A stretch of 64,000 nucleotides of DNA from Lysobacter capsici (GTDB lineage Bacteria; Pseudomonadota; Gammaproteobacteria; Xanthomonadales; Xanthomonadaceae), in NCBI RefSeq assembly GCF_014779555.2, contig NZ_CP094357.1, forward strand, positions 5,208,001-5,272,000. Reading direction: 5' to 3'. Below are positions 1 through 64,000 of the stretch, piece after piece. The notes beneath the pieces were generated by a model. It saw nothing but the letters and a program-made list of their open reading frames with translations, did not search any database and was not told the DNA's origin. Positions within the stretch are counted from its first letter, which is position 1. Each line of letters begins with the position of its first letter. Position numbers and translations under genes: made by a program.

Positions 1-802
1 GATCGGTCTGCATGGCGCGACAGGCGGCGAGGAAAAAGGCATCCGCATCGGCGGCGGCACCGGCCTGGAACGTGCGTTCACCACGTATATCGCGGCCGAT
101 TACGATCTGCGCGATCGCGACGAACGCGGTTTGTTGCGTTGGCTGCTGGCGCACGAGTACTCGCATCAATGGATCGGGCAGACGCTGCGGCTGTCGATCC
201 AGGGCGACGAGCGCAAGGAGCCGCGCGGCTACTGGTTCACCGAAGGTTTCACCGAGTTCTTCGCCGTGCGCGTGCTGACCCGTGCCGGCCTGTTCGATTC
301 GGCGCAGGCGCTGGATGCCTTCAACGAGCGCATCCTGCGTTACAACCTGGTCAAGCGTCGCGGGCTGGGCGCCGACGCGGCGGGCGATCGATTCTGGAGC
401 GATCCCGATGCCGAGCAGCTGCTGTACCAACGCGGCTATCTGGCCGCATGGCAGGCCGAACTGTCGCTGCGGCGCGCCAGCGATGGACGGCGCGGACTCG
501 ACGACGTGCTGCAGGCCTTGATCCTCAAGGCGCGCAAGCAACCGGCGTACCGCGTCGACAACTCCGCCCTGATCGCCGCGATCACCGCGGGCATGTCGGC
601 GGGCGACGCCGAGGTGTTCCGCCGTTTCGTGCTCGACGGCGGCGAATCGCCGTTGCGCGCCGCGGATTTCGCGCCTTGTCTGAGCGGGTACGTCCAGGGC
701 GACGGCGCGGTGCTCGACGGGCGGCGTTTCGATGTCGCGCCGGGTACGGTGTTGCAGTACCGCCGAATCGACGGCGCCACGGCGGATTGCTTCAAGCACT
801 GA
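1..802 (+). CDS. M61-like zinc metallopeptidase, C-terminal part (5' end outside window)
   Basis: The frame is open from the first bases of the window, so the N-terminal part of the gene is missing. The visible part contains HEYSHQW, a gluzincin HExxH zinc site, followed 18 residues after the second His by a Glu in TEGFTEFF, the expected third zinc ligand. Downstream there is a long helical region with a YQRGYLAAW stretch, which resembles the Y-x-K-G segment of the M61 (glycyl aminopeptidase) family more than the M1 family; that choice is inferred. The product is probably exported and acts on peptides in the envelope, but no signal peptide can be checked here. It converges on the muramidase gene at 911-1678, with about 108 bp between them. 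Confidence 0.75.
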   Translation, partial: IGLHGATGGEEKGIRIGGGTGLERAFTTYIAADYDLRDRDERGLLRWLLAHEYSHQWIGQTLRLSIQGDERKEPRGYWFTEGFTEFFAVRVLTRAGLFDSAQALDAFNERILRYNLVKRRGLGADAAGDRFWSDPDAEQLLYQRGYLAAWQAELSLRRASDGRRGLDDVLQALILKARKQPAYRVDNSALIAAITAGMSAGDAEVFRRFVLDGGESPLRAADFAPCLSGYVQGDGAVLDGRRFDVAPGTVLQYRRIDGATADCFKH

Positions 803-910
803 TGCGATGCGCGATGGCTTGCGAACGCAAGCCCAGCACCACCGCATTCCCCCTGCCCGGCCGTCGGCGACGCCGTGCCGGGACAGCCTGAGCGGCGATC
901 ATCCCTTCAC

Positions 911-1678
911 TTAAGGCGCCTGCTTGTCCGTCTCGGTACCTGCGCGCGGCTGCGACGGCGCCACGCTGTCGCGCCAGCGCGCGAACGCGGCCGCGTCGCC
1001 GTCGAACACGTTCAGATCCACCGGACCGACGATGCCCGCGACCCGCGCGCGGTTGTGGTACTGCCACAGCACCCACGGCGCGCTCGCATCGGGCGCGCGC
1101 ACGATGGCGCGTCGCCACAACGCGCGCGGCGGCAACGCTTGACGATACGCGGCCAGGAATTCGGGCGTGACGTACAGCAGCGCCGGCTTCGCATACGCCT
1201 GTTCGACCGCTTGCAGGTAGGCGTCGAGTTCGCGGCGCAAGGTCGCGTCGTCCGGGGTCTTGCCGCAGTTGCCGCCGAACTCCAGGTCCACCGCCGGCGG
1301 CAAGGCGTCGGCGGCGACCGGCACCGCGCCGATGAAGTTGCGCGCCTGCTCGGCGCCGCCGCGGCAGAAGGTGAAGAAGTGGTACGCGCCGGTGGCGATG
1401 CCGGCCGCTCGCGCGGCGCGCCAGTTCTCGGCGAAACGCCGGTCGCGGTGGTCGCCGCCTTCGCTGGCCTTGAGATAGGCGAAGGCGACGTCGTCGCGCG
1501 CGACCGCGGGCCAGTCGATCGCGGCTTGATGGTGCGATACGTCGATGCCGCGCAAGGGAAAGCGTTCGCGATCGGGTTGCCAGTGCAGGAACAGCCACCA
1601 GGCCGTGGCCACACCCAGGGCCGCGAGCAGGATCAGCGCGGCGATCCACAGGGCGATTCGCACGATGCGTTGCTTCAC
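911..1678 (-). CDS. GH25 family muramidase (lysozyme), membrane anchored
   Basis: The 255-aa product starts with one hydrophobic helix (about residues 7-32) and then a glycoside hydrolase family 25 domain. The motif GIDVSHHQ (Asp46) opens the barrel, and the AVDLE segment (Asp131, Glu133) carries the expected catalytic DxE pair. The family cleaves the beta-1,4 MurNAc-GlcNAc bond of peptidoglycan. There is no obvious signal-peptidase site after the helix, so the enzyme may stay tethered to the inner membrane facing the periplasm (inference). It is the last gene of a minus-strand run that begins with the M1 aminopeptidase, with an 85 bp gap to the gene before it. GH25 enzymes are less common in Gram-negative bacteria than in Firmicutes; a role in wall remodelling or in lysis of other bacteria is possible. 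Confidence 0.85.
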   Translation of the reverse strand: MKQRIVRIALWIAALILLAALGVATAWWLFLHWQPDRERFPLRGIDVSHHQAAIDWPAVARDDVAFAYLKASEGGDHRDRRFAENWRAARAAGIATGAYHFFTFCRGGAEQARNFIGAVPVAADALPPAVDLEFGGNCGKTPDDATLRRELDAYLQAVEQAYAKPALLYVTPEFLAAYRQALPPRALWRRAIVRAPDASAPWVLWQYHNRARVAGIVGPVDLNVFDGDAAAFARWRDSVAPSQPRAGTETDKQAP

Positions 1679-1763
1679 GGCCGCGTTCCGTCGTAAATCA
1701 CCCGCGCTGTTTCAGCGATCGGCAACGGCATCGCCGATCCCGTTGCGTGACCGAAAAGCGAAC

Positions 1764-2471
1764 TCATTCTTCCGACGGTCCCCACGATGCTTTCGCCAGC
1801 GGGATCCGCGCCTTGCGCAGGATCGCGTTCAATGCGGCCTGACTGCCCATCGAGTAGGTCTGGCCGTCGGAGCTGTTTTCCTCGTCGCCGTCGATGACGA
1901 CCCGAACCTGTCCGCACTGGTAGCACAACAGCACGTCATAGCGCTTTCCGCCCGATACGAACGCGACGCCGTGCCGGTACTCGGGATGACACATAGAAGC
2001 GTAGCCGGGAATTTTCCCGAGCGATTCGCGCAAGGCCCTCATCATCTGACTGCGATCGTTCTTGGCCTTCACCGCGACCTTGCCGAGCACCTTGTTGCCG
2101 GACAGACAGTCGCCGCGCTTGCACCACTCGTCTTGACTGCGCTCCAGGATTTCTTCGTTGCGCTTTTGCGCGGCGATGTACTTGGCGCTGCCGCGAGCGC
2201 CCTCGACCGGCGGCAAGTCCGGAGGCACATAGGGCTGCAACGAGTACAACGTCAACGCGCCGTCCATCACAGCCAACGCGGCCAGCGCGCGGCCGCGCGG
2301 CGAGTCGCGTTGCGGCGGTTGCGGCACATCGGGCCGCTCCATGCCGCGTTCCCCAACGACCTTGCTGACTTCGAATTTTTCGCGCTTTCCCTCAGCGGCG
2401 TCGGCACGCCCGGCCAAAAAAATCGCGGAAACCATCAGGCCGAACATCGCTAAACCCCAAGCGCCGCGCAT
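1764..2471 (-). CDS. Secreted protein of unknown function, cysteine pairs
   Basis: No family is recognised. The 235-aa product begins with a clear signal peptide: MRGAWG, a hydrophobic core to about residue 20, then GRADA as a likely cleavage site. The mature part is polar and has paired cysteines (EWCKRGDC, and later C-H-P and C-Y-Q-C), consistent with disulfides in the periplasm. I start at the ATG at 2471 because GAGGG lies just upstream and a signal peptide follows directly; a TTG at 2489 in the same frame would extend into the preceding gene. It lies 8 bp after the stop of the lipoprotein gene and is probably co-transcribed with it. Confidence 0.7.
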   Translation of the reverse strand: MRGAWGLAMFGLMVSAIFLAGRADAAEGKREKFEVSKVVGERGMERPDVPQPPQRDSPRGRALAALAVMDGALTLYSLQPYVPPDLPPVEGARGSAKYIAAQKRNEEILERSQDEWCKRGDCLSGNKVLGKVAVKAKNDRSQMMRALRESLGKIPGYASMCHPEYRHGVAFVSGGKRYDVLLCYQCGQVRVVIDGDEENSSDGQTYSMGSQAALNAILRKARIPLAKASWGPSEE

Positions 2472-2479
2472 GCCCGCCC

Positions 2480-3211
2480 TCACTTCCAACCCGGCAACTT
2501 ATCCTGCTTCAACCCGCCGACCTCGAACGTCGCCGTGCGCGTGCCGCCGGCCTTGACCGGGAACTCGATGGTCAGCTCCTTGGCCTTGTCGAGCATGCGC
2601 CACAGGCCGCGTTCGTCCTCGATGAACATCGCGATCGCTTCGTCGGTCTTCGGCCGGCGCCCTGCCATGGTCTTGATCTTGCCGTCGATGCCGACCTTGA
2701 GCTTGCAGCCGCCGTAGCAATTGAAATCGCCGACCTGCAGCACGAGGTAGCTGCTGCGGCCCCAATCGGGATGATCGCGGAAGATCAGCTGCACCGGTCG
2801 CGGCGTGCGGCCGTCGGTTTCGACGTTGGCCTTCGCGTACAGCGACGCCGACAGCTGGGTGCCGTCCTTGCCCTTGTCAGTCTTGACCGGCGTGCTCATG
2901 TACGACCACAGCGATTCGACCCGGCGTTGCTCGCGCGCGAGCTTGGCCTTGCCCTGCGCTTGTTCGTACAGCGGCCGCACCCGGTCGGCGGTCGGCGTGC
3001 CCGGATACTTGGAGGTGACGATCTCGCCGTAGGCCGCGGCCATTTCCCAGTTCTGCTGACCGTAGGCGCCGTCGAAATCCTTGGCCGCGGTCGCCGCGGC
3101 CTGTTCCTGCTGCGCGGCCTTGGCCGCTTCGGCGATCTTGGGATCGGGCTTTTCGCAGGCGCTCAGGATCATCGCGGCGGCGAGCAGCAAGGTGGCGGTA
3201 CGGGTATTCAT
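2480..3211 (-). CDS. Lipoprotein of unknown function
   Basis: The 243-aa product starts MNTRTATLLL and has a lipobox ending LSAC, so Cys19 should be lipidated. The mature protein begins with an Ala/Gln-rich helical stretch (about residues 22-45), then a segment reminiscent of a single TPR-like hairpin around the AAAYGEIVTSKYPG region, and a C-terminal beta-rich domain with NCYGGC. No function is assigned. The ATG at 3211 overlaps the stop of the hydrolase gene by 4 nt (ATGA), which fixes the start and suggests translational coupling. A longer in-frame reading extends upstream but has out-of-frame composition and no signal peptide. Confidence 0.8.
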   Translation of the reverse strand: MNTRTATLLLAAAMILSACEKPDPKIAEAAKAAQQEQAAATAAKDFDGAYGQQNWEMAAAYGEIVTSKYPGTPTADRVRPLYEQAQGKAKLAREQRRVESLWSYMSTPVKTDKGKDGTQLSASLYAKANVETDGRTPRPVQLIFRDHPDWGRSSYLVLQVGDFNCYGGCKLKVGIDGKIKTMAGRRPKTDEAIAMFIEDERGLWRMLDKAKELTIEFPVKAGGTRTATFEVGGLKQDKLPGWK

Positions 3212-4185
3212 CGTGCTTGGCCCTTGTCTATCAGTTGGGTCACGGCCTGCGCGGCCGCATCGGGACGTTCGACGATCGACATGTGGCCGCAACCGTCGAG
3301 CAATACGCGCTGCGCCTGCGGCAGTTGCGCGGCGTACAACTCCAGCGCGCTGGCATCGATCACCGCGTCCTGCCGGCACCATAGCAGCAGCGCCGGCTGG
3401 GCGATGCGCGCGGCCTCGATGCCCGGCAGGAAACGTTCGTCGCTACGACCGATCTTGTCGAGCACGGATTGCTCGAAGGCTGCATCGCGTTTGCGTCGCT
3501 CGATGTAGATGCCGTCGGCCGGCCACGGGATCGTCGGTTTGGTAAGCGGATCGTGGAACACGGTGTCGATGTAGCGTCGCAAGGATGCCGCGTCGTCGAC
3601 CGCGAACGGGTTCTTGCCGTCCAGCACCTCGATGCCGAACCGGTTGTCCTTGAAGCGCACGCCGGCCGCGTCGAACAGACCGACCCGATCGACCTGACGC
3701 GGATGCCGCGCGGCGGTCAGCGCGACGATGCCGCCGCCCATCGAATGGCCGAGCAGCACGATCGGGCTGCCGTTCTTGCGCGCGACCTGCTCGATGAAGC
3801 GCGCGACGCGGTCGTTCTGGGCGACGAAACCGTAATCCCCGCCCTGCTTGCGCTCGCTCTCGCCCCAGCCCGGCAGATCCGGAATGAAGAGGCGATAGCG
3901 GCCGCGCAGGCGCTGCGCGAGCGGATACCAGTTTTCCTTGCCGCCGGTGAAGCCATGGATCATGACGACGGTCGGCGCGTTCGCCGGCGCATCGTCGTTG
4001 TAGGCGTAGACCCAGCGGTGATCGTCGATCCTGGCCGCGTTGCGGGTCAGCCCGGCGGCGATGCGCTGGCGGGCGAAATCGGCCAGCACGACGCGGTACG
4101 GGTCCCACCACAACCACGCGAATACCGCGCACAACAAAACGGCCGCCACCAGGGCGACCGTCTTGATGATGCCTCGCAGGCTCAT
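3208..4185 (-). CDS. Alpha/beta-hydrolase with N-terminal membrane helix
   Basis: This 325-aa protein has a hydrophobic helix (about residues 7-27) followed by an alpha/beta-hydrolase fold. It shows the oxyanion segment MIHGFTGGKENW (residues 75-86), the nucleophile elbow GHSMGG (Ser148), an Asp in WCRQDAVID and a His in GCGHMSIVERPD near the C-terminus, so the triad is complete. The lipid-linked hydrolases and esterases of this shape are diverse; the substrate cannot be told. It sits 22 bp after the M1 aminopeptidase and overlaps the next gene by 4 nt, so it belongs to the same minus-strand operon. The single N-terminal helix suggests a membrane-tethered periplasmic location. Confidence 0.88.
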   Translation of the reverse strand: MSLRGIIKTVALVAAVLLCAVFAWLWWDPYRVVLADFARQRIAAGLTRNAARIDDHRWVYAYNDDAPANAPTVVMIHGFTGGKENWYPLAQRLRGRYRLFIPDLPGWGESERKQGGDYGFVAQNDRVARFIEQVARKNGSPIVLLGHSMGGGIVALTAARHPRQVDRVGLFDAAGVRFKDNRFGIEVLDGKNPFAVDDAASLRRYIDTVFHDPLTKPTIPWPADGIYIERRKRDAAFEQSVLDKIGRSDERFLPGIEAARIAQPALLLWCRQDAVIDASALELYAAQLPQAQRVLLDGCGHMSIVERPDAAAQAVTQLIDKGQAR

Positions 4186-4207
4186 GCGCTTGCGCTACCG
4201 GACCGGC

Positions 4208-6175
4208 TTACTGCCCGGCCGCCGACGGCTGCGCCGGCTCCTTGGCATTGGCGATCGTCGCCTCGACCGAGGCGGTGGTGATCGGGTGATAACCCGGCTT
4301 GGCCTTGGCGAACGTGTCCTCGGCCAGCTTCAGGCCTTCGGGCGTTTTCACCAGTTCGCCGTAGGTCGGCATGATCAGCTTGCGCCGGCCGATCGTGGTG
4401 AGGAACGCGGCGATGGCCTGATCGGCCTGGTGATAGCCGCTGCGCACCGCCAACGGATACCAGCGCTGGGCGATCTCTCCGTTCGGCGTGCCGGTGAACT
4501 TGTACGCCGCATCCAGCGCGGTGAGCTGCTCGACGCTGAGTTTTTCCGGCATGCCTTCGATGAAATGCACCCATTCCTGGGTGGTCCACTTCGCGGTCAG
4601 CGCCTTGTCCGGCAATGCGCCGCCGTCGACCCAGGTCTTGCGCGCGGCATCGACCGCGTCGAAGCGCGGCGACACCGTGGCCGGCGCCGACTTCGGAATG
4701 CCCGGGCCGTAGATCCATTCGTCCAGTTCGGCTTCGCTGACCTTGCCCGGATGCTTGGCGAGCAGGTTGGCCTTGGCGTAGTCGACGAACTGCTTGGTCG
4801 AGATGCTCTGGAACGCGAAGTGATTGAAGTAGTCGCGCAGGAACGGATCGAACACCTCGCGGCCGTAGCGCTGTTCGAGGAACTGCAGGAACCACGCGCC
4901 CTTGGTGTACACCGTCGCGCTGCTGGCTTCGTCCGGGTCCTTGAGCACGCCGGGCTTGAGCGCCAGCGCCTGCAGCTTGGGATCGATGGTCTTGAACTCG
5001 GCGGCCAGTTCGTTGCGGCCGATCACGCTCTCCATGTCGGAGCGCTCCTTGCCGTACAGCGCCTCGACGATGCGGTTCTCGACGTAGCTGGTGAAGCCTT
5101 CGTTGAGCCAGGCGTCCTTGCTGCTGCTGAAGGTGACCAGGTTGCCCGACCAGCTGTGCGCCAGCTCATGCGCGACCAGCGACACCAGCGACTTGTCGCC
5201 GACGATCACCGTCGGCGTGGCGAAGGTCAGGCGCGGGTTCTCCATGCCGCCGTACGGGAACGACGGCGGCAGCACCAGGATGTCGTAACGCTCCCAGCGG
5301 TAGGGGCCGTACAACTTCTCGGTGGTCTCCATCATCTTTTCGGTGTCGACGAATTCGGTCGCGGCCTTCTTGACCATGCCCGGCTCGGCCCACACGCCGC
5401 TGCGGTTGGAGATCGGCTGGAACACCAGATCGCCGGCCGCGATCGCCAGCAGATACGACGGGATCTTCTGCGGCATCTTGAATTCGTAGTCGCCGTCGCG
5501 CGCGGCCTTGGGATCGTTGTCGGCGCTCATCAGCACCATCGCGTCCTTCGGCGCGGTGACATGCGCGGTGTAGGTGAAGCGCACGCTCGGCGTATCCTGC
5601 AACGGCACCCACGAACGCGCGTGGATCTGCTGCGACTGGCTGAACATGAAGGGCGTTTTCTTGCCCTGGGTCATCGACGGCTCGAGCCACTGCAGGCCCG
5701 ATGCGTTCGGCGAGGTCGCGTAGCTCACGCGGATGCGCTTGTTGCGGTCCGGCGCTTCGATGGTGAGCTTGCTGCCGAGGGTCTTGTCGGCGTCGGCCAC
5801 GGCGTACTTGAGGTCGACCCACTTGCCGTCGTCGCGCTCGCCGACGATCTTTTCGATCTTCAGATCGCGCGTGTCGAGCACGAGCTGGCTGGCCTTCGGA
5901 TCGGTCCATTGCAGGGTGTAGGTCGCGCTGCCGGTCAGGGTCTTGCTGGCGAAATCGACCGCGAGCAGCAGGGCCAGATCGTCGATGCGCACCAGATCGG
6001 GCTGGGCGTAGGAATGCTCGTCGCGGTCGGCCGCGGCTACGGCGGTGTCGGTCACTTTGGCCTCCGGCGTCGCGGTGGTCTTGGAAGCGTCGGCGGCCGG
6101 CGCGGCATCGCGCGAGCAACCGGCGGCGGCGGTCAGGGCCGCGACAAGGCAAACGGTCAGGATCGAGGTACGCAT
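4208..6175 (-). CDS. M1 family metallo-aminopeptidase, lipoprotein (LTA4H-like)
   Basis: A 655-aa protein with a lipobox ending AAGC (Cys20), so it should be an envelope-anchored lipoprotein. Domain order follows the M1 family: N-terminal beta domain, the exopeptidase signature GGMENP, then the zinc site HELAHSW (His336, Glu337, His340) and the third ligand in WLNEGFTSYVE (Glu359), and a C-terminal helical repeat domain. The C-terminal part resembles the leukotriene-A4-hydrolase/aminopeptidase B branch. It removes N-terminal residues from peptides. The start at 6175 is chosen because the lipoprotein signal begins there; upstream in-frame sequence is not protein-like. It is the first gene of a five-gene minus-strand run. 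Confidence 0.92.
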   Translation of the reverse strand: MRTSILTVCLVAALTAAAGCSRDAAPAADASKTTATPEAKVTDTAVAAADRDEHSYAQPDLVRIDDLALLLAVDFASKTLTGSATYTLQWTDPKASQLVLDTRDLKIEKIVGERDDGKWVDLKYAVADADKTLGSKLTIEAPDRNKRIRVSYATSPNASGLQWLEPSMTQGKKTPFMFSQSQQIHARSWVPLQDTPSVRFTYTAHVTAPKDAMVLMSADNDPKAARDGDYEFKMPQKIPSYLLAIAAGDLVFQPISNRSGVWAEPGMVKKAATEFVDTEKMMETTEKLYGPYRWERYDILVLPPSFPYGGMENPRLTFATPTVIVGDKSLVSLVAHELAHSWSGNLVTFSSSKDAWLNEGFTSYVENRIVEALYGKERSDMESVIGRNELAAEFKTIDPKLQALALKPGVLKDPDEASSATVYTKGAWFLQFLEQRYGREVFDPFLRDYFNHFAFQSISTKQFVDYAKANLLAKHPGKVSEAELDEWIYGPGIPKSAPATVSPRFDAVDAARKTWVDGGALPDKALTAKWTTQEWVHFIEGMPEKLSVEQLTALDAAYKFTGTPNGEIAQRWYPLAVRSGYHQADQAIAAFLTTIGRRKLIMPTYGELVKTPEGLKLAEDTFAKAKPGYHPITTASVEATIANAKEPAQPSAAGQ

Positions 6176-6529
6176 GGAAAACCACGGCAGCGGGTGAGGT
6201 CCCGAGTGTAGCGCCTCGCCCCGGGGCTGGGCTTGTGCATGTTGGCAGGTCGCGGGGACGGGTCGCGGCGGGTTGTGTCGCAAGCGATACAGCGACCTTG
6301 CCGGTAACGCGTCGGCCCACGCGCGCTCCCACAACCTTTGCGAAGCGACGAGTTTTTTTCGGGTGGGGCTTCAGCCCCGACGCTTTCCGCTCCGAAGCGA
6401 CGAAATTCACAGAACCGAATCGGCTCACCCCACGACCGCGATACGCATCGTCCTGACCGCCCCCGCTGCGCAACGGTCGCGACCGGGCTAGCGTGGGCGC
6501 CCTACTCCCATCTTCTGGAACCCTTCGAC
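6176..6529. other. Intergenic region between divergent genes, with a partial dispersed repeat
   Basis: This 354 bp gap separates the M1 aminopeptidase (minus) from the short-chain dehydrogenase (plus), so it should carry promoters for both. I cannot place -35/-10 boxes with confidence. At about 6351-6400 it holds a T-run followed by GGGGCTTCAGCCCCGACGC, the same word that forms the hairpin at 41391-41473, so a copy or fragment of that dispersed repeat lies here. Confidence 0.6.
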
Positions 6530-7273
6530 ATGAGCCTTCCCCTCGCAGGAAAAGTCGCCCTGGTCACCGGCGGCAGCCGCGGCATCGGCGCGGCGATCGC
6601 CAAGCGCCTGGCCGACGACGGCGCCGACGTGGTGCTGACCTATGCGCGCGCGGCCGACCAAGCCAACGCGGTCGCCCAGCACATCCAGGCCGGCGGCCGC
6701 CGCGCGCTCGCACTGGCCGCCGACAGCGCCGATCCGCAGGCGGTGATCGCCGCGGTCGAACGCACGGTGGCCGAGTTCGGCCGCATCGACATCGTGGTCA
6801 ACAACGCCGGCGTGTTTGCCTACGGTCCGTTTGAGGACGAAAGCGCCGAGAGCTACGAGCGGGTGATGGCGATCCATGTGCGCGCACCGTTCGTGGCCGC
6901 GCAGGCCGCGTCCAGACATCTGCCGCGCGGCGGCCGCATCATCACCATCGGCAGTTGCCTGGGCGAGCGCGTCGGCGCGCCGGGCATGACGCTGTATTCG
7001 ATGAGCAAGGCCGCGGTGATCGGCATGAGCAAGGGTCTGGCGCAGGACCTGGGCAAGCGCGGCATCACCGTCAACGTGGTCCAGCCCGGCCCGGTCGATA
7101 CCGACATGAACCCGGCCGACGGCGAAGGCGCCGACCACCAGCGCGCCGGCCTGCCGCTGGGCGAATTCGGCCGCGCCGAGGATGTTGCCGCGACGGTGGC
7201 GCATCTGGCCGGGCCGGGCGGGAATTTCATTACGGGTACGGCGATTTCGGTGGATGGTGGGTTTTCGGCGTGA
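6530..7273 (+). CDS. Short-chain dehydrogenase/reductase (SDR), FabG-like
   Basis: The 247-aa product is a classical SDR. It has the TGGSRGIG cofactor loop (residues 13-20), the NNAG motif, a Ser in the TIGSC strand (about residue 142) and the catalytic YSMSK (Tyr156, Lys160). The ending SVDGGFSA is typical. The Arg in the glycine-rich loop suggests NADPH rather than NADH (inference). The family includes 3-oxoacyl-ACP reductases and many sugar or alcohol dehydrogenases; the substrate cannot be named. The start at 6530 places MSLPLAGKVALVTGG at the N-terminus as in relatives. It stands alone, convergent with ubiE across a repeat-filled gap. Confidence 0.9.
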   Translation: MSLPLAGKVALVTGGSRGIGAAIAKRLADDGADVVLTYARAADQANAVAQHIQAGGRRALALAADSADPQAVIAAVERTVAEFGRIDIVVNNAGVFAYGPFEDESAESYERVMAIHVRAPFVAAQAASRHLPRGGRIITIGSCLGERVGAPGMTLYSMSKAAVIGMSKGLAQDLGKRGITVNVVQPGPVDTDMNPADGEGADHQRAGLPLGEFGRAEDVAATVAHLAGPGGNFITGTAISVDGGFSA

Positions 7274-7373
7274 GGTGGCGGATGCGGGTCGCTTGGTGAG
7301 GCAGTGAGGCCTCGTAGCCAAGATAACGGCCCTCAGACTGCTCTTTACTTCACGTACCCGCTTCCTTCCAGAA

Positions 7374-7650
7374 CGTCATTCCCGCGAACGCGGGCTCCGC
7401 TTTACTTCGGCGCAGCCGAACATCCAGTGCCTTTAACCGTAGCTGCACGAAAGTCGCTGGATTCCCGCGTTCGCGGGAATGACGATTTGAGAGTTACGTC
7501 AGTTGTCATAACTACGCGTGGGACGCGCCGCCTTTGCTCGTCATCCCCGCGCAGGCGGGGATCCAGAGACTTCAGAGCCATGCCGCGGTGAAGCCCTGGA
7601 TGTTCGGCTGCGCCGAAGTAAAGCGGAGCCCGCCTTCGCGGGAATGACGG
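7374..7650. repeat. Dispersed repeat cluster, family C (GTCATTCCCGC / CTTCGGCGCAGCC type)
   Basis: The 536 bp gap between two convergent genes (7274-7809) holds no gene. It has two inverted copies of a module made of GTCATTCCCGCGAACGCGG, then TTTACTTCGGCGCAGCCGAA and an ATCCAG end. The outer arms are GTCATTCCCGC at 7375 and GCGGGAATGAC near 7640. Short open frames inside are repeats, not genes. The same words recur at 9365-9577 and 38261-38581. Confidence 0.85.
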
Positions 7651-7809
7651 GCTTGAAGGTTCACAAGTCAAACCGGCCTATGCGATGAGGCCGGAAAGAG
7701 GCGGCAAACCGGGTACGCGATACACCCGATACGCGACAAAACAGGAGCAACGCTCTCGAACGGTCGCCCGGCGTATGCCTGCGCACCGTCGCCGGCGCCG
7801 CCGATGGCG

Positions 7810-8571
7810 TTACGCCTTGTAGCCGGTATGAATCGCGCAAATCCCCGCGCTCAGATTCTTGTAATCCACCCGCGCGAAACCGGCGTCGACCATCATCTGC
7901 TTGAGCTCGTCCTGCGGCGGATGCTTGCGGATGCTCTCGGACAGATAGCGATAGCTCTCGCTGTCGTTCGCGAACAGCTTGCCCAGGCGCGGCAGCACGT
8001 TGAACGAGTGGAAATCGTAGATCGGCTTGAACCACTCGGCCTTCACTTCGGAAAATTCGAGCACGCGCGCCTGGCCGCCGACCTTGAGCACACGCAGCAT
8101 CTCGCGCAGCGCGGCGTCCTTGTCGGTGACGTTGCGCAGGCCGAAGGCGATGGTGACCAGATCGAAGCTCGCGTCCGGGAACGGCAGCGACTCGGCATTG
8201 AGCTGCACGTATTCGAACCCCGACACGCGACCGCGATCGGTCATGCGGTCGCGGCCGACCCGCAGCATGTCCTGGTTGATGTCGCCCAGCACGATCACGC
8301 CGCGGTCGCCGACCCGGTCGCGCAGCAGCGCGGCGATGTCGCCGGTGCCGCCGGCCAGATCGAGCACGCGGTCGCCGCGGCGGACCTGCGCGGTGGCGGT
8401 GAAATAGCGCTTCCAGACCCGGTGGATGCCCAGGCTCATCAGGTCGTTCATCAGGTCGTAGTTGCTGGCGACCGAGGAGAACACTTCGCCGACCAGCTTG
8501 CGCTTTTGCTCGCGCGGAACGTCGCGGAAACCGAAGTGGGTGGTGTCGGGCTTGGGGGTGGATTCGCTCAT
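7810..8571 (-). CDS. ubiE: Demethylmenaquinone / 2-methoxy-6-polyprenyl-1,4-benzoquinol methyltransferase
   Basis: The 253-aa product matches UbiE: it has the N-terminal segment [11 protein letters not shown], the [22 protein letters not shown] signature region (residues 34-54), the SAM-binding motif [10 protein letters not shown] (69-78), and a C-terminal [11 protein letters not shown] stretch followed by [12 protein letters not shown]. It carries out C-methylation in ubiquinone (and, where present, menaquinone) biosynthesis. Length matches the usual 250 residues. The start at 8571 follows family length; upstream frame is not conserved in character. It is convergent with the SDR gene and divergent from elaA. 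Confidence 0.96.
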
Positions 8572-8800
8572 GGGCCGATTATCGCACGCGGCGGCGCGAG
8601 CGGCAGGTGAGGCGGTTTGCCGCGCCGGGGCGGTATCGCGGCCCTGCCCTGGCCCGCACCGGCGGTTTTTTGCGGGCACGGCCGCAGCCCCGCAGCGGCC
8701 CGGTCCGGCGCGGCGATCCGGGCCGGAGGCGTCGTGATCGAGCCCCTTCGGCCAGACCGCCGTCCCCGTCGCTTCCGCGAAGTTTTGGCATCATCCCGCC

Positions 8801-9283
8801 ATGACCGCGAACCTGACCTGGCAGAGCAAGCCCTACGCCGAACTGAGCCTGGACGAGTTGTACGAGCTGCTGCGCCTGCGCGCGGAAGTGTTCGTGATCG
8901 AACAGAACTGCGTGTACCTCGATCCCGACGGCAAGGACCGCCATCCGCAGGCCCTGCATCTGTTCGGGCGCGACGCCGACGGCACCCTCGCCGCCTATCT
9001 GCGGATCCTGCCGCCCGGATTGAGTTTTCCGCAGGTCAGTTTCGGCCGCGTGCTGACCGCCGCGAGCCATCGCGGACGCGGCGTCGGCGGGCCGATGCTG
9101 GAAGCGGCGCTGCGCGAAATCGATCGGGTCTGGCCGGGCGCGGATATCCAGATCGGCGCGCAGGCGCATCTGCTGGGTTATTACGGGAGGTACGGGTTCG
9201 AGCCGTCGTCGGAGCCCTACGACGAAGACGGGATTCCACATGTCGATCTGTTGCGGCGCGGGCGGGGTGCGGGGTTGGGTTGA
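8801..9283 (+). CDS. elaA: GNAT acetyltransferase, ElaA type
   Basis: This 160-aa protein has the ElaA pattern: an N-terminal YELLRLRAEVFVIEQ helix, a central strand LAAYLRILPPG, the acetyl-CoA loop HRGRGVGGPML (residues about 89-99) and a C-terminal HLLGYYGRYGFEP motif ending PYDEDGIPHVDL. The substrate of ElaA is not established. The gene is free-standing, divergent from ubiE with a 229 bp gap, and followed by a repeat cluster. Confidence 0.9.
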   Translation: MTANLTWQSKPYAELSLDELYELLRLRAEVFVIEQNCVYLDPDGKDRHPQALHLFGRDADGTLAAYLRILPPGLSFPQVSFGRVLTAASHRGRGVGGPMLEAALREIDRVWPGADIQIGAQAHLLGYYGRYGFEPSSEPYDEDGIPHVDLLRRGRGAGLG

Positions 9284-9364
9284 GAGCGGTTTTGCGCGAC
9301 GTCGCTGTGCGTAACTGCGGTTTCAGTCCGTTTCCTACCAATCCTCGCTTCGAATCTCTCAACC

Positions 9365-9577
9365 CGTCATTCCCGCGAGTCTCTCAGTCCGTCATTCCCG
9401 CAAGTCTCTCAGCCCGCCCTTTCCCGCGAATCTCCCAGCCCGTCATTCCCGCGAACGCGGGAATCCAGTGACTTTCGGGCAAGGGCGATGCATTGACGGA
9501 TGGCGAGTGGCGATCCATTCGAAGTAAGCGCGGCGACGTTTCAAGCCGCTGGATTCCCGCGTTCGCGGGAATGACGG
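9365..9577. repeat. Dispersed repeat cluster, family C, with short tandem CGTCATTCCCGCGA units
   Basis: In the 433 bp gap 9284-9716 there are three to four direct copies of a unit built on CGTCATTCCCGCGA and CTCTCAGCCCG between 9365 and 9455, followed by an inverted copy ending GCGGGAATGACGG at 9577. The unit matches the arms of the cluster at 7374-7650. No gene is seen in the remainder, which is C-rich before the deaminase start. Confidence 0.8.
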
Positions 9578-9716
9578 GCCGGAGGTGCGATCGCCTCATC
9601 AACGTCCCCCGCACTCGACCTATCAGCGCCCCCGCATTCGCCCACACCAGCGCACCCCGCACTCGACCCGGCGCCGCGCTCGCGCCAGACTGACGGCCAT
9701 CGCTCAGGAGTCCCAC

Positions 9717-10172
9717 ATGATCGCCACCCCCGACTACCGCGCCCTGCTCGCCACCGCCGTCGCCGAAGCCCGCCAGGGCCTGGCCGAGGGCGGTATTCCG
9801 ATCGGCGCGGCGCTGTTCCACGACGACGGCCGCCTGCTCGGCTGCGGCCACAACCGCCGCATCCAGGAAAACGATCCGTCCGTCCACGGCGAAACCGACG
9901 CCTTCCGCAAGGCCGGCCGCCAGCGCCGTTACCGCGACACGATCATGGTCACCACGCTCGCGCCGTGCTGGTATTGCAGCGGCCTGGTACGACAGTTCAA
10001 CATCGGCACGGTGGTGGTCGGCGAATCGGTCAACTTCAGCGGCGGCGTGGACTGGCTGCGCGAGGCCGGGGTCAAGGTGATCGATCTGGCCGACCAGGAA
10101 TGCATCGAGATGCTCGGCGGCTACATCGCCGCCAACCCCGATGTCTGGAACGAGGACATCGGCGAGGACTGA
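9717..10172 (+). CDS. Cytosine/nucleoside deaminase family zinc enzyme
   Basis: The 151-aa product shows the cytidine-deaminase-fold zinc site: HGE (His57, Glu59 as proton shuttle) and PCWYC (Cys84, Cys87). The spacing and the ending GYIAANPDVWNEDIGED resemble the yeast-type cytosine deaminases, which convert cytosine to uracil, rather than TadA, but the exact substrate is inferred. The start is set by AGGAG about 9 nt before the ATG at 9717. The next gene begins 39 bp downstream on the same strand. Confidence 0.88.
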   Translation: MIATPDYRALLATAVAEARQGLAEGGIPIGAALFHDDGRLLGCGHNRRIQENDPSVHGETDAFRKAGRQRRYRDTIMVTTLAPCWYCSGLVRQFNIGTVVVGESVNFSGGVDWLREAGVKVIDLADQECIEMLGGYIAANPDVWNEDIGED

Positions 10173-10211
10173 TCCGCGCCGCTACGGCGCAACGAAGGGA
10201 AAGGAGTTCCC

Positions 10212-11480
10212 ATGCGCACCATCGCGATCGCTTTGGCTTGGATGTTGTGGCTGCATGCCGCGGCGGCGGCGGAACCGGATGGACGCGACTGCAGCGAGAA
10301 GTTCGGCGGCAGCGCGGTCACCATTATCTGCCGCCACGCCGCCGCCGGCGCCTCGGTGTCGATCGTGCCGTCTTCGAGCGCGCGCTGCGGCAGCCCGCGA
10401 CCGCCGCGGGTGGAATATTTCGGCGCGAACAGCCTCGGACGCGCGCGAGCGTTCGACATCGATGCCGGCGAAACCGGCGAATGCCGCTACGCCGACGGCC
10501 GCACCGTGCGGGTGCGCGCCGAGCGCGAGCCCGATCCGCTGATCGGCGCCTGCAACGCCGATCCGGCAGTGCGATTCTCGTTGTGGCTCGACGGCCGCAA
10601 GCTGCGCAGTCGCGCGCCGGTGTACGGGCGCTGCGCGCAGCCGCGTCCGGGCTGGAATTACCGGATCGGCGCCGAGGGCGCCTTCGACTGCAGCGACCCG
10701 GACTGCGTGGCCCTGGCCGATCCGGCCTCGCTGCCGGTGGATACTCTCGAATACTCACCGCACGGCCAGGCATCGCCCCAGCCCGGCAGTCTGCAGCGGC
10801 GGCTCGATCGCGACCCGGTCTGCGCCGCGGTCGAACGCGAACTGCGCCGCGACTGGCGCGCGTTCGACGTCTACGCGCCGCGCGCATCGACAGGCGCGCT
10901 GCGCCGGCTCAATCCGTTCCCGCGCGACAACCCCGAGCCGCCGCCGGCCGATGCCGCGCTGCCCGCCGGCGCGGCCTTCAGCTACGGCAGGATGCATCGC
11001 CACGATTTCGATTTCGACAACGACGGCCTGCTCGACCGGATCTACAGCAACGACACCGACGGTCAGGGCGATGCCTATTTCTCGCCGCTGCTGGTGCAAT
11101 CCGGCCGCGCGGCCGGACGCTTCGAACCGCTCGCGGGCGAGGAGGCGGTGATCGCGGTGCCGTGCCGATGGGATCCGGACGTGCCGTCGCTGCGCCAGTG
11201 CGAAGATCTGCGCTTCGCTTCCGCCGACACGCTGCCCAGAGGCGTGCAGGCGGTGCCCGCGCCGGCCGAGGTGGCGCCGGCCGAGGGCCTCGACGCGCAA
11301 CGCCGGTTTTTCCGTACCCGTTACACCACCACCCTGCCCTTCGCCTACCGCGGCATCACCTTCGTCGCGCTGTACAGCGTCGGCGTACCGTCGCGCGATT
11401 ACCTCGGCGTGTACCGGCCCGGGCCGCGCGGCGCACAGCAGGCGGTGTGTCTGATTCACCGGGTGCCGCCGAATATGTAA
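10212..11480 (+). CDS. Secreted protein of unknown function with a calcium-loop-like motif
   Basis: I do not recognise the family. The 422-aa product has a signal peptide (MRTIAIALAW, hydrophobic to about residue 19, AAAAA cleavage region). It has an N-terminal half rich in Cys and Arg and, around residue 260-275, the segment HDFDFDNDGLLDRI, which looks like the D-x-D-x-D-G loop of FG-GAP/VCBS-type calcium sites. A single such loop does not make a propeller. A good Shine-Dalgarno (AAAGGAG) precedes the start. It is 39 bp after the deaminase gene and 62 bp before a GNAT gene, so the three could be one transcript. Confidence 0.75.
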   Translation: MRTIAIALAWMLWLHAAAAAEPDGRDCSEKFGGSAVTIICRHAAAGASVSIVPSSSARCGSPRPPRVEYFGANSLGRARAFDIDAGETGECRYADGRTVRVRAEREPDPLIGACNADPAVRFSLWLDGRKLRSRAPVYGRCAQPRPGWNYRIGAEGAFDCSDPDCVALADPASLPVDTLEYSPHGQASPQPGSLQRRLDRDPVCAAVERELRRDWRAFDVYAPRASTGALRRLNPFPRDNPEPPPADAALPAGAAFSYGRMHRHDFDFDNDGLLDRIYSNDTDGQGDAYFSPLLVQSGRAAGRFEPLAGEEAVIAVPCRWDPDVPSLRQCEDLRFASADTLPRGVQAVPAPAEVAPAEGLDAQRRFFRTRYTTTLPFAYRGITFVALYSVGVPSRDYLGVYRPGPRGAQQAVCLIHRVPPNM

Positions 11481-11542
11481 CCGCCGCGGGGGCCCGCGCA
11501 TCTGTGCAAGCAGCCGGGCGCGCGTGCAAAATTGGATTCACG

Positions 11543-12016
11543 ATGCGCGCCCCGCCGGCCCCGCCCCTGTCGATCCGCCCCTACCAACTCAGCGATTGGC
11601 CGCGCCTGTGCGAAATCCACGACCGCGCGCGCATCGACGAGCTGCGGCTCAGCGCCGATGTCGCCGCGTTCCGCAGTCTGCCGCGCACCGCGCACACTGA
11701 GGGCTTGTTTCGCGACCGGCTCGACGTCGGCGAACTCGACGGCGTGGTGCAAGGCTTCGTCGCCTACCGGCGCAATTCGCTGAACTGGCTGTACGTGCAT
11801 CCGGACTGCTACCGCCGCGGAGTCGGCCGCGCCTTGCTGCGCCATGCCATCGCGTTCTCCGGCCCGGTCTTCAGCACCCAGGCCTTGCTGGGCAACGAGC
11901 CGGCGTTGGAGCTGTATCGCTCGGAAGGTTTCGTCGAGGTCGAGCGGCGTGCGGGACGATTGGCCGAGAGCGACGAGTTTCCGGCGATGGGGGTGATTTT
12001 GGAGCGGCGGCGCTGA
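11543..12016 (+). CDS. GNAT family N-acetyltransferase
   Basis: This 157-aa protein begins with LSIRPYQLSDW, the common GNAT N-terminus, and carries WLYVHPDCYRRGVGRALL (the Q/R-x-x-G-x-G/A acetyl-CoA loop, around residues 84-101) and a C-terminal NEPALELYRSEGF strand-helix. The substrate is unknown. It shares strand and short spacing with the secreted protein before it. Its stop is 38 bp from the stop of the convergent DUF2269 gene. Confidence 0.85.
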   Translation: MRAPPAPPLSIRPYQLSDWPRLCEIHDRARIDELRLSADVAAFRSLPRTAHTEGLFRDRLDVGELDGVVQGFVAYRRNSLNWLYVHPDCYRRGVGRALLRHAIAFSGPVFSTQALLGNEPALELYRSEGFVEVERRAGRLAESDEFPAMGVILERRR

Positions 12017-12054
12017 GGGGCGGAGGTTTGTAGCTTCGGATGATTGCGGCAGGG

Positions 12055-12528
12055 CTACGTCGCCGCGGTTGGCTTGAGCACCATCAGCCAGAAGATCGCC
12101 ATCACGCTCAGGAACGCGGGCCAGCCGAGCCAGAACCACCAGCGCATCGTGCGGTAATACGCCGGCGACAACGCTTCGCCCGCGGCCGCGGCTTCGCTCG
12201 CCAACCGCTTCGCGCGCGCCTGCAGCCACAGCACCGGCAACCAACACGCGCCGACCACGAAGAACAGCACCAGCGCGGTCTTGAGCCAGAACACCGACGG
12301 CGGCATACCCAGGTGCAGCATCAGCCATACGCCGGTGGCGAACTGCACGATCACCGCCGGCGCGGTGAAGCAGGCGTCGGCGATCACCACCGTGCGCGCG
12401 GTCTCGGCGATCACCTTCGCATCGCCGCGCTTGTGCGCGATCCAGAAGAAGAACGCGATGCCCAGGCCGGTGCCGAACAACAAGGTCGACGACAGGATGT
12501 GTATCCACTTCACCCACAGATAGAGCAT
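12055..12528 (-). CDS. DUF2269-type integral membrane protein
   Basis: The 157-aa product has four hydrophobic segments (about residues 3-30, 47-72, 80-105 and 131-150) and starts MLYLWVKWIHILSSTLLFG, typical of the DUF2269 family. His10 lies in the first helix, as in several membrane proteins that bind heme, but no activity is known. It begins 4 bp after the stop of the SDR/DoxX-like gene, so the two are translated from one mRNA. My recollection is that this pairing occurs in other proteobacteria, which would point to a shared function; that is not checked here. Confidence 0.8.
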   Translation of the reverse strand: MLYLWVKWIHILSSTLLFGTGLGIAFFFWIAHKRGDAKVIAETARTVVIADACFTAPAVIVQFATGVWLMLHLGMPPSVFWLKTALVLFFVVGACWLPVLWLQARAKRLASEAAAAGEALSPAYYRTMRWWFWLGWPAFLSVMAIFWLMVLKPTAAT

Positions 12529-12532
12529 CGGT

Positions 12533-13849
12533 TTATCTCCTGTACGCCAGCACCCAGGCCACCGCGAGCGCCGGCAGCACCACCAGATTCTTCGCCAGTC
12601 CGCCGAGCGGATCGAGCCACTGCATCGGCAGCAAGATGCCGAACACCACGGTGTAGGCCAGCACGCTGATGCCCATCAGGCCGAGCATCCAACGCGGCCG
12701 CCAGCCGATCAACAGCCCCGCGGCGAGCATGGCATCGAGCGTCGCGGTCGCGCGCGCCAGCGCCACCGGATGCATCGCCTGCATCGGCGAACCGGCGGTC
12801 ATCGCTTCGATCGTCGCCGCCGACGTGAGCCATCCGGCCACGGCCGAGATTAGCCACAGCGCGACGATCGCCAGGCGCAAGGTCGGCGCGAGGAAGTACA
12901 GCTGCGCCTGCCAACGGTCCTGGACCTGGCTCGGCGTGGCCGCGAGCACCTGCGGCAGATCGCGCGCGGCGTGGCCGAAGTCGGCCTGCACCCGCACCGG
13001 CGCATCGGCCGCGGTGATGTTGCCGCGCCGGAGCATGCGCCACATGGTCTCGCCGACCGGGCCGCGGCCGAGGCGTTCGCTGATCGCGACCTGCAGCGAC
13101 ACCAGCGATTGCGGGAAATCGATCGCGCGGGTGCCGTCGATGCGCAGCCAGCGCCGCCACTGGGTCTGGTACTCGCGCAGCGTCATCGTGCGCGGCCCGC
13201 CGATTTCGTAGATGCCGCGTTGGGTGCCCGCCGCCGCGCGCGCGGCGATCTCGCCGAGGTCTTCGGCCGCGACCGGCTGCAACGGCCAGTGGCCGTCGCC
13301 GGGCAGCAACTGCCAGCCCGGAAACGCGGCCAGCGCGCGCAACAGCGAGGTGCCGCCATAGGAACCCGAGGCGGCGTAGACGATCGACGGCCGCAGCACC
13401 ACCGCGCTCAGCGGCAGCGCGAGCAAGGCCTCATCGAAACGGTGCTTGGAGGCGAGAAAGCCGCCGTCCTCGGCCTGGCCGAGCGCGGAGATCTGCACGA
13501 AACGGGGTACGCCGTGGTCGACGCAGGCCTGCGCCAGCGCGAGCGGGCCGTCGACGTGGATGGTCTGGAAGGTCTGCACGCCGGTCTCGCGCAGGATGCC
13601 GGCGACGTTGACCACCGCATCGACGCCGCGCAGGCTGTCGCGCCAGTCCTCGGGCGTGGTCATGCGGGCCAGATCGGCGGCGCGTTCGTCCTCGCGCAAT
13701 GCGCGGCCGCTGTCGCGCACGCCGCGCAGCACGCGCCAACCGTGGCGATGCAGGGCGGCGATCAGATAGCCGGCGAGAAACCCATTGGCGCCGATGACCA
13801 AGGCGGTGCGCGCGGTGTCGGTCCGTTGCGCGGGTGCGGTGTCGTCCAT
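12533..13849 (-). CDS. SDR/NmrA-like NAD(P)-binding protein fused to DoxX-like membrane domain
   Basis: The 438-aa protein has two parts. Residues 1-300 form an atypical SDR: VIGANGFLAGYL (glycine loop G-x-x-G-x-x-G variant near residue 20), VVNVAGILRETG, and VDHGVPRFVQISALG, the strand with the catalytic-type Ser. Residues about 310-438 carry four membrane helices like the DoxX_3 domain (LRLAIVALWLISAVAGW to LVVLPALAVAWVLAYRR). The N-terminus is therefore cytosolic and tethered to the membrane. The start at 13849 is the ATG with the shortest leader before the Rossmann fold. Substrate and function are unknown. DUF2269 follows after 4 bp. Confidence 0.83.
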   Translation of the reverse strand: MDDTAPAQRTDTARTALVIGANGFLAGYLIAALHRHGWRVLRGVRDSGRALREDERAADLARMTTPEDWRDSLRGVDAVVNVAGILRETGVQTFQTIHVDGPLALAQACVDHGVPRFVQISALGQAEDGGFLASKHRFDEALLALPLSAVVLRPSIVYAASGSYGGTSLLRALAAFPGWQLLPGDGHWPLQPVAAEDLGEIAARAAAGTQRGIYEIGGPRTMTLREYQTQWRRWLRIDGTRAIDFPQSLVSLQVAISERLGRGPVGETMWRMLRRGNITAADAPVRVQADFGHAARDLPQVLAATPSQVQDRWQAQLYFLAPTLRLAIVALWLISAVAGWLTSAATIEAMTAGSPMQAMHPVALARATATLDAMLAAGLLIGWRPRWMLGLMGISVLAYTVVFGILLPMQWLDPLGGLAKNLVVLPALAVAWVLAYRR

Positions 13850-13938
13850 GGGGCGACACGGTAGCAGAGCGGGTGCGGAATTCGGACTGCTTGCGCGATA
13901 AATTCGTGTGCGCATTCGGCCGATCTTCGCGCCCTATT

Positions 13939-14090
13939 CCCTCTCCCGCTTGCGGGAGAGGGTTAGGGTGAGGGTGCGAAGCGTAGGTTGTAACGCTGCT
14001 GCGTATCAGGCGACGCGGCCTGCGATGTTCCCTCACCCCAACCCCTCTCAGCTCTGCACTCCCTATGGTCGCCGCAAGCGGGAGAGGGGC
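13939..14090. repeat. Dispersed palindromic element, family A (GGGAGAGGG / GTGAGGG)
   Basis: About 152 bp between the SDR/DoxX gene start and the hslU stop. The left half is CCCTCTCCCGC-TT-GCGGGAGAGGG followed by TTAGGGTGAGGG; the right half is CCCTCACCCCAACCCCTCTC, a 30-nt interruption, then GCAAGCGGGAGAGGGG. The two halves are inverted copies. Other copies lie at 50234-50385 and 55933-56083, and an inside-out version lies within the gene at 30909-33938. Confidence 0.85.
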
Positions 14091-14120
14091 TTTGGAACGG
14101 CTGCGAACTACAGGTACGAA

Positions 14121-15494
14121 TTACAGGATGTAACGGCTCAAATCCGGATCCTGCACCAACTCGCCCAGATGTTCCTCGACATAGGCGCGATCAATCGTGA
14201 CTGCCTGTCCGTCGCGGTCGGGCGCCTCGTAGCTCAAGGTATCGAGCAGGCGCTCGAGCACCGTATGCAGACGACGCGCGCCGATATTCTCCTGCCGCTC
14301 GTTGACCTGCGCGGCGATCTCGGCCAGACGATCCACCGCGTCGGCGGTGAATTGCAGGTTCACGCCCTCGGTCTTGAGCAACTCGACGTACTGGGTGGTC
14401 AGCGCAGCCTTCGGCTCGGTCAGGATGCGGACGAAATCGTCCTTGGTCAGCGCGGTCAGCTCGACCCGGATCGGGAAGCGGCCCTGCAACTCCGGAATCA
14501 GGTCGCTGGGCTTGGCCAGATGGAACGCGCCGGACGCGATGAACAGGATGTGGTCGGTCTTGACCACGCCGTACTTGGTGCTCACGGTCGAACCTTCGAC
14601 CAGCGGCAACAGATCGCGCTGCACGCCTTCGCGGCTGACATCGCCGCCGCTCATGCCCGACTCGCCGCGCTTGGCGACCTTGTCGATCTCGTCGATGAAC
14701 ACGATGCCGTGCTGCTCGCAGGCTTCGATCGCGGCCTGGCGGATGTCGTCTTCGTTGACCAGCTTGCCGGCCTCCTCTTCGATCAGCTGCGGACGCGCGG
14801 CCTTGATCGTGAGGTGCTTCTTCTGGCTCTTGCCGCCGGACACCTGCGAGAACATCTGCCGCAGCTGCTGGCCCATTTCCTCCATGCCCGGCGGCGCCAT
14901 GATGTCGACGCCGACGTTGAGCGAGGTTTCGATCTCGATCTCGCGCTCGTCCAGCTCGCCGCTGCGCAATTGCTTGCGCAGTTTGGCGCGAGTGTCGCTG
15001 TCGGGCGCGCTGTGATCGGCGGCCGGGGTTTCCGCGCCGAAGCCGAAACCGCCGGGCACGCGCTTGGGCAGCAGCGCGTCGAGGATGCGGTCCTCGGCGC
15101 GGTCTTCGGCCTGGGTACGCACGCGGGTCTTGGCCTGCTCGCGATACAGCTTGACCGCGGTGTCGGCCAGATCGCGCACGATCTGTTCGACGTCCTTGCC
15201 GACGTAGCCGACCTCGGTGAAGCGCGTGGCCTCGACCTTGACGAACGGCGCGTTGGCGAGCGTCGCCAGGCGGCGCGCGATCTCGGTCTTGCCGACGCCG
15301 GTCGGGCCGATCATCAAAATGTTCTTGGGCATGACTTCGTTGCGCAGATCGTCGTCGAGCTGCATGCGCCGCCAGCGGTTGCGCAGCGCGATCGCGACCG
15401 CGCGCTTGGCCGCGTGCTGACCGACGATGTGGCGATCGAGTTCCTGCACGATTTCGCGCGGGGTCATGGTGGCGTGGGTGTTGTCGGGTTTCAT
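14121..15494 (-). CDS. hslU: ATP-dependent protease ATPase subunit HslU (ClpY)
   Basis: The 457-aa product is HslU, the AAA+ unfoldase of the HslUV protease. It has [17 protein letters not shown] at the N-terminus, Walker [10 protein letters not shown], Walker B FIDEIDKV, the inserted I domain (about residues 110-240), sensor-type [10 protein letters not shown] near residue 405, and the C-terminal LSRYIL tail that docks into HslV. HslU normally is about 443 residues; the extra length lies in the I domain. I start at 15494 ([16 protein letters not shown]); the inner ATG at 15467 is possible, and neither has a clear Shine-Dalgarno. It follows hslV after 113 bp of repeat sequence. Confidence 0.96.
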
Positions 15495-15501
15495 GGTGTT
15501 T

Positions 15502-15604
15502 TCGGGAATGGGGAATAGGGAATCGGGAATGGTCAAAGCACGCGGTGAAACGAGGTCGGGGAGAAACGCTCTCGCGATTCCCTATTCCCGATTCTCCATT
15601 CCCG
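15502..15604. repeat. Inverted heptamer-type repeat between hslV and hslU
   Basis: The left arm (15502-15532) is built from GGGAATG/GGGAATA/GGGAATC units and the right arm (15573-15604) from ATTCCCT/ATTCCCG units, so the RNA between hslV and hslU can fold into a long imperfect stem. The same heptamer type is expanded at 38598-38740. Confidence 0.75.
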
Positions 15605-15607
15605 GCT

Positions 15608-16159
15608 TCAAAGCTCCTCCACCACCACATTGCGATTCGTATAAATGCACACGTCGCCGGCGATGCCGATCGACTCGGTGGCGATGGTGCGCGCGTCGAG
15701 TTGGGTGTGGGCCATCAGCGCGCGCGCGGCGGACAGCGCGTACATGCCGCCAGAACCGATCGCGATGATGCCGTCTTCGGGCTCGATCACATCGCCCGTG
15801 CCGCTGATGATCAAGGAGGTTTCCTTGTCGGCCACCGCGAGCAGCGCTTCGAGTTTTCCAAGGCGCCGTTCGGTGCGCCAGTCCTTGGCCAGTTCGACCG
15901 CGGCGCGGGTCAGCTGGCCGTGCTTTTCCAGCTTGGCTTCGAACAATTCGAACAAGGTGAACGCGTCGGCGGCGGCGCCGGCGAAACCGGCCAATACCTG
16001 GCCGTCGCGGCCCAGGCGGCGCACTTTGCGCGCGTTCGACTTCATGACGGTGTGGCCGAGCGTCACCTGACCGTCGCCGGCCACGGCGACGCGGCCGTCG
16101 CGGCGTACCGAGACGATCGTGGTGGCGTGAAATACGTTGGGGTTCTGACTGGGGTCCAT
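15608..16159 (-). CDS. hslV: ATP-dependent protease peptidase subunit HslV (ClpQ)
   Basis: The 183-aa product is the proteasome-beta-like peptidase of HslUV. After a 12-residue propeptide the sequence reads [10 protein letters not shown]; Thr13 becomes the catalytic N-terminal Thr1 after processing. Further motifs are [20 protein letters not shown] and [14 protein letters not shown], all expected. E. coli HslV has only the initiator Met before its Thr, so a 12-residue leader is longer than in that model but is common in relatives. GGAGG lies 6 nt upstream of the ATG. It is preceded by xerC and followed by hslU on the same strand. Confidence 0.97.
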
Positions 16160-16199
16160 GTGGCCTCCGGGGTTCCCAGACGAAGTGGGGCTGTGCCCG

Positions 16200-16392
16200 G
16201 CCGGTTCAAGGCTGGGGGCCAGGAAACGAGTAGAGAAAAGTGAGGAGCGAGTAAGGCGAAGCCGTCGCCGGCTGTCCCGCGCCGCGCGTCACCCGTTGCC
16301 GCTGCCAGCGAGAAACGAGTGCAGAAAAGTGAAAAATGAGTAAAGCAGAGCCGACGCCAGCCGCCGCGCTCCACTCACTTCTCACTCCTGTG
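16200..16392. repeat. Imperfect direct/inverted short repeats between xerC and hslV
   Basis: The 236 bp gap has two direct copies of a sequence built on GAGAAACGAGTNNAGAAAAGTGA with an AGCCG.CGCCGGC stretch after each (about 16222-16290 and 16307-16368), and an inverted fragment CTCACTTCTCACTCCTG at 16374-16390. No gene fits here. Confidence 0.6.
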
Positions 16393-16395
16393 AAC

Positions 16396-17280
16396 TCACT
16401 CCTGCTTCTTCCGCTTGGCCCGAGGATGCGCCGCGTCGTACACCTTCGCCAGATGCTGGAAATCCAGATGCGTATAGATCTGGGTGGTGGCGATGTCGGC
16501 GTGGCCGAGCAGTTCCTGCACGCCGCGCAGATCGCCGGAGGATTCCAGGATGTGGCTGGCGAAGGAATGCCGCAGCAGATGCGGATGCACGCGCTTGAAC
16601 AGGCCCTGGCGCTGGGCGAGCTGGCGGATGCGCAGTTGCACCGCGCGCGGCGTGATCGCGCCGCCGCCGCGTCCGGGAAACACCTGCGCGTCGTTGCCGG
16701 CGCCGGTCGATGCGCGCCACTCGCGCAAGGCGGCGCGCGCATGCGAGCCCAGCGGCACGATCCGCTGCTTGCCGCCCTTGCCGAGCACGGTGACCAGGCC
16801 GTCGTCGAGGTCCAGGTCGCGCCAACGCAAGGCGCACAACTCGCTCAGGCGCACGCCGGAGGAATAGAACAGCTCCAGCACGGCGCGGTCGCGCAGGCCC
16901 AGCGGCACGTCGGTCGGCACCTCGACCAGCACCTTGGCTTCATCCGGATCGAGCACCTGCGGCAGCTTGCGCGGCGCTTTCGGCGCGCGGATCGCCGCGG
17001 CCGGACTGGCGGCCAGATGGCCTTGCTTGACCTGCCACAGATAAAAGCTGCGACACGCCGACAAGCGCCGCTGCAGGCTCTTGGGCGTCAATCCGCGCCG
17101 ACGTTCGGCGGCGATGAACGCGCGCAGGTCCTCGGTCTGCAAGGCCATTACGTCGCCGCGTCCGCTCTCTTCCGCCCACAGCCACAACGCGGCCAGATCG
17201 CGCTGGTACGCGTCGAGCGTATGCGCGGACATGCGCCGCTCCACGCGCAAATGATCGAGAAATGTTTCGACGGCGTTCAT
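16396..17280 (-). CDS. xerC: Tyrosine recombinase XerC
   Basis: The 294-aa product is a full-length Xer recombinase. The core-binding domain covers residues 1-85. The catalytic domain has Arg144 (GVRLSELCALRW), Lys168 in LGKGGKQR, His234/Arg237 in HLLRHSF, His260 in LLGHADIATTQIYTH and the nucleophile Tyr269. The C-terminal HPRAKRK is typical of XerC rather than XerD, and the position near dapF and DUF484 matches the dapF-xerC arrangement in E. coli. With XerD it resolves chromosome dimers at dif during division. The small TPR gene lies 60 bp upstream. Confidence 0.95.
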   Translation of the reverse strand: MNAVETFLDHLRVERRMSAHTLDAYQRDLAALWLWAEESGRGDVMALQTEDLRAFIAAERRRGLTPKSLQRRLSACRSFYLWQVKQGHLAASPAAAIRAPKAPRKLPQVLDPDEAKVLVEVPTDVPLGLRDRAVLELFYSSGVRLSELCALRWRDLDLDDGLVTVLGKGGKQRIVPLGSHARAALREWRASTGAGNDAQVFPGRGGGAITPRAVQLRIRQLAQRQGLFKRVHPHLLRHSFASHILESSGDLRGVQELLGHADIATTQIYTHLDFQHLAKVYDAAHPRAKRKKQE

Positions 17281-17340
17281 GCCTTGCGATCGTACTCGCT
17301 TCGGCGTCGCGGCGATGCGCGGCGAGGCTCGATGCGGACG

Positions 17341-17826
17341 CTACCAGCCGTCGCGCGGCGCCTGCATGCGGGTCTTGAGGAACTCGAAATATTTCGGGTC
17401 CTCGCCCTCGAAAATAGCCAGGCCGCGACCAGCATGCGCGCTGGCCAGATAGGCGCGGCACAGTTCGTCGGCGGCGCGATCGCTGTCGCCGAGTTCGTAG
17501 TGCGCCCGGCCCAGGCGCAGGTGCAGCGCCGCATCACCGAGCGCGTCGCGGCAGGAGATCGCGTCGATATAGGCGTTCGACGCGGTTTCGAAGTCGCCCG
17601 ATTGCCAGTACACATCGCCGAGCACAGCGAACAACTGCGCGGCCTGCGGCCACTGGCCCGGTGGTTCGGGCAGCAATTCCAGCGCTTCCAGGCAATGCCG
17701 ATACGCCTGCTGGCGACCGTCGGCGTCGTTGCGCGCGAGCGCGCGCACGGCCTGCGAGGACAGACCCTCGACCCGCCGCTGCACGTCGTCGGGCAGGCGC
17801 TTGTTGCCTTTGAACAAACCGAACAT
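17341..17826 (-). CDS. Small TPR-like protein of unknown function
   Basis: The 161-aa product is soluble and helical. Residues about 62-130 read as two tetratricopeptide-type hairpins (AAQLFAVLGDVYWQSGDFETASNAYIDAI, split here by its motif: LGDVYW-x-GDFETA; then LRLGRAHYELGDSDRAADEL). The ends are MFGLFKG and YFEFLKTRMQ. It has no signal peptide. It lies between DUF484 (34 bp upstream) and xerC (60 bp downstream), where E. coli has no gene. The context suggests a scaffold or adaptor role, but this is not shown. Confidence 0.8.
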   Translation of the reverse strand: MFGLFKGNKRLPDDVQRRVEGLSSQAVRALARNDADGRQQAYRHCLEALELLPEPPGQWPQAAQLFAVLGDVYWQSGDFETASNAYIDAISCRDALGDAALHLRLGRAHYELGDSDRAADELCRAYLASAHAGRGLAIFEGEDPKYFEFLKTRMQAPRDGW

Positions 17827-17860
17827 GGACCTCTCCTTGGTTCCAGTGGCGGCGCGCGGG

Positions 17861-18547
17861 TCAGTCGTAACGACGCAACGCCACCGCCAACGATTCGCCC
17901 ATCATGCGCAGGAACAGCGTGCCCATGCCGGGGAAGAAACGGTTCGGGTCGCGGCTGCCGACCGCGATCAGGCCGCTGCCCGGCAACGGCAGCAAGGCGG
18001 TGGACTGCACGTCGGCGGCGCGTTCGCCGTACAGCACCGCGTGCTTTTCCGGCTGCAGGCGGCCGCACAGCGGCTCGCCGTCGCTCAGCGCGTCGCGGAA
18101 CGGCTGCAGGCGCGGATCGGATTCGTCGATGATCTGCAGCCATTCGTTGTCGCTCAGGCCGTCATACGGCTTGAACACGATCAGCCGGACCAGGTCGCCG
18201 TTGAAATCCTCCGCCAGGCTCGCGGCCATCGCGCGCAAGGTATCGGCGGCGTTGTCCTGGCGCATCAGCGCCAGGGTCAGTTGATGGGTGCGCACGGCCA
18301 GGCGTTCGTTGTCCTGGGCGTTGCCGAACAGTTCGTGCAGGCGGCGCGAGAGTTCGCGGTTCTTATCGCGCAGCACTTCGAGCTGATAGCTCGCCAGCGA
18401 CGCGGCCGAACCTTCCTCGCGCGGCACCACCAGGCTCAGCGACAGGTCGGGGAATTGCTGCAGGAAGCGCGGATGGCGGCGCAGCCAGTTGGCGATCTCG
18501 TGCGCGCCGAGCTGGTCGGCCGGCTTGTCGCCGAATCTGTCGCTCAT
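17861..18547 (-). CDS. DUF484 family protein (YigA-like)
   Basis: The 228-aa product starts [26 protein letters not shown] when read in two parts ([12 protein letters not shown], then [13 protein letters not shown]), the usual DUF484 N-terminus, followed by a heptad-rich helix [19 protein letters not shown] (residues about 55-75) and a GAF-like domain ending [16 protein letters not shown]. Function is unknown in general; the family is found next to dapF and xerC. The ATG overlaps the dapF stop by 4 nt (ATGA), fixing the start. Confidence 0.9.
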
Positions 18548-19446
18548 CGGTTCCACTCTCCTTCGAAGACGAATGCGGTCGGGCCGGACATCGACAGCGC
18601 CGACTCGTCGTCGGGCCAGACGATGCGCAGTTCGCCGCCGGGCAACTGCACGCGCACGTCGCGGCCGATGCGGCCGCGTTGCATCAGCACCGCGGCGGCG
18701 GCGCAGGCGCCGCTGCCGCAGGCGAGGGTTTCGCCGGAACCGCGCTCGTACACGCGCAGCTTGATCCGGTCCGGCGCGAGCACCTGGGCGAACCCGATGT
18801 TGGCCGATTCGGGAAACGCGGGGCTCGATTGCAGCAGCGGGCCGATGCTTTCGACCGGCGCGGCGTCGACGTCGTCGACTTCGATCACCGCATGCGGGTT
18901 GCCCATCGACACCGCGCCGAAACCGAACACGGTGTCGTGGATGTCGAGCACGTACTGATCCTGGCGCGCGGCATAGCCGAGCAAGGGAATGCGCGCGGGT
19001 TCGAACTCGGGCCGGCCCATGCCGATGCGGTAGGCGTCGCCGCCCAAGGGTTGCACCGCGTGGCGGCCTGCCGGGCTGTCGACGAAGAAGCCGCCGGCGG
19101 CATCGGCGCCGCTTGCGGCCGCGCCGTCGCGCACCAGCCAGGCGGCGATGCAGCGCGCGCCGTTGCCGCATTGCTGCGAGGTCGAACCGTCGGCGTTCCA
19201 GATCCGGTACGAGGCGACGGCGCCGTCGCTGAGCGGATCTTCGATGGTCAGGATCTGATCGCAGCCGACCCCGAAATGACGGTCGGCGAGGCGACGGCAG
19301 TTGTCGGGGTCGGGCGGCGCGAGGCCGCCGCGCAGGTCCAGCACCACGAAGTCGTTGCCGGCGCCGTGCATCTTGCTGAAGCGCATCTTGCCCGAGCCGG
19401 CAGCGCCCGAACCCGGCGATGCGGACACGGCGGTGGATTCGGCCAT
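18544..19446 (-). CDS. dapF: Diaminopimelate epimerase
   Basis: This enzyme interconverts LL- and meso-diaminopimelate for lysine and peptidoglycan synthesis. It has the N-terminal KMHGAGNDF, the first catalytic Cys in QQCGNGARC (Cys93) and the second in ACGSGAC (Cys243), plus SMGNPHAV. Family members start close to MxFxKMHG, so the 20 residues before MRFSKMHG (codon at 19386) are extra. I keep the ATG at 19446, 4 bp after the lipoprotein stop, but the inner start gives the normal length; neither has a strong Shine-Dalgarno. It overlaps DUF484 by 4 nt. Confidence 0.95.
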
Positions 19447-19450
19447 GGTC

Positions 19451-19801
19451 TCAGCCGCCGGCGGGCGTCGGCTCGGCCGGCTTGGTCTGGCCCGCGCCGT
19501 CGCCGTCCTGGGCCTCGCCGTCCTTGTCCTTGGCGTCCTTGCTGTCCTGGCCGTCCTGGGTGGTCGGCGGGGTCAGCACGCTGTCCAGCGGCGGCGTAGG
19601 CAGCGACTTGGTCGCCGGCTTGGTCGCGACCGGCGGGTCGTTGGCCTTGGAAATGGACACCGGCACCTCGCCGGGCTTGGCCGGCGGCGCTTCCTGCGGC
19701 GCGGGCTGGGTCGGCAGGACCAACGGGCCCTTGTTGCCGCAAGCGGTCAGGGCGAGGGTCAGCGCGGTCAGAACGAGGGGCGTGGCGTGGCGTGCATTCA
19801 T
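19451..19801 (-). CDS. lptM: Small LPS-translocon-associated lipoprotein, LptM/YifL type
   Basis: The 116-aa product starts [10 protein letters not shown] and has a lipobox followed by the family signature ACGNKGPL (lipidated Cys at about 21). The rest is a low-complexity tail rich in Pro, Ala, Lys and Asp ([20 protein letters not shown]), longer than the short E. coli LptM. In E. coli LptM assists assembly of the LptDE LPS translocon; only the first residues are conserved, so the role here rests on the signature and on the position before dapF. It opens the minus-strand run through hslU. Confidence 0.85.
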
Positions 19802-20034
19802 GGGTCGAAGTGTAGCCCGCAGGGGCGGCGGAAACGAACCCACGGGCGGGGACGATCGGGGCCGCGGACATGGACGGGTTCAGCTGATGGCCCGGGCGCG
19901 GGCTTGAGGACACGGGCCGATTGTTGCGGCTGGATGAATTCACTTCCCAACCCAGCCGGCTTTATCGCGTCGGAGCGCACAAGAACAATGCGCCGCACGG
20001 ACCTCGCGTCCCTCACTACCAAGGACAAATCGCC

Positions 20035-20253
20035 ATGCCGTTCGCGAATTACAAATTTCCCGAGGGAATTCTCGATCACACCCGCAAGGAGGAGATCATC
20101 CATCGCACCACCGCGATGTTCGTCGAATATTTCGGCGAGGGCGTGCGCCCGTATTCGATGGTGCTGGTCGAGGAAGTCGCCGACGGCGGCTGGGGCCGGG
20201 CCGATGAGACGCTGACGCTGGAGAAGATGGGGATGGCGCCTAAGGCGGGCTGA
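20035..20253 (+). CDS. 4-oxalocrotonate tautomerase-like protein
   Basis: The 72-aa product begins MPFANYKFPEGIL, so after Met removal Pro1 can act as the catalytic base of the tautomerase superfamily. It has the helix RKEEIIHRTTAMFVEYF and the strand SMVLVEEVADGGWG, which fits the 4-OT beta-alpha-beta fold. The usual second active-site Arg near residue 39 is replaced by GVRPYS, where an Arg is present. Substrate is unknown. AAGGA lies about 11 nt before the ATG. It is isolated between lptM and a DUF454 gene. Confidence 0.85.
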   Translation: MPFANYKFPEGILDHTRKEEIIHRTTAMFVEYFGEGVRPYSMVLVEEVADGGWGRADETLTLEKMGMAPKAG

Positions 20254-20356
20254 CTCGGGCGCGGGCTGCGACGGGGGCGGAACAGGCGGCGCGACCGCCG
20301 GTGCGTTCAGGTCTTGCGATCGGCCGGTCGTCCAGGCCGCGGAACCCGGATGGCCG

Positions 20357-20854
20357 TCAACGCGAGCCGCGGTCCGCGGGCGGCTCCGGCCGGCGCCACA
20401 GCCAGATCGCCACCACGGCCATGATCGAGCTGCCGGTCATCGCCATCCACAGCTTGGGCGAGGTCAGGAACATGATCGCCGCGCAGACCGACATCATCGA
20501 CACCGCCAGCCACTTGGCCCGCCGGCTGACCGCGCCGTGCGCCTGCCAGTCGCGGATCATCGGGCCGAACTGGCGGTGCGCGAGCAGCCGCGCGTGCAGG
20601 CGCTGGGAGCCGCGCGCGGCGGCGAACGCGGACAGCAGCACGAACGGCACCGTCGGCAGGCCGGGCACGACGATGCCGACGATGCCCAGGCCCAGGCTGG
20701 CATAGGCCAGCAGCCACCAGACCCAGCGGAAGCGGCTGCGCGGGCGCGAGGCGGCCGGCTCGATCGGCGACGGCGGCTCTGGCGCGGCGAGGTCGGCTCG
20801 CGGTCCGGCGTCCTGATCGGCGCCTGGATCGGAGGGAGAAGGTGGAACGGACAT
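20357..20854 (-). CDS. DUF454 (YbaN-like) inner membrane protein
   Basis: The 165-aa product has a Pro-rich cytoplasmic N-terminus (residues 1-40), then WWLLAYASLGLGIVGIVVPGLPTVPF (split: WWLLAYASLGLG and GIVVPGLPTVPFVLL), the YbaN signature, and further helices near residues 115-150. YbaN/DUF454 proteins have no established function; in E. coli the gene sits near apt and priC. The start at 20854 has GGAGGGAGAAGG about 15 nt upstream. The gene is convergent with the tautomerase. Confidence 0.88.
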   Translation of the reverse strand: MSVPPSPSDPGADQDAGPRADLAAPEPPSPIEPAASRPRSRFRWVWWLLAYASLGLGIVGIVVPGLPTVPFVLLSAFAAARGSQRLHARLLAHRQFGPMIRDWQAHGAVSRRAKWLAVSMMSVCAAIMFLTSPKLWMAMTGSSIMAVVAIWLWRRPEPPADRGSR

Positions 20855-21086
20855 GCCGGAAGTATGCAGCCGTGCGGTGGGTGGGAAACACATGGCGGGT
20901 GTCGGCGCGGTTTCAAGCGCCGTGGGTGGGCGGGTGGTGGGCTGTCTTGATCTGAGCGGAAAACGCCGGGGCTGGAGTTCTGCTCAAACAGACCCCGTTG
21001 TTTCGCTTCCCTTTCCGATGAACCAACCCCGACCTCTTCCGCCCGTCGATAAATCCAGAACATCCGCGAATATCCGTGATGCCCGT

Positions 21087-22080
21087 TGTAGGAGCGGCGT
21101 AAGCCGCGACCGCGGGATCGCGTCCACGCCGCAACTTACGCCGTAGTTGCGTTGTCCCGGTCGCGGCTTACGCCGCTCCTACAGGCAGGCATCGAAGCGT
21201 GCGTGTTGGTTCGCGAATATCCGTGATGCCCCTGTAGGAGCGGCGTAAGCCGCGACCGCGGGATCGCATCCACGCCGCAACTCGCGCCGTAGTTGCGTTG
21301 TCCCGGTCGCGGCTTACGCCGCTCCTACAGGTAGGCATCGAAGCGTGCGTGTTGACGGGACAGCGGTATGGGTTACGGCCGTCCTCGCTCCAGGAGTCTG
21401 CTTCGCTTTCCGATACGCCAAACCTCGGCGTCTTCCACTTATCGATAAGCCGGAAACATTCGCGAATATCCGTGTTGCCCCATGTAGGAGCGGCGTAAGC
21501 CGCGACCGCGGGATCGCACCCACTCCGCAACTCGCGCCGCAGTTGCGTTGTCCCGGTCGCGGCTTACGCCGCTCCTACAGGTAGGCATCGAAGCGTGCGT
21601 GTTGGCGGGACAGCGGCATGGGTGGGCGGTCGCCTTCGCTCCAGGAGATTGCGTCGCTTTCCGATACGCCAAACCTCGGCGTCTTCCACTTATCGATAAG
21701 CCGGAAACATTCGCGAATATCCGCGATGCCCCTGTAGGAGCGGCGTAAGCCGCGACCGCGGGATCGCATCCACGCCGCAACTCACGCCGTAGTCGCGGTG
21801 TCCCGGTCGCGGCTTACGCCGCTCCTACAGGTAGGCATCGAAGCGTGCGTGTTGGCGGGACAGCGGCATGGGTTACGGCCGTCCTCGCTCCAGGAGCTTG
21901 CTTCGCTTTCCGATACGCCAAACCTCGGCGTCTTGCACTTATCGATAAGTCGGAAACATTCGCGAATATCCGTGTCGCCCCTGTAGGAGCGGCGTAAGCC
22001 GCGACCGCGGGATCGCACCCACTCCGCAACTCGCGCCGCAGTTGCGTTGTCCCGGTCGCGGCTTGCGCCGCTCCTACAGG
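21087..22080. repeat. Tandem array (249-250 bp period) of large hairpin elements, family B
   Basis: TGTAGGAGCGGCGTAAGCC starts at 21087, 21233, 21483, 21733 and 21982, giving spacings of 146, 250, 250 and 249 bp. Each copy is paired about 70-100 bp later with its inverse GGCTTACGCCGCTCCTACA, so every unit holds a stem of about 30 bp arms. Between hairpins lies a second conserved segment containing TTCGCTTTCCGATACGCC, TTATCGATAAG and TTCGCGAATATCCG. A degenerate spacer copy occurs at 21005-21086. No gene is seen from 20855 to 22268 (1.4 kb). The hairpin is also found singly at 37026, 50064 and 58293. Confidence 0.92.
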
Positions 22081-22194
22081 TAGGCATCGTGGCTTGCGCG
22101 AGTCTCTACCGGAGCGGTTTCAGTCCCGACGCCGTTCGCCCAGCCCAGGCCGAACCTGCTTGTCGCACCGGGCACAGCCCTTGCGCAACCCCCA

Positions 22195-22222
22195 GAAACG
22201 AACAAGCCCGGCATAAGCCGGG
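22195..22222 (-). terminator. Possible terminator after the exported oligopeptidase gene
   Basis: On the minus strand, 47 bp after the stop at 22269, CCCGGC-TTAT-GCCGGG forms a stem followed by CTTGTTCGTTT, a partly T-rich stretch. The T-run is weak, so this is a moderate call. Confidence 0.5.
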
Positions 22223-22268
22223 TCTGTCCGATCGCCGCGCCGTTACCGGCGCGACCGCGCGCATCGAC

Positions 22269-24419
22269 TCACTTCGCCACGATGTCCGCGCTGACCTGCA
22301 TCTGGTCGATCATGAACGAATACATCTCCGCCTGTTCGCGGAAGCGGCGGAAGCGGCCCGACTTGCCGCCGTGGCCGGCGTCCATGTTGGTGCGGAACAG
22401 CACCGGCTGCTTGCCGGTGTCGAGGTCGCGCAACCGCGCCACGTACTTCGCCGGCTCCCAGTACTGCACCTGCGAATCCCACAGGCCGGTGCCGACGAAC
22501 ATCGCCGGATAGGCCTGCTTCTTGAGATTGTCGTAGGGCGAGTACGACAGCATGTAGTCGTAGTAGTCCTTCTTCTCCGGATTGCCCCACTCGTCGTACT
22601 CGTTGGTGGTCAGCGGGATGCTGGCGTCGAGCATGGTGGTGACCACGTCGACGAACGGCACCTGCGACAGCACCACGCGGTACTTGTCCGGCGCCATGTT
22701 CGCGACCGCGCCCATCAGCAGGCCGCCGGCGCTGCCGCCGTACGCGGCGACGCGATCGGGCGCGGCGTAGCCGGCCTTGACCAGGTCGGCGGTGACGTCG
22801 ACGAAATCGTTGAACGTGTTCTGCTTGTGGAACAGCTTGCCGTCGTCGTACCACTTGCGGCCCATTTCCTGGCCGCCGCGGATGTGCGCGATCGCATACA
22901 CCATGCCGCGATCGAGCAGGCTGACGACAGTGCTGTTGAAGCCCGGGTCCATCGACATGCCGTAGCTGCCGTAGGCGTACTGCAGCAACGCGGCCTTGCC
23001 GTTCTTCTCGAAGCCCTTCTTGTAGACCAGCGATACCGGCACCTTGACGCCGTCGCGCGCCGTCGCCCAGAAACGTTCGGTCACGTATTTGTCGGCGTCG
23101 TAACCGATCACCGGCTGGCGCTTGAGCAGCTTGCGCTCGCCGGTGGCGGTGTTGAGCTCGTAGGTGGTCGCCGGCGTGGTCAGCGAGGTATAGGTGTAGC
23201 GCAGCCACGGCGTGTCGTGTTCGGAATTGACCGACAAGCCCATCGAGAACGCCGGCTCGTCGGCCTTGACGAATTCTTCCTTGCCGTCCTTGCCGATCAG
23301 GCGCAGACGCTCGAGCGCGTTGGAGCGCTCGGCCACGGCGGTGAAGCCGTCGAACAGTTCGAAGCCCTCGACGAACACGTCGTCGCGGTGCGCGATCCAG
23401 TCCTTCCACTCCTTGATCGAACGCGCGCCGTCGTCGGCGGTGACCAGCTTGAAGTTCGGCGCCGGCTTGCCGTCGGCGCCGGGCGCGTTGGTGCGGATCA
23501 CCCAGCGGCCGGCAAGATGATCGGCGTCGTATTCGACATCGCGCTGGCGCGGCGCGAGCACGAAGAATTCCTTCGGATCGGCGGCCGGCGCGCAGCGGAC
23601 TTCGCTGGAGACGGTGCTGTGGATGTTGATGCAGATGTAGGCGTCGTCGCGGCTGCGCTCGATGCCCATGTAGAAGCTGTCGTCCTTTTCCTCGTAGACC
23701 AGCACGTCCTTGGACGCGGGCGTGCCGAGCACGTGCTTCTTGATCCGCACGGTCAGCAGGGTCTTGGGATCGTTCTCGACGTAGAACAGGGTCTTGTTGT
23801 CGTCGGCCCAGACCAAGTCGGTGGACGTATTCTCAATCACGTCCGGATAGATCTCGCCGGTAGCGAGATTCTTGAACCGGATCTTGTACTGGCGACGGCC
23901 GACCGCGTCGTCGGCCCAGGCCAGGATCTGGTTGTCCTGGGTGACCTCCATCGCGCCGACGCTGAAGTAATCCTTGCCCTTCGCCATCGCGTTGACGTCG
24001 AGCAGGACCTGCTCGGCGTCCTCCATGCTGCCCTTGCGGCGCGCGTGGATCGGATAGTCCTGACCGGTTTCGAAGCGGGTGTAGTACCAGTAGCCGCGCT
24101 CGCGGTACGGCACCGAGCTGTCGTCCTGCTTGATGCGGCCGACGATCTCGCCGTACAGCTTGTCCTCCAGCGGCTTGAGCGGCTTCATCACCGCGTCGAC
24201 GTAGGCGTTCTCGGCATTGAGATACGCCAGCATCTCGGGGTTCTTGCGCTTGTCGTCGCGCAGCCAGTAGTACTCGTCGCTGCGCTGGGCGCCGTGCGGC
24301 GCCTTGACGGTGTAGGGCTTCTTGGCCGCATCGGGCGGCGCGGGCAGGTCGGCGGCGGGAACGTTGAGGGTGGTAGTCATCAGTAGCGTGGCCGCAAGCG
24401 TTAACAGGGTCAGTTTCAT
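22269..24419 (-). CDS. Exported S9A oligopeptidase, protease II (oligopeptidase B) type
   Basis: The 716-aa product is a prolyl-oligopeptidase-family serine peptidase of the oligopeptidase B branch (cleavage after Lys/Arg is known for that branch). N-terminal beta-propeller, then hydrolase domain with YAYGSYG, AHIRGGQEMGRKWY, the nucleophile GGSAGG (Ser563), an Asp near GTGLWDSQV and the His in MDAGHGGKSGR. It starts with a hydrophobic signal-like stretch MKLTLLTLAATLLM and an NVPAA cleavage area, unlike the cytosolic enzymes of other bacteria, so it is likely periplasmic. The next gene upstream is a second S9 peptidase. Confidence 0.9.
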   Translation of the reverse strand: MKLTLLTLAATLLMTTTLNVPAADLPAPPDAAKKPYTVKAPHGAQRSDEYYWLRDDKRKNPEMLAYLNAENAYVDAVMKPLKPLEDKLYGEIVGRIKQDDSSVPYRERGYWYYTRFETGQDYPIHARRKGSMEDAEQVLLDVNAMAKGKDYFSVGAMEVTQDNQILAWADDAVGRRQYKIRFKNLATGEIYPDVIENTSTDLVWADDNKTLFYVENDPKTLLTVRIKKHVLGTPASKDVLVYEEKDDSFYMGIERSRDDAYICINIHSTVSSEVRCAPAADPKEFFVLAPRQRDVEYDADHLAGRWVIRTNAPGADGKPAPNFKLVTADDGARSIKEWKDWIAHRDDVFVEGFELFDGFTAVAERSNALERLRLIGKDGKEEFVKADEPAFSMGLSVNSEHDTPWLRYTYTSLTTPATTYELNTATGERKLLKRQPVIGYDADKYVTERFWATARDGVKVPVSLVYKKGFEKNGKAALLQYAYGSYGMSMDPGFNSTVVSLLDRGMVYAIAHIRGGQEMGRKWYDDGKLFHKQNTFNDFVDVTADLVKAGYAAPDRVAAYGGSAGGLLMGAVANMAPDKYRVVLSQVPFVDVVTTMLDASIPLTTNEYDEWGNPEKKDYYDYMLSYSPYDNLKKQAYPAMFVGTGLWDSQVQYWEPAKYVARLRDLDTGKQPVLFRTNMDAGHGGKSGRFRRFREQAEMYSFMIDQMQVSADIVAK

Positions 24420-24499
24420 ATAGGGTCCGAGGACGGGTTGCGCAACGGGGCAGGACGCGGATTGGGGACTTGGGTCGCGAGATGACGGCGAGCCATCGG

Positions 24500-24527
24500 C
24501 CGAACGGGCGCCATGGCGCCCGTTCGG
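24500..24527. promoter_or_regulatory. Perfect 28-bp palindrome upstream of the exported oligopeptidase gene
   Basis: The sequence CCGAACGGGCGCCA is followed directly by its reverse complement. It lies 81 bp upstream of the start at 24419 and 46 bp downstream of the stop at 24573, between the two S9 peptidases. With no loop and no T-run on either side it is not a good terminator; a regulator binding site or a transcript-end stem are both possible. Confidence 0.4.
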
Positions 24528-24572
24528 TCGTAACTCACCAGGGACCGGCCAGCACTGGGTGCGGGCGGCCGA

Positions 24573-26696
24573 TCATGGGGCCAAGCGCTGCCACAGGAAG
24601 GTCAAGGCCAGCGCGCTCATATGCGCCTGCTGGGCGTTGTTGGCCGCGCCGCCGTGGCCGCCTTCGATGTTTTCGTAGTAGGTCACGTTCTTGCCGGCAT
24701 CGAGCATCTTCGCCGCCATCTTGCGCGCATGACCCGGATGGACGCGATCGTCCTTGGTCGAGGTCATGAAGATCACCGGCGGATACTCGCGCTTGGGGTC
24801 GAACAGGTGATACGGCGAGAAGGTCTTGATGAAGGACCAGTCGTCGGTGTCGGGATTACCGTATTCGGCCATCCACGAGGCGCCGGCCAGCAGGTGGCTG
24901 TAGCGCTTCATGTCGAGCAGCGGCACCTGCACCACGACCGCGCCGAACAATTCCGGGTACTGGGTCAGCATGTTGCCGGTAAGCAGGCCGCCGTTGCTGC
25001 CGCCCTGCACGCCCAGGTGCGGGGTGCTGGTGATCTTGCGCTCGATCAGATCGCGGCCGACCGCGGCGAAATCCTCATACGCCTTGTGCCGGTTGGCCTT
25101 GAGCGCGGCCTGATGCCAGCGCGGGCCGTACTCGCCGCCGCCGCGGATGTTGGCGACCGCGTACACGCCGCCCTTCTCCAGCCAGCCCTTGCCGATGCCG
25201 CCGGAATACACCGGGGTCATCGACACTTCGAAGCCGCCGTAGCCGTACAGCAGGGTCGGCGCCTTGCCGTCGTACTTGAGGTCCTTCGGCCGCACCAGGA
25301 AGTACGGCACGCGGGTGCCGTCCTGGCTCTTGGCGAAGTGCTGTTCGATCGTGTCCTTGGACGCGTCGAAGAAGGTCGGCATGGTCTTGAGCACTTCGGG
25401 CTTCTGGCCCGGCTCGGCCAAGGCCAGCGTGGTCGGGGTCAGGTAATCGGCGGCGCTGAGCCACACCGCGTCGCTGTCGAGGCTGTCGACCGCGCCGACC
25501 ATGACCGTGCCGAAGGTCGGCGCGCCGACGAACGCGGCGCGCGTCCACTCGCCCTGCCCCGCGTCCGGCGGAGTCAGCACGGTGAGCTTGTTCTTGACAT
25601 CGTCGAGGACGTTGATGATGAGGTGATGCCGGGTCCAGGTCGTGCCGGCCAGCGAGCTGGTGTCGGTCGGCGCGAACAGGCTGACGAAATCGCGCTTGCC
25701 GGCCTGGAAATCGTCGAAGCGCGTGGCGATCAGGCTGCCGGCCGGGTACGTCTTGCCGCCGATCTCGTACGGATCGCGCAGCTCCAGCAGCAGCCAGTCG
25801 CGGCGCACTTCCTTGTTGGCGGAGTTCGGCAGATCGAGCTTGCTCAATTTGCCGTCGGCGCCGCGCAGGAACAGCTCGTTGTTGTAGAACGCGAGGGTGC
25901 GCTCGACGAAGTCGCGCTCGAAGCCCGGCGTCGGGTCGTGCCAGGCGGCGACCATCATGTCGCTGTCCTTGCCCTCATACACCAGCGCGGCCTTGGCCAT
26001 CGGAGTGCCGCGCGTCCACAGCCTGACCGTGCGCGCATAGCCCGAGCTGGTCATGCTGCCCTTGCCGAAATCGGTGGCGACGTAGACGTGATCGCGATCG
26101 ATCCAGGTCAGGCTGCCCTTGGCTTCGGGGCGGTAGAAGCCGTCCTTGATCCAGGTCTTGGCGACCAGATCGAATTCGCGGGTGACGTCGGCGTCGGAAC
26201 CGCCGCGCGACAGCGAAATCAGGCAGCGCTGGTAATCCGGCCGCAGGCATTCGGCGCCGTGCCAGACCCATTGTTCGTTTTCCTGGGCGTTGAGCGCGTC
26301 CAGGTCGATCACCGTTTCCCAGGCCGGCTTGTCCTTGCGGTACTCGTCCAGGGTGGTGCGGCGCCACAGGCCGCGCTGGTGCTGGGCGTCCTGCCAGAAG
26401 TTGTAATAGTGCTCGCCGATCTTCTGCACGCCGGGAATCTTGGCGTCGGAATCCAGATTGGCGCGGATGCTCGCTTCGAGCTGCTTGAACTGCGCGCTGC
26501 CGGTGTATTCGGCTTCGGTCTTGGCGTTGCGCGCATGCACCCAGTCGAGTGCGCGCTTGCCGTCGACGTCTTCGAGCCACGCATAGGGATCGTCGGTCAC
26601 GGTCGCCTCCTTGGCGATGACGGCGCCGCAGGCCGATGCAGCCGCGAGACCGGCCGCTAGCAACAGGGACTGACAGGTCTTCGGGAGAACGGGCAT
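24573..26696 (-). CDS. Exported prolyl oligopeptidase (S9A)
   Basis: The 707-aa product has a signal peptide (MPVLPKTCQS, hydrophobic to about residue 22, then AVIAKEA), then DDPYAWLEDVDGKRALDWV, the common S9A N-terminus. It has a beta-propeller and a hydrolase domain with YGYGGFEVSMTP, ANIRGGGEYGPRWH, the nucleophile GGSNGG (Ser567), an Asp in TSTKDDRVHPGHA and the His in EGGHGGAANN. Family enzymes cut short peptides after proline. It is followed by the S9 oligopeptidase B-type gene after 153 bp. The start at 26696 is the ATG directly before the signal peptide. Confidence 0.93.
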   Translation of the reverse strand: MPVLPKTCQSLLLAAGLAAASACGAVIAKEATVTDDPYAWLEDVDGKRALDWVHARNAKTEAEYTGSAQFKQLEASIRANLDSDAKIPGVQKIGEHYYNFWQDAQHQRGLWRRTTLDEYRKDKPAWETVIDLDALNAQENEQWVWHGAECLRPDYQRCLISLSRGGSDADVTREFDLVAKTWIKDGFYRPEAKGSLTWIDRDHVYVATDFGKGSMTSSGYARTVRLWTRGTPMAKAALVYEGKDSDMMVAAWHDPTPGFERDFVERTLAFYNNELFLRGADGKLSKLDLPNSANKEVRRDWLLLELRDPYEIGGKTYPAGSLIATRFDDFQAGKRDFVSLFAPTDTSSLAGTTWTRHHLIINVLDDVKNKLTVLTPPDAGQGEWTRAAFVGAPTFGTVMVGAVDSLDSDAVWLSAADYLTPTTLALAEPGQKPEVLKTMPTFFDASKDTIEQHFAKSQDGTRVPYFLVRPKDLKYDGKAPTLLYGYGGFEVSMTPVYSGGIGKGWLEKGGVYAVANIRGGGEYGPRWHQAALKANRHKAYEDFAAVGRDLIERKITSTPHLGVQGGSNGGLLTGNMLTQYPELFGAVVVQVPLLDMKRYSHLLAGASWMAEYGNPDTDDWSFIKTFSPYHLFDPKREYPPVIFMTSTKDDRVHPGHARKMAAKMLDAGKNVTYYENIEGGHGGAANNAQQAHMSALALTFLWQRLAP

Positions 26697-27133
26697 GGCG
26701 GATCCGGAACAAAGGAAGGCCGCCACGCTAGCACAGGGTGCCGGGACGGCCGCCCTGTCCATGGTCATGTAGGGAGTTGCGGGGTTGGTTGCGTTGGCGG
26801 GCGGTGTCGCGGGGCCGCGGCGATGTGCTTTTTCTGCTTCGCGTGCTTGCCGAATTAGGTCGGGTTCGGGCCTGTTTGGTCGAGGCCTGTTTGGTCAGAG
26901 CCTGTTTACGGTCAGGGCTCTTTGAGTCCAGGCCTGTTTGAGCTCAGGGCTGTGCGGGCTCATGTTTGCTCAAGCTTGCCCCCCCTGCGCGACCCCAAGC
27001 CCGTTCGGGCGATTGCGACACTCGCCGGCCGCGGCGCGGGCAGCCGCACCCGGCGGAGCGATTTAGGTGGACCGATTTAGGCGGACCGTTTTTTAGATGG
27101 ACCGACTCAGATAGAGCAATTCAGGCAGCGCGT
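26697..27133. repeat. Gene-free region with degenerate short tandem repeats
   Basis: This 437 bp stretch holds no gene. Around 26860-26970 a GGCCTGTTTGGTC-like unit recurs five times with drift (for example CGGGCCTGTTTGG, GAGGCCTGTTTGG, CAGAGCCTGTTTAC, CAGGCCTGTTTGAG). Around 27058-27112 a GATTTAGGTGGACC-type unit recurs three times. The two sets differ and look like locally grown micro-repeats. Confidence 0.6.
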
Positions 27134-27487
27134 TCAAGCCACGCGCGGCAGCGGCCGCGCGATCACCGCCGGACGAGCCCGACGACGCGCCTGGACCGCA
27201 CCGCGACGGCGGCGACGCACCGCCTGCCCTGCTTCGGCCGGCGCCACCCGGCGCCAACTCGGCAAACGGAACCGATGCAGCGCCCACCACGCCATCGCCG
27301 GCATCGCCACCAGCCACATCGGCAACCAGCCGATCGCGCTTTGGCTGCCGCGCGCGGCCGGCAGCATCAGCACCAGCAAAGCGCCGATAGCCAGCGCGTA
27401 GCGCAGGGCGGTGTCGAGGTCGGCGCGAAGAGCGTCGGCAGTGGCGGCGGACGACGGGGAAGCGGTGGAATGCGCTGTGGCGGTCAT
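27134..27487 (-). CDS. Small membrane protein of unknown function
   Basis: The 117-aa product has a short polar N-terminus, two hydrophobic helices (about residues 28-46 and 50-70), and a very Arg-rich tail (RRRRRGAVQARRRAR). No family is recognised. It is isolated, with repeat-rich gaps on both sides. Codon use follows the high-GC norm. Low confidence that the Arg-rich tail is real coding sequence; the two helices give the main support. Confidence 0.5.
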   Translation of the reverse strand: MTATAHSTASPSSAATADALRADLDTALRYALAIGALLVLMLPAARGSQSAIGWLPMWLVAMPAMAWWALHRFRLPSWRRVAPAEAGQAVRRRRRGAVQARRRARPAVIARPLPRVA

Positions 27488-27617
27488 GGACTGACTCCGA
27501 TGGCGGCAAGGTCGATGGGCTGGAACCCACCTTCGTGCCGCCGCGTCTCAGGGGCTGCGATACATGCGACCGCTGGTCGGAACGAGGATCGGCTTGACTG
27601 ATGTTGCCGCCGGGGCG

Positions 27618-27922
27618 CCCTCACCCGGCGCGCTGCGCGCGCCGACCTCTCCCGCGAGCGGGAGAGGTGATTTGTTGTGTACCTGTTCGCTATCGCCTAT
27701 TCGGGAAGGGCTACGCAATCAGCGAATGACTTTCCGTAAACACGGCTTTGCTTTAGCGAACAGTTCCCTGCCGCAAACGCTTCGCTCTGCGAACAGCTCC
27801 CCAAAGCCTCGGCCTCGCTCCTTCCCATGCTTGCGGGGGAAGGTCGGGATGGGGGCGCGACGGCCGGCGTACCCTCACCCGGCGCGCTTTGCGCGCCGAC
27901 CTCTCGCGCAAGCGGGAGGGGT
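27618..27922. repeat. Pair of direct repeats related to family A
   Basis: Within the gap 27488-27933, a 52-bp unit (CCCTCACCCGGCGCGC, then GCGCGCCGACCTCTC, then CGCGAGCGGGAGAGG) occurs at 27618-27670 and again at 27871-27922. Between them there is an inverted, altered version around 27822-27850 (TGCTTGCGGGGGAAGG). No gene is seen in this 446 bp region. Confidence 0.75.
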
Positions 27923-27933
27923 GATCCGCGCGA

Positions 27934-28872
27934 TCAATACCCCGCCTTATCCAGCGCCTTTTCCGCTTCCTCGCGACCGATCTCGATCAGCTCCTTGGCC
28001 CGCCAGAACTCGTAGAACTGGCAGGCGTCGCGCGGAATGCGGATCACCAGTTCGGGCGGGTCCAGGGCCAGCTGCACGCGCGCGATCTGCGCCTGCATCG
28101 TGTCCAACGAGCGCGCCATCAATTCGGTGAAGCCCATCTCGCGCGGCGCGTCGTCCTCGACCTCGTCGGGCAATTCGGTGGCCTTGCGCCGGAACCAGTG
28201 GTTGAACAACGACGGAGGCTTGGCGTCGCCGCCGCCCTGCGTGGCCAGCATGGCCCCGCCATTGTGGTGCGCCAATGCGCCGGGCGGTTGCGCGGGCCAG
28301 CCGTGCATGTCGACCGCGACCAGACGGTGCGCGTCGGACAGACGCGTCGCGGTGATCGGCAACGGCGCCAGCAGGCCGCCGTCGACCAGTTCGCGACCGT
28401 GCAATTCGTAGGGCGTGAACACGCCCGGGATGGCGATCGAGGCGCGGATCGCGTCCCACAGGTCGCCCTCGCGCAGCCACACTTCGCGCTGCCGCATCAG
28501 ATCGACCGCGACCGCGGTGAAGCCGATCGGCAGGTCCTCGATGCGCGGCTCGCCGGCCAGTTCGCGCAGGCTGTCCATCAGGCGCTCGCCGCGGAACAGC
28601 GAGGATTGACCGAACACCGGATCGAGCAGGCGCAGCATCGCGGTGCGGCTCATGCCGAACAGCCAGTCGCGGTAGACCTCCATCTTGCCGGCCGCGAACA
28701 AGCCGCCGACCAGCGCGCCGCTGGAGGAACCGGCGACGGTGACGATGCGCAGCCCGCGCGCCTGCAGCGCTTCGATCACGCCGATCTGGGCCAGCCCGCG
28801 CGCGCCGCCGGCGCCGAGCACCAGCGCGACCGCCTCGCCTTTTTCGATACGCGGAGGATCGGCGCCGGGCAT
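27934..28872 (-). CDS. Patatin-like phospholipase, RssA type
   Basis: The 312-aa product has the patatin fold: oxyanion loop LGAGGARGLAQIG (residues 19-31), nucleophile GSSSG (Ser50) and the catalytic Asp in VDGGLLAPLPI (Asp164). The segments VYRDWLFGMSRTAMLRLLDP, LFRGERLMDSLREL and IGFTAVAVDL follow the E. coli RssA pattern. The family hydrolyses acyl ester bonds in lipids; RssA's substrate is not established. It overlaps the preceding WYL regulator gene by one base (TGATG), so translation is coupled. Confidence 0.9.
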   Translation of the reverse strand: MPGADPPRIEKGEAVALVLGAGGARGLAQIGVIEALQARGLRIVTVAGSSSGALVGGLFAAGKMEVYRDWLFGMSRTAMLRLLDPVFGQSSLFRGERLMDSLRELAGEPRIEDLPIGFTAVAVDLMRQREVWLREGDLWDAIRASIAIPGVFTPYELHGRELVDGGLLAPLPITATRLSDAHRLVAVDMHGWPAQPPGALAHHNGGAMLATQGGGDAKPPSLFNHWFRRKATELPDEVEDDAPREMGFTELMARSLDTMQAQIARVQLALDPPELVIRIPRDACQFYEFWRAKELIEIGREEAEKALDKAGY

Positions 28873-29840
28873 CAGTGGCCGTAGTTGCTCAACGCCAGTT
28901 CCAGCATCGACTTGGCCTGCTCGCGCAGCACCACCGGCTCGACGATTTCCGCGTCGCTGCCGTAATGCATCACGTCCATCAGCAGTTCGCGCCCGGCGCT
29001 GTACGGCACTTTGAGTTCGTAGCGGCCGTCGGCCAGGAAGCGGCCTTGCTGCTGCGAATGCCAGTGTTCGTCGGCGACCCAGCGCGCGGCCTTGGCGCTG
29101 AACACGATGGTCGCCCAGCCCTTGGGCGCGCCGGAGAAAATGCCGTAGCTCGAGGCCAGGTGCTGATCGAGTTCCTCGTCGGCGACATCGCGCGCCGGCA
29201 CGTCGCCGATCTTGGCCGCGCTGATCCGGTCGACCGAGAAGCTGCGCAAGGCGTCGCGCTCGTGATCCCAGGCGTCGAGGTACCAGTTTTCGCGGTAGTG
29301 GGTGAGCCGCTGCGGCGACACGCTGCGACGGGTGCGTTCGTCGGTGGAGCGCGCGCGGTATTCGAACGTCAGCGGCTTGCGATCGAGCACCGCGGTGGCG
29401 ACGGCGCGGAACGCGGTTTCGTCGAGCCGGCGGGTGCGATGCGGGATGACCCGCACGCGCTCGACCGGCAGGCGCCGGCCGCCGGCGTGTTCGTCGAGCA
29501 GTTTTTCGATGCGCTGCTGCAACGGCGCGAGCGCGTTCGACAGCACCCCGCCGCCGCTGCGCATCAGCAGCTGTTGCGCGGCGAGCAGCGAATGCAGCTC
29601 CTCCGAGCTCAGCCACAGGCCGGGCAGCTCGAAGCGGTCGCCTTCGCTGGTGTCGTAGCGGAAACCGGCCTCGCCGTTGCCAACCACCGGGGCCATCAGG
29701 TAATCGCGCAGGTAGGCCAGATCCCGATAGACGGTCGCGCGCGAACACTCCAGGTCTTCCTGGAGGCGCTGAACTGTGACCGGATACCTGGCCGCAGTGA
29801 GAATCCGGTGCAGCGCGTGGATGCGTTCGATACGTTCCAT
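28872..29840 (-). CDS. YafY-type HTH/WYL domain transcriptional regulator
   Basis: The 322-aa product has an N-terminal helix-turn-helix (residues 1-60, LQEDLECSRATVYRDLAYLRDYL), followed by a linker and a WYL domain (about residues 140-205, with SPQRLTHYRENWYLDAWDHERDALRSFSVDRI, quoted in parts: LTHYRENWYLDAWDH). WYL domains bind nucleic acid or small ligands, and many regulate stress and defence genes. It overlaps the patatin gene by one base. I start at the ATG at 29840 (MERIERIHAL), a typical YafY N-terminus; a longer start at 29882 adds a Pro-rich leader without support. Confidence 0.92.
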   Translation of the reverse strand: MERIERIHALHRILTAARYPVTVQRLQEDLECSRATVYRDLAYLRDYLMAPVVGNGEAGFRYDTSEGDRFELPGLWLSSEELHSLLAAQQLLMRSGGGVLSNALAPLQQRIEKLLDEHAGGRRLPVERVRVIPHRTRRLDETAFRAVATAVLDRKPLTFEYRARSTDERTRRSVSPQRLTHYRENWYLDAWDHERDALRSFSVDRISAAKIGDVPARDVADEELDQHLASSYGIFSGAPKGWATIVFSAKAARWVADEHWHSQQQGRFLADGRYELKVPYSAGRELLMDVMHYGSDAEIVEPVVLREQAKSMLELALSNYGH

Positions 29841-29929
29841 GTCGGCAGGGTCTGGTAGAGGCGGTGGGGACACAACTAGCATGGCATCGGCCTCTGTCCG
29901 GCCGCCACCATCGAACCTAAGGATCCTAC

Positions 29930-30514
29930 GTGATCAAGACCTCATTATCCGCAACGCTGACCGCCCCGGTGCTGCTGCTCGGTCTGAGCGCCTCCAGTCT
30001 GGCCTGGGCCGGACCGAAAGAGGAGGTCGTGGCCGCAGTCGATAAATTCCTCGCCGCCAAGAGCTACCACGCCGTCATGAGCATGGGCCCGGGACCGGGC
30101 ACCGAAACCGACTTCGTCGCCCCCGACCGCATGCGCGTGAAGATGGGCACGATGGGCGAGCAGATCATGATCGGCAACACCTTGTACCTGACCATGCAGG
30201 GCAAGACCAGCAAACAGGCCGCGCCCAACGGCGGCATCACCCAATTGCGCACCCGCGACAAAGTCCTGGGCAACCTGGCGACCCTCAAGGTGACCGCGGC
30301 CGGCACCGAGAACCTCGGCGGCGTGGCGACCAAGAAGTACAAGATCGACAACACCCAACCCAAGTCCTCCTCGACCTTCTGGGTCAACGCCGACGGTTAT
30401 CCGGTGCAATCGGTCAACATCGCCGACGTCAACGGCAAGCAGTACACCTCGACCTTGAAGTATTCGCGTTTCAACGACCCCAGTATCAAGATCCCGGTCC
30501 CGGCGGTGAAGTGA
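29930..30514 (+). CDS. Exported protein of unknown function (LolA/LppX-like shape)
   Basis: The 194-aa product begins at a GTG codon with AAGGA 9 nt upstream and has a signal peptide (MIKTSLSATL, hydrophobic to about residue 25, then SLAWAGP). The mature part is beta-rich with alternating hydrophobic strands and single-helix start (KEEVVAAVDKFLAAKSYHAVM), as in LolA-like beta half-barrels. The assignment is by shape only. It is divergent from the WYL gene with 89 bp between. Confidence 0.7.
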   Translation: MIKTSLSATLTAPVLLLGLSASSLAWAGPKEEVVAAVDKFLAAKSYHAVMSMGPGPGTETDFVAPDRMRVKMGTMGEQIMIGNTLYLTMQGKTSKQAAPNGGITQLRTRDKVLGNLATLKVTAAGTENLGGVATKKYKIDNTQPKSSSTFWVNADGYPVQSVNIADVNGKQYTSTLKYSRFNDPSIKIPVPAVK

Positions 30515-30568
30515 CATTAGACACCACCGCGGTCGCAGCGATTGCGACTGCGGTGGCCGGCCGCGCAT

Positions 30569-30784
30569 TCAGCCGGTGATCGCGCCGCGCATCGCCAGGC
30601 TCAGCTGCTGGCCCACGTATACCGCCGCGATGCCCAGCGCCGCCGCGACGGCCGCGCCCAGGTACCAGCGATTGAAGCCCGGCCGGCGCGCGCGCTGGCG
30701 GTAGCCGACCCAGGCCGACCCGGCCGCGACGGCGAACAGTCCGCCGTGCGAGGCGAACACAAACAGCGTCCACAGCAGTTCCAT
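30569..30784 (-). CDS. Small membrane protein of unknown function
   Basis: The 71-aa product begins MELLWTLFVFASHGGLF and has two hydrophobic helices (about residues 2-22 and 42-60) separated by a positive loop (RQRARRPG). No family is recognised. It is convergent with the exported protein and divergent from the soeA-like gene, with a 124 bp gap to the latter. The start at 30784 is chosen because a longer reading is polar and would cross the soeA promoter region. Confidence 0.6.
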   Translation of the reverse strand: MELLWTLFVFASHGGLFAVAAGSAWVGYRQRARRPGFNRWYLGAAVAAALGIAAVYVGQQLSLAMRGAITG

Positions 30785-30908
30785 GCGCTCGTGCCTGTCC
30801 TTGCGCTCGCTCGGCGCGACAACATCGCAGTATGTCCGGATCCTCGCGGCAGCGCCAAGCGCGGCCGGCAGGCTCGCCGGATCCCGGCGCGATAGGCACA
30901 ATGGCGCG

Positions 30909-33900
30909 ATGCGAGAGCACGCTCCCTCCGAGCCAGCCATCGACCTGTCGCCCTCGCCCGGCGATGAGGTCAAGACCACGACCTGTTACATGTGCGCATG
31001 CCGATGCGGCATCAAGGTCTGGCTGGCCGACGGCAAGATCCGTTACATCCAGGGCAATCCCGATCATCCGGTCAACCAGGGCGTGCTGTGCGCCAAGGGA
31101 TCGGCCGGGATCATGCAGCACTATTCGCCGGCGCGGCTGAGCAAGCCTCTATTGCGCGTGGGCGAACGCGGCAAGGGCGAGTTCCGCGAAATCGAATGGG
31201 ACGAAGCGTTGGGTATCGCCGCCGGCTGGCTGGGGCCGATCCGCGAACGCAATCCCGACGAACTGGCGTTCTTCACCGGCCGCGATCAGTCGCAGGCGCT
31301 GACCGGCTGGTGGGCGCAGCAGTTCGGCACGGTCAACTATGCGGCGCACGGCGGGTTCTGCTCGGTCAACATGGCCGCGGGCGGGTTGTACACGCTGGGC
31401 GGCTCGTTCTGGGAATTCGGCGAACCCGACTGGGAGCATTCGCGTTATCTGATGCTGTGGGGCGTGGCTGAGGATCACGACTCCAATCCGATCAAGCTTG
31501 GCCTGGGCAAGTTGAAGGCGCGCGGCGCGAAGATCGTCGCGGTCAATCCGGTGCGCAGCGGCTATGGCGCGATCGCCGACGAGTGGATCGGGATCCGGCC
31601 GGGGACCGATGGCTTGTTCGCGTTCGCGCTGATCCACGAGTTGTTGAAGGCCGACCGGATCGATCTGGATTATCTGGTGCGCTATGCGAATGCGCATTGG
31701 CTGGTGATCCGCAATCCGGGCGGCGCGGATGATGGGTTGTTCGCGCGCGATGAGTCGGGGCGTGCGTTGTGTTGGGTTGGCGGTCCTCACCCTGGCCCTC
31801 TCCCGCGAGCGGGAGAGGGAACACCGACGAAGCGATCGGATGCGACGCATGCATCCGAAGATTCGCCCCACCACGTCGCTTCGAATACCACCGAAGAGCT
31901 CCCTCTCCCGCCCGAGGGAGAGGGCCGGGGTGAGGGCCGCGCCTGTCCCGCCGACACCATCGACATCTCCCCCGCCGTCGTAGGCGAATACACCCTGCCC
32001 GACGGCCGCCGCGCCGTGCCGGTGTTCCATCTGCTGGTCGAACGCTACCTCGACCCGCAATACGCGCCCGACGCGGTCAGCGAACGCTGCGGCATTCCCG
32101 CCGATACCATCCGCCGCATCGCTCGCGAACTCGCGCAGGCCGCGTTCGACAATCCGGTCAAACTGCCGATCGCCTGGACCGATGCGCATGGCCGCGAACA
32201 CAGCGAGATGGTCGGCCGTCCGGTCAGCATGCACGCGATGCGCGGGATCAGCGCGCACAGCAACGGCTTCCACACCTGCCGCGCGCTGCACTTGCTGCAG
32301 CTGCTGCTCGGCGCGGTCGACACGCCCGGTTCGTTCCGTTATCAGCCGCCGTTCCCCAAGCCACTCCCGCCGCCGAACCGCCCCGGAAAACAGCGCCAGG
32401 CCAATGGCGCGCTGGACGCCGCCCCGCTCGGTTTCGTCCACGGCCCCGAAGACCTCGTCGTCGACGAACACGGCCAGCCGCGCCGCATCGATCACGCGTT
32501 CTCCTGGGCCTATCCGCTGTCGGCGCACGGCATGATGCACACGGTGATCCGCAACGCCTGGGCCGGCGATCCGTACAAGATCGACACGCTGATGATGTTC
32601 ATGGCCAACATGAGCTGGAACTCGGCGATGAATACCGGCGAGACCATGCATTGGCTCACCGATCGCGGCGAGGACGGCGAGTACCGCATCCCCCACATCA
32701 TCTACGCCGATGCCTACGCCTCGGAGATGACCGCGTACGCCGATCTGGTCCTGCCCGACACGACCTATCTGGAACGCTTCGACGCGATCAGCCTGCTGGA
32801 CCGCCCGATCTCGGATGCGGATTCGGCTTGCGATGCGATACGCCATCCCATCGTGGATTCCACCACGCAACGCCTGCATGCCGGCGACGAGGCGCGCGAC
32901 GTGCGCGGTTTCCAGTCCGTTCTGCTCGACATCGGCGCACGCCTCGGCTTGCCCGGCATGGTGCTCGACGATGGCAGCCCGCGCTATCGCGATTACGCCG
33001 ACTACATCGTGCGTCACGAACGCGCGCCCGGGGTCGGCCTGCTCGCCGGCTGGCGCGGCGAACACGGCGAACTCGAAGCCAAGGGCCCGCCCAACCCGGA
33101 GCAACTGCAACGCTACATCGACAACGGCGGCTTCTGGCGCAGCCATGTGCCCGAGTCGGCGCGCTATTTCAAGATGGCCAACCGCGGCTATCTGGACTGG
33201 GCGCAGAAGATGGGCTTTCTCGGCCACGCCGATCCGATCGTGCTGCAGCTGTATTCCGAGACGATGCAGAAGTTCCGCCTCGCCGCGCAGGGCCACGGCG
33301 ACAAGCAGCCGCCGGCCGAACACCGCGAAAGAGTCGCGACCTATTTCGATCCGTTGCCGATCTGGTACGAACCGTTCGAAGGCGCGCAGATCGCCGACGG
33401 CGCCACGCGTTTCCCGCTCAGCGCGGTGACCCAGCGGCCGATGTTCATGTACCACGCCTGGGGTTCGCAGAACGCCTGGCTGCGGCAGATCAGCGCGCGC
33501 AATTTCCTCTACCTGCATCCCGACACCGGCGCGCGCCACGGCATCGCCGACGAAGACTGGATCGCGGTGCAATCGCATCACGGCCGCATCCAGGTGCAGG
33601 CGAAATTCGCCGCCAACGTGCAGCCCGACACGGTCTGGACCTGGAACGCGATCGGCAAGCGCCGCGGCGCCTGGCGCTTGAACAAGGACGCGCCGGAAAG
33701 CCGCAAGGGGTTCTTGCTCAATCATCTGATTTCCGACATCACGCCGAAGGGCGATTACGCCAACGCCGATCCGGTCACCGGCCAGGCGGCCTGGTTCGAT
33801 CTGCGCGTGTCGATCCGCAGACTCGATACGGCCGACGATACGCAGGCCGTCTCGCAGCCGCAGTTCGCCGCGCTGTCGTTCGAACCCGCCGACGACCGGC

Positions 33901-33938
33901 CCTTGCGCTACGGCGCGCAGTTCAGGAAAAACCGATGA
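30909..33938 (+). CDS. soeA: Molybdopterin oxidoreductase catalytic subunit, SoeA-like, with in-frame repeat insertion
   Basis: The 1009-aa product is a DMSO-reductase-superfamily catalytic subunit. An N-terminal 4Fe-4S site is formed by C26-x2-C29-x3-C33 in TCYMCACRCG and a fourth Cys in GVLCAKGSAG. Bis-MGD-binding blocks follow, including FFTGRDQSQALTGWW and GGFCSVNMAAG. There is no Tat signal, so it is probably cytoplasmic. With the 4Fe-4S and NrfD-type genes downstream it resembles sulfite dehydrogenase SoeABC, which oxidises sulfite to sulfate and feeds quinone; substrate is inferred, and thiosulfate/polysulfide reductase remains possible. Residues about 293-343 are coded by a repeat element inserted at 31785-31936 with the frame kept. 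The start codon at 30909 is 124 bp from the divergent small gene. Confidence 0.85.
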   Translation: MREHAPSEPAIDLSPSPGDEVKTTTCYMCACRCGIKVWLADGKIRYIQGNPDHPVNQGVLCAKGSAGIMQHYSPARLSKPLLRVGERGKGEFREIEWDEALGIAAGWLGPIRERNPDELAFFTGRDQSQALTGWWAQQFGTVNYAAHGGFCSVNMAAGGLYTLGGSFWEFGEPDWEHSRYLMLWGVAEDHDSNPIKLGLGKLKARGAKIVAVNPVRSGYGAIADEWIGIRPGTDGLFAFALIHELLKADRIDLDYLVRYANAHWLVIRNPGGADDGLFARDESGRALCWVGGPHPGPLPRAGEGTPTKRSDATHASEDSPHHVASNTTEELPLPPEGEGRGEGRACPADTIDISPAVVGEYTLPDGRRAVPVFHLLVERYLDPQYAPDAVSERCGIPADTIRRIARELAQAAFDNPVKLPIAWTDAHGREHSEMVGRPVSMHAMRGISAHSNGFHTCRALHLLQLLLGAVDTPGSFRYQPPFPKPLPPPNRPGKQRQANGALDAAPLGFVHGPEDLVVDEHGQPRRIDHAFSWAYPLSAHGMMHTVIRNAWAGDPYKIDTLMMFMANMSWNSAMNTGETMHWLTDRGEDGEYRIPHIIYADAYASEMTAYADLVLPDTTYLERFDAISLLDRPISDADSACDAIRHPIVDSTTQRLHAGDEARDVRGFQSVLLDIGARLGLPGMVLDDGSPRYRDYADYIVRHERAPGVGLLAGWRGEHGELEAKGPPNPEQLQRYIDNGGFWRSHVPESARYFKMANRGYLDWAQKMGFLGHADPIVLQLYSETMQKFRLAAQGHGDKQPPAEHRERVATYFDPLPIWYEPFEGAQIADGATRFPLSAVTQRPMFMYHAWGSQNAWLRQISARNFLYLHPDTGARHGIADEDWIAVQSHHGRIQVQAKFAANVQPDTVWTWNAIGKRRGAWRLNKDAPESRKGFLLNHLISDITPKGDYANADPVTGQAAWFDLRVSIRRLDTADDTQAVSQPQFAALSFEPADDRPLRYGAQFRKNR
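31785..31936. repeat. Family A palindromic element inside the soeA-like gene (translated)
   Basis: A 152-bp element with terminal inverted repeats CCTCACCCTGGCCCTCTCCC and GGGAGAGGGCCGGGGTGAGG (with the stem CCCTCTCCCGC-GA-GCGGGAGAGGG inside) lies in the coding sequence. It is read in frame as a Pro/Gly/Glu-rich segment. Compared with intergenic copies the two halves are in the opposite order. The reading frame is open through it. Confidence 0.85.
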
Positions 33939-34020
33939 ACGGATGCATCGACAGCCCATGTTTTTGCCGAGCTCGCACTGCGTCGGCCGCCACGCGGGTT
34001 CGAATCTTGATGGTGCGCGC

Positions 34021-34242
34021 ATGAAACCGGCGCGCGTATTCGCCGGCCTGTTGTGCATCGCGCTGAGCTTCGGCCTGGTGCTGTTGCTGGGCCTGGGCAT
34101 GTTCGATCCGACCCGCGACGCGGCCGCGAGCGCCAACGGATCGGTGACGCCGGTGCTGATCGCGCTGATGCCGAGCGTGAGCGTCGGCCTGGCCGTGTTC
34201 GCCTTGGGCGTGTGGTTGATTTCGACCGGGAGAAAACGATGA
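34021..34242 (+). CDS. Small two-helix membrane protein in the soe-like operon
   Basis: The 73-aa product begins MKPARVFAGLLC and has two hydrophobic helices (about residues 6-28 and 47-66). No family is recognised. Its stop overlaps the start of the 4Fe-4S gene by 4 nt (ATGA), and it lies between the catalytic and electron-transfer subunit genes, so it is probably translated with them. A longer start at 33943 adds a Cys/His-rich leader (MHRQPMFLPSSHC) with no support. Confidence 0.65.
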   Translation: MKPARVFAGLLCIALSFGLVLLLGLGMFDPTRDAAASANGSVTPVLIALMPSVSVGLAVFALGVWLISTGRKR

Positions 34243-35048
34243 CCGGTCTGCCGCCGCCGTCGAAAAAGAAACTGGGTCTGGTGATCGACCTGGACACCTG
34301 CGTGGGCTGCCATGCCTGCGCGGTGAGCTGCAAGGAATGGAACGCCGGCGGTTTCTCCGCGCCGTTGACCGATGAGCAGCCTTACGGCAAGGACCCGTCG
34401 GGGGTCTGGTTCAATCGCGTCCACAGCTACGAAGTCGAAGCCACCGCCGTCGCCGCCTTGCCGATCGCCGACCCGGTGCGCGGTTGCGGCAGCGCCGCGG
34501 CCGTCGACACCGCACCGCAACCGGCGATGACCCTGCACTTCCCGCGTTCGTGCCTGCATTGCGAACAACCGGCCTGCGTGACCGTGTGCCCGACCGGCGC
34601 CAGCTACAAGCGCGCCGAGGACGGCATCGTGCTGGTCGACGAGGACAAGTGCATCGGCTGCAAGCTGTGCTCCTGGGCCTGCCCGTACGGCGCGCGCGAG
34701 TACAGCCCGGTCGAGGGCGTGATGAAGAAATGCACGCTGTGCATCGACCGCATCTACAACGAGAACCTTGAGGAATCCGAACGCCAGCCGGCCTGCGTGC
34801 AGGCCTGCCCGACCCGCGCGCGCCATTTCGGCGACCTCGCCGATCCGGAATCGAAGGTGTCCAAGCTGGTCGCCGAACGCGGCGGCGTCGACCTGATGGC
34901 CTCGCTGGGTTACCAGCCGACCAACAAATACCTGCCGCCGCGCGCGCGCCGCGCCGGCGCGGCGGAACCGGCGCCGGCCGCCGAAACGCTGGACACCCAG
35001 GCCTTGCCGACGGTGCTGCGCTGGCTGGATCGGGTGTTGTCGCGATGA
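34239..35048 (+). CDS. soeB: 4Fe-4S dicluster electron-transfer subunit, SoeB-like
   Basis: The 269-aa product has four cysteine groups typical of DmsB/NrfC-type subunits: TCVGCHACAVSC, CLHCEQPACVTVC, CIGCKLCSWAC, and CTLCIDR with CVQACPTRA, so four 4Fe-4S clusters are expected. It passes electrons from the catalytic subunit to the membrane subunit. Residues before position 20 are short and lack a signal, so it is cytoplasmic. A long loop (about residues 35-90, VEATAVAALPIADPVRG) is unusual in length. The start at 34239 is set by a 4 nt overlap with the small membrane gene. Confidence 0.9.
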   Translation: MTGLPPPSKKKLGLVIDLDTCVGCHACAVSCKEWNAGGFSAPLTDEQPYGKDPSGVWFNRVHSYEVEATAVAALPIADPVRGCGSAAAVDTAPQPAMTLHFPRSCLHCEQPACVTVCPTGASYKRAEDGIVLVDEDKCIGCKLCSWACPYGAREYSPVEGVMKKCTLCIDRIYNENLEESERQPACVQACPTRARHFGDLADPESKVSKLVAERGGVDLMASLGYQPTNKYLPPRARRAGAAEPAPAAETLDTQALPTVLRWLDRVLSR

Positions 35049-35156
35049 TGCGTTTTCGCGGTATGCCGCGGCTGCGCGATAGCGTGGGTGGCGAGTGCGT
35101 CCGCGCGCGCGCCTGCGCGAATCTTATTTCCCTTCGTTTCGCTCGCGCAGGCTGAT

Positions 35157-36104
35157 ATGCATCCGGCGTTCTCGGTCATTTTCTTCACCACCTTGTCGGG
35201 CGCCGGGTATGGGCTGATGGCGTGGGTCGGCGCGATCGCCTTCTACCATTACGCCGGCGGATCGCCGGTCGAGCCCATGCGCGTATTGGCGTTCGCGATG
35301 CTGGTGGCCTTGATCCTGGTCACCGTCGGCCTGCTCAGCTCGACCCTGCATCTGGGCAAACCGCTGCGCGCCTGGCGCGCGTTCTCGCAATGGCGGACTT
35401 CATGGCTGTCGCGCGAGGGCGTGATGGCGATCGTCGCGTACCTGCCCGCATTGGGCTTGCTGCTGGGCGTCGTGCGTAAAAGCGGCGCGGCGATGCCGAT
35501 GTTGTTGTCGGCGGCGGTGGTCGTGTGCGCGCTGCTCACCGTGGCCTGCACAGCGATGATCTACGCATCGCTCAAGCCGATTCCGGCGTGGCGGCATTGG
35601 CTGGTGGTGCCGGGCTATCTAGCCTTCGCCCTGCTCAGCGGCGCGGCCTTGCTGGCCGCGCTGCCCGGCGCGCCTGCGGTCGGGCGCTCGGCGATGACGG
35701 CGGTGGTGCTGCTCGCTCCGCTGACCGCGCTGCTCAAGCTGATGTATTGGCGCGCGATCGACCGCACGCCCTTGCCGGTCACTCGCGGCGAAGCGGTCGG
35801 CCTGCCCGACCGCGAATTGTCGGTATTCGAGCGCCCGCACACCGAAGAAAATTACCTGACCCGCGAAATGGGCTATGTGCTGGCGCGCAAGCACGCACGC
35901 AAGCTGCGCCTGATCGCGCTGGCGCTGTTCGCGCTGCTGCCGCTGGCCGGCATGTTCGTCGCCGGCCTGATGCAGGTAACCGGGTCGCCTGAGACGGCCG
36001 CGGTCGTGACCGCGCTGAGCGCGTTGTCGGTATTGCTGGGCGCCGTGGTCGAGCGCTGGCTGTTCTTCGCCCAGGCCAAGCATCTGGTCACGCTGTACTA
36101 CTGA
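35157..36104 (+). CDS. soeC: NrfD/DmsC-type membrane anchor subunit, SoeC-like
   Basis: The 315-aa product has eight or so membrane helices (roughly residues 5-30, 43-63, 88-105, 115-135, 145-165, 178-195, 258-280 and 285-305) and matches the DmsC family, with SSTLHLGKPLRAWRAFSQWRTSWLSREG (in parts: HLGKPLRAW; SWLSREG) as the conserved core. It should anchor the other subunits and exchange electrons with quinone. It is 108 bp after the 4Fe-4S gene. The ATG at 35157 starts MHPAFSVIFFTTL, the family N-terminus. Confidence 0.9.
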   Translation: MHPAFSVIFFTTLSGAGYGLMAWVGAIAFYHYAGGSPVEPMRVLAFAMLVALILVTVGLLSSTLHLGKPLRAWRAFSQWRTSWLSREGVMAIVAYLPALGLLLGVVRKSGAAMPMLLSAAVVVCALLTVACTAMIYASLKPIPAWRHWLVVPGYLAFALLSGAALLAALPGAPAVGRSAMTAVVLLAPLTALLKLMYWRAIDRTPLPVTRGEAVGLPDRELSVFERPHTEENYLTREMGYVLARKHARKLRLIALALFALLPLAGMFVAGLMQVTGSPETAAVVTALSALSVLLGAVVERWLFFAQAKHLVTLYY

Positions 36105-36293
36105 GCCTCCGGGTCATCGATCACCGCCGCGAACCCGGCCATCGTCCCGCGCCGCAAGGCTTCCAGGCATTGGCATCAATCACTTGCGTGCCACCGCAGG
36201 ATTAATCGAACCTATCCGACGTGCCTGGCGTCGCAGGACTGTAATCGGTTTCATGGCATTATCCTGGGCCGTACTTCCAGCCTGACTCAGACG

Positions 36294-36968
36294 ATGCTCG
36301 GTGCAATCGGGCTCGCCCTGCTGGGCGCGCCCCTGGTCACATTGCCGAATCCCGCCTTCGGTGGCGACCCGATCCTGATCGCGATCGCGAGCGATCCGGC
36401 GCAGATGCGCCTGTACTGTTTTTCGACCCGCTGCGGCGACGAGGAATGGAAGCTGGCGATGGCGAGGCGGCAACGCGCGCCGGAGATCGACCCTGCCGAC
36501 CTGCCGCCGCTGCGCAAGGTGGAACTGCCCGGCCAGCAACGCGTGATCGGAGGCGTCAGCGCCCCGGCGACCTCGCGCGAAAGCCGCTCGATGTACTCCA
36601 ACGACTACCGCATCGGCACCCGCTACGGCGTACAGGCGGTGCGCGACGGCCCGACCCAGATCGGCCTGCAGTTCGGCGCCGGCTATCGGCTCGCGCCGTT
36701 GTACGACGACGGCATCAACCGTCCCGGCGCGGTGTTCCGCGGCGAACTCAACCTGGGCCAGCGCATCGGCGACCGCGCGCGTTTCACCCAGAGCGTGCAG
36801 GTCGAAAGCGGCCGCGGCGACACCTTCGTCAAGCAGTCGGTGCGGCTGGACGTGGAGGTGTGGCAGAACTGGAAGCTGGAGACCGATTTCGCGATTCGCC
36901 ACGACAACAACGGTGGCGGTGGCAGCGAGAGCGCGGAGAGTTCGATCGAGTTGATTCGGCGGTTTTGA
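36294..36968 (+). CDS. DUF481-like outer membrane beta-barrel protein
   Basis: The 224-aa product has a signal-like N-terminus (MLGAIGLALLGAPLVTLPNPAFG) and a C-terminal half (residues about 95-224) with alternating strands: NDYRIGTRYGVQAVRD, TQIGLQFGAGYRLAP, AVFRGELNLGQRIG, RFTQSVQVESG, RLDVEVWQNWKLETDF, and the terminal RRF. This is typical of DUF481/YdiY-like barrels, which have no established function. The middle segment (about 25-90) is unusual and polar, with a CFSTRCG pair. It is alone, 189 bp from soeC and 206 bp from hemC. Confidence 0.75.
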   Translation: MLGAIGLALLGAPLVTLPNPAFGGDPILIAIASDPAQMRLYCFSTRCGDEEWKLAMARRQRAPEIDPADLPPLRKVELPGQQRVIGGVSAPATSRESRSMYSNDYRIGTRYGVQAVRDGPTQIGLQFGAGYRLAPLYDDGINRPGAVFRGELNLGQRIGDRARFTQSVQVESGRGDTFVKQSVRLDVEVWQNWKLETDFAIRHDNNGGGGSESAESSIELIRRF

Positions 36969-37025
36969 GGGACGTAGCGGTTCGCGGAGCTGCGGGAACA
37001 ATGCGCTTGCGTCGTGCTTGAGGTT

Positions 37026-37094
37026 TCGCGGTCGCGGCTTGCGCCGCTCCTACATGGGCTGCCTGTAGGAGCGGCGCAAGCCGCGACCGCGACA
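37026..37094. repeat. Single hairpin of family B between two genes
   Basis: TCGCGGTCGCGGCTTGCGCC-GCTCCTACA is followed after 9 bp by TGTAGGAGC-GGCGCAAGCCGCGACCGCGA, so the two arms of about 29 bp form a long stem. The gap is between convergent genes, where a bidirectional terminator-like stem would fit. Confidence 0.85.
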
Positions 37095-37174
37095 CTTCGG
37101 ACATGACGCAACCGCGGCTTCATACCGCGCCTGTCAGACCGCGCTCCGCTCGCGCCCGTAACCGACGCAAGCCC

Positions 37175-38113
37175 TCAATCCTGATCGCCGACATCGCCCA
37201 GCGAATCGGCGATGAACTCGCCCGCGCCCTGCTCCAGCAGCTTCTGCGCGACTTCGATGCCCAGGCACTCGGGCGCGTCGCCGCGGCCCTCGCCGTGCGC
37301 GCGCACCGCGCGGCCGTCGCTGGCCGAACCGACCTGCCCGTCCAGGCGCAGGTGTTCGCCGTCCAGGCGCGCGTACGCGGCGACCGGCACGTGACAGCTG
37401 CCGTGCAGCGCGCGATTCATGCCGCGCTCGGCTTCCACGCAGGTGCGCGTCGCGGCGTGATCGAGCGCGGCGCACAGTTCGCGGGTGGACAGGTCGTCTT
37501 CGCGGCATTCGATCGCGATCGCGCCCTGCGCCGGCGCCGGCAGCCAGTACGGCGATTCCAGCCGCGCGCGGATGCGCGCGTCCAGGCCGAGCCGCTGCAG
37601 GCCCGCGCAGGCCAGGATGATGGCGTCGTACTCGCCGGCGTCCAGGCGTCCCAGGCGGGTGTTGACGTTGCCGCGCAGGTCGCGCAACTCCAGGTCCGGA
37701 CGCAGCGCGCGCAACTGGGCCTGGCGGCGCAGCGAGGAGGTACCGACGCGGGCGCCGGTCGGCAGCGCGTCGATGCCGTCGAAGGCGTTGCTGACGAAGG
37801 CGTCGGCGTAGTCGGCGCGTTCCAGGATCGCCGGCATGGCGAAGCCGGGCTCGAGCTCCATCGGCACGTCCTTGAGCGAATGCACCGCGCAGTCGGCTTC
37901 CTCGCGCAGCATCGCCAGTTCCAGTTCCTTGAGGAACAGGCCCTTGCCGCCGATCGCGGCCAGCGAGCGGTCCAGCACCTCGTCGCCGCGGGTGCTCATC
38001 GGCACCAGGGTCACCACCAGCCCCGGATGCAGGGCGCGCAGGCGGTCGGCGACATGCTCGCTCTGCCACAGGGCGAGCGGGCTCTTACGGGTGGCGATGC
38101 GCAGGGTCTTCAT
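37175..38113 (-). CDS. hemC: Porphobilinogen deaminase (hydroxymethylbilane synthase)
   Basis: The 312-aa product polymerises four porphobilinogens to hydroxymethylbilane in heme synthesis. It starts [16 protein letters not shown], has the HSLKDVPME loop (near residue 79-85) with its active-site region, and the dipyrromethane cofactor attachment Cys in HGSCHVP (Cys240). Length matches the family. The algZ/algR-type genes follow in the same order as in Pseudomonas (algZ, algR, hemC), read on the minus strand here, with a 630 bp repeat-filled gap between algR and hemC. Confidence 0.96.
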
Positions 38114-38260
38114 GGCGGCATTATCGCCGCTGTTGGGGGGTTGAGGCTAAAGGCCGAGGAACGAGTGGGAGGAGTGAGGAACGAGATTGGGGCGCAGCGC
38201 TGGTTTGTGGCGGTCTGGAAAGATGGCGCTCGAACCGACGCTGAAAGATTGCTTTTGCTC

Positions 38261-38581
38261 GCCACTTCCGCGAAGGCGGGCACGGCTTTACTTCGGCGCA
38301 GCCGAACATTCAGGGCCTTTCGTGCGGGAAAGCTTGAAGTCACTGGATTCCCGCGTTCGCGGGAATGACGGTCTGGAAGGATGGCGCTGAAGCCTCTGGA
38401 TTCCCGCCTGCGCGGGAATGACGTTCTGGAGAGATGGCGCTGAAGCTGACGCCGAGAGGCTGTTTTTTCTCGTCATTCCCACGAAGGCGGGCGCGACTTT
38501 ACTTCGGCGCAGCCGAACATCCAGGGCCTTTCGTGCAAGAACGCTTGAAGTCACTGGATTCCCGCGTTCGCGGGAATGACG
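38261..38581. repeat. Dispersed repeat cluster, family C
   Basis: In the gap 38114-38743 this region carries two copies of CTTCGGCGCAGCCGAACAT, with GGATTCCCGCGTTCGCGGG and CGGGAATGAC after each, plus a third GGATTCCCGC.TGCGCGGG piece near 38400. It holds no gene. Confidence 0.85.
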
Positions 38582-38597
38582 GTAGGAAGGTTGCGCC

Positions 38598-38740
38598 GAT
38601 TCCCGATTCCCGATTCCCGATTCCCGATTCCCGACTCCCGACTCCCGATTCCCGATTCCCGATTCCCGATTCCCAAATCTCGAATCTCGAATCCCGAATC
38701 CCGAATCCCGAATCCCGAATCCCGAATCCCGAATCCCGAA
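38598..38740. repeat. Heptanucleotide repeat tract (GATTCCC, then GAATCCC)
   Basis: Starting at 38598 the unit GATTCCC (with some GACTCCC) repeats about twelve times to 38674; after a short AAATCTCGAATCTC break the unit GAATCCC repeats about eight times to 38740, 3 bp before the algR-type stop at 38744. Such tracts can vary in copy number by slippage. Confidence 0.9.
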
Positions 38741-38743
38741 CAT

Positions 38744-39478
38744 TCAAAGATGCTTGAGCGTCTCCCGCAACGCAGCCACACAGCGCCGGCTGACCTCCAG
38801 CGGCTGCTTGCCATGCCGCAGCACCGCCTGCACGTGGCCTTCGGCGTTGCGCTTGAGTTCGACGATCTCGTGCCGGGCCACCAGGCAGTTGCGGTGGATG
38901 CGCACGAAACGTTCGCCGAATTCGTCCTCCAGCGATTTCAGCGATTCCTCGATCAGGTCCTCGCCACGGGCGTGATGGACGATCACGTACTTCTCTTCGG
39001 CGTGCAGGTAATGCACGTCGTCGATCGGGATCAGGCGCAGGCTGCCGCGCAGGCGCGCGCACAGGTGACTGCGGATCTGGCCCGGCGCGGTCTCGCCGCC
39101 GTCGTGGCGTTCGCGGCCGGCGGCGAAGGTGCGCACGCGCTCGAGCGCGGCGTCCAGGCGCTCGGCCCGCACCGGCTTGACCAGGTAGTCGATCGCCTCG
39201 GCGTCGAACGCCGACAGCGCATGCGCGTCGTAGGCGGTGCAGAACACCACCGCCGGGCGCGGGTCGAACGCGGCCAGGTGGCGCGCGGCCTCCAGGCCGT
39301 CGATGCCGGGCATGGCGATGTCCAGCAGCACCAGATCCGGCCGGTGTTCGGCGCAGGCGTGCAGCGCGTGCTGGCCGTCGACCGCTTCGGCGACGATCTC
39401 CACATCCGGCCGCAAGGCCAGCAGCGCGCGCAGTCGCTCGCGCGCCAACGGTTCGTCGTCAGCGATCACCACTCTCAT
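38744..39478 (-). CDS. LytTR-family response regulator, AlgR-like
   Basis: The 244-aa product has a receiver domain (VVIADDEPLARERLR, phosphoacceptor Asp53 in LVLLDIAMPG, conserved Lys in LVKPVRAE) and a C-terminal LytTR DNA-binding domain (about residues 138-240, with HYLHAEEKYVIVHH, RIHRNCLVA). It should bind DNA when phosphorylated by the kinase encoded next to it. The ATG at 39478 has GAGG 8 nt upstream and gives a normal N-terminus; an ATG at 39502 that overlaps the kinase stop (ATGA) is the alternative. It is followed by the heptamer tract. Confidence 0.9.
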   Translation of the reverse strand: MRVVIADDEPLARERLRALLALRPDVEIVAEAVDGQHALHACAEHRPDLVLLDIAMPGIDGLEAARHLAAFDPRPAVVFCTAYDAHALSAFDAEAIDYLVKPVRAERLDAALERVRTFAAGRERHDGGETAPGQIRSHLCARLRGSLRLIPIDDVHYLHAEEKYVIVHHARGEDLIEESLKSLEDEFGERFVRIHRNCLVARHEIVELKRNAEGHVQAVLRHGKQPLEVSRRCVAALRETLKHL

Positions 39479-39498
39479 GGCCAGCCTCGTCGCACCCT

Positions 39499-40569
39499 TC
39501 ATCGACTCTGCGCCTCCACCCCGGTCGGCACGTGCAGTTCGCACAGATAGTATCCCCGCTCCCAGCCTGAGGTCATTCGCGCCGTAGGTCCATAGGCATA
39601 ACGCAGACGCTGGACGATGCTGTGCTGGGCATGGCGCGATCCGGCGCGGGCCTCGGCCGGCGCCGGCGACGGGTTGCGGATGCGCAGCAGCAGGTGATCG
39701 CTGAGCTGGGTCAGCTCGATTTCGATCTCGCCGCCGCCCGGCAGGGGCGAAATCCCATGCAGGACGGCGTTCTCGACCAGCGGCTGCAGGATCAGCCGCG
39801 GCAGCGGCATCTTCCACGGCAGCGGTTCGCGCTTGCGCCAGACCACCCGCAGGCGCTCGCGCAGGCGCAGCTGCTCGATCGCCAGGTAGCGTTCGGCCAG
39901 TTCGACCTCCTCGGCCAGGCTGGAATCGCTCTTGGACGCGCCCAGCGCGGCGCGGAACAGGTCCGACAGGTCCAGTACGGTGCGCTCGGCGACCTCGGGG
40001 TCGCTGCGCACCAGCCCGGCGATGGTGTTCATGCTGTTGAAAAGGAAGTGCGGCTTGATCCGCGCCTGCAGCGCCTCGACCTCGGCGCGCGCGTTGGCGC
40101 GGACCTGGGCCTTCCAGCTGTCGTTGATGTAGAGGTAGCGCAGGACCACGCCGACGGCCAGGATCGCGATCGCCGCGGTGCCCAGCACGAAACGCAGGAA
40201 CGAGACCCCGGCCGGCACCAGGCCGATGCTGGTCACCGTGTCGATGGTGTGGGTGACCCCGGCCACGGCCGCGGCGATCGCCGCGGCGGTCGCGGTGGCG
40301 ATGAAGCCGCCCACGCCCGGCGGCAGCCGCGACAGCCATTTGCGCGACACGCACAGCAGCACCGAGATCGCCAGCGCCAGCCACAGCGCGAACGCGCTGG
40401 AGGACACGAACCGGCCCAGGTCCCAGCGGGTGCCGTCGGGCGCCAGCGCCAGCACGATCACGATCAGCTCGGCCATGCTCAGCATCACCACCAGCCGCGG
40501 CAACCGGCACAGGTCCGGCAGCCAGGGCTCGTGCTCGGCCAGGGGCAGACCGGTGGGCGGCGCGGCCAC
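39499..40569 (-). CDS. LytS/AlgZ-type sensor histidine kinase
   Basis: The 356-aa product has four membrane helices in the first 145 residues, then a histidine kinase of the His_kinase (LytS/YehU) class: RIKPHFLFNSMN with phosphoacceptor His174, then the ATP-binding region with PLVENAVLHG (N box) and a degenerate G box. It phosphorylates the LytTR regulator that follows with a short overlap. The arrangement kinase-regulator-hemC resembles algZ-algR-hemC of Pseudomonas. It starts 12 bp before the upstream carboxylesterase stop. Confidence 0.9.
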   Translation of the reverse strand: MAAPPTGLPLAEHEPWLPDLCRLPRLVVMLSMAELIVIVLALAPDGTRWDLGRFVSSSAFALWLALAISVLLCVSRKWLSRLPPGVGGFIATATAAAIAAAVAGVTHTIDTVTSIGLVPAGVSFLRFVLGTAAIAILAVGVVLRYLYINDSWKAQVRANARAEVEALQARIKPHFLFNSMNTIAGLVRSDPEVAERTVLDLSDLFRAALGASKSDSSLAEEVELAERYLAIEQLRLRERLRVVWRKREPLPWKMPLPRLILQPLVENAVLHGISPLPGGGEIEIELTQLSDHLLLRIRNPSPAPAEARAGSRHAQHSIVQRLRYAYGPTARMTSGWERGYYLCELHVPTGVEAQSR

Positions 40570-40581
40570 GGTCGGCGGGGC

Positions 40582-41283
40582 TCAGCGCTGGGCCGCGAAC
40601 CGCTGCGACATCCAGTCGCCTAGGGCGTCGATTTCCTCGGCGCAGACCTGATGCGCCATCGGATAGGCGTGCCAGTCGATCTTGAAGCCCAGGGTGCGCA
40701 GGCGCGCGGCGGCCATCTCGCCGCCGCGGTACGGCACTACCGGGTCGTGCTGGCCGTGGGCCATGAACATCGGCTGGGTATGCGCGACCGCGGTCGCCTC
40801 GCGGATCAGGCGGTCGGCCATCGGCAGGTAGGTCGACAGCGCGATCAGCCCGCCCAGCGGCTGCTTGCGCTGCAACGCGGTGGCCAGAGTGATCGCCCCG
40901 CCCTGCGAGAACCCCGCCAGCAGGATGCGCGAGGTCGGGATGCCGCGTTCGATTTCGCGCCCGATCAGCGCCTCGACCTGCCGCACCGATTCCTCGACCC
41001 CGGTTTCGTCGGCGCGGTTGGCCAGATCGCTGAAGTCGCGGATGTCGTACCAGGCGCGCATGCGCATGCCGTTGTTGATCGTGACCGCGCGCACCGGCGC
41101 ATGCGGGAACACGAAGCGCAGCGCCGGCCAATCCGGGCGCAGCAGTTCGGGCACGATCGGCGCGAAGCCGTCGCCGCTGTCGCCCAGGCCGTGCAGCCAC
41201 AGCACGCTCCAGGCGGGGGTCGGACCGGTTTCGCGGATGACGGCGTCGAGCAGTTCGGGGGATGCGGCGGGGGAAGTCTCCAT
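40582..41283 (-). CDS. Carboxylesterase/phospholipase-like alpha/beta-hydrolase
   Basis: The 233-aa product has the carboxylesterase 2 fold: WLHGLGDSGDGF near the N-terminus, nucleophile GFSQGG (Ser126), Asp in MAHGQHDPVVPY and His in YPMAHQV. The closely matching family hydrolyses short acyl and lysophospholipid esters. I start at 41283; an ATG at 41292 adds three residues. It is 12 bp before the histidine kinase, so it may be co-transcribed with it. Confidence 0.9.
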   Translation of the reverse strand: METSPAASPELLDAVIRETGPTPAWSVLWLHGLGDSGDGFAPIVPELLRPDWPALRFVFPHAPVRAVTINNGMRMRAWYDIRDFSDLANRADETGVEESVRQVEALIGREIERGIPTSRILLAGFSQGGAITLATALQRKQPLGGLIALSTYLPMADRLIREATAVAHTQPMFMAHGQHDPVVPYRGGEMAAARLRTLGFKIDWHAYPMAHQVCAEEIDALGDWMSQRFAAQR

Positions 41284-41390
41284 GCGCCGCATTGTGGCCG
41301 CTCGGTGCGTGTCGCGCCAAGCCGCTGCTGTTTGCGGGCGGGCGGGCCGATCTGAGCTGACAAGCCGGGCCATTGCCGCGGGCACCGTTT

Positions 41391-41473
41391 GTGGGAGGGG
41401 CTTCAGCCCCGACGCTTTCCGCTCAGGCGCTGCGATCTGAAAGAAAAGCGTCGGGCTGAAGCCCCTGCCACAC
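41391..41473. repeat. Inverted repeat hairpin, family D (GGGCTTCAGCCCCGACGC)
   Basis: Left arm 41391-41418 (GTGGGAGGGGCTTCAGCCCC, then GACGCTTT) and right arm 41444-41473 (AAAAGCGTC, then GGGCTGAAGCCCCTGCC and ACAC) are inverse copies of about 27 bp. It lies between two minus-strand genes. A partial copy of the same words lies at 6351-6400. Confidence 0.85.
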
Positions 41474-41536
41474 AAGCCCGAAGCCTTCCCACATAAGCTT
41501 GAAGCCGCTTCCCATGAAAGCGGACGCCTCCGACCC

Positions 41537-42571
41537 TCAGCGCGACGGCAGCTTGAAATTCAAGGTGCGCCGGGCCGCATGCGACTGGCCGCTGGGCTCG
41601 AAGCGCAGCCGCGCCACCGCCGCCAGCGCCGCGTCGTCGAACACCCCGGCCGGCTCGGAGCTCACCAGCCGGGCCGCGCCGGTGCGGCCGTCGGGCAGGA
41701 TGGTGAAGCTGATCTCGACACTGCCTTCGATCTTGCGATTGAGCGCCGGCAAGGGATAGCGCGGGCTGGCGTCGGCGATCAGGCGCGGCATCGCGCGTGC
41801 CGGCGCACTGGCGACGGCGGTCGCGGTCGCGGCCGCGGGCGGCGGGCTCGCGGAGGGGGCCGGCGCCGACGCGATCGGCGCGGCCGGCGTGCTCGCCCGG
41901 GCCGCGGCTTCGTCGGCGGCGAGCGCGCTGGCGGCCGCGTCGGCCTTGATCGCGGCGCTGGTCGCGCCGGGCATCGCACGCGGTGCCGGCGCGGCGTCGG
42001 CGCGTTCGGCCAGCAGGCGTTGGGTCTCCTCGCGCGCCTTGCGTTCGCGCGCGGCGGTCGCGCTGCGCAGGCCCTCGCGCAGGCGCGGCAGGGCCGGCGC
42101 CTGCGGGTCCATGCGTTCGAGCAGCCCGAGCAGGCGCTGCGATTCGCCCAGATCGTCGTCGAGCAAGGCCTGTTCGCCGGCGATCACCACGTACGGCTGC
42201 AATTCGCCGAGCGCGCTGATCACGTCGATCTGGCCCGGCTCCTTGTCGCGCAACGCCAGGTAGTAGTCGACCGCGCTGTCTCCGGCCGGGGTGTGGATGC
42301 GCTGTTCGCGCAGCGCCTGGGCGGCGCGGGCGCGCAAGCCTTCGCCGTCGAGCTCGACCAGCGGTTCGGGCAAAGCCACCGCGTCGGCATGTTCGGCCTG
42401 CGACCGCGGCGCATCGGCCGGCGCGGCCGCGCCGCAGGCGGCCAGGCCCAGGCACAGCGCCAGCCACAGGCACGCCGAAGCGGCCTTCGAACCTGCCCAC
42501 GCGCCCGTCGGCGCCATCGTTTTCCAGCGCCCGACCGCGCCCGCGCGCGCCGGCTTGCTCACAACCTTCAC
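41537..42571 (-). CDS. TonB C-terminal-domain lipoprotein
   Basis: The 344-aa product has a signal peptide with a lipobox LGLAAC near residue 46, a helical region with an Ala/Arg-rich part, a long Ala/Pro-rich linker (APIASAPAPSASPPP, about residues 230-250) and a C-terminal TonB-type domain (about 265-340, with ASPRYPLPALNRKIEGSVEISFTI in parts: YPLPALNRKIEG). Unlike TonB it has no inner-membrane anchor but a lipid anchor, so an energy-transducer role is uncertain. The start at 42571 gives a long leader; the ATG at 42517 is a possible alternative. It is divergent from the metal-efflux locus, 276 bp away, and has no functional link to it that I can see. Confidence 0.75.
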   Translation of the reverse strand: MKVVSKPARAGAVGRWKTMAPTGAWAGSKAASACLWLALCLGLAACGAAAPADAPRSQAEHADAVALPEPLVELDGEGLRARAAQALREQRIHTPAGDSAVDYYLALRDKEPGQIDVISALGELQPYVVIAGEQALLDDDLGESQRLLGLLERMDPQAPALPRLREGLRSATAARERKAREETQRLLAERADAAPAPRAMPGATSAAIKADAAASALAADEAAARASTPAAPIASAPAPSASPPPAAATATAVASAPARAMPRLIADASPRYPLPALNRKIEGSVEISFTILPDGRTGAARLVSSEPAGVFDDAALAAVARLRFEPSGQSHAARRTLNFKLPSR

Positions 42572-42847
42572 TGCACAACCCCTTACCCGGAAACTGCGAA
42601 CTGCGCGCGCAGACTAGGTACGGCATGTGACGGCGTTGCTGCTCAGCAGTTTGCCCATCCTGTTCGACGGTGAACGTCTCCCGATGCCGAGCCTCCTGCC
42701 ACGCGGCGCGGATTATGGCCGCTGCGGCCGCGGCGGCGCGATGCGCAATCCGGCGACCCGCGCGCCCTGGCCGCGAGGCGATCGACGCCGAGACCGGGCT
42801 GAACGCGGCCGAGGCGCTGAAATTGTATTGCGGCGGCCGCGGCTCCT

Positions 42848-43276
42848 ATGATCGCCGCCATGCCCGGCCTGCCCTCCCTCGCGATCGCTCTGCGCTACCT
42901 CGCCTACGGCGTGTTGATCGCGGTGATGCTGATCAAGCCGGTGCTGGCGTTCGCGACCGAGATCGGCGAACTCGCCGTCCCGGCCGCCGCGGCCCACGAT
43001 CATGCGCGGGAGCGGCCCGATCACGGCAACGCGGACACCACCGATACCTCCGACGCCGCTACCGCGCAGACCGACCCGGCCAACGATCACGACCCCGACG
43101 GCTGCGGCGACAGCCGCTGGCACCTGAGCCACTGCTGCGCCATGCAGGCCGCGCTGATGCCGCGTTTCCACATCGGCCTGCCGCTGCGCGGCGCCGCCGC
43201 GCCCAAGCCGGCCGCCTCGACCTCGTTCGTGCCCAGCCCGACCGCGGTCCCGTTCCGCCCACCCATCTCCGCCTGA
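42848..43276 (+). CDS. Small His-rich secreted protein preceding the czc locus (CzcI-like)
   Basis: The 142-aa product has a signal-type N-terminus (about residues 8-35, RYLAYGVLIAVMLIKPVLAF) and then a His/Asp-rich stretch (AAHDHARERPDHGN, NDHDPDGCGDSRWHLSHCC) suitable for metal binding. Small secreted proteins of this kind precede czcCBA in other bacteria (CzcI-type); sequence similarity is only in composition. A start at 42860 is possible. It is 128 bp before czcC. Confidence 0.65.
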   Translation: MIAAMPGLPSLAIALRYLAYGVLIAVMLIKPVLAFATEIGELAVPAAAAHDHARERPDHGNADTTDTSDAATAQTDPANDHDPDGCGDSRWHLSHCCAMQAALMPRFHIGLPLRGAAAPKPAASTSFVPSPTAVPFRPPISA

Positions 43277-43404
43277 TCCCGAGCCCGGCCTAACGCCGGC
43301 CCGGTGTCGTGTCGGCTGGCTTCGCGCCGGCCGCCGTCGCCATCGGTCATCGCCGCGCGGCTTCGCGCCGCCGCGGCGCCGTTCGAGTTTCAGGAGAATT
43401 CCCC

Positions 43405-44723
43405 ATGCGGTTACGTCCGGCGGCCTTGGCCGCCCTGACGGCTGCGCTGTGCTTTCCGGCACAGGCGCGGCCGCCTCTCGCCCCCACTATTCCGACCGAA
43501 ACCGCCGCGCCGCGACGCGCCGGTTCGGTGTTCACCCTCGACGACGCGTTCGCGCGCATCGGCGACGCCCACCCCGACCTGCGCCTGTTCGGCGGCCAAC
43601 GCCGCGTGCTCGAAGCCGAGCGCGACGGCGCCGCGCAACGGCCCGCGCTGGTCGGCGGGGTGTCGGTCGAAAACATCTTCGGCAGCGGCGCGCTGAGCGG
43701 GACCCAGGGCGCCGAAATCACCCTCAGCCTGGCCTCGGTGTTCGAACGCGGCGGCAAGCTCGACGCCCGCCGCACCTTCGCCCAGAGCCGCATCGACGCG
43801 CTCGCGGTCGAACGCGAAAGCCGCCGCCTGGATCTGCTCGCGGAAACCGCGCGCCGGTATCTCGCGGTGCTCGCCGCGCAGCGCCGGATCGAACTGGCCC
43901 AGTTCGACATCGGCCAGCGCAAACGCAGCGTCGATGCCGCGCGCGTGCGCCTGCAGGCCGGCGCCTCGCCCGAATCGGGCCTGCTGACCGCGCAAGCCGC
44001 GCAGGCGCGCGCCGAACTCGAGCGCGCGCGCGGCGAACGCAGCCTGCTGGCCGCGCGCCAGCACCTGGCCGCGCTGTGGGGCGAACGCGACCCGGGTTTC
44101 GCCAGCGTAGCCGGCGATCCGTATGCACTGCCGCAGATCGAGGACGCCACCGCATTGGCCGGCTTGCTCGACCGCAATCCCGAACTGGGCCGCTTCGTCG
44201 ACGCGCGCCGGATCGGCGAGGCGCGAGTGCGGTTGGCGCAAAGCCAGGCCACGCCCGACCTGGACTGGCAGGTCGGTCTGCGCCGGCTGCAGGACGGCAA
44301 CGACATGGCGCTGATCGGCAGCGTGTCGATGCCGCTGGGCGCGCGCGCCCGCGCCGAACCCGGCATCCGCGGCGCGCAGGCCGAACTGGCCTTGCTCGAT
44401 ATCGAACGCGAAGCCAAGGGTTTGTCGCTGTATTCGACCCTGGTCGAAGCGCACGGCCGCTATCGGGTCGGCGCGCTCGAAGTCGCGCGGCTCAAGGACG
44501 ACGTGCTGCCGCGGCTGATCCGCGCCGAGAAAGCGGCCGAATACGCCTACCGCGCCGGCGCGATCAGTTATCTGGAACTGGCGCTGTTGCAGGCCGAAAG
44601 CGTCGCGGTACGCAAGCAGCGCCTGGACGCCGCGCTCGACGCGCAACTGGCGCTAATCGAAATCCAGCGCCTCACCGGCGAGTCCTTCCTCGCCGCCTCG
44701 CCCATTCCCGCAGGAGCCACCCC

Positions 44724-44727
<4 letters not shown>
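43405..44727 (+). CDS. czcC: TolC-like outer membrane channel of the metal efflux pump, CzcC
   Basis: The 440-aa product is a TolC/OEP-family outer membrane factor: a signal peptide (MRLRPAALAALTAALCFPAQA), then two OEP-type repeats with long coiled-coil helices (GDAHPDLRLFGGQRRVLEAERDG in parts; and the repeat around QAARARAEL). CAGGAGAA lies 8 nt before the ATG. It forms the outer membrane exit duct for the pump. It overlaps czcB by 4 nt. Confidence 0.92.
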
Positions 44728-49008
<4,281 letters not shown>

Positions 49009-49134
49009 TCCATCCACTGCGGACCGCCACCCGGCGGTCCGCTTCACTGGCGCGCCGCTCACGGGCGGTCGGATTCAATAAGCACTTCCATGAGCGCTCG
49101 CCCGCGCGGCGGCGCTCACAACCGGAGAAACGAC

Positions 49135-50031
49135 ATGGGCAGCGGGCACGACCACGGCACGACCGCGATCCGTCACGAACGTCCCCTGTGGTGGGCGCTG
49201 GGCCTGACCGGCGGCTTCCTGATCGCCGAAGTCGTCGGCGCCTTCCTCACCAACAGCCTGGCGCTGCTGTCGGACGCCGCGCACATGGGCACCGACACGC
49301 TCGCGCTGATGATCGCGCTGGCGGCGGTGCGCTTGAGCCGCAAACCCGCCGACGCCAAGCGCAGCTACGGCTACGTGCGCATGGAAGCGATGGGCGCGAT
49401 GGTCAACGGGCTGATGCTGTTCGCGGTCGCCGGCTACATCCTGTGGGAAGCAGTCGGCCGTTTCAGCCAGCCGCCGCAGGTCGCGACCACCGGCATGCTG
49501 GCGATCGCCTCGCTCGGACTGGCGATCAACCTGGTCGCGATGCGCCTGCTCAAGGCCGGCAGCGGCGAAAGTCTGAACATGAAGGGCGCGTATCTGGAGG
49601 TGTGGAGCGACATGCTCGGCTCGGTCGCGGTGATCGCCGGCGCGATCGTGATCCGCTTCACCGGCTGGACCGTGATCGACCCGATCCTCGCCGTGCTGAT
49701 CGGCCTGTGGGTGCTGCCGCGCACCTGGACCCTGCTGCGCGAAGCCGGCAACGTGCTGATGGAAGGCGTGCCCAAGGGCATCGACCTGGAGGCGGTGCGC
49801 CGCTTGCTGACCACGACCCCGGGCGTGGTCGACGTGCACGACCTGCACGTGTGGTCGCTGGAATCGAGCACGCCGGCGATGACCGCGCATCTGATGATCG
49901 CCGATGGCGTGGACGGCGAGGCGCTGCGGCGCGAACTGAGCGCAGCGCTGGACGAGCGGTTCGAGATCGAGCATTGCACCTTGCAGATCGAGACCACGAG
50001 CTGCGGCGAGGCTTGCGACGTCTCGCATTGA
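49135..50031 (+). CDS. czcD: Cation diffusion facilitator, CzcD-like
   Basis: The 298-aa product has six helices (about residues 13-200) and a cytoplasmic C-terminal domain (about 205-298). It exports Zn/Cd-type divalent ions by proton exchange. The site in helix 2 is kept (SDAAHMGTD, HxxxD), but the helix 5 motif reads LEVWSDMLGS, with Glu where HxxxD is usual. A His-rich N-terminal loop is short (GSGHDHG). The start at 49135 has CGGAG 8 nt upstream. It follows czcA after 126 bp and is probably in the same operon. Confidence 0.92.
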   Translation: MGSGHDHGTTAIRHERPLWWALGLTGGFLIAEVVGAFLTNSLALLSDAAHMGTDTLALMIALAAVRLSRKPADAKRSYGYVRMEAMGAMVNGLMLFAVAGYILWEAVGRFSQPPQVATTGMLAIASLGLAINLVAMRLLKAGSGESLNMKGAYLEVWSDMLGSVAVIAGAIVIRFTGWTVIDPILAVLIGLWVLPRTWTLLREAGNVLMEGVPKGIDLEAVRRLLTTTPGVVDVHDLHVWSLESSTPAMTAHLMIADGVDGEALRRELSAALDERFEIEHCTLQIETTSCGEACDVSH

Positions 50032-50063
50032 ACACCCGCTTGCCGCGGATATTCGCTATCTCC

Positions 50064-50202
50064 CTGTAGGAGCGGCGCGAGCCGCGACCGCGACACCTCG
50101 GCTACGACGCAGGCCAAGCCGCAAGCCGTTCAACATGCTTGCAACATCGTGGTCGCGTCGTAATCGAAGTGTCGCGGTCGCGGCTCGCGCCGCTCCTACA
50201 GG
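50064..50202. repeat. Family B element with widely spaced arms
   Basis: CTGTAGGAGCGGCGCGAGCC-GCGACCGCGACAC at 50064-50096 and its inverse GTCGCGGTCGCGGCTCGCGC-CGCTCCTACAGG at 50171-50202 enclose a 74 bp spacer that itself contains GTCGTAATCGAAGTG. It lies in the convergent gap between czcD and the cytochrome gene, together with the family A element. Confidence 0.85.
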
Positions 50203-50233
50203 GGCTTCGACACACGTCTTCCACGGCTATTTT

Positions 50234-50385
50234 CCCTCTCCCGCTCGCGGGAGAGGGCTAGGGTGAGGGGATGAGCGCCGCAGGCGCGAATGCTGTTGCA
50301 GGTACCTTCAACGTAGTCGCGACCGTAGCAATACCTTGCCGCGAAACCCTCACCCCAACCCCTCTCCCGCAAGCGGGAGAGGGGC
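50234..50385. repeat. Dispersed palindromic element, family A
   Basis: CCCTCTCCCGC-TC-GCGGGAGAGGG, then CTAGGGTGAGGG at the left; CCCTCACCCCAACCCCTCTC and CGCAAGCGGGAGAGGGGC at the right. The middle contains ATGAGCGCCGCAGGCGCG. It is very close to the copy at 55933-56083. It lies in the same gene-free gap (50032-50424). Confidence 0.88.
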
Positions 50386-50424
50386 TTCAAGGCTCAGCGC
50401 TGCCTCACAATCCTCAGCGCACCA

Positions 50425-51006
50425 TCACGACGCCGGACACGGCCCATCCGCCTGCGCCCAAGTCTTGAACGCCTCCACGAATTCCGGATGCGGCACCGAC
50501 ACCGGCTTGCGCTCGCCGCCGGGTTCCCAGCCCCACAGCACCAGCTTGTCTTCGCTGACGTGCTTGATCAACGCGGCGAAATCGCGGCCGCCGTTGCTGC
50601 GTTTGTCCTTGATCATCTCGCACAGCTTCGGCGCCGGCAGGCCGATCCAGGCCATCTTGTGGTCCGGCGGCGGCAGCGCCCAATGCGGCGCGCCCGGCGG
50701 CGCGTTGACGCCGTAACTCGTCGGCAGATTGGCTTCGCCGTGACAAGTCGAACACGGCAGGCCGGCCGCGCCCTTGCCGTCGGGACCGCGCACCACGCCC
50801 ATCGCGTGCGGAATGCCGGCATCGAACTGCAAGGGCTGATCGCCGGGAATATGGCAGTTCTGGCAGCGCGGATGCTGGAACACTTTCTGCACCGTCGCGA
50901 ACGCGGCGATGGCTTTATCGCGTTGCTCGGGCGTGACTTTGGAACCGCCGCACGCGCTCAAGCTCAAGGCGGCCAGCACGGTCAAAACGATAGGCATACG
51001 TCGCAT
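50425..51006 (-). CDS. Diheme cytochrome c-type lipoprotein
   Basis: The 193-aa product has a lipobox LSAC (Cys19) and two c-type heme sites: CQNCH (residues 47-51) and CSTCH (84-88). Axial ligands could be Met or His near GMxx and HWALPPPDHKM. It is anchored to the outer leaflet of a membrane and probably passes electrons from the molybdenum hydroxylase encoded just upstream, which lacks its own cytochrome. The start at 51006 is close to the upstream stop (10 bp). Confidence 0.88.
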   Translation of the reverse strand: MRRMPIVLTVLAALSLSACGGSKVTPEQRDKAIAAFATVQKVFQHPRCQNCHIPGDQPLQFDAGIPHAMGVVRGPDGKGAAGLPCSTCHGEANLPTSYGVNAPPGAPHWALPPPDHKMAWIGLPAPKLCEMIKDKRSNGGRDFAALIKHVSEDKLVLWGWEPGGERKPVSVPHPEFVEAFKTWAQADGPCPAS

Positions 51007-51016
51007 CGTCGTCTCC

Positions 51017-53200
51017 TCAGGCCGGCAGCCGCAGCGGCAGCTCGCGCAGCCGCTGCTGGGTGAGCGCATACACCGCGTTGGCCACCGCCGCCGCGACCGG
51101 CGCGGTGCCGGGCTCGCCGGCGCCGCCCATCTTCTCGGTGCTCGGCACGATGTGCACTTCGATCTGCGGCGCTTCGTCCAGCCGCAGCACGCGGTAGTCG
51201 TGGTAGTTCGATTCCTGCACCCGGCCGTCCTTGAAACTCAGCGCGCTGTGCAGCGCCGCGCCCAGACCGAAGTTGATCCCCGATTCCATCTGCGCATGCA
51301 CGCCGTCGGGATTGACCGCGATCCCGCAATCGATCGCGCAGAAGAACTTGTGCACGCGAATGCCCTTGCCGCCGCCGGGCTGGTCGACCAGCGACACCTC
51401 GGCGACCTGGGCGATGTAGCTGCCGAAGGACTCATGCACCGCGACGCCGCGGCCGCGTCCGGCTTCGAGCTTGGAACCCCAGCGCGACTTGTCGGCGACC
51501 AAGTCCAGCGCCGCAAGATGACGCGGATGATCCTTCAACAAAGCACGCCGGTATTCGACCGGGTCCTTGCCCGCCGCATACGCCAGCTCGTCGACCAGGC
51601 TCTCCATCACGAACGCGTTGTAGCTGTGGCCGACCGAACGCCACCACAGCACCGGAATACCGGTCCGCGGCGAATGCAGATCGACGCGGAAATCCTTGAG
51701 CCCGGTGATGTACGGAGAATCGGCCACGCCCTCGACCGAGGTCGCGTCGATGCCGTTCTTGACCATCATCGGTTCGAACGGCGTGCCCGCGGTGATCGAC
51801 TGCCCGACCAGCACGTGCTCCCACGCGATAGGCAGGCCCTGCGCGTCCAGGCCGATGCGCGCGCGTTGCAGGTACATCGGCCGGTAATAACCGCCGCGCA
51901 CGTCGTCCTCGCGCGACCACACCGTCTTGACCGGTTTGCCGGCGGCCTTGGCCACATGCACCGCTTCGGTCACGAAGTCCGAAGTCGGCGTGGCGCGACG
52001 GCCGAAACCGCCGCCGAGGAACATGGTGTGGATGCGCACCTGTTCGGGCTTGAGCCCGGTGATTTGGGCGGCGACCTTCTGATCCACGGTCTGGAACTGG
52101 GTGCCGGTCCAGACATCGCAACCGTCGGCGTCGATCTTGACCGTGCAGTTCAACGGCTCCATCGGCGAATGCGCGAGGTAGGGCACGTTGTATTCGGCTT
52201 CAAGGGTCTTGGCGGCTTTCGCCAGCGCGCCCTTGACGTCGCCGGCCTGGCCGGCGACCGCGCCCGGCGTCGCGGCGAGCGCGCGGAATTGTTCGCGCAG
52301 CTTGACCGTATCCAGGCCGGCGTTCGGGCCGAGATCCCAATCGACCACCAAGGCATCGCGGCCCTGCTTGGCCGCCCAATAGTGATCGGCGATCACCGCC
52401 ACGCCGCTGGGCACCTGCACCACGTCGCGAACACCCGCTATTGCCTTGGCCTTGCTCGCGTCGAAGGATTTGACCGAACCTCCGAACACCGGCGAGCGCG
52501 CGACCACCGCGGTCAGCAGGCCCTCGAACTGCACGTCCATGCCGAACTTGGCCTTGCCGGTGATCTTTTCCGGCCCGTCCAGACGCTTGGTCGACTTGCC
52601 GATGATCTTCCAGTCCTTGGCGTCCTTGAGCGGCAGCGGCGCCTTCGGCGGCGGCAGCTTGGCCGCGTCGAGCGCGAGTTCGCCGTAGCGCGCGCGCTTG
52701 TCGCCGGCGATGGCCACGCCGTTCTCGGTGCGCACCTGATCGACCGGCACGCCGAAGCGCTGCGCCGCCGCGGCGACCAGCAAGGCGCGCGCGGTGGCGC
52801 CGGCCTGGCGGTAGCGATCGAACTCCGACCAGGTGCTGGTCGAACCGCCGGTCATCTGCATGCCGAACGCGGTGTGCGCGTAGGCCTGCGCCGCCGGCGC
52901 GTGTTCGACCTTGATCGTGGCCCAGTCGGCATCGAGTTCCTCGGCGATCAACATCGCCAGGCCCGTCCAGATGCCCTGGCCCATTTCCGAATGCGACAGC
53001 AACACGGTGACGCTGTCGTCGCTGCCCACGCGCAGGAACGCGTTCGGCGCGAACGGTTGCGCGGCCGCCGCGGCGGCGGCGGGATCGGCCTGGGCGAAGC
53101 GGCTCGCCGCTGGCAGCACGAACCCGACCACGAGTCCTGAGCCGATCAGCGCGCCGGTCTTGAGAAATTGCCGGCGGGAATTCGATGGCACGGCGTTCAC
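51017..53200 (-). CDS. Xanthine-dehydrogenase-family molybdenum hydroxylase large subunit, IorB-like
   Basis: The 727-aa product begins with a Tat signal (SRRQFLKTGAL) and has the two-domain molybdopterin cytosine dinucleotide-binding fold. The catalytic Glu lies near the C-terminus in GGAGEPG (about residue 696), and GGFGRRATP and MWRMPGS-type segments fit the isoquinoline 1-oxidoreductase branch (IorB). Substrate of this member is unknown; aldehydes and N-heterocycles are known for the group. It is exported folded, with its small subunit presumably carried along. It precedes the diheme cytochrome by 10 bp. Confidence 0.9.
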   Translation of the reverse strand: MNAVPSNSRRQFLKTGALIGSGLVVGFVLPAASRFAQADPAAAAAAAQPFAPNAFLRVGSDDSVTVLLSHSEMGQGIWTGLAMLIAEELDADWATIKVEHAPAAQAYAHTAFGMQMTGGSTSTWSEFDRYRQAGATARALLVAAAAQRFGVPVDQVRTENGVAIAGDKRARYGELALDAAKLPPPKAPLPLKDAKDWKIIGKSTKRLDGPEKITGKAKFGMDVQFEGLLTAVVARSPVFGGSVKSFDASKAKAIAGVRDVVQVPSGVAVIADHYWAAKQGRDALVVDWDLGPNAGLDTVKLREQFRALAATPGAVAGQAGDVKGALAKAAKTLEAEYNVPYLAHSPMEPLNCTVKIDADGCDVWTGTQFQTVDQKVAAQITGLKPEQVRIHTMFLGGGFGRRATPTSDFVTEAVHVAKAAGKPVKTVWSREDDVRGGYYRPMYLQRARIGLDAQGLPIAWEHVLVGQSITAGTPFEPMMVKNGIDATSVEGVADSPYITGLKDFRVDLHSPRTGIPVLWWRSVGHSYNAFVMESLVDELAYAAGKDPVEYRRALLKDHPRHLAALDLVADKSRWGSKLEAGRGRGVAVHESFGSYIAQVAEVSLVDQPGGGKGIRVHKFFCAIDCGIAVNPDGVHAQMESGINFGLGAALHSALSFKDGRVQESNYHDYRVLRLDEAPQIEVHIVPSTEKMGGAGEPGTAPVAAAVANAVYALTQQRLRELPLRLPA

Positions 53201-53392
53201 GGGAACCTCCGTTGCAAAGGGGGACGGCGCGCTAGCGGCGCCGGTTCAAGTCGATGGCCGCGGCGTTCGCGCGCGGCTCGTATTCGTGCGGCGTGCGTTT
53301 ATGCAGGCCGATGCCGATCGACAGCGCGCCATCGCCGCACGCGGCGTCGCCGCCGCCGCGGGAATGCGCGATCGCGATCGCACCCACGCCGC

Positions 53393-53848
53393 TCACGCCT
53401 TGCCGATCTCGGCCGCGCGCTTCACCGCCGCGCGGATGCGCGGATAGGTGCCGCAGCGGCAGATGTTGCCGGACAGGGCTTGATCGATATCGGTATCGGT
53501 CGGCGCGGGGATCTTGGTCAGTAGCGCCGCCGCCGACATGATCTGGCCGGACTGGCAGTAGCCGCACTGGACCACGTCGATCTCGGCCCAGGCGCGCTGC
53601 ACCGGGTGGCTGCCGTCCTTCGACAGGCCCTCGATGGTGGTGATCTGATTGCCTTCCACGCTCGCGACCGGGGTCACGCAGGCGCGCCGCGGCGAGCCGT
53701 CGACATGCACCGTGCAGGCGCCGCATTGGGCGATGCCGCAACCGAACTTGGTGCCGGTCAGCTGCATCAGGTCGCGCAGGACCCACAGCAGCGGCATGTC
53801 CGGCGGAGCGGCGACCTCGTGTTCGGTGCCGTTGACGTTGAGCTTCAT
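53393..53848 (-). CDS. 2Fe-2S small subunit of the molybdenum hydroxylase, IorA-like
   Basis: The 151-aa product has a plant-type 2Fe-2S site C37-x4-C42-x2-C45-x11-C57 ([10 protein letters not shown]) and a second helical 2Fe-2S domain with CGYC and CRCGTY. No signal peptide, so it is exported with IorB through Tat. The start has a normal [13 protein letters not shown]-terminus. It is separated from IorB by 192 bp, longer than usual in these operons. Confidence 0.93.
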
Positions 53849-54200
53849 TGGATCCCTCGCGGCGGCTGGGGTGATCCGAGCGTACTCCTGGTGTGGCGCT
53901 CAGGCTAGCTAGCGGCACTACGACTTTCGCACTGCGTTACCGCTGTCGATGGGGCCGCAATTGCACGATCCTCCTGGCTTGCGAGCGGCTTGGGCTATCG
54001 CGCACGACACGCGAACGCACCGGGCATCGACGCGCGTTCGCTATCAGTCCGAATCAGTCCGAACCGTTCGCGCACTCGCGCGCGATCGCGCCGGCTTGCC
54101 CAAATCGCCACGCCGCGCCGCCGGCCGCGACCGGCGCATGCGTTTTTTCTCCGCGATCGCTCTAGACTCGAATCATCCACCGCTCACGAGGCGCACCGCG
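53849..54200. other. Divergent intergenic region, no gene or structure seen
   Basis: This 352 bp lies between the small subunit gene (minus) and the XdhC-like gene (plus), so both promoters should be here. It is GC-rich with dinucleotide-like CGCG runs. I see only a short inverted word CTAGCTAG at 53906 and no repeat family. Confidence 0.5.
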
Positions 54201-55223
54201 ATGGCCGATTCGCCTGAACCTCCCACCGCGACGCGGACCGCGCCCGGCGGGGCGCGCGCGGTGGTCGAAGCCAGCGCCGCCGCGGCGACGCGCGGCGATC
54301 CGGCCACCCTGGCGGTGGTGCTGGAAACCGAGGGCTCGACCTACGTGCGGCCCGGCGCGCTGGCCCTGTTCGGCGCGCGCGACGGCCAGGTCGGCTGGCT
54401 CAGCGGCGGCTGCATCGAACCCGATATCGAACTGCGCGCGGCCGAAACCGCCGCGTCGCGGGGCATCGAATGGATGGACATCGACACCCGCAGCGACGAG
54501 GACCTGTTCGCCGGTTCCGCGGTCGGCTGCCGCGGCCGTCTGCGCCTGGCGTTGTTGCCGCTGGCCGCGCTTGAGGGGTGGCCGGCGTTGATCGACGAAT
54601 GGCGGCGCGGCCACGGCGACCTGCGCCTGGACATTCGCAGCACCGGCGCGGTGACCGCCGCGGTCGGCGACGAACGCATGCGCTGGACCGTGCCGGTCAC
54701 CTCCCTGCCGTGGCCGATCGACGGCGGCGCCCACTGGACCTTGGACATCGCCACGCCGCCGTCGGTGCTGGTGTTCGGCGCCGGCCCGGAAACTCCGTCC
54801 CTGCTGCCGCTGCTGCGCACGCTGGGCTGGACCACCACCCTGGTCGAACGCCGCCCGCGCTGGTCCGGCCTGGGCGCGCTGGCCGACCACGCGCTCGCGC
54901 GCAGTCCCGCGCAGGCGCTGGCGATGGCGCGACCGCACGACGCGGCCTTGGTCATGCACCATCATTTCGAACTCGACCGCGAAGCGCTGGAGCATCTGGC
55001 CGAAAGCATCAGCGGCCAGGCGATCGGTTTCGTCGGCCTGCTCGGCCCGCAGCGCCGGCGCGAGGACTTGTTCCGGGTGTTGCCGGCGTCGGCGGGTGTC
55101 TCGCTGCTACCGCGCCTGCATTCGCCGATCGGCCTCAAGCTCGGCGGCGAAGGTCCCGAAGCGATCGCGCTGAGCATCGCCGCGCAATTGCACAGCCATC
55201 GCCACGCGCAACCGCCCGCATGA
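54201..55223 (+). CDS. XdhC/CoxI family molybdenum-cofactor insertion protein
   Basis: The 340-aa product has the XdhC N-terminal domain with TEGSTYVRPGALALF (residues about 45-59) and GGCIEPD, and a Rossmann-type C-terminal domain starting VLVFGAGPETPSL. Proteins of this family insert the sulfurated molybdopterin cofactor into xanthine-oxidase-family enzymes. The molybdenum hydroxylase genes run the opposite way across a 352 bp gap, so the two transcripts may be co-regulated. It has GAGG 10 nt before the ATG and overlaps the next gene by 4 nt. Confidence 0.92.
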   Translation: MADSPEPPTATRTAPGGARAVVEASAAAATRGDPATLAVVLETEGSTYVRPGALALFGARDGQVGWLSGGCIEPDIELRAAETAASRGIEWMDIDTRSDEDLFAGSAVGCRGRLRLALLPLAALEGWPALIDEWRRGHGDLRLDIRSTGAVTAAVGDERMRWTVPVTSLPWPIDGGAHWTLDIATPPSVLVFGAGPETPSLLPLLRTLGWTTTLVERRPRWSGLGALADHALARSPAQALAMARPHDAALVMHHHFELDREALEHLAESISGQAIGFVGLLGPQRRREDLFRVLPASAGVSLLPRLHSPIGLKLGGEGPEAIALSIAAQLHSHRHAQPPA

Positions 55224-55855
55224 CCCGCGCCGCCGCGTCGCACGCCGCCGTGGTGCTCGCCGCCGGCGCCAGTCGGCGCCTGGGCCGGCCCAAGCAACTG
55301 CTGACCCGCGACGGCGAAACCCTGTTGCACCGCGCGGCGCGATTGGCCTCGGCCAGCGGCGCGCTGCGCAGCGTGGTCGTGCTCGGCGCGCGCCGCGAAG
55401 CGATGCAGGCGGCCGTGGCCGGGCTGGACGTGGAGTGCGTGTTCAATCCCGACTGGGAGCAGGGTTTATCGAGCAGTCTGCGCGCGGCCGCGCGCGCGCT
55501 CGAGGATTTCGACGGCCCGGTGCTGGTGCTGGGTTGCGATCAACCGGCCCTCGACGGCGCTCACCTGAGCACGCTGATCGCGGGCGCGTCATGGTCGCCC
55601 GGCGCCTGCGCGGCGACCGTGCATGGCGGCGCGCTGGGCATCCCGGCGTTGATTCCAGCGGCGTTGTGGCGGCAGAGCACCGGCCTGCACGGCGACCGCG
55701 GCTTCGGCGCTGCGCTGGCGCGGCAGCTGCCCGGCGCGGTCTGGCGGCTGCAGGCGCCGGAGTTGGAGTGGGACCTGGATACGCCGGCCGATGTGGCGGT
55801 GGCGATCGAGCGCGGTTGGATCGATCCGGATCAGGCTGCGGTGCTGGGCGTGTAG
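55220..55855 (+). CDS. MocA-like molybdenum cofactor nucleotidyltransferase
   Basis: The 211-aa product has the nucleotidyltransferase signature LAAGASRRLGRPKQLL (residues 14-29), then GCDQPALDG with the metal-binding Asp and a WDLDTPADV C-terminal motif. MocA transfers CMP from CTP to Mo-molybdopterin to make the cytosine dinucleotide form used by xanthine-oxidase-family enzymes. It overlaps the XdhC-like gene by 4 nt (ATGA), so the two are translated together, serving the enzyme encoded opposite. Confidence 0.9.
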   Translation: MTRAAASHAAVVLAAGASRRLGRPKQLLTRDGETLLHRAARLASASGALRSVVVLGARREAMQAAVAGLDVECVFNPDWEQGLSSSLRAAARALEDFDGPVLVLGCDQPALDGAHLSTLIAGASWSPGACAATVHGGALGIPALIPAALWRQSTGLHGDRGFGAALARQLPGAVWRLQAPELEWDLDTPADVAVAIERGWIDPDQAAVLGV

Positions 55856-55932
55856 GTGCTGCGTGGGCGGGAATCGCGACGCATGCGGATTTTCACGGCT
55901 ACAGACGGCACCCGCTTGCCGCGCCGGCTATT

Positions 55933-56083
55933 CCCTCTCCCGCTTGCGGGAGAGGGCTAGGGTGAGGGAATGAGCGCCGAAGGCGCGAATGCCGCTGCAT
56001 TCGCGTTTTGATGCTTTAGCCCTTGCAGCAACACCTCGCCTCGCCCCTCACCCCAACCCCGCTCCCGCACGCGGGAGAGGGGC
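55933..56083. repeat. Dispersed palindromic element, family A
   Basis: CCCTCTCCCGC-TT-GCGGGAGAGGG, CTAGGGTGAGGG at the left; CCCTCACCCCAACCCCGCTC and CGCACGCGGGAGAGGGGC at the right. The internal ATGAGCGCCGAAGGCGCG is shared with the copy at 50234-50385. It fills most of the convergent gap 55856-56291. Confidence 0.88.
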
Positions 56084-56139
56084 TTCAAATGCTCGACGCA
56101 ACCTCGCCGAAACGCGCATACGGCGCATCTCACCCGAAA

Positions 56140-56179
56140 GGGTCGAAGGGTCGAAGGGTCGAAGGGTCGAAGGGTCGAA
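56140..56179. repeat. Octanucleotide tandem repeat (GGGTCGAA x5)
   Basis: GGGTCGAA is repeated five times without error at 56140-56179, 112 bp from the stop of the small gene at 56292. A short micro-repeat that could change copy number by slippage. Confidence 0.9.
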
Positions 56180-56291
56180 AATGGTCAATCAGACCGACGC
56201 AGCCGCGACAGCTTTTCGCCCCGCCCTTTGGAGGCCCGCGCCGCCCGGCCGGACATCCTGTCAGCCGGGCGGCGCAAACCGCACGCCAGCC

Positions 56292-56507
56292 CTAGGGAAC
56301 CAGCGTGCCAAACACGGGCTGCGACTCCGCATCGTAGATCCGCAGCCACAGGCCCTTGGGCGCATGCATGGCGTACTTGCGGGCCTGCGGCAGCACAGCG
56401 CGCAACGCCGCTTCGGCGCTGCGGTATTCCTTCTGGATTTCGGCCATCGCCACGGCCAGCGCGCTGTCGTCGCTGCCGTCACGCTGCTTCAGTTCGACGC
56501 GAAACAT
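56292..56507 (-). CDS. Small protein of unknown function
   Basis: The 71-aa product has an N-terminal strand-like MFRVELKQRDG, then a helix with AMAEIQKEYRSAEAALRAVL (residues about 18-38) and a C-terminal strand LWLRIYDAESQPVFG. It has no signal or membrane helix. AAGGA lies 8 nt before the ATG, which supports it as a real gene. No family is recognised. It lies alone between the MocA and LysR genes. Confidence 0.6.
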   Translation of the reverse strand: MFRVELKQRDGSDDSALAVAMAEIQKEYRSAEAALRAVLPQARKYAMHAPKGLWLRIYDAESQPVFGTLVP

Positions 56508-56782
56508 GGATCCATCCTTGTAAAAGTTCAGCCGGCCCGGTCTGGGGGATTGCCCGCCTCGTGGCGGATCTATGACTCGGTGGTGCCGTCGGAGCGTCTA
56601 AAAGATGCGTGTTGCGTGAACAGGAAACCGTCGTCGGAACGCCTGTAAGCGTGTAGGAATTTTCCTAATCTGATGTGCCTGACGTCACAAGTTCAGAAAA
56701 CACCAGTGGACTTGGCATGGCATTTGTTCATATGGACCTGCTTCACGGATGAAATATTCCGCCGTGAGTACACACCGCCGCG

Positions 56783-57685
56783 CTAACCCCGGCCGTCGAA
56801 CATCGGCTGCAAGGCCGCCAGCCCCTCGCGCAGGGCATCGGCGAAGACCCGCATGCGCTCGGTGCGACGCAGGTCGGGGTGGCTGAGCAGCCACAGATCG
56901 GCCGCCAGCCCGGCCACCGGATCGCCCACCCGCGCCAGACGCCGCTCGGCGTCGCCCAGATAGCACGGCAGCACGGTCAGCCCCATCCCGCAGGCGGCCG
57001 CGTCGCGCAGCGCGATCAGGCTGTTGGCGCTGAACACCGTGCGCCGGTCGTACTGCTTGTGCCGCAGCCATTGGGCCATGCCGATATGGGCCAGATTGCC
57101 GTCGGGCACCAGCCAGTCGTAATCGGCCAGATCGTCCGGCCGGGCGCCGCGCGGCAGCCGCAGCGAACGCGGGCGGTAAATCCCGGTGGCCATGCGCGCG
57201 ACCTTGCGCCCGATCAGGCCCTCCGGCGGCTTGCCGCCCGGGCGCAGGGCCAGGTCGGCCTCGCGCCGGCTCAGGTCGCGCACCGCGTTGTCGGTGATCA
57301 GCTCCAGCACGATGCCCGGATGGTCGCCGCGAAACCGCGCCAGCAACGGCGGCAGCACGCCGTACAGCAAGGGCTCGACCGTGGTCAGCCGGACCTTGCC
57401 GCTCGGCCGCGCGTCCAGGCCGGCCAGGCGGCGTTCGGTCGCGGCGATCCGGGTTTCGATCTCGGCCGCGACCGCGATGACCTCCTCGCCGGTCGGGGTC
57501 GGCGCGTAACCCGCGCGCGCGCGTTCGAACAAGCGCGCGCCGAGGCTGCGTTCGATCGCGTTGATCCGGCGGAACACGGTCGGATGGCTGACCGTCAGCA
57601 ACTTGGCCGCGCCGTTGAGCGATCCGGCGCGGCCGACCGCGAGCACGAAGCGATAATCGTCCCAGGCCAGCGCTTGTTCATTCAT
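56783..57685 (-). CDS. LysR-family transcriptional regulator
   Basis: The 300-aa product has an N-terminal winged helix (residues 8-66, GSLNGAAKLLTVSHPTVFRRINAIERSLGARLFER in parts: LTVSHPTVFRRI) and a C-terminal effector-binding domain of the standard length. It probably controls the divergent AhpD-like gene, 98 bp away, in the usual LysR arrangement. The start at 57685 gives MNEQALAWDDYRFVLAV. The leader upstream of it is not protein-like. Confidence 0.93.
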   Translation of the reverse strand: MNEQALAWDDYRFVLAVGRAGSLNGAAKLLTVSHPTVFRRINAIERSLGARLFERARAGYAPTPTGEEVIAVAAEIETRIAATERRLAGLDARPSGKVRLTTVEPLLYGVLPPLLARFRGDHPGIVLELITDNAVRDLSRREADLALRPGGKPPEGLIGRKVARMATGIYRPRSLRLPRGARPDDLADYDWLVPDGNLAHIGMAQWLRHKQYDRRTVFSANSLIALRDAAACGMGLTVLPCYLGDAERRLARVGDPVAGLAADLWLLSHPDLRRTERMRVFADALREGLAALQPMFDGRG

Positions 57686-57700
57686 GCAATCTCGCCTTGC

Positions 57701-57714
57701 ATTCTTGGCGGAAT
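57701..57714. promoter_or_regulatory. Candidate LysR-type operator in the divergent gap
   Basis: ATTC-N6-GAAT is a partial dyad in the 98 bp space between the LysR gene and the AhpD-like gene. LysR sites have an interrupted dyad of this size, but the motif is short and may be chance. Confidence 0.3.
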
Positions 57715-57783
57715 GTATTTCAACGATGAACATCCTAACCTGCCGGCCTCGCGTCGCACGACGCCCCTGCCGAGGAACTCCCG

Positions 57784-58230
57784 ATGTCCGCCCGCCTCGA
57801 TTACAACGCCATCGACCCGCAAGGCACCCGCGCGCTGGCCGGCCTGAGCCAGCACGTCGGCGACAGTTCGCTGGAAGCGTCGTTGATCGATCTGGTCAAC
57901 GTGCGCGTGTCGCAGCTCAACGGCTGCGCTTACTGCATCCGCCTGCATACGGAGGAAGCGGTGGAGCGCGGCGAAAGCCATCGCCGTCTGCATCTGCTGC
58001 GGGCGTGGCCGGAAGGTCCGTTCACCGAGCGCGAACGCGCCGCGCTGGCCTGGGCCGATGCGATCACCCTGGTCAGTCAGGCGCCGGTATCGGACGAGGT
58101 GTATGCACGGGCGCGGGGGCAGTTCAGCGATGCGGATCTGGTGGCGTTGACGCATGCGGCGATCGCGATGAACGCGTGGAATCGGTTGGGGATCGCGTTT
58201 CGCAAGCCGGATCCGGCGTTGGCGGGATGA
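57784..58230 (+). CDS. AhpD-like carboxymuconolactone decarboxylase-family protein
   Basis: The 148-aa product has the AhpD-type core: NVRVSQLNGCAYCIRLHTEEA with the CxxC pair (Cys49, Cys52) and a nearby His. It has the four-helix CMD fold. Members of the group reduce peroxides (AhpD) or bear no known activity; the redox pair supports a peroxidase-type role. The start is MSARLDYNA. It is divergent from the LysR gene, which may regulate it. Confidence 0.9.
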   Translation: MSARLDYNAIDPQGTRALAGLSQHVGDSSLEASLIDLVNVRVSQLNGCAYCIRLHTEEAVERGESHRRLHLLRAWPEGPFTERERAALAWADAITLVSQAPVSDEVYARARGQFSDADLVALTHAAIAMNAWNRLGIAFRKPDPALAG

Positions 58231-58292
58231 GTGTGGTGGCGTTCGGCGATGTTCATGGCGGATGCGAGTAGTCGACGTTGCCGCGTGTTCTA

Positions 58293-58393
58293 CCTGTAGG
58301 AGCGGCGCGAGCCGCGACCGCGGGAATTCGGCTACGACGCAGGTTGCGACGTTGTCGTCATGGCGCGGTCGCGGCTCGCGCCGCTCCTACAGG
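58293..58393. repeat. Family B hairpin element
   Basis: CCTGTAGGAGCGGCGCGAGC-CGCGACCGCGG at 58293 and the inverse CGCGGTCGCGGCTCGCGCCG-CTCCTACAGG at 58364 form a stem of about 30 bp with a 40 bp loop. It lies in the gene-free stretch 58231-59163. Confidence 0.87.
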
Positions 58394-58437
58394 CAGGCCA
58401 TGTGGCTTTTGCTCGGGCCTGAAGCCGCGCAGTTCAC

Positions 58438-58991
58438 CCAGCGCTGCGAAGCTCGGAACTCGCGAGAACAAAAGCACACCCGTAGGGCGGCGCACATGGA
58501 TGTGCGCCGTGCGCCACCGGGACAGGATGTCCCGTGTGGCGCATGCCCGCGTCTGCACCGCACGCGCGGGCCTTTGATTCACAAAAAAGCATTTTTCTTT
58601 GGTTACCTTTCTTTTGTTGCTTTAGACAAAAGAAAGTGACCCGCCGCTTCAGCGGCGGAACGCTTTTGATCCTGCTTGCAGCTTTAAAGGCTTTAAAGGC
58701 TTCAAAGCTTCAAAGCTTTGAAGCTTTGAAGCTCTAGAGCTTTTGAAGCCAGAGGCAAGATCAACAGCTTTCGTCCGCAAGCGGCCGAGTTACTTTCTTT
58801 TGTCAAAAGCGACAAAAGAAAGGTAACCAAAGAAAAACGCTTTTCTTTGAATCAAGGGCCCGCAAGTGCGGTGCTTGCGCAGGCATTCGCCACACGGGAC
58901 ATCCTTGTCCCGGTGGCGCACGGCGTGCATCCTGCACGCCGCCCTTCGGGTGTCCCGTTGCTAACGCGAGTTCCAAGCGTCGCAGCGCTGG
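58438..58991. repeat. Long imperfect inverted repeat, family F, with AAGCTT-rich centre
   Basis: Left arm (58438-58673) begins CCAGCGCTGCGAAGCTCGG and right arm (58748-58991) ends with the inverse, GCGTCGCAGCGCTGG. Both carry CACACCCG-type words, GGGACA-GGATGTCCCG, AAAGAAAGGTAACCAAAG/CTTTGGTTACCTTTCTTT and CCGCTT. The centre (58674-58747) consists of AAGCTT- and CTTTGAAG-type repeats. It holds no open frame worth calling a gene. It would fold into a stem of about 235 bp. Confidence 0.85.
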
Positions 58992-59163
58992 AGGTGAAAT
59001 CTGGAATCAGGCGCAAGCGAAGGGCAAAAGGCGCAAGGCATTGTCGGGGGCAACAGCCGAGGCCACGGCAACAATAGCAATAGCAATAGCAATAGCGGTT
59101 AGGTCATTGCGCAAGGCATGTCGCGACAAAATTTCGTGAGACCAAGCCGATCGCCGGCTCGAT

Positions 59164-59973
59164 TCAGAACCGATACCTCACCACCCGCCCAAGACTGCGC
59201 AGCCACCGCGAACGCCCATACAACTTGAACAACCAACGCTGCGCCCACGGCAACGCCTGCATTTCCGGCAGTTGCGCATAGTCCGGTTCGTCGACGAACT
59301 GCAGGCGCGGATGCCAGGTTTCCAGTTCCGCCGCGCCGGCCGGTCCCCATTCGCCGATGCGCGCCTGGGTCGCGCGGATCATCCGCGCGTTGCGCAACAC
59401 ACGCAGCGCGAGCCGGCCGTAGACGTCGCACAGCAACTGACCGCCCTGCGGGAAACGCTCGATCAGGCGCCGCATCAGTTCGCGCGCGCGGTATTCGTCC
59501 AGATACGGAAACAGGCCCTCGGCGATCACCAGCACCGGGCGCTGGTTGTCGAGTTTCTCGATCCAGTCCGGCTCCATCACGTTGGTCGCCAAGGTGCGGT
59601 AACGGCCCAGCCGCTGCGGCAGCAGGTCGCGGCGCAACTGGATCACTGGCGGGAAGTCGATGTCGATCCAGTCCACGTCCAGGCCCGGGTCGACCCGGAA
59701 CACGCGCGCGTCCAGGCCGCAGGCCAGGTGCAGCACCAGGGTGTCGGGGCGCGATTGCAGCGCGGCGCGGGTCCAGTTGTCGATGATGCGCGAGCGCAGC
59801 GCCAGGCCGCGGATGTCGTAGTCGCTCAGGCCGAAGCGTTCGAAGTCGTAGTCGATGCGGCGGATCAGGTCGTCGGCCAAGGCGTCGTGCAGGATCGACG
59901 GCGTGGCCCGGTTGTCCATGGCCTTCGCGTACAAGGTGATCAGCAAGGTTTCCTGACTGCCTTCCAGGCGCAT
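59164..59973 (-). CDS. Class I SAM-dependent methyltransferase, LCMT/Tcmp-like
   Basis: The 269-aa product resembles the leucine carboxyl methyltransferase / tetracenomycin-type O-methyltransferase family (PF04072-like): LHLACGLDARVFRVDPG with SAM motif I (residues about 78-94), then VDWIDIDFPPVI and LVIAEGLFPYL. Substrate unknown; such enzymes methylate polyketides or proteins. No neighbouring biosynthetic genes point to a product. The start ATG at 59973 begins MRLEGSQETLL. Confidence 0.85.
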   Translation of the reverse strand: MRLEGSQETLLITLYAKAMDNRATPSILHDALADDLIRRIDYDFERFGLSDYDIRGLALRSRIIDNWTRAALQSRPDTLVLHLACGLDARVFRVDPGLDVDWIDIDFPPVIQLRRDLLPQRLGRYRTLATNVMEPDWIEKLDNQRPVLVIAEGLFPYLDEYRARELMRRLIERFPQGGQLLCDVYGRLALRVLRNARMIRATQARIGEWGPAGAAELETWHPRLQFVDEPDYAQLPEMQALPWAQRWLFKLYGRSRWLRSLGRVVRYRF

Positions 59974-60300
59974 CGAACACTCCGGCTACAAGATGGGCGG
60001 CGTCCACCGCGGCAACGCGGCGCCAGTGTGCGACCGGCCGCGTGATGCCGAAGCGTAGAGGCCGGTCGGCGCCGACTCGGGCCAGTTCAGGCCGATGCCC
60101 GGCCTAAGCGCGCGTTTGCCGCGTCGTCGGAACGGACGACCAGCATCGGTACCTCGCGCCGGGAACGCGCGGAGGATGCGTGGCGCAGGCTGATCGCCCC
60201 GCTCTACGCGCCTCTCGTCGTCCCAGCCGCCGGCCGCGCCTGGCCGCCGCATCGGCGCGCCTGTCGTTTCCCCGCGGCGGATTCACGCGCCCGCAGGCCG
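59974..60300. other. Gene-free region, nothing recognised
   Basis: This 327 bp stretch between the methyltransferase start and the VOC stop is GC-rich and shows no conserved protein, repeat family or clear hairpin. A frame that is open here has high Arg/Pro/Gly content typical of random high-GC sequence. Confidence 0.5.
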
Positions 60301-60690
60301 TCATTCGCGCTCGTAGAACTCGATCGGCAAGCCATCGGGATCGGCGAAGAAGGTGTAGCGGCGCCCGGTGTATTCGTCGATGCGCACGTCCTCGACCGCG
60401 ATCGCCTGCGCCTTGAGTTCGGCCACGCAGGTGTCGATGTCGGCGACCGCGAAGGCCAGGTGGCGCAGGCCGCAGGCTTCCGGATAGGACGGCCGCGGCG
60501 GCGGATCGGGGAACGAGAACAGCTCCAGCTGGCCGCCGTCGGGCAGGGCCAGATCGAGCTTGTAGGAGCCGCGCGCCTCGCGATAGACCTCGGCGAGGAC
60601 GCGCAGGCCCAGCACCTGGGTGTAGAACCGCTTGGAGCGCGGGTAATCCGAACAGATCAGCGCGACGTGGTGGATGCTCGACAGGTGCAT
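60301..60690 (-). CDS. VOC-family metalloenzyme, glyoxalase I-like (GloA2/YaeR type)
   Basis: The 129-aa product has two beta-alpha-beta-beta-beta modules with metal-site residues: His near residue 7 (IHHVALICSD), Glu in LELFSFP, His in GLRHLAFAV and Glu in IEFYERE at the C-terminus. It includes FYTQVLGLRVLAE. This layout matches small glyoxalase-like proteins of unknown substrate (YaeR type). The start at 60690 gives MHLSSIHHV. Confidence 0.88.
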   Translation of the reverse strand: MHLSSIHHVALICSDYPRSKRFYTQVLGLRVLAEVYREARGSYKLDLALPDGGQLELFSFPDPPPRPSYPEACGLRHLAFAVADIDTCVAELKAQAIAVEDVRIDEYTGRRYTFFADPDGLPIEFYERE

Positions 60691-60796
60691 GGCGCGTCCG
60701 GCGAGCGGCGGGGGTTCGCTCGCGACACCGCGATTGTCGGATACTGGGCCGGCCCTGTCGCGGATGCATCGTGCGACGCCCGTCTTGGAGAACCGC

Positions 60797-61081
60797 GTGA
60801 CCGTGTACGTCGACGATGCCGTCTGGCCCTGGCGCGGCGAGCGCTGGGCGCATCTCATGGCCGATACGCTCGATGAGCTGCACGAGTTCGCACAACGCCT
60901 GGGCCGGCCGCGGGTGTCGTTCCAGAACAAGCTCAGCGGCTGCCATTACGACGTCACCGCGCAGATGCGCGAACGCGCGCTGGCGCTGGGCGCGGTCGCG
61001 ATCTCGCGGCACCGCGATCGGGCGCAGGTGCGCGCGATCATCCAGCGCGCGCGCGATCAGGCCGCCGGCCTGGCGCCTTAA
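60797..61081 (+). CDS. DUF4031 family protein
   Basis: The 94-aa product starts at a GTG codon with GGAG 8 nt upstream. It begins VTVYVDDAVWPWRGERWAHLMAD, the DUF4031 pattern, with CHYDVTAQMRERALALGA in the middle. Function unknown. It lies between the VOC gene and the LysE-type gene, divergent from the former. Confidence 0.85.
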   Translation: MTVYVDDAVWPWRGERWAHLMADTLDELHEFAQRLGRPRVSFQNKLSGCHYDVTAQMRERALALGAVAISRHRDRAQVRAIIQRARDQAAGLAP

Positions 61082-61122
61082 GCGACGCGCTCGGCGGCGC
61101 GCCATAAACAACCCGCACCCGC

Positions 61123-61752
61123 TCAGCGGCGCGCGTCGACCGCCATGCGCACGGCCAGCGCCGACAACACGCCTCCCATGACCCAACGCTGCGCGGCGAC
61201 CCAACGCGGCCGTCCGGCCAGGAAATTCGCGATCCCGCCGGCGCCGGCCACGATCAGCGCATTGACCCCGACGCTGATCGCGATCTGCAGGCTGCCCAGC
61301 GCTAGCGACTGCAGCATCACGCTCTTGTGCGGGTCGATGAACTGCGGCAGCAGCGCGAGGTAGAACATCGCGACCTTGGGATTGAGCAGGCTGGTCAGCA
61401 GGCCCATCACGAACAAGCGGCGCGGGCTGTCGACCGGCAGGTCGCGGACCTGGAACGGCGAGCGGCCGCCGGGGCGGATCGCCTGCCAGGCCATCCACAG
61501 CAGATAGGCCGCGCCGCCGATGCGCAAGGCGTCGTAGGCGTAAGGCACCGCGAACAACAGCGCGGTGATGCCGAAGGCGGCGGCGAACAGATAGAAGAAG
61601 AAGCCCACGCCGACCCCGGCCAGCGAGGTCAGCCCGGCCTTGCGGCCTTGGCAGATCGAACGCGAGACGAGGTAGACCATGTTCGGGCCGGGGGTCAGGA
61701 CCATGACCAGGGCCAAGCCGGCGAAGGCCAGTAACGCCGAAAGCTCGAACAT
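61123..61752 (-). CDS. LysE/RhtB-family amino-acid exporter
   Basis: The 209-aa product has six hydrophobic helices and the family start MFELSALLAFAGLALVMVLTPGPNMVYLVSRS (in parts: LTPGPNMVYLVSRS), with GxGG and the ALLPQFIDP turn near residue 135. It exports amino acids or related metabolites; substrate is not known. AGGAG lies 9 nt before the ATG. A long leader frame upstream at 61753-61929 is not protein-like. Confidence 0.9.
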   Translation of the reverse strand: MFELSALLAFAGLALVMVLTPGPNMVYLVSRSICQGRKAGLTSLAGVGVGFFFYLFAAAFGITALLFAVPYAYDALRIGGAAYLLWMAWQAIRPGGRSPFQVRDLPVDSPRRLFVMGLLTSLLNPKVAMFYLALLPQFIDPHKSVMLQSLALGSLQIAISVGVNALIVAGAGGIANFLAGRPRWVAAQRWVMGGVLSALAVRMAVDARR

Positions 61753-61899
61753 GTTTGTTTCTCCTGGTGATGGGGCAGCGCGCGGAGCTTGATAGCGCCC
61801 ATCATCGCCGAATGCATGCCATCGGATAAGCGACAGCGTCTGCAACGCTGTGGTGTTGAATGGGACGGCTTTGGAGTTGGGATCGTAGGGACTGGAGCG

Positions 61900-62067
61900 A
61901 AAAGCGAATCCCCCTGTCCCCTTTTCCAAAGGGACGGGATGGGACGCTGCGGCAAAGCCCGACCAAGACTGTAGACACTCCGAACCGGCACGCGATTAAA
62001 GGCAACCCATCACAGCAATATCGCGACCCGTCCCTTTGAAAAAGGGGGGCCAGGGGGATTTGCTCTT
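61900..62067. repeat. Inverted-repeat element, family E
   Basis: Left arm 61900-61938 (AAAGCGAATCCCCCTGTCCC, CTTTTCCAAAGGGACGGG) and right arm 62027-62067 (CCCGTCCCTTTGAAAAAGGG, GGCCAGGGGGATTTGCTCTT) are inverse copies with a 90 bp centre. It lies in the 411 bp gap 61753-62163 between the LysE gene and the autotransporter. A palindromic MITE-like unit; no gene is present. Confidence 0.82.
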
Positions 62068-62088
62068 ATCCACAAGAACAAGCGCCCC

Positions 62089-62122
62089 AAAAAAAAGCCG
62101 CGACGGCCAAAACCGTCGCGGC
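62089..62122 (-). terminator. Rho-independent terminator of the autotransporter gene
   Basis: On the minus strand GCCGCGACGG-TTTTGG-CCGTCGCGGC is followed by a run of eight T, 41 bp after the stop at 62164. It is a strong intrinsic terminator and also marks the end of the transcript. Confidence 0.92.
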
Positions 62123-62163
62123 TTCCTCATCGCTCAACTTCCGCCCGAAACCGGGCACCAACC

Positions 62164-64000
62164 TCAGAACCGCAACGAATACCGCGCGTTGATCCCGTGA
62201 TCGTGCGCCTCATCGGCGATCTGACCGCTGTAGTTCAACTCCAGCAAGCCATTGGCGCTCAAGCGCGCGGCGATGCCGGCTTCGAGCAAGGTCGCGTCGT
62301 CGGCCAACGGTGCGCCCTGCACGGTGAACGCATTGGCGCCGCGCCAGGCGACCGAGGTCTCCGGGCTCAGATCGCCGGTGGCATGGCGACGGCCCAGGCC
62401 GCCGCGCAGGCTCAACCAGCTGTCGTCCTGCTGCGAACCCTTGAGGTTGACGTTGAAGCGCAGGCCCACGGTCGACAGATTGACCCGGTTGTCGGCGCCG
62501 CGGCCGGTCAGCGCGGCGGCGCCGCCGGTTTCCTGGAACCCGTCGCTGCTCACCCGCACCTGGGCGAACTGCGCATACGGTTCGAACTCCCAGGCGCCGG
62601 CATTGAAGCGATAACCGCCTTCGACGAAGCCCTGCTTGCTGTCGGCGTCGTACGACGCGCGGGTGCGGTCGCTGAAACCGTTGAAGCCGATGCGGCGTTC
62701 CAGGTCGACGTCCTGACGGGCGAAGGTGAAGCCCGCGCTCAGGCCGAAGCCGCCCCAGTTCTGGCCGGTGTAAATACCGATGTGACGGCTCTTGACCCGG
62801 CCCTTGTCGAGACGGTCGTCGTTGCTGTCGCTGCGGCCGGTACCGCCGAGCACGCCGATGCGCCAGCCGCCGTCGAAGCGGTAGTCGTAACCGACCAGGG
62901 TCACCGAACCGTTGTACTCGTTGCGCGCGGCATTGCCGTCGCCGTCGAGGGTGCCGCCGGACTTGATCAGCTCGACCCACGCGCCCTGCGAGGATTCGCC
63001 GTCGGCATCGGCGGCGAACGCGCCGCGTCCGGCGCGCGCGCGCACCAGCGCCGCATCGCGGATGTGGCGCTGATCGTCGACCATGATCGAACGCAGGCTG
63101 GCATGGCCTTCGCCGCTGAGCGAATCCAGCGCCGCGACCGCCTGGGCCGGGAACAACTGGGTCAACGGCTGCGGAATGCCTTGGCCGATCGCGAGTTGAT
63201 CGGCCGCGGCCGCCGCCGCGCGCTGATTGTCGGTCTGCGCCGCCGATGCGAGGCTCGCGCCGCGGGTCACCGCCACGCCGACCTGGTTGGCCGCGTAGCT
63301 CAGGCCGAACTTGAGGAACGGCGAGAACGCGGTCTGATCGAGCGCGGCGAACTGGCCGCTGACGCCGCCGTCGGCGCTGAGCAGATTGAACGACTGACCG
63401 AGCAGGTACTGGCCCGGCGCGTGATGCACGACCAAGGTACCGCCCTCCAGCGTCGCCTTGCCGCTGACGCTGATCAGATCGGACTGGCCGCCGGCCGACA
63501 GTTCGGCGTCGTAGATCGAGCCGGCCGCCTGGGTGTAGTCGCCCTGCACGCTCAAGGTACCGATCGAATTGCCCGGCGAGACCACGCCTTCGATGCGCGC
63601 GTTGCCGACGATGCGGCCGCTGCCGGCGAGGATGCCGCCGCTGCGCACCGCCAGGGTCTGATCGCTGCTCAGGCTGCCGTTGACGATCAACGCGCCGCCG
63701 GTGACTTCCGCCGCATACGTGTTGTTGCCGGTCAGTTCGAGCACGCCCTGCCGCACGGTCAGGCCGGCGAAGTCGTTGTTGCCGCTCAGACGCAGCCAGC
63801 CCACGCCGGACTTGGTCAAGCGGCCGGGGCCGCCGATGTCGTTGCGCCAGTCGTCCCAGGCCGCGCCTTCCCACACCTTGGCGCCGCCGGCGCGCTGGTT
63901 CATCACCACGTCGGTGTCCACGCGCAACTGGCCCGGCCCGTCGATGGCCTTCTTCAGATCGAGCATGCCCCAGCCGTAGATATCGTCCACGCCCGGCGCG
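62164..64000 (-). CDS. Autotransporter serine protease (S8-type), C-terminal part
   Basis: The gene runs off the right edge, so only about 612 C-terminal residues are seen. The first visible words, PGVDDIYGWGMLDLKKAIDGPGQL, are the end of a subtilisin-like autotransporter catalytic domain. Then come passenger beta-helix repeats (SGNNDFAGLTVRQGVLELTGNNTYAAEVTGG in parts), and a C-terminal beta-barrel of about 270 residues (GAWVELIKSGGTLDGDG to the last RYSLRF, with Phe at the end). The barrel exports the passenger through the outer membrane. A strong terminator follows. Confidence 0.9.
   Translation of the reverse strand, partial: APGVDDIYGWGMLDLKKAIDGPGQLRVDTDVVMNQRAGGAKVWEGAAWDDWRNDIGGPGRLTKSGVGWLRLSGNNDFAGLTVRQGVLELTGNNTYAAEVTGGALIVNGSLSSDQTLAVRSGGILAGSGRIVGNARIEGVVSPGNSIGTLSVQGDYTQAAGSIYDAELSAGGQSDLISVSGKATLEGGTLVVHHAPGQYLLGQSFNLLSADGGVSGQFAALDQTAFSPFLKFGLSYAANQVGVAVTRGASLASAAQTDNQRAAAAAADQLAIGQGIPQPLTQLFPAQAVAALDSLSGEGHASLRSIMVDDQRHIRDAALVRARAGRGAFAADADGESSQGAWVELIKSGGTLDGDGNAARNEYNGSVTLVGYDYRFDGGWRIGVLGGTGRSDSNDDRLDKGRVKSRHIGIYTGQNWGGFGLSAGFTFARQDVDLERRIGFNGFSDRTRASYDADSKQGFVEGGYRFNAGAWEFEPYAQFAQVRVSSDGFQETGGAAALTGRGADNRVNLSTVGLRFNVNLKGSQQDDSWLSLRGGLGRRHATGDLSPETSVAWRGANAFTVQGAPLADDATLLEAGIAARLSANGLLELNYSGQIADEAHDHGINARYSLRF

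Follow-up and report, generated by a model that had tools for sequence, protein, structure and literature searches.

Palindromic repeats that lie within protein-coding genes are known from Rickettsia, whose palindromic elements (RPEs) were reported by Ogata 2000 and Abergel 2006, as cited in PMC2229807. That article describes RPEs as palindromic repeats of 105–146 bp inserted in frame inside conserved genes, and a guanylate kinase that carries an RPE as still active, with an altered substrate affinity. A second group of elements, the REPs, is likewise described inside ORFs, as intragenic singletons and dimers, in PMC3733652, which also gives recB of two Xanthomonas species as a gene with different REPs at about one site. 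Among titles and abstract openings, mostly of articles outside subscription journals, we found none on repeats in the loop described here.

The locus studied here lies in a stretch of 64,000 nucleotides (the window) of the Lysobacter capsici genome (6.24 Mb, one contig). It contains a palindromic insertion, in frame, in a conserved gene, and in this it works like the RPEs as PMC2229807 describes them, a likeness by description and no claim to membership. Unlike in the RPE case as described there, the repeat and the host are different and several repeat families fill one loop repeatedly. In-frame palindromes are already known; the new part is the recurrent colonisation of a single loop by several families.

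The host gene is a single open frame encoding 1009 amino acids; the frame reaches upstream to position 30783, and the start codon at 30909 is putative. Like SoeA, PsrA and PhsA of the DMSO reductase family, the protein combines an Fe4S4 domain with molybdenum-cofactor domains, and B and C subunit genes follow downstream, giving the architecture of the sulfite-oxidising SoeABC complex, a molybdenum catalytic subunit with an Fe4S4 domain, an iron–sulfur subunit and a membrane anchor (Table 1). The closest solved chain by sequence is that of a thiosulfate/polysulfide reductase (2vpw_A), and the closest named locus among the matches listed is from Lysobacter. Unlike the named enzymes, however, the protein falls below every NCBIfam cut-off (top score, PhsA, 209.8 bits against a cut-off of 694), and the 24 NCBIfam families listed for it include no SoeA model. 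The name SoeA, proposed in the first-pass annotation, is confirmed by no model, and we call the gene SoeA-like.

Table 1. Coordinates of the SoeA-like locus and of family A repeats in the window
Feature	Position	Strand	Remark
Intergenic family A single unit	13940..13974		
Molybdopterin oxidoreductase catalytic subunit, SoeA/PsrA-like	30909..33938	+	Pfam Molybdopterin, Molybdop_Fe4S4, Molydop_binding
Family A palindromic repeat dimer, tail-hairpin ... hairpin-tail, in frame	31785..31936	+	
Left repeat unit	31785..31819	+	CCTCACCC tail, then CCCTCTCCCGC..GCGGGAGAGGG hairpin
Spacer between units	31820..31899	+	alignment by eye
Right repeat unit	about 31900..31936	+	hairpin, then GGGTGAGGG tail
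Second variable loop, residues 821-835	33369..33413	+	no repeat in this genome; repeat insertions in relatives
Iron-sulfur B subunit	34239..35048	+	Fer4_11
DmsC-type membrane anchor subunit	35088..36104	+	Pfam DmsC
Intergenic family A dimer, hairpin-tail ... tail-hairpin	50235..50383		
Intergenic family A dimer, hairpin-tail ... tail-hairpin	55934..56081		

The element spans 152 bases and consists of two palindromic units in inverted order, each composed of a hairpin (CTCTCCCGC) and a tail (CCTCACCC/GGGTGAGG). Judging from the open frame, the left unit would be translated as PHPGPLPRAGEG and the right unit as LPLPPEGEGRGEG. The spacer between them is hypervariable across relatives and keeps a CCGAAGA-like 3' end (alignment, by eye). 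What the first-pass annotation had proposed, a family A repeat inside the coding sequence with the frame intact on both sides, proved correct, as did its description of about 50 extra residues rich in Pro, Gly and Glu: the loop has 58 residues here, 10 of them Pro, 9 Gly and 7 Glu, versus 7–15 residues in 60 of 100 aligned relatives, that is, about 43–51 extra. By gene calls, the other tailed family A copies in the window are intergenic, again as proposed. The two halves were also said to be in the opposite order to the intergenic copies. This holds within the window, where both intergenic dimers read hairpin-tail..tail-hairpin, but the order is not unique to the SoeA-like gene, an idea that we rejected because a dimer in MurL (below) and the intergenic dimer L149 share it.

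The whole genome gave 112 raw matches to the element (both strands, itself included). Together with the window, the stretches around these matches contain 45 family A groups, three of which are bare hairpins without a tail. Other repeats are also present in the window, namely a 7-bp CCGATTC/CCGAATC unit in tandem copies (38582-38756), with a similar unit found by eye, inverted, in the MetH loops of both G008 and G014, and a long inverted repeat (58524-58905) with 120-nt arms of 88% complementarity, 142 nt apart.

The distribution of the insertion was analysed in an alignment of the window protein with 20 loci of its own genus (one of them, L009, is the copy in the window itself) and the best 80 of 589 others. 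L009 was left out of the loop-length, tree, insertion and motif counts, which leaves 100 rows, and identical genes were counted once in motif scans. The loop that receives the element (loop 1, between LCW289 and ADTIDISP348) has at least 16 residues in 40 rows and 7–15 residues in the other 60, so relatives lacking the segment do exist. Within the genus, the full insert (52–70 aa) is found in 11 of 20 genomes, while seven have a loop of 7–15 aa and two retain remnants, one of 10 aa (G008) and one of 23 aa in which left and right units are fused (G013). These remnants show that the insert shrinks in frame. The SoeA insert is therefore neither recent nor private: most of the genus has it, with decay, and a unique event in this genome was rejected. 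The spacers diverge strongly but have a common 3' end, from which we infer one ancestral insertion followed by losses rather than several insertions at one place. Inspection by eye of the one close filled/short pair, L018 and L026 (dS 0.19), revealed at most a 2-bp GG at the junction and no longer target-site duplication, and the short state of L026 may be a deletion, not an empty site.

Similar Pro/Gly/Glu loops in relatives had been named in advance as grounds for abandoning the insertion idea. Such loops are indeed present, but the insertion stands, because many of them are repeat insertions themselves, partly of other families. Across relatives, mostly Lysobacterales, loop 1 contains CTCTCCC-type and CCCTTCGC-type palindromes, GTAG-tagged palindromes in Arenimonas and CGTC-tagged ones in Dokdonella. 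Arenimonas donghaensis and its relatives have a GTGG/GTAG-tagged inverted dimer, with the tagged stems (TGTAGGAG/TGTGGGAG, the latter a one-base variant of the GTAG tag), the inverted pairs and the high copy number that characterise GTAG REPs. Raw matches to this repeat (both strands) numbered 82, 80 and 82 in three carrier genomes; elsewhere among the seven genomes searched there were 9 and 4 in two and 0 in two. A survey by eye of 25 Arenimonas loci, some in pieces or cut, revealed both the GTAG type (G020, G021, G022 and G036, with short remnants in G025 and G039 and, in G046, a copy at the end of a contig) and the CTCTCCC type (G024, G048 and G051). The Dokdonella loop has CGTC-tagged arms, and its insert matched 11 times in G032 and twice in G033 at E 1e-6, own loop included; since the two matches include the loop itself, multicopy support for L114 is weak, and the hairpin test was not significant for Dokdonella L110 and L114.

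Hairpins of the form CCCTTCGC..GCGAAGGG occur in loop 1 of L045, L052, L078 and L080. This repeat has 17, 17 and 18 genome matches for L045, L078 and L080, respectively, one for L061 and, for L052, two that both lie inside the loop itself. Other rows have short-loop CTCTCCC hairpins in loop 1, and the CTCTCCC repeat matched in seven of eight genomes, the exception being that of L056; for L085, one of its two matches is its own loop. Loop-1 repeats are multicopy in most of the carrier genomes tested. Hairpins beyond those of shuffled sequences (p < 0.05) were detected in 23 of 37 distinct long loops, the other 14 having no significant hairpin, and for 7 of the 40 long-loop rows (at least 16 aa) no repeat class could be assigned.

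Repeats are concentrated at two places in the gene. A scan of 94 distinct genes, with a motif set composed after inspecting the inserts, placed repeats in loop 1 of 29 genes, 12 of them own-genus genes sharing it by descent, and in a second loop (residues 818-838 scanned) of 6; outside the two loops, none of the 94 genes had a repeat motif over 254,319 bases, a count that excludes the CGTC pattern as non-specific, since it matches the coding stretch between the loops in 27 of 94 genes. Insertions of at least 20 aa affect loop 1 in 28 of 100 rows; the only other places with such insertions are the N-terminus (22 and 1 rows) and the surroundings of residues 821-835 (1, 7 and 6 rows). Loop 2 inserts in relatives are largely repeat-like. 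This loop is filled with repeats in L056, L058, L060, L070, L078, L094, L098, L115 and L117, among them a CGTC-type palindrome in L070 and, in L094, a unit like TTCGACAGGCTCACCACGAACGGGA repeated in tandem.

A tree of the 100 rows, built without the loop by FastTree only, requires at least 25 changes between filled and short states, and at least 22 changes by repeat class with the 7 unclassified rows left out; 26 of its 91 inner branches are drawn open, and both counts merge gain and loss. We judge that loop 1 has received about ten or more separate arrivals. The structure alignment leaves out L106 and L115, which have stop codons in the match range, and alignments A1 and A2 hold 55 and 40 rows.

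Two outcomes had been envisaged for the enzyme: a permissive surface site with activity retained, or an allele without function whose frame stays open by chance. That 50 additional residues should often harm an enzyme is a general expectation, and it speaks for the second. Nevertheless, 13 of 14 within-genus pairs have a dN/dS of 0.03-0.17 outside the loop, the matches to the gene have no internal stop in any of the 20 genus genomes, and the adjoining B and C subunit genes have intact domains, all of which makes a dead allele hardly credible. The near-identical pair L018/L019 has a dN/dS of 0.32, on 12 changes (6 synonymous, 6 other). Inside the loop, dN is 0.13-0.33 versus a dS of 0.16-0.55 in seven pairs with at least 50 loop codons, a range that leaves out L015/L017 and L018/L019 (4 and 3 changes). 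Given this purifying selection, the enzyme probably works.

Modelling supports the permissive site of the first outcome. In the AlphaFold2 model, the insert lies between strands 286-291 and 343-347 with a pLDDT below 50, whereas in that of the short-loop relative L087 a turn of 4 residues links strands 279-283 and 288-291, with ten-residue pLDDT means of 91-95; overall confidence is moderate (mean pLDDT 70.8 and 69.7). The models thus place the insert at the tip of a beta-hairpin, as a predicted disordered extension, and the 60 short loops agree with a permissive site.

Family A is found well inside three recognised genes of this genome, those for the SoeA-like protein, MurL and MetH (activation domain); a further place (L125) is ambiguous, and predicted gene edges are overlapped in four more. 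MurL, the UDP-MurNAc-L-Ala-L-Glu epimerase (L138, G000:C1:1555885-1557364; NCBIfam MurL, 805.6 bits), contains an in-frame family A dimer that is present in 5 of 20 genus genomes and reduced to a remnant in one, the other 14 having a loop of 7-8 aa. MurL reads the left unit in a different frame, as PSPQPSP against PHPGPLP in the SoeA-like protein, which indicates that no single peptide is being kept. The loop of MetH (L144, G000:C1:3201501-3203736; genus loci L193-L212) has the dimer in two of 20 genomes (G000 and G003), is interrupted by N in one (G010), contains other inverted repeats in three (G008, G014 and G019; by eye), measures 3-9 aa in seven and has 27-29 aa, unclassed, in seven.

As regards known repeat systems, the Arenimonas and Dokdonella inserts resemble the GTAG and CGTC superfamilies of intragenic REPs described in PMC3733652. 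Family A of the window is different in carrying neither tag: no GTAG or CGTC was found at the stem foot of its units (CCTCACCC-nnn-CCCTCTCCCGC..GCGGGAGAGGG). A RAYT partner for family A was rejected, because none of the three Y1_Tnp genes of the genome is flanked by it in a motif scan of ~1.5 kb on each side. One of the three, L119 (a Y1 transposase gene at G000:C1:646643-646972), is RAYT-like and has inverted pairs of GTAG-type palindromes on both sides, the motif of which also matches arrays at window positions 21025-22230.

The recurrence in loop 1 could also be due to insertion bias rather than tolerance, the DNA of the loop or its resident repeats attracting further copies through nesting or through recombination with other copies. 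Several units do lie within the loop of L080 and of L078, and the stem arms stay near consensus while the spacer drifts, a pattern that exchange with other copies would give. However, the single loop is occupied by several unrelated families, the insertion points, judged by eye, lie anywhere between 1 and about 8 codons downstream of LCW, which argues against a fixed target, and the second loop and other genes behave likewise; we regard active targeting as quite improbable. Alternatively, the hairpins could function within the coding sequence, through mRNA structure, stability or translational pausing, and be kept at the nucleic-acid level. Four-fold sites differ at 4 of 67 positions in the arms versus 335 of 1886 elsewhere in the gene (Fisher p 0.008, for four pairs chosen after the data were seen), and the arms keep A/T-ending codons (GC3 0.58-0.71 versus 0.82-0.90). 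In addition, changes on one side of the right hairpin of L018 are matched on the other (by eye), and the left hairpin persists in both the SoeA-like gene and MurL, which read it in different frames. But a hairpin of use to its gene sits poorly with the 7 of 20 genus genomes that lack the long insert and the two with only remnants, two L018 pairs have no slowdown (6/18 and 5/19), the MurL counts are small, and exchange with other copies predicts the identical pattern. Such a function seems unlikely to us, and we treat the slow four-fold change in the arms as a lead, for which exchange and hairpin function are both possible sources.

A broader variant is that a few loops in Lysobacterales enzymes of housekeeping or respiration (the MurL loop, the MetH loop and both loops of the SoeA-like subunit) are standing landing sites, to which several unrelated families are recruited repeatedly and whose palindromes are both translated and preserved as DNA or RNA. 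This is speculative and rather doubtful; if true, such loops would be a path by which selfish DNA repeatedly becomes protein, beyond tolerated accident.

We consider it likely that a dispersed palindromic dimer entered the SoeA-like gene in frame long ago and is translated as a disordered extension of a beta-hairpin tip in a working enzyme. Dispersed repeats would insert more or less anywhere, and nearly all in-gene copies would be purged; those in loop 1, loop 2 and the MurL and MetH loops would survive where length and frame allow. A permissive loop may then act as a sink, which fills repeatedly, whose insertions drift and which shrinks by in-frame deletion. In this genome, 109 of 132 frames are open in the 22 one-unit family A groups and 50 of 120 in the 20 two-unit groups (in-gene ones included), so that landing with an open frame is not rare, length requirement aside.

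In-frame palindromic repeats have so far been reported mostly as scattered cases. Here, a single beta-hairpin tip is found across many lineages with a short loop, filled, shrunken or with nested repeats. This natural series can be used to measure how selfish DNA becomes protein sequence and what loops tolerate, and it can also show which of the two is kept, the palindrome in the DNA or the peptide.
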